A DNA stretch of 5,537 bases from Chloroflexota bacterium (lineage in GTDB: Bacteria > Chloroflexota > Anaerolineae > UBA3071). Position 1 is the stretch's first letter. Every line of letters starts with the position of its first letter. Where the stretch lies: NCBI GenBank assembly GCA_014383605.1, contig JACNHM010000522.1, forward strand, positions 1 through 5,537. Reading direction: 5' to 3'. The position numbers and the translations under genes are program-made. The notes under the pieces were generated by a model that worked only from the letters and a program-made list of their open reading frames with translations, ran no database searches and had not been told where the DNA came from. Below, piece by piece: positions 1 through 5,537 of this stretch.

Positions 1-140
1 ATGCCGATGACCGGCCCGGCCGATTCGTAGCTCAGCAGCGCGGGGATGCCCGCCGTCTCCAGCTTGCTCTTGATCACCTCCGCCCCCAACAAGCCCATGG
101 AGACGTAGATGGTGACTAACTCCTCGGAAATCCTTGACAT
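1..140 (-). CDS. DUF2007-type small protein, N-terminal part (runs off left edge)
   Basis: The start ATG is at 140 and 46 complete codons are visible before the window ends, so the C-terminus is missing. The protein begins MSRISEELVTIYVSMGLLGA and continues with EVIKSKLETAGIPALLSYES. This pattern (a beta strand ending in Y-V, a helix with G-A-E-V-I-K-x-K-L-E, then G-I-P-A-L-L and a second strand with Y-E-S-A-G) is that of DUF2007 proteins, described as putative prokaryotic signal-transducing proteins, which are small cytosolic domains of uncertain role. The family assignment is by recognition only. A perfect AAGGAGGT lies 8 nt upstream and fixes the start. The gene follows the second HlyD adaptor by 134 bp on the same strand, and a repeat array sits in that gap. 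No convincing terminator or promoter separates them, so read-through from the adaptor genes is possible. Any functional link to the adaptors is unknown. Confidence 0.8.
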   Translation of the reverse strand, partial: MSRISEELVTIYVSMGLLGAEVIKSKLETAGIPALLSYESAGPVIG

Positions 141-148
141 GGGGGAAG

Positions 149-156
149 ACCTCCTT
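149..156 (-). promoter_or_regulatory. Shine-Dalgarno site of the DUF2007-type gene
   Basis: On the minus strand this reads AAGGAGGT, a full-length match to the anti-Shine-Dalgarno sequence, with 8 nt between it and the ATG at 140. It settles the start codon and suggests efficient independent initiation even though the gene may be the last of a longer transcript. Confidence 0.85.
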
Positions 157-187
157 GCCTGGAATGGAATCTGGATAGGGTGACAAG

Positions 188-274
188 GCGACCGCCGCCT
201 GTGCAGAGGTGCGGAGGAGCTGGGGTGCGGAGGTGCTCCCTTGCTCCCCTGCTCCTCTGCTCCCTTGCTCCCCG
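188..274. repeat. GCTCCYYT 8-bp tandem array with 53-bp head module (copy 1, intergenic)
   Basis: Positions 235-274 hold five consecutive 8-bp units of the form GCTCC followed by three variable bases (CTT, CCT, TCT, CTT, CCG). They are preceded by a non-tandem head module; positions 188-240 match 3522-3574 without gaps and with three substitutions (at 199, 218 and 225). The array fills most of the 134-bp gap between the second HlyD adaptor and the DUF2007-type gene, and its last unit ends one base before the adaptor's stop codon (275-277). The plus strand carries no A from 232 to 276, so neither strand can contain a stop codon in that stretch. The function is unknown. Comparable short-period arrays are, to my knowledge, common in some Chloroflexota genomes. 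Confidence 0.9.
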
Positions 275-1615
275 TCACCCCCTCTCCCTAAGCTCCGCGT
301 CGGCGGGCATGCCGGGCTTCAGCGCCAGGTCAGGATTGGGCAGCGTGATGCGCACGGCAAAGACCGTGTTCACCCGCTCTTCCTGCGTCTGCACGCTGCG
401 GGGGGTGAACTCCGCCTGCGGCGCGATGTAGCTGACCTGACCGACGAAGACACGGCCGGGGAACGAGGCGACCGTCACCGCCGCCTCCTGTCCCAAACGC
501 ACCCGACCAATGCGATCCGTGGGCACGTAGACGACCAACTCCACCTGGCTGAGATCGGCGATGGTCAGCAGCGGCATGCCAGGCAAGGCCGTCTCGCCGG
601 CCTCGATCACCTGACTGGTGACCAGCCCGGCCAGGGGGCTGCGCAGCGCCAGCTTGTCCCGCTGCACCTTCAGCAGTTGCAGCGCCGCCTGCGCCTGGCG
701 CACCTGCGCCTCGGCCACGGCCACCGCCTCCGCACGAGGGCCGGCCTGCAGCAGGGCCAGCTCCGCTTGCGCCAGCTCCAGCGCCGCCTCGGCCAGCGTG
801 ACCTGAGACTCGGCGGCGTGCACCTGGGCCTCCAGCGCCAGCGGCTCCTCTCGAATGGCCTCCAGAGCGGCCAGGACCTGCTGAGCACCCGCATAAGCCG
901 CCTGCGCCGCGGCAAGCCGCCCCTGGGCGGCCTCCAGTTGCTTTTCGTAGGCGGCGTGCTCCGTCTTTTCCCGGTCGGAACCGACGGGGTTGCCGCTGTC
1001 GCGCACGATCTCGGCCATTCTCACCGCCGCCCGCGCCTGCTCGACCTGGCGGGCCAGCAGTTGCACCTGGCTGCGGGCGGCGTCAATCTCCGCCGCCAGT
1101 TCCTGCGGATCGTCACGCCTGGCCTCGGCGTTGCGCAGGGCAGTGCGGGCTCCTTCCAACTGCGCTTCGGCCTGGGCCACGGCCGCTTCCGCCGCCTGCA
1201 GTTTCGCCGCGCGAGGACCAGCCCTGGCCTGGGCCAGGTTGGCGCGGGCCACCTCCACTGCCGCCTGCGCCTGGGCCAGGTCGGCCAGCACGTCCGTCTC
1301 GTCCAGTTGCACAAGCCGCGCGCCTGCCGGCACCACGTCTCCCTCCGAAGCGAACAGCGCCGTGACGCGGCCGCTCAGCTCGGCGGCAACGGTCACCTCA
1401 TCAGCCTCGATGGTGCCCGCGGCGACGATGGGGGCGGGGCCGGTGTCCGTTTCGGCCACGCCCAGCCAGCTTGCGGCCCGATTCACCCACGCTTCGGGCA
1501 GGCCCCAGCCGGTGTACAGGGCGCGGGCCTGCGTCGGGGAGCTCCACAGGTACCCGCCCGCGGCGACCATCGCAGCCAGCAGCAGAAGAACGAGAACGGC
1601 GACCGCCCGCTTCAT
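275..1615 (-). CDS. HlyD-family membrane-fusion (periplasmic-adaptor type) protein, second of a tandem pair
   Basis: A 446-residue adaptor that would connect an inner-membrane exporter to the outside. Residues 1-24 form an N-terminal hydrophobic anchor or signal starting MKRAVAVLVLLLLAAMVAAG. The first half of the lipoyl-like barrel-sandwich is at about 67-105 (GTIEADEV, SGRV, EGDVVPAG, QLDETDV). An Ala/Gln/Glu-rich alpha-helical hairpin spans about 106-320, with Pro/Gly breaks near 133, 170, 258 and 293. The second barrel-sandwich half is at 322-355 (RSPLAGLV, EAGE, LLTIADL). A beta-barrel domain runs from 357 to the end, with TPRSVQTQEERV and ALKPGMPADA. It is a paralogue of the gene just upstream, sharing the TPR-x-V-x-TQ-x-ERV and LKPGMPADA signatures. 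Its ATG overlaps the upstream stop codon, and GGAGG lies 7 nt before it, which indicates translational coupling. YbhG/MacA-like ABC-exporter adaptors are the closest named relatives I can suggest. No ABC transporter is in the window, so the substrate cannot be inferred. Confidence 0.93.
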   Translation of the reverse strand: MKRAVAVLVLLLLAAMVAAGGYLWSSPTQARALYTGWGLPEAWVNRAASWLGVAETDTGPAPIVAAGTIEADEVTVAAELSGRVTALFASEGDVVPAGARLVQLDETDVLADLAQAQAAVEVARANLAQARAGPRAAKLQAAEAAVAQAEAQLEGARTALRNAEARRDDPQELAAEIDAARSQVQLLARQVEQARAAVRMAEIVRDSGNPVGSDREKTEHAAYEKQLEAAQGRLAAAQAAYAGAQQVLAALEAIREEPLALEAQVHAAESQVTLAEAALELAQAELALLQAGPRAEAVAVAEAQVRQAQAALQLLKVQRDKLALRSPLAGLVTSQVIEAGETALPGMPLLTIADLSQVELVVYVPTDRIGRVRLGQEAAVTVASFPGRVFVGQVSYIAPQAEFTPRSVQTQEERVNTVFAVRITLPNPDLALKPGMPADAELRERG

Positions 1616-1627
1616 GGACCCGCCTCC
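1612..1627 (-). promoter_or_regulatory. ATGA stop-start overlap with Shine-Dalgarno, coupling the two adaptors
   Basis: The upstream adaptor ends in TGA at 1614-1612 and the downstream one starts with ATG at 1615-1613, a 4-nt overlap. GGAGG at 1627-1623 on the minus strand, inside the last codons of the upstream gene, is 7 nt from the ATG. This arrangement is typical of translational coupling and suggests the two paralogues are made in matched amounts. Confidence 0.9.
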
Positions 1628-3006
1628 GGCTGCGAGAAGTCCGCGTCCGCGGGCATCCCCGGCTTCAACGCGTGGTCAGGATTGGCCAGCGTGATCTCCA
1701 CGCCGAAGACGATCTGCACCCGCTCCTGCTGCGTAGCCACGTTGCGGGGGGTGAACTCCGCCTTGTCGGCGATGCGCGTCACCCGCCCGCCGAAGACGCG
1801 GCCGGGGAAGGAATCGACGCTCACCTGCACATCCTGGCCCACCCGCACCTCCCCCAGCCGGTTCTCGGGCACGTAGACGGTCAGCGTCACCTTGTCCAGG
1901 TCGGCGATCTCCAGCAGCGTGCTGCCGGGCCGCGCCAGTTCCCCCGGATGAAGGGGACAGGCGACCACCAGCCCTGCCCGCGGGGCACGCAGCAGCAGCT
2001 TGTTCTGCCGGACGAGCAGCGCCTGCAGCGCCGCCTGCGCCTGCACCAACCCTGCCTCGGCCTGGGCAATCTGCTCCTGACTGGCCCCCTCCTGCACCGC
2101 CAGCAGCGCCGCCTGAGCAGCCGGCACCGCCGCCTCCGCGCTGCGGAACTGCGCCTCGGCCGCGTCCACCTGCGCCTGCCATTGCTGAGGATCATCCCGC
2201 TGCGCCAGCAAGTGGCTCAACGCCTGCCGGGCACCGCGGAGGGCCTCTTCGGCCTCCTGTTCCGCCTCGTGCGCCTGCCAGGTGCGCTGGCTGGTCAGGT
2301 TCCATTGCAGGTTGGCGGCCTTGATCTTGTCGCCGCCCACGTCCACGTGCACGGTGGTGGTGCCGCCGCCCGGCACGGGCACGTCCACGCCCTCGCTCAG
2401 CAGTTGCACGGTGCGGCCCCAGAATTCCAGCTCCAGATCGGCCGCTTGCGCCTCCGCTCGGGCCGCCACAAGTTGGTGTTCAGCCACTTGCACGTCGCTG
2501 CCGGCGGCGACGATCTGCACGTCCAGGTCCTGGGGATTGTCGCGCAGCGTCTGGGCATCAAGCCAGGCCTGGCGAGCGGCCTCGCGGGCAGCCTCCGCCT
2601 GGGCCACCGCCGCCTGCGCCCGCCGCAGTTCCTCAGGACGGGCCGGAGCCTGGGCCAGCGCGAGCTGGGCCTCGACCACCGCCACGGCCGCCTCCGCCTG
2701 GGCGATCTGTGCGTCCAGCAGCGCCGCGTCGAGCCGCAGCACCGCCTGTCCGGCCCGCACGGCGTCGCCCTCGTCCGCCAGCAGTTGCACGATGCGCCCG
2801 CCGCTCTCCGTGGTCACCGACACCTTGTCCGCTTCGATGGTGCCGGAAGCGAGCAGCCCCCCGGCCTGTGCTGTGGATGTGGATGGATTCAAGCGGGCCA
2901 GAATCGGCTGCACCAGGTCGGGGCGCGCCTGCCAAACCCACCAGGCAGCGTAGCCCGCGGCGGCTAACAGGGCGACGGCGAGTAGCACAAGGATCGTTCG
3001 TTTCAC
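1612..3006 (-). CDS. HlyD-family membrane-fusion (periplasmic-adaptor type) protein, first of a tandem pair
   Basis: A 464-residue adaptor with a GTG start at 3006. An in-frame TGA at 3015-3013 excludes longer forms, and the ATG at 3008 is followed directly by a stop. GAGG sits 4 nt before the GTG, a tight spacing. An N-terminal hydrophobic anchor occupies 1-25 (MKRTILVLLAVALLAAAGYA, then AWWVW). The first barrel-sandwich half is at about 55-93 (GTIEADKV, GGRIVQLLADEGDAVRAG). The helical hairpin is at about 94-336, with breaks near P124, P158, P273 and G307. The second barrel-sandwich half is at about 338-371 (APRAGLVVACPLHPGE, LLEIADL). A beta-barrel follows to the end (VYVPENRLGEV, DSFPGRVFGG, FTPRNVATQQERV, ALKPGMPADA). 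The hairpin tip (about 196-240) is replaced by a Gly/Val/Thr-rich segment, VPVPGGGTTTVHVDVGGDK, absent from the paralogue. It is probably an exporter adaptor; the partner and substrate are unknown. The overlap with the next gene makes joint expression nearly certain. Confidence 0.93.
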   Translation of the reverse strand: MKRTILVLLAVALLAAAGYAAWWVWQARPDLVQPILARLNPSTSTAQAGGLLASGTIEADKVSVTTESGGRIVQLLADEGDAVRAGQAVLRLDAALLDAQIAQAEAAVAVVEAQLALAQAPARPEELRRAQAAVAQAEAAREAARQAWLDAQTLRDNPQDLDVQIVAAGSDVQVAEHQLVAARAEAQAADLELEFWGRTVQLLSEGVDVPVPGGGTTTVHVDVGGDKIKAANLQWNLTSQRTWQAHEAEQEAEEALRGARQALSHLLAQRDDPQQWQAQVDAAEAQFRSAEAAVPAAQAALLAVQEGASQEQIAQAEAGLVQAQAALQALLVRQNKLLLRAPRAGLVVACPLHPGELARPGSTLLEIADLDKVTLTVYVPENRLGEVRVGQDVQVSVDSFPGRVFGGRVTRIADKAEFTPRNVATQQERVQIVFGVEITLANPDHALKPGMPADADFSQPEAGP

Positions 3007-3040
3007 ATTACCTCACGGTGCTTTGGCAACTTGGCAAACT

Positions 3041-3140
3041 AGTGCCGGCATACCAACCAATGTGCCAATGTACCAATCTACCAGCCCACCAATGTACCAA
3101 TTTACCAGCCCACCAACCTACCAGGCACTCAGTGCCGGTA
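3041..3140. repeat. 10-bp direct repeat AGTGCCGGYA flanking a tandem array
   Basis: AGTGCCGGCA at 3041-3050 and AGTGCCGGTA at 3131-3140 lie exactly 90 bp apart and bracket the ACCAATNT array. The similarity extends loosely to the left (GGCAAACT against GGCACTC). The arrangement looks like a target-site duplication. The right copy lies in the last codons of the membrane-protein gene and the left copy in the gap before the first HlyD gene. The single mismatch is a C/T transition. Confidence 0.6.
3056..3127. repeat. ACCAATNT 8-bp tandem array with 24-bp higher-order unit
   Basis: Nine adjacent 8-bp units can be read on the plus strand: ACCAATGT, GCCAATGT, ACCAATCT, ACCAGCCC, ACCAATGT, ACCAATTT, ACCAGCCC, ACCAACCT and a divergent ACCAGGCA. 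Three-unit blocks at 3064-3087 and 3088-3111 differ at only two positions, giving a 24-bp higher-order period. The array fills much of the gap between the first HlyD gene and the membrane-protein gene and overlaps the latter's end: the TAG stop at 3120-3118 comes from a CCTACC junction in the array. Read on the minus strand the units contain TAG and TAA, so the array could not lie inside a gene in that direction. No promoter or terminator is evident within it. Confidence 0.9.
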
Positions 3141-4797
3141 CGATGAAAACGAAGAGGCTGATGAGGTCGAGGATGACCAGGCCGAGGAAGGGCAAGGCGA
3201 AGAGCAACCCGTCAAGCTGGCGCGGCAGCCAGGGGCGGATGAACAGTCCCCCAGCAGCCAGGGCGGAAAGCAGCAGGGGCCACGTGGGCCAGTCGCCCGT
3301 CACCAGGCCAACAACCGCCAGCAGCAGGGCGAGGAGCGCCAGCAGCGCGGCCAGGGCGCGGCTCACCGGTGGCCGCAACACCTCCCGCCAGCCCAGGGAA
3401 AAGCCCAGGCCGAGGGGAATCAGCGCCGGAAAGAGGTAGCGCCCCTGGTGCTGCACGAAAGTGACATTGTACACCAGGTACTGCAACACCGTCCAGCCGA
3501 GCCACACTGCCAGCAGCACCAGCGACCGCCGCTTGTGCAGAGGTGCGGAGGGGCTGGGATGCGGAGGTGCTCCCTCGCTCCTCTGCTCCTCTGCTCCTCT
3601 GCTCCCTTGCTCCTCTGCGCCTTTGCTCCTCTGCTCCCTTGCTCCCCTCACCCACCGTCTGACCACCAGCACCACACTCCCCACCGCCACCAGCCCGGTC
3701 AACAATCCCAACGCCAGATAGATGCGGTTGTCCACGAACACGCCCATCCAGCCGAACACCCCCCAGAAGCTCTTGAAGGAGAAGTCGGCGAAGCGGCGCA
3801 GGAAGTCTCCCCAGCCGTAGTTGACGATCCATTCGGCGGTGCGCGGCTGGCCCACGACGACGGTATCGTGCCAGCGCAGGCCCAGCAGGTCCGGCCAGCC
3901 GTAGACGGCGACGTTGCGCGCGTACCAGGGCAGGGCGATGAGCAGAGCAGGCAAGAGAAGCGCTAGCAGTTGCCGGCCAAGCGAACGGTAGGGCGTGATG
4001 CGTGAAACGTGAAACGTGAAACGTAAAACGTGATGCGTGGTGCGTGGTGCGTGGTGCGTGAGGTGCCAACGCCAGACGGCGGCGACAAGGGCTACGGGCA
4101 CGGCAGCGTAGGCCGTGGTCTTGGTCACCAGCACCAGTCCCAGCACGATGCCCATCAGCACCAAGTCTCCCTTGCTCCTCTGCTCCCCTGCTCCCTTGCT
4201 CCCTTGCCCCCCTGCTCCCCTGCTCCCCTGCGCCTCGGCTCCTTCTGCAACATGCTGCACGGCGAGCAATGCCACCACCGCCAGCAGCAGTTCCGCCAAC
4301 GTGTCGTTCTCCACTCCCGCCGTCATGGCCACGTGCATGGGTACGAAGGCGACGAAGGCCGCCGTGCCCAGCGCCAGGGCGGGCTGCGCGGGGAAGATCG
4401 TCCGCACCAACCGGTAGGCGACCAGCAGCAGCACAGCGCCCAAGGCCACCGAGAGCAGCCGCAGCGCCAGCGGCTGCCCCCCGCTCAGCCAGTACACCGG
4501 CACGGCCAGCAGGTAGTAGAGCGGCGGCTGGTGGGATTCATAGCGGATGGGGTCAATGGGAAGATCCGGCGGGAAGCGACGGGCCTTGATCTCCTCCAGG
4601 TACTCGTGGGGATAATCACCCATCTGCAGGACGGGGAAGCGCCCCGTTTCGGCGAGATGGCGCACGTAGTTGTAATGCGCTGGCTCATCCGGCACCTGCC
4701 AGGCAGGGGTGTAGACGGCGTAGAGAACGCCTATGCCCAGGTAGACCAGGAGGACGACGGCCAGGATCACAGAGGCAGCACCAGTTGTCTTGCCCAT
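3118..4797 (-). CDS. Multi-pass membrane glycosyltransferase-like protein (GT-C fold, GT39/ArnT/DUF2142-like)
   Basis: A 559-residue polytopic membrane protein. TM1 is at about 8-29, followed by an extracytoplasmic loop with PDEPAHYNYV (D37, E38), which resembles the acidic motif of GT-C enzymes that use lipid-linked sugars. Next come YESHQPPLYYLL (86-97), GVENDTLAELL (161-171) and, near the C-terminus, HQGRYLFPALIPL (450-462). About ten further hydrophobic segments are visible. A sugar transfer from a polyprenyl-phosphate donor is inferred from the fold only; donor and acceptor are unknown, and a DUF2142-type label would fit equally well. Three repeat arrays encode loops at about 186-210, 245-271 and 385-421, roughly 90 residues in all. 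The start is placed at 4797, just before TM1. There is no good Shine-Dalgarno, but a TACAAT box 6 nt upstream suggests a leaderless mRNA. The frame stays open upstream to 5148, but that stretch looks non-coding. The stop codon lies in another array. The gene faces the same way as the adaptor genes and is probably co-transcribed with them. Confidence 0.85.
   Translation of the reverse strand: MGKTTGAASVILAVVLLVYLGIGVLYAVYTPAWQVPDEPAHYNYVRHLAETGRFPVLQMGDYPHEYLEEIKARRFPPDLPIDPIRYESHQPPLYYLLAVPVYWLSGGQPLALRLLSVALGAVLLLVAYRLVRTIFPAQPALALGTAAFVAFVPMHVAMTAGVENDTLAELLLAVVALLAVQHVAEGAEAQGSRGAGGQGSKGAGEQRSKGDLVLMGIVLGLVLVTKTTAYAAVPVALVAAVWRWHLTHHAPRTTHHVLRFTFHVSRITPYRSLGRQLLALLLPALLIALPWYARNVAVYGWPDLLGLRWHDTVVVGQPRTAEWIVNYGWGDFLRRFADFSFKSFWGVFGWMGVFVDNRIYLALGLLTGLVAVGSVVLVVRRWVRGAREQRSKGAEEQGSRGAEEQRSEGAPPHPSPSAPLHKRRSLVLLAVWLGWTVLQYLVYNVTFVQHQGRYLFPALIPLGLGFSLGWREVLRPPVSRALAALLALLALLLAVVGLVTGDWPTWPLLLSALAAGGLFIRPWLPRQLDGLLFALPFLGLVILDLISLFVFIVPALSAW
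3522..3648. repeat. GCTCCYYT 8-bp tandem array with 53-bp head module (copy 2, inside the membrane-protein gene)
   Basis: Ten 8-bp units occupy 3569-3648, mostly GCTCCTCT and GCTCCCTT, with one GCGCCTTT. The head module at 3522-3574 matches 188-240 at 50 of 53 positions. The region is translated on the minus strand as a hydrophilic stretch with EEQRSKGA-like octads, then PPHPSPSAPLH, between RRWVRG and KRRSL. These basic residues on both sides place the loop on the cytoplasmic face by the positive-inside rule. The plus strand has no A from 3566 to 3649, so there are no stop codons in any of six frames there. Confidence 0.92.
3994..4063. repeat. CGTGAAA/CGTGGTG 7-bp tandem array inside the membrane-protein gene
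   Basis: Exactly ten 7-bp units can be read: CGTGATG, three CGTGAAA, CGTAAAA, CGTGATG, three CGTGGTG and CGTGAGG. The two homogeneous triplets, each headed by CGTGATG, suggest recent local expansion. On the minus strand it is translated as a His/Thr/Arg-rich loop (HLTHHAPRTTHHVLRF, then TFHVSR) between two hydrophobic segments. The minus strand contains no stop trinucleotide in this stretch in any frame, whereas the plus strand contains TGA in nearly every AAA-type unit, so it can be coding in only one orientation, the one seen here. Confidence 0.93.
4166..4245. repeat. GCTCCYYT 8-bp tandem array (copy 3, inside the membrane-protein gene)
   Basis: About ten 8-bp units lie at 4166-4245, including GCTCCTCT, GCTCCCCT, GCTCCCTT and variants such as GCCCCCCT and GCGCCTCG; the first unit and the last two are degenerate. 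It lacks the 53-bp head module of the other two copies. It is translated on the minus strand as a Gly/Ala/Gln/Ser/Lys-rich loop of about 25 residues (QGSRGAGGQGSKGAGEQRSK) between the helix ending LLAVQHVA and the one beginning DLVLMGIV. The A-free run is 4165-4248, 84 nt, the same length as in copy 2. Confidence 0.9.
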
Positions 4798-4803
4798 AGA
4801 CTC

Positions 4804-4832
4804 ATTGTAACGCACCTGGAGCACAAATGCAA
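4804..4832 (-). promoter_or_regulatory. Putative promoter giving a leaderless transcript of the membrane-protein gene
   Basis: On the minus strand TACAAT (4809-4804) is a 5/6 match to the sigma-70 -10 box. It lies 6 nt before the ATG at 4797, exactly where transcription would be expected to start. A weak -35 (TTGCAT, 4832-4827) is 17 bp upstream; TTTGCA with an 18-bp spacer is an alternative reading. The absence of a Shine-Dalgarno fits leaderless initiation. The -35 match is poor, so this is a moderate call. Confidence 0.5.
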
Positions 4833-4845
4833 ACCTCTGCCCCCT

Positions 4846-4860
4846 GACCGCTATGCGGTC
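4846..4860. promoter_or_regulatory. Perfect inverted repeat GACCGC-TAT-GCGGTC, possible operator
   Basis: A 6-bp perfect dyad with a 3-bp centre lies about 49-63 bp upstream of the proposed transcription start of the membrane-protein gene and more than 110 bp upstream of the divergent promoter. It could be a regulator binding site or a short hairpin. There is no T-tract, so it is not a terminator. Confidence 0.35.
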
Positions 4861-4972
4861 GCCGGTGAACCTTTTCCAGCTCTCCCTGGTGAGAGGTACA
4901 ATGGGCTGATCTTCCCGCTGCTCACTCCGAATGGATGGGATGCGCGCTTTCCGGTGGAGGGTCATCGGGTTT

Positions 4973-5001
4973 TTGACAAAGCAGCCGGTTGCGTTTATAA
5001 T
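4973..5001 (+). promoter_or_regulatory. Consensus sigma-70 promoter of the substrate-binding lipoprotein gene
   Basis: TTGACA at 4973-4978 and TATAAT at 4996-5001 are both perfect matches, separated by the optimal 17 bp (4979-4995). Transcription is expected to start at about 5008, which leaves a leader of roughly 172 nt before the ATG at 5180. The strength of the match implies high basal expression unless the leader or a repressor limits it. Confidence 0.9.
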
Positions 5002-5073
5002 GACCACAGGTTTCATCCCCGCGTTGTTGTGACTCGAGCGAAAGGAGGTGTCTGCCTGGAAAAGCTTCTGTCG

Positions 5074-5097
5074 CTCCATGGACACGGGTCCGTGGAG
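5074..5097 (+). promoter_or_regulatory. 10-bp leader hairpin
   Basis: CTCCATGGAC (5074-5083) pairs fully with GTCCGTGGAG (5088-5097) around the tetraloop ACGG; one of the ten pairs is G-U. No U-run follows, so it is not a classical intrinsic terminator. It sits directly upstream of the stop codon of the possible leader peptide. It may stabilise the mRNA or act in attenuation. Confidence 0.6.
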
Positions 5098-5163
5098 TAA
5101 GGGGCTGGGTCCCCCGCAACTAGCGGACACGTGCGCGCCCGCGCACACAGCTTAGAACAGTTC

Positions 5164-5169
5164 AGGAGG
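5164..5169 (+). promoter_or_regulatory. Shine-Dalgarno site of the substrate-binding lipoprotein gene
   Basis: AGGAGG lies 10 nt before the ATG at 5180, and a U-rich stretch (GTTTTTC) in between should keep the start open. It supports this start, as does the lipoprotein signal peptide that follows immediately. Confidence 0.85.
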
Positions 5170-5179
5170 AGAGTTTTTC

Positions 5180-5537
5180 ATGAAAGCCTATAAGATTTTC
5201 AGCGTGCTGTCCGTACTTCTCGTCGCTCTGCTGATCCTCACCGCCTGCCCGCAACCCACTCCACAGGTCATCGAGGTGCCGAAGGAAGTGGTGGTCGAGA
5301 AGAGGGTGATCGAAACCGTCGAGGTAGTGAAGGAGGTAGCTGTAGAGAAAATCGTTAAAGAGACGGTAATCGTCAAGGAGACGGTGGTGGTAGAGGTCAC
5401 CCCAGCGCCTCCGCCGCAGAAGGTGTTCATCTTCGGCCGCGGTGGTGACTCGGTGCAGCTCGATCCGGCGGTGGTCACTGACGGCGAGAGCTTCCGCGTC
5501 ACCGGCCAGGTCCTGGAGCCCCTCTTCCAGTACGAGG
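5180..5537 (+). CDS. ABC-transporter substrate-binding lipoprotein, family 5 (peptide-type), N-terminal part
   Basis: The first 119 codons are visible; the frame is open at the right edge. The protein starts MKAYKIFSVLSVLLVALLIL and continues T-A-C, a lipoprotein signal peptide with lipobox L20-T21-A22-C23, so the mature protein is lipid-anchored at C23. Residues 30-74 form a linker of V/E/K-rich repeats (VPKEVVVEK, VEVVKEV, VKETVIVKETVVVEV) that would hold the binding domain away from the membrane, followed by PAPPP. The mature domain opens with FGRGGDSVQLDPAVVTDGES and then FRVTGQVLEPLFQYE, the characteristic N-terminus of SBP_bac_5 proteins (DppA/OppA relatives), where the residues around LDPA and the later V-x-x-Q-V-L-E-P-L-F line the lobe-I fold. 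The ligand is probably a peptide or another small solute but cannot be told from this part. It has its own strong promoter and Shine-Dalgarno. Permease and ATPase genes would be expected to the right. Confidence 0.92.
   Translation, partial: MKAYKIFSVLSVLLVALLILTACPQPTPQVIEVPKEVVVEKRVIETVEVVKEVAVEKIVKETVIVKETVVVEVTPAPPPQKVFIFGRGGDSVQLDPAVVTDGESFRVTGQVLEPLFQYE

Follow-up and report, generated by a model that had tools for sequence, protein, structure and literature searches.

What are three tandem arrays of 7- and 8-bp units doing inside one membrane-protein gene: do they form a switch, a working part of the protein, or filler that the protein tolerates? The question arises in a 5,537-bp stretch of Chloroflexota DNA (the window), where a minus-strand gene at 3118-4797 encodes a product of 559 residues. 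Tandem Repeats Finder (TRF) and translation confirmed what a sequence-only reading had described, namely three in-frame arrays of two families within this gene. In loop 1, a single-arm octamer array (4166-4245, minus strand; TRF period 8 at 4167-4242) encodes residues 185-211. The heptamer array of loop 2, with the unit RCGTGRW on the plus strand (3994-4063, minus strand; TRF period 7 at 3993-4061 and period 21 at 3994-4046), encodes residues 245-268. Loop 3 corresponds to a two-arm octamer array (3522-3648, minus strand; identified by TRF and a two-arm scan, with TRF periods of 8/16/32 at 3568-3645 and of 8 at 3535-3570), encoding residues 384-426; in plus-strand order, GTGC-type units at about 3539-3573 are followed by units of the reverse-complement type to about 3648. 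Loops 1 and 3 are translated into G/E/Q/R/K/S-rich and loop 2 into H/R/T-rich sequence, and the three arrays together account for 43+24+27 = 94 of 559 residues, in agreement with the approximately 90 first estimated. The arrays exceed chance: our own detector called one at period 7 and three at period 8 in the window, whereas a single order-3 Markov sequence modelled on the window yielded no array over periods 4 to 24.

A profile search of the host protein matched PF13231 (PMT_2) at 31.1 bits against a cut-off of 26.1. An AlphaFold2 model generated from 120 sequences (mean pLDDT 90.9, pTM 0.92) had as its top Foldseek match ArnT, a GT-C glycosyltransferase (5f15; E 1.8e-5, TM 0.49-0.50, 13% identity), although a family-profile search of PDB sequences returned no match for this protein. 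By profile and model, the host is a predicted PMT_2 / GT39-type protein with a GT-C fold, sugar transfer being a predicted activity only. Kyte-Doolittle windows and the AlphaFold2 model both place the arrays between hydrophobic helices, as the earlier reading had proposed, though the modelled helices continue into array residues 185-192, 201-211, 245-248 and 384-402. The five ten-residue blocks of lowest pLDDT (59 to 74), at 191-200, 251-270 and 401-420, lie in or at the arrays. Counting helices under an ArnT-like GT-C topology, which we take to have an inner N terminus and a conserved PDEP loop outside, the three array loops probably face the cytoplasm.

To compare loops with the remainder of the protein, distances between anchors were measured in an alignment of the window protein and 119 homologues, comprising the 120 matches listed of 3382 passing E 1e-3, minus the window's own protein (P0001). 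Among these listed matches, the array segments showed by far the largest length variation of all segments, with standard deviations of 12.4, 12.0 and 19.4 residues; for the 26 other segments, values were at most 1.3 in 25 and 5.0 in one (524-536). Homologue loops were shorter, longer or occupied by different sequence, and flanking segment lengths were unchanged. Loop sequences varied between subgroups and were often repetitive, including GRWQMAD repeats in P0015, HAIRNTQ-type peptides in P0018, and facing GWKAGRLE / NLPTYQS-type peptides in P0067 and P0072. Peptides of the PSPNPSLPGRG, NPSTGLRTG and PVLSETEG types were also observed in homologue loops, for instance in P0019, P0039 and P0089. 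As these presumably represent translations of other dispersed repeats, the loops seem to accept more than heptamers and octamers.

Loop turnover was also evident among close relatives. In homologue pairs with core identity of at least 0.90, which overlap in members, some loop differed in 27 of 32, and any of 22 core segments in 3 of 32; at core identity of at least 0.95, the corresponding counts were 8/8 and 2/8. At the DNA level, 49 of 64 loci were used, with L038, L050-L052 and L054-L064 excluded beforehand as partial or distant. Within these 49 homologous genes, period-7/8 arrays were found ten times in loops (10,335 bp) and never in the core (61,908 bp), which is about sixfold larger, with other periods from 5 to 12 contributing two arrays in loops and none in the core. 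The homologue alignment, which had been put forward as a check, thus upheld the suggestion that the loops are tolerated filler, with variable lengths and contents between constant flanks.

A different explanation would be that charged or His/Arg-rich loops function in binding, topology or stability, and that the repeats are retained for that purpose. The residue composition of the three loops is compatible with such selected linkers, as is the frequency of polytopic membrane proteins among hosts (see below). Loop sequence, family and length nevertheless turn over, as illustrated by the overlapping set of close pairs above, and several of the homologues listed possess short loops. We regard a selected function as quite improbable.

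Since the units are not multiples of three, phase variation, whereby unit gain or loss turns the protein on and off, was also considered. In silico, changes of one or two units shift the frame and those of three units keep it, as the sequence-only reading had calculated; gain or loss of one or two units yielded products 208 to 533 residues long whose tails were changed. Arguing against a switch are the degeneracy of the units, which should hinder slippage, and the presence of similar arrays in RecQ-type, radical-SAM and molybdopterin-type genes. Further, non-zero loop-length differences at core identity of at least 0.90 were multiples of 7 or 8 residues in 9 of 45 cases, representing no excess over the share of 0.257 expected under a uniform distribution from 1 to 35. 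Phase variation is consequently a very remote prospect for this gene.

The earlier reading had offered selection for three-unit changes as the other reading of the frame arithmetic. If in-gene arrays had grown by three-unit blocks, units 21/24 bp apart (lag 3) would be expected to show high identity. Across the 48 in-gene arrays with at least five units, however, lag-3 identity fell below that at lags 1 and 2 and did not exceed that of intergenic arrays. At period 7, identities at lags 1-3 were 0.870, 0.823 and 0.798 in genes (34 arrays) and 0.865, 0.840 and 0.832 between genes (24 arrays); at period 8, they were 0.863, 0.804 and 0.771 (14 arrays) and 0.847, 0.822 and 0.784 (9 arrays), respectively. 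By this measure, no 21/24-bp block structure was found in the in-gene arrays. As a general rule, then, neither switching nor three-unit selection was upheld by lag identity or by pooled loop-length differences. The part of the three-unit proposal that stood concerns loop 2, with 36, 36, 43, 43 and 50 residues in P0002, P0005, P0003, P0004 and the window, respectively. The differences of 0, 21 or 42 bp among these five nearest proteins constitute an exception that fits three-unit steps and is consistent with growth in place. Related heptamers are present in the DNA of L001 and L002, and comparison of the close relatives P0003 and the L001 gene revealed loops 2 and 3 of equal length and loop 1 differing by 3 residues. 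One in-gene heptamer array, at L165:11092-11179, does display a 21-bp higher-order repeat, visible by eye, in which in-frame TGA is avoided.

Repeats of this kind are numerous in related genomes, both within genes and in the spacers, and the arrays of the host gene therefore look like one instance of a genome-wide habit and not like a switch that this gene has acquired. Six sets were scanned: the window, stretches of four related genomes (G001, G002, G006 and G010), and a further 60 loci that had not been selected for arrays. Stretches of G001, G002 and G010 were picked around pattern matches, and those of G006 partly by contig number. Across the six sets, 130 arrays had periods of 7-8 compared with 4 at periods of 4-6 and 9-13, longer periods being mostly 14, 16, 21 and 24 with few others; order-3 Markov controls of the scanned sets contained no arrays. 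This dominance of periods 7 and 8 corresponds to the tandem degenerate organization of the STRR (short tandemly repeated repetitive) sequences of filamentous cyanobacteria, described in an extract of PMC2670836 as tandem units of about 7 bp, dispersed and hairpin-capable, with their function called unknown.

The octamer pattern occurred in 4 of 10 genomes, at 48, 109, 270 and 59 places, and was absent from the other six; read backwards as a control, it was found at 0, 1, 1 and 21 places in the same four. In these four of ten genomes the octamers are therefore dispersed at many loci, as STRR are. The heptamer pattern was detected in 9 of 10 genomes and reached at least 30 places in only five (32, 151, 228, 52 and 30; backwards 0, 2, 9, 0 and 0), with 14 places in G003 (control 7), 1-2 in three genomes and none in one. 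Phylum-wide, the octamer pattern was identified in 14 of 201 genomes, at 9 or more places in five and at 1-4 in nine. Repeats may be collapsed in MAG assemblies. Among 117 arrays we distinguished 71 consensus units, several being variants of one degenerate family. Variation by transitions only, a possible signature of templating, was ruled out by transition/transversion counts of 176/48 for octamers and 229/136 for heptamers; at fourfold sites of the gene these counts were 50/35 and 40/30, such that only the octamers look biased. At two loci, the arrays adjoin other features: octamer arrays in L150 (near 3069-3183 and 9676) are broken by a different repeat, TTCCTTCGCTTTGCTCAGGACTTCG, common to loci, and in L156 a two-arm array is immediately adjoined, just past 13240, by a run of N that may be an assembly gap due to the repeat.

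By our own crude codon-usage gene calls, 89 of 182 array clusters are in-gene, 41 straddle or adjoin gene edges and 52 are intergenic; unlike STRR, they are thus not mainly intergenic. Vioque (1997) reportedly found one STRR inside an RNase P RNA gene. In-gene status required coding signal in one frame on both sides, and frame-broken alleles for that reason could not appear in the sample. Of the 96 in-gene arrays, 12 contained a stop triplet in any frame when read on the sense strand and 47 when read on the antisense strand (p 5e-8); for the 57 intergenic arrays, the two strands gave 27 and 32. The arrays thus reside in frame within protein genes, a habit known, from an extract of PMC3733652, for the Rickettsia palindromic elements (RPE).

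Host genes were enriched in membrane proteins. In four genomes, six or more transmembrane (TM) segments were predicted for 29 of 53 hosts versus 68 of 588 other genes, and, among proteins of at least 400 residues, for 29/49 versus 39/228 (p 7e-9); hydrophilic arrays themselves lower TM prediction. Arrays fell mostly within a TM window in 3 of 77 cases versus 11.5 expected, a deficit favoured by the arrays' own hydrophilicity. Pfam scanning of 20 of the 53 hosts, drawn in equal numbers from those rich in TM segments and those with at most one, gave no match in two. Membrane hosts identified included PMT_2, YfhO, TMEM260-like and FtsX/MacB proteins, and others included two epimerase-type enzymes, a DegT aminotransferase, two radical-SAM proteins, a molybdopterin oxidoreductase, a heptosyltransferase-type protein and a RecQ-type helicase. 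Heptamer arrays of this helicase (L159:9555-9709, in the minus-strand gene L159:7124-10414; about residues 236-286) fall between its DEAD and Helicase_C domain matches. As for intergenic arrays, a role as terminators was rejected: their flanks were tandem in 35 cases, convergent in 6 and divergent in 3 (8 more lay at stretch ends), with no clear preference relative to comparison gaps (480 tandem, 73 convergent and 108 divergent).

The window also has arrays outside the host gene. A two-arm octamer array at about 188-290 (plus strand; TRF and two-arm scan) lies just 3' of an HlyD-type gene with its stop at 275, and a third array, of an ACCAAT-type octamer, is located between the two genes at 3056-3123 (plus strand; TRF 3056-3107 and 3065-3123). 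The window also contains two HlyD-type membrane-fusion protein genes in tandem (275-1615 and 1612-3006, overlapping by 4 bp) and, at the start of a lipoprotein-like gene (from 5180, plus strand), an 18-bp repeat at 5350-5385 encoding a VVEK/VKET-type linker, which unlike the 7/8-mers is codon-compatible. A segment at 3022-3040, TTTGGCAACTTGGC, can pair with the ACCAAT-type array, and in a predicted RNA fold of 3018-3128 the two sides are paired (z -1.72, a value equalled or bettered by 11 of 200 shuffles). Over the five window stretches folded, z ranged from -0.46 to -1.72 with no clear outliers, and no Rfam family was detected in the window; hairpin formation by the window arrays is possible.

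Ungapped alignment revealed that an 85-bp segment of the intergenic array (188-272, plus strand) has a copy within the host gene (3522-3606, plus strand), identical in 78 of 85 columns (92%) without gaps, including 11 bp outside the units. This 11-mer occurs five times in 995,207 bases, three of them beside an octamer array. The 85-bp query matched 7 of 7 array-bearing genomes among the matches listed, and a looser local search produced spanning matches in 28 loci, some mutually overlapping. Such similarity between loci is weak proof of copying, since mutual likeness is what defines the arrays of a family.

Facing reverse-complement arms were present in 17/52 intergenic, 10/41 edge and 7/89 in-gene clusters, against 1/182 in a swapped-flank control; most in-gene clusters, therefore, are not single palindromic elements of the RPE kind. 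In 60 stretches not chosen with the element, the purine arm came first in 13 two-arm octamer elements and the opposite order in none; GTGC-type units were distributed unequally over the two arms (the observed value was reached in 0 of 2000 shuffles made within elements), and outer ends of TGWGC occurred in 3/26 (control 0). Twenty loci found with the window's own element (L205-L224), counted apart and in some cases overlapping L145-L204, gave the purine arm first in 15 and the opposite order in none, 0/2000 shuffles, and TGWGC ends in 12/30 (control 0). Searches for candidate machinery established no clear link between array abundance and genes for Y1 (RAYT) transposase or reverse transcriptase in 12 genomes. 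The former (PF01797) was found in 10 of 12, being absent from two array-poor ones (G005 and G008), with 1-3 matches per array-rich genome and ten in array-poor G004; reverse transcriptase matches occurred in 10 of 12, with none in heptamer-rich G007.

A tentative possibility, which we rate below even chances, is that a defined non-autonomous mobile element, about 75-130 bp long and composed of two 8-mer arms of unequal size with YTGWGC-type ends, constitutes or gave rise to the octamer arrays, with heptamer families existing in parallel. Such an element would enter genes and spacers, writing in-frame protein segments, with its machinery fixing the unit at 7 or 8 bp. Alternatively, each array may have been born locally from a short seed by replication slippage in place, without copying between loci, in which case families would be shared because seeds recur or because a polymerase favours slips of 7-8 bp. 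The wide unit diversity (even with several of the consensus units being variants of one family), the greater likeness of adjacent than of distant units and the 21-bp steps of loop 2 fit local birth, and a 7-nt polymerase contact has been advanced for heptamer excess in published work (extracts of PMC4679880 and PMC4692102). Local birth is, however, difficult to reconcile with the 11 bp shared outside the units of the 85-bp copy, with the strict order and uneven arms of the octamer elements, and with one two-arm architecture in several genomes, and we consider it unlikely.

Near-strict 7/8 periodicity, residence in length-variable loops, a stop-poor coding strand and directional two-arm octamer elements are the features to be explained. 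In our preferred interpretation, which we consider probable, the three arrays are STRR-like dispersed degenerate 7- and 8-bp tandem repeats tolerated in frame, the loops being filler and not a switch. Arrays would often arrive preformed, through copying, recombination or some mobilization step, and might subsequently change by slippage and point mutation. Selection would purge arrivals that break the frame, bring stops or strike the membrane core, such that survivors would collect in tolerant loops. Counting against the arrival of preformed arrays, no clean empty site of a recent insertion was seen, and shared array flanks were few, mostly repeat-like or overlaps of neighbouring clusters.

The Chloroflexota arrays resemble STRR in their dispersed tandem units of about 7 bp and differ in host, in the presence of octamers besides heptamers, in their many families and in the residence of about half of clusters inside protein genes. 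Heptamer direct repeats at many loci are likewise shared with G-rich heptameric repeats of Xanthomonas and Nostoc, under-represented in coding regions and, in Xanthomonas, occurring as facing pairs in 70 and 75 cases (extract of PMC4692102), and with the TAACTGA repeats of Beggiatoaceae, located mostly upstream of genes (extract of PMC4679880); the Chloroflexota arrays have other units and are common inside genes. In contrast to RPEs, which are single palindromic elements, they consist of tandem 7/8-mers and are two-armed only in part. With phase-variable simple sequence repeats of contingency loci they share an open frame and tandem units not divisible by three, but their units are degenerate and spread over unrelated genes without evidence of switching. 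Short length, dispersal, facing arms and the ends that recur among some octamer elements recall MITE and REP-REPIN sequences, whereas the arms here are built of tandem octamers. Within the phylum, a survey table lists 76 satellites for Chloroflexus aurantiacus (extract of PMC6749651), and more purine/pyrimidine runs are noted for Chloroflexus and Roseiflexus (extract of the PMC4060949 survey). A search of open-licence literature, with most subscription papers outside its scope, uncovered no account of Chloroflexota genes that contain arrays of 7-8 bp units. What is new relative to known heptamers is in-gene residence, comparable heptamers having been described as mainly intergenic.

The gene, then, is one of many that host STRR-like repeats, and most likely it tolerates them as in-frame filler. 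Short tandem repeats in genes with units that are not multiples of three are expected to be rare, according to an extract of PMC4679880; in the sampled genomes they are common in genes, with a coding strand that is open in most cases and with a concentration in genes for membrane proteins. If upheld with proper annotation, these arrays would provide a natural record of insertion-tolerant protein sites and would allow ideas on how 7-8 bp bacterial repeats originate and spread to be tested by strain comparison.
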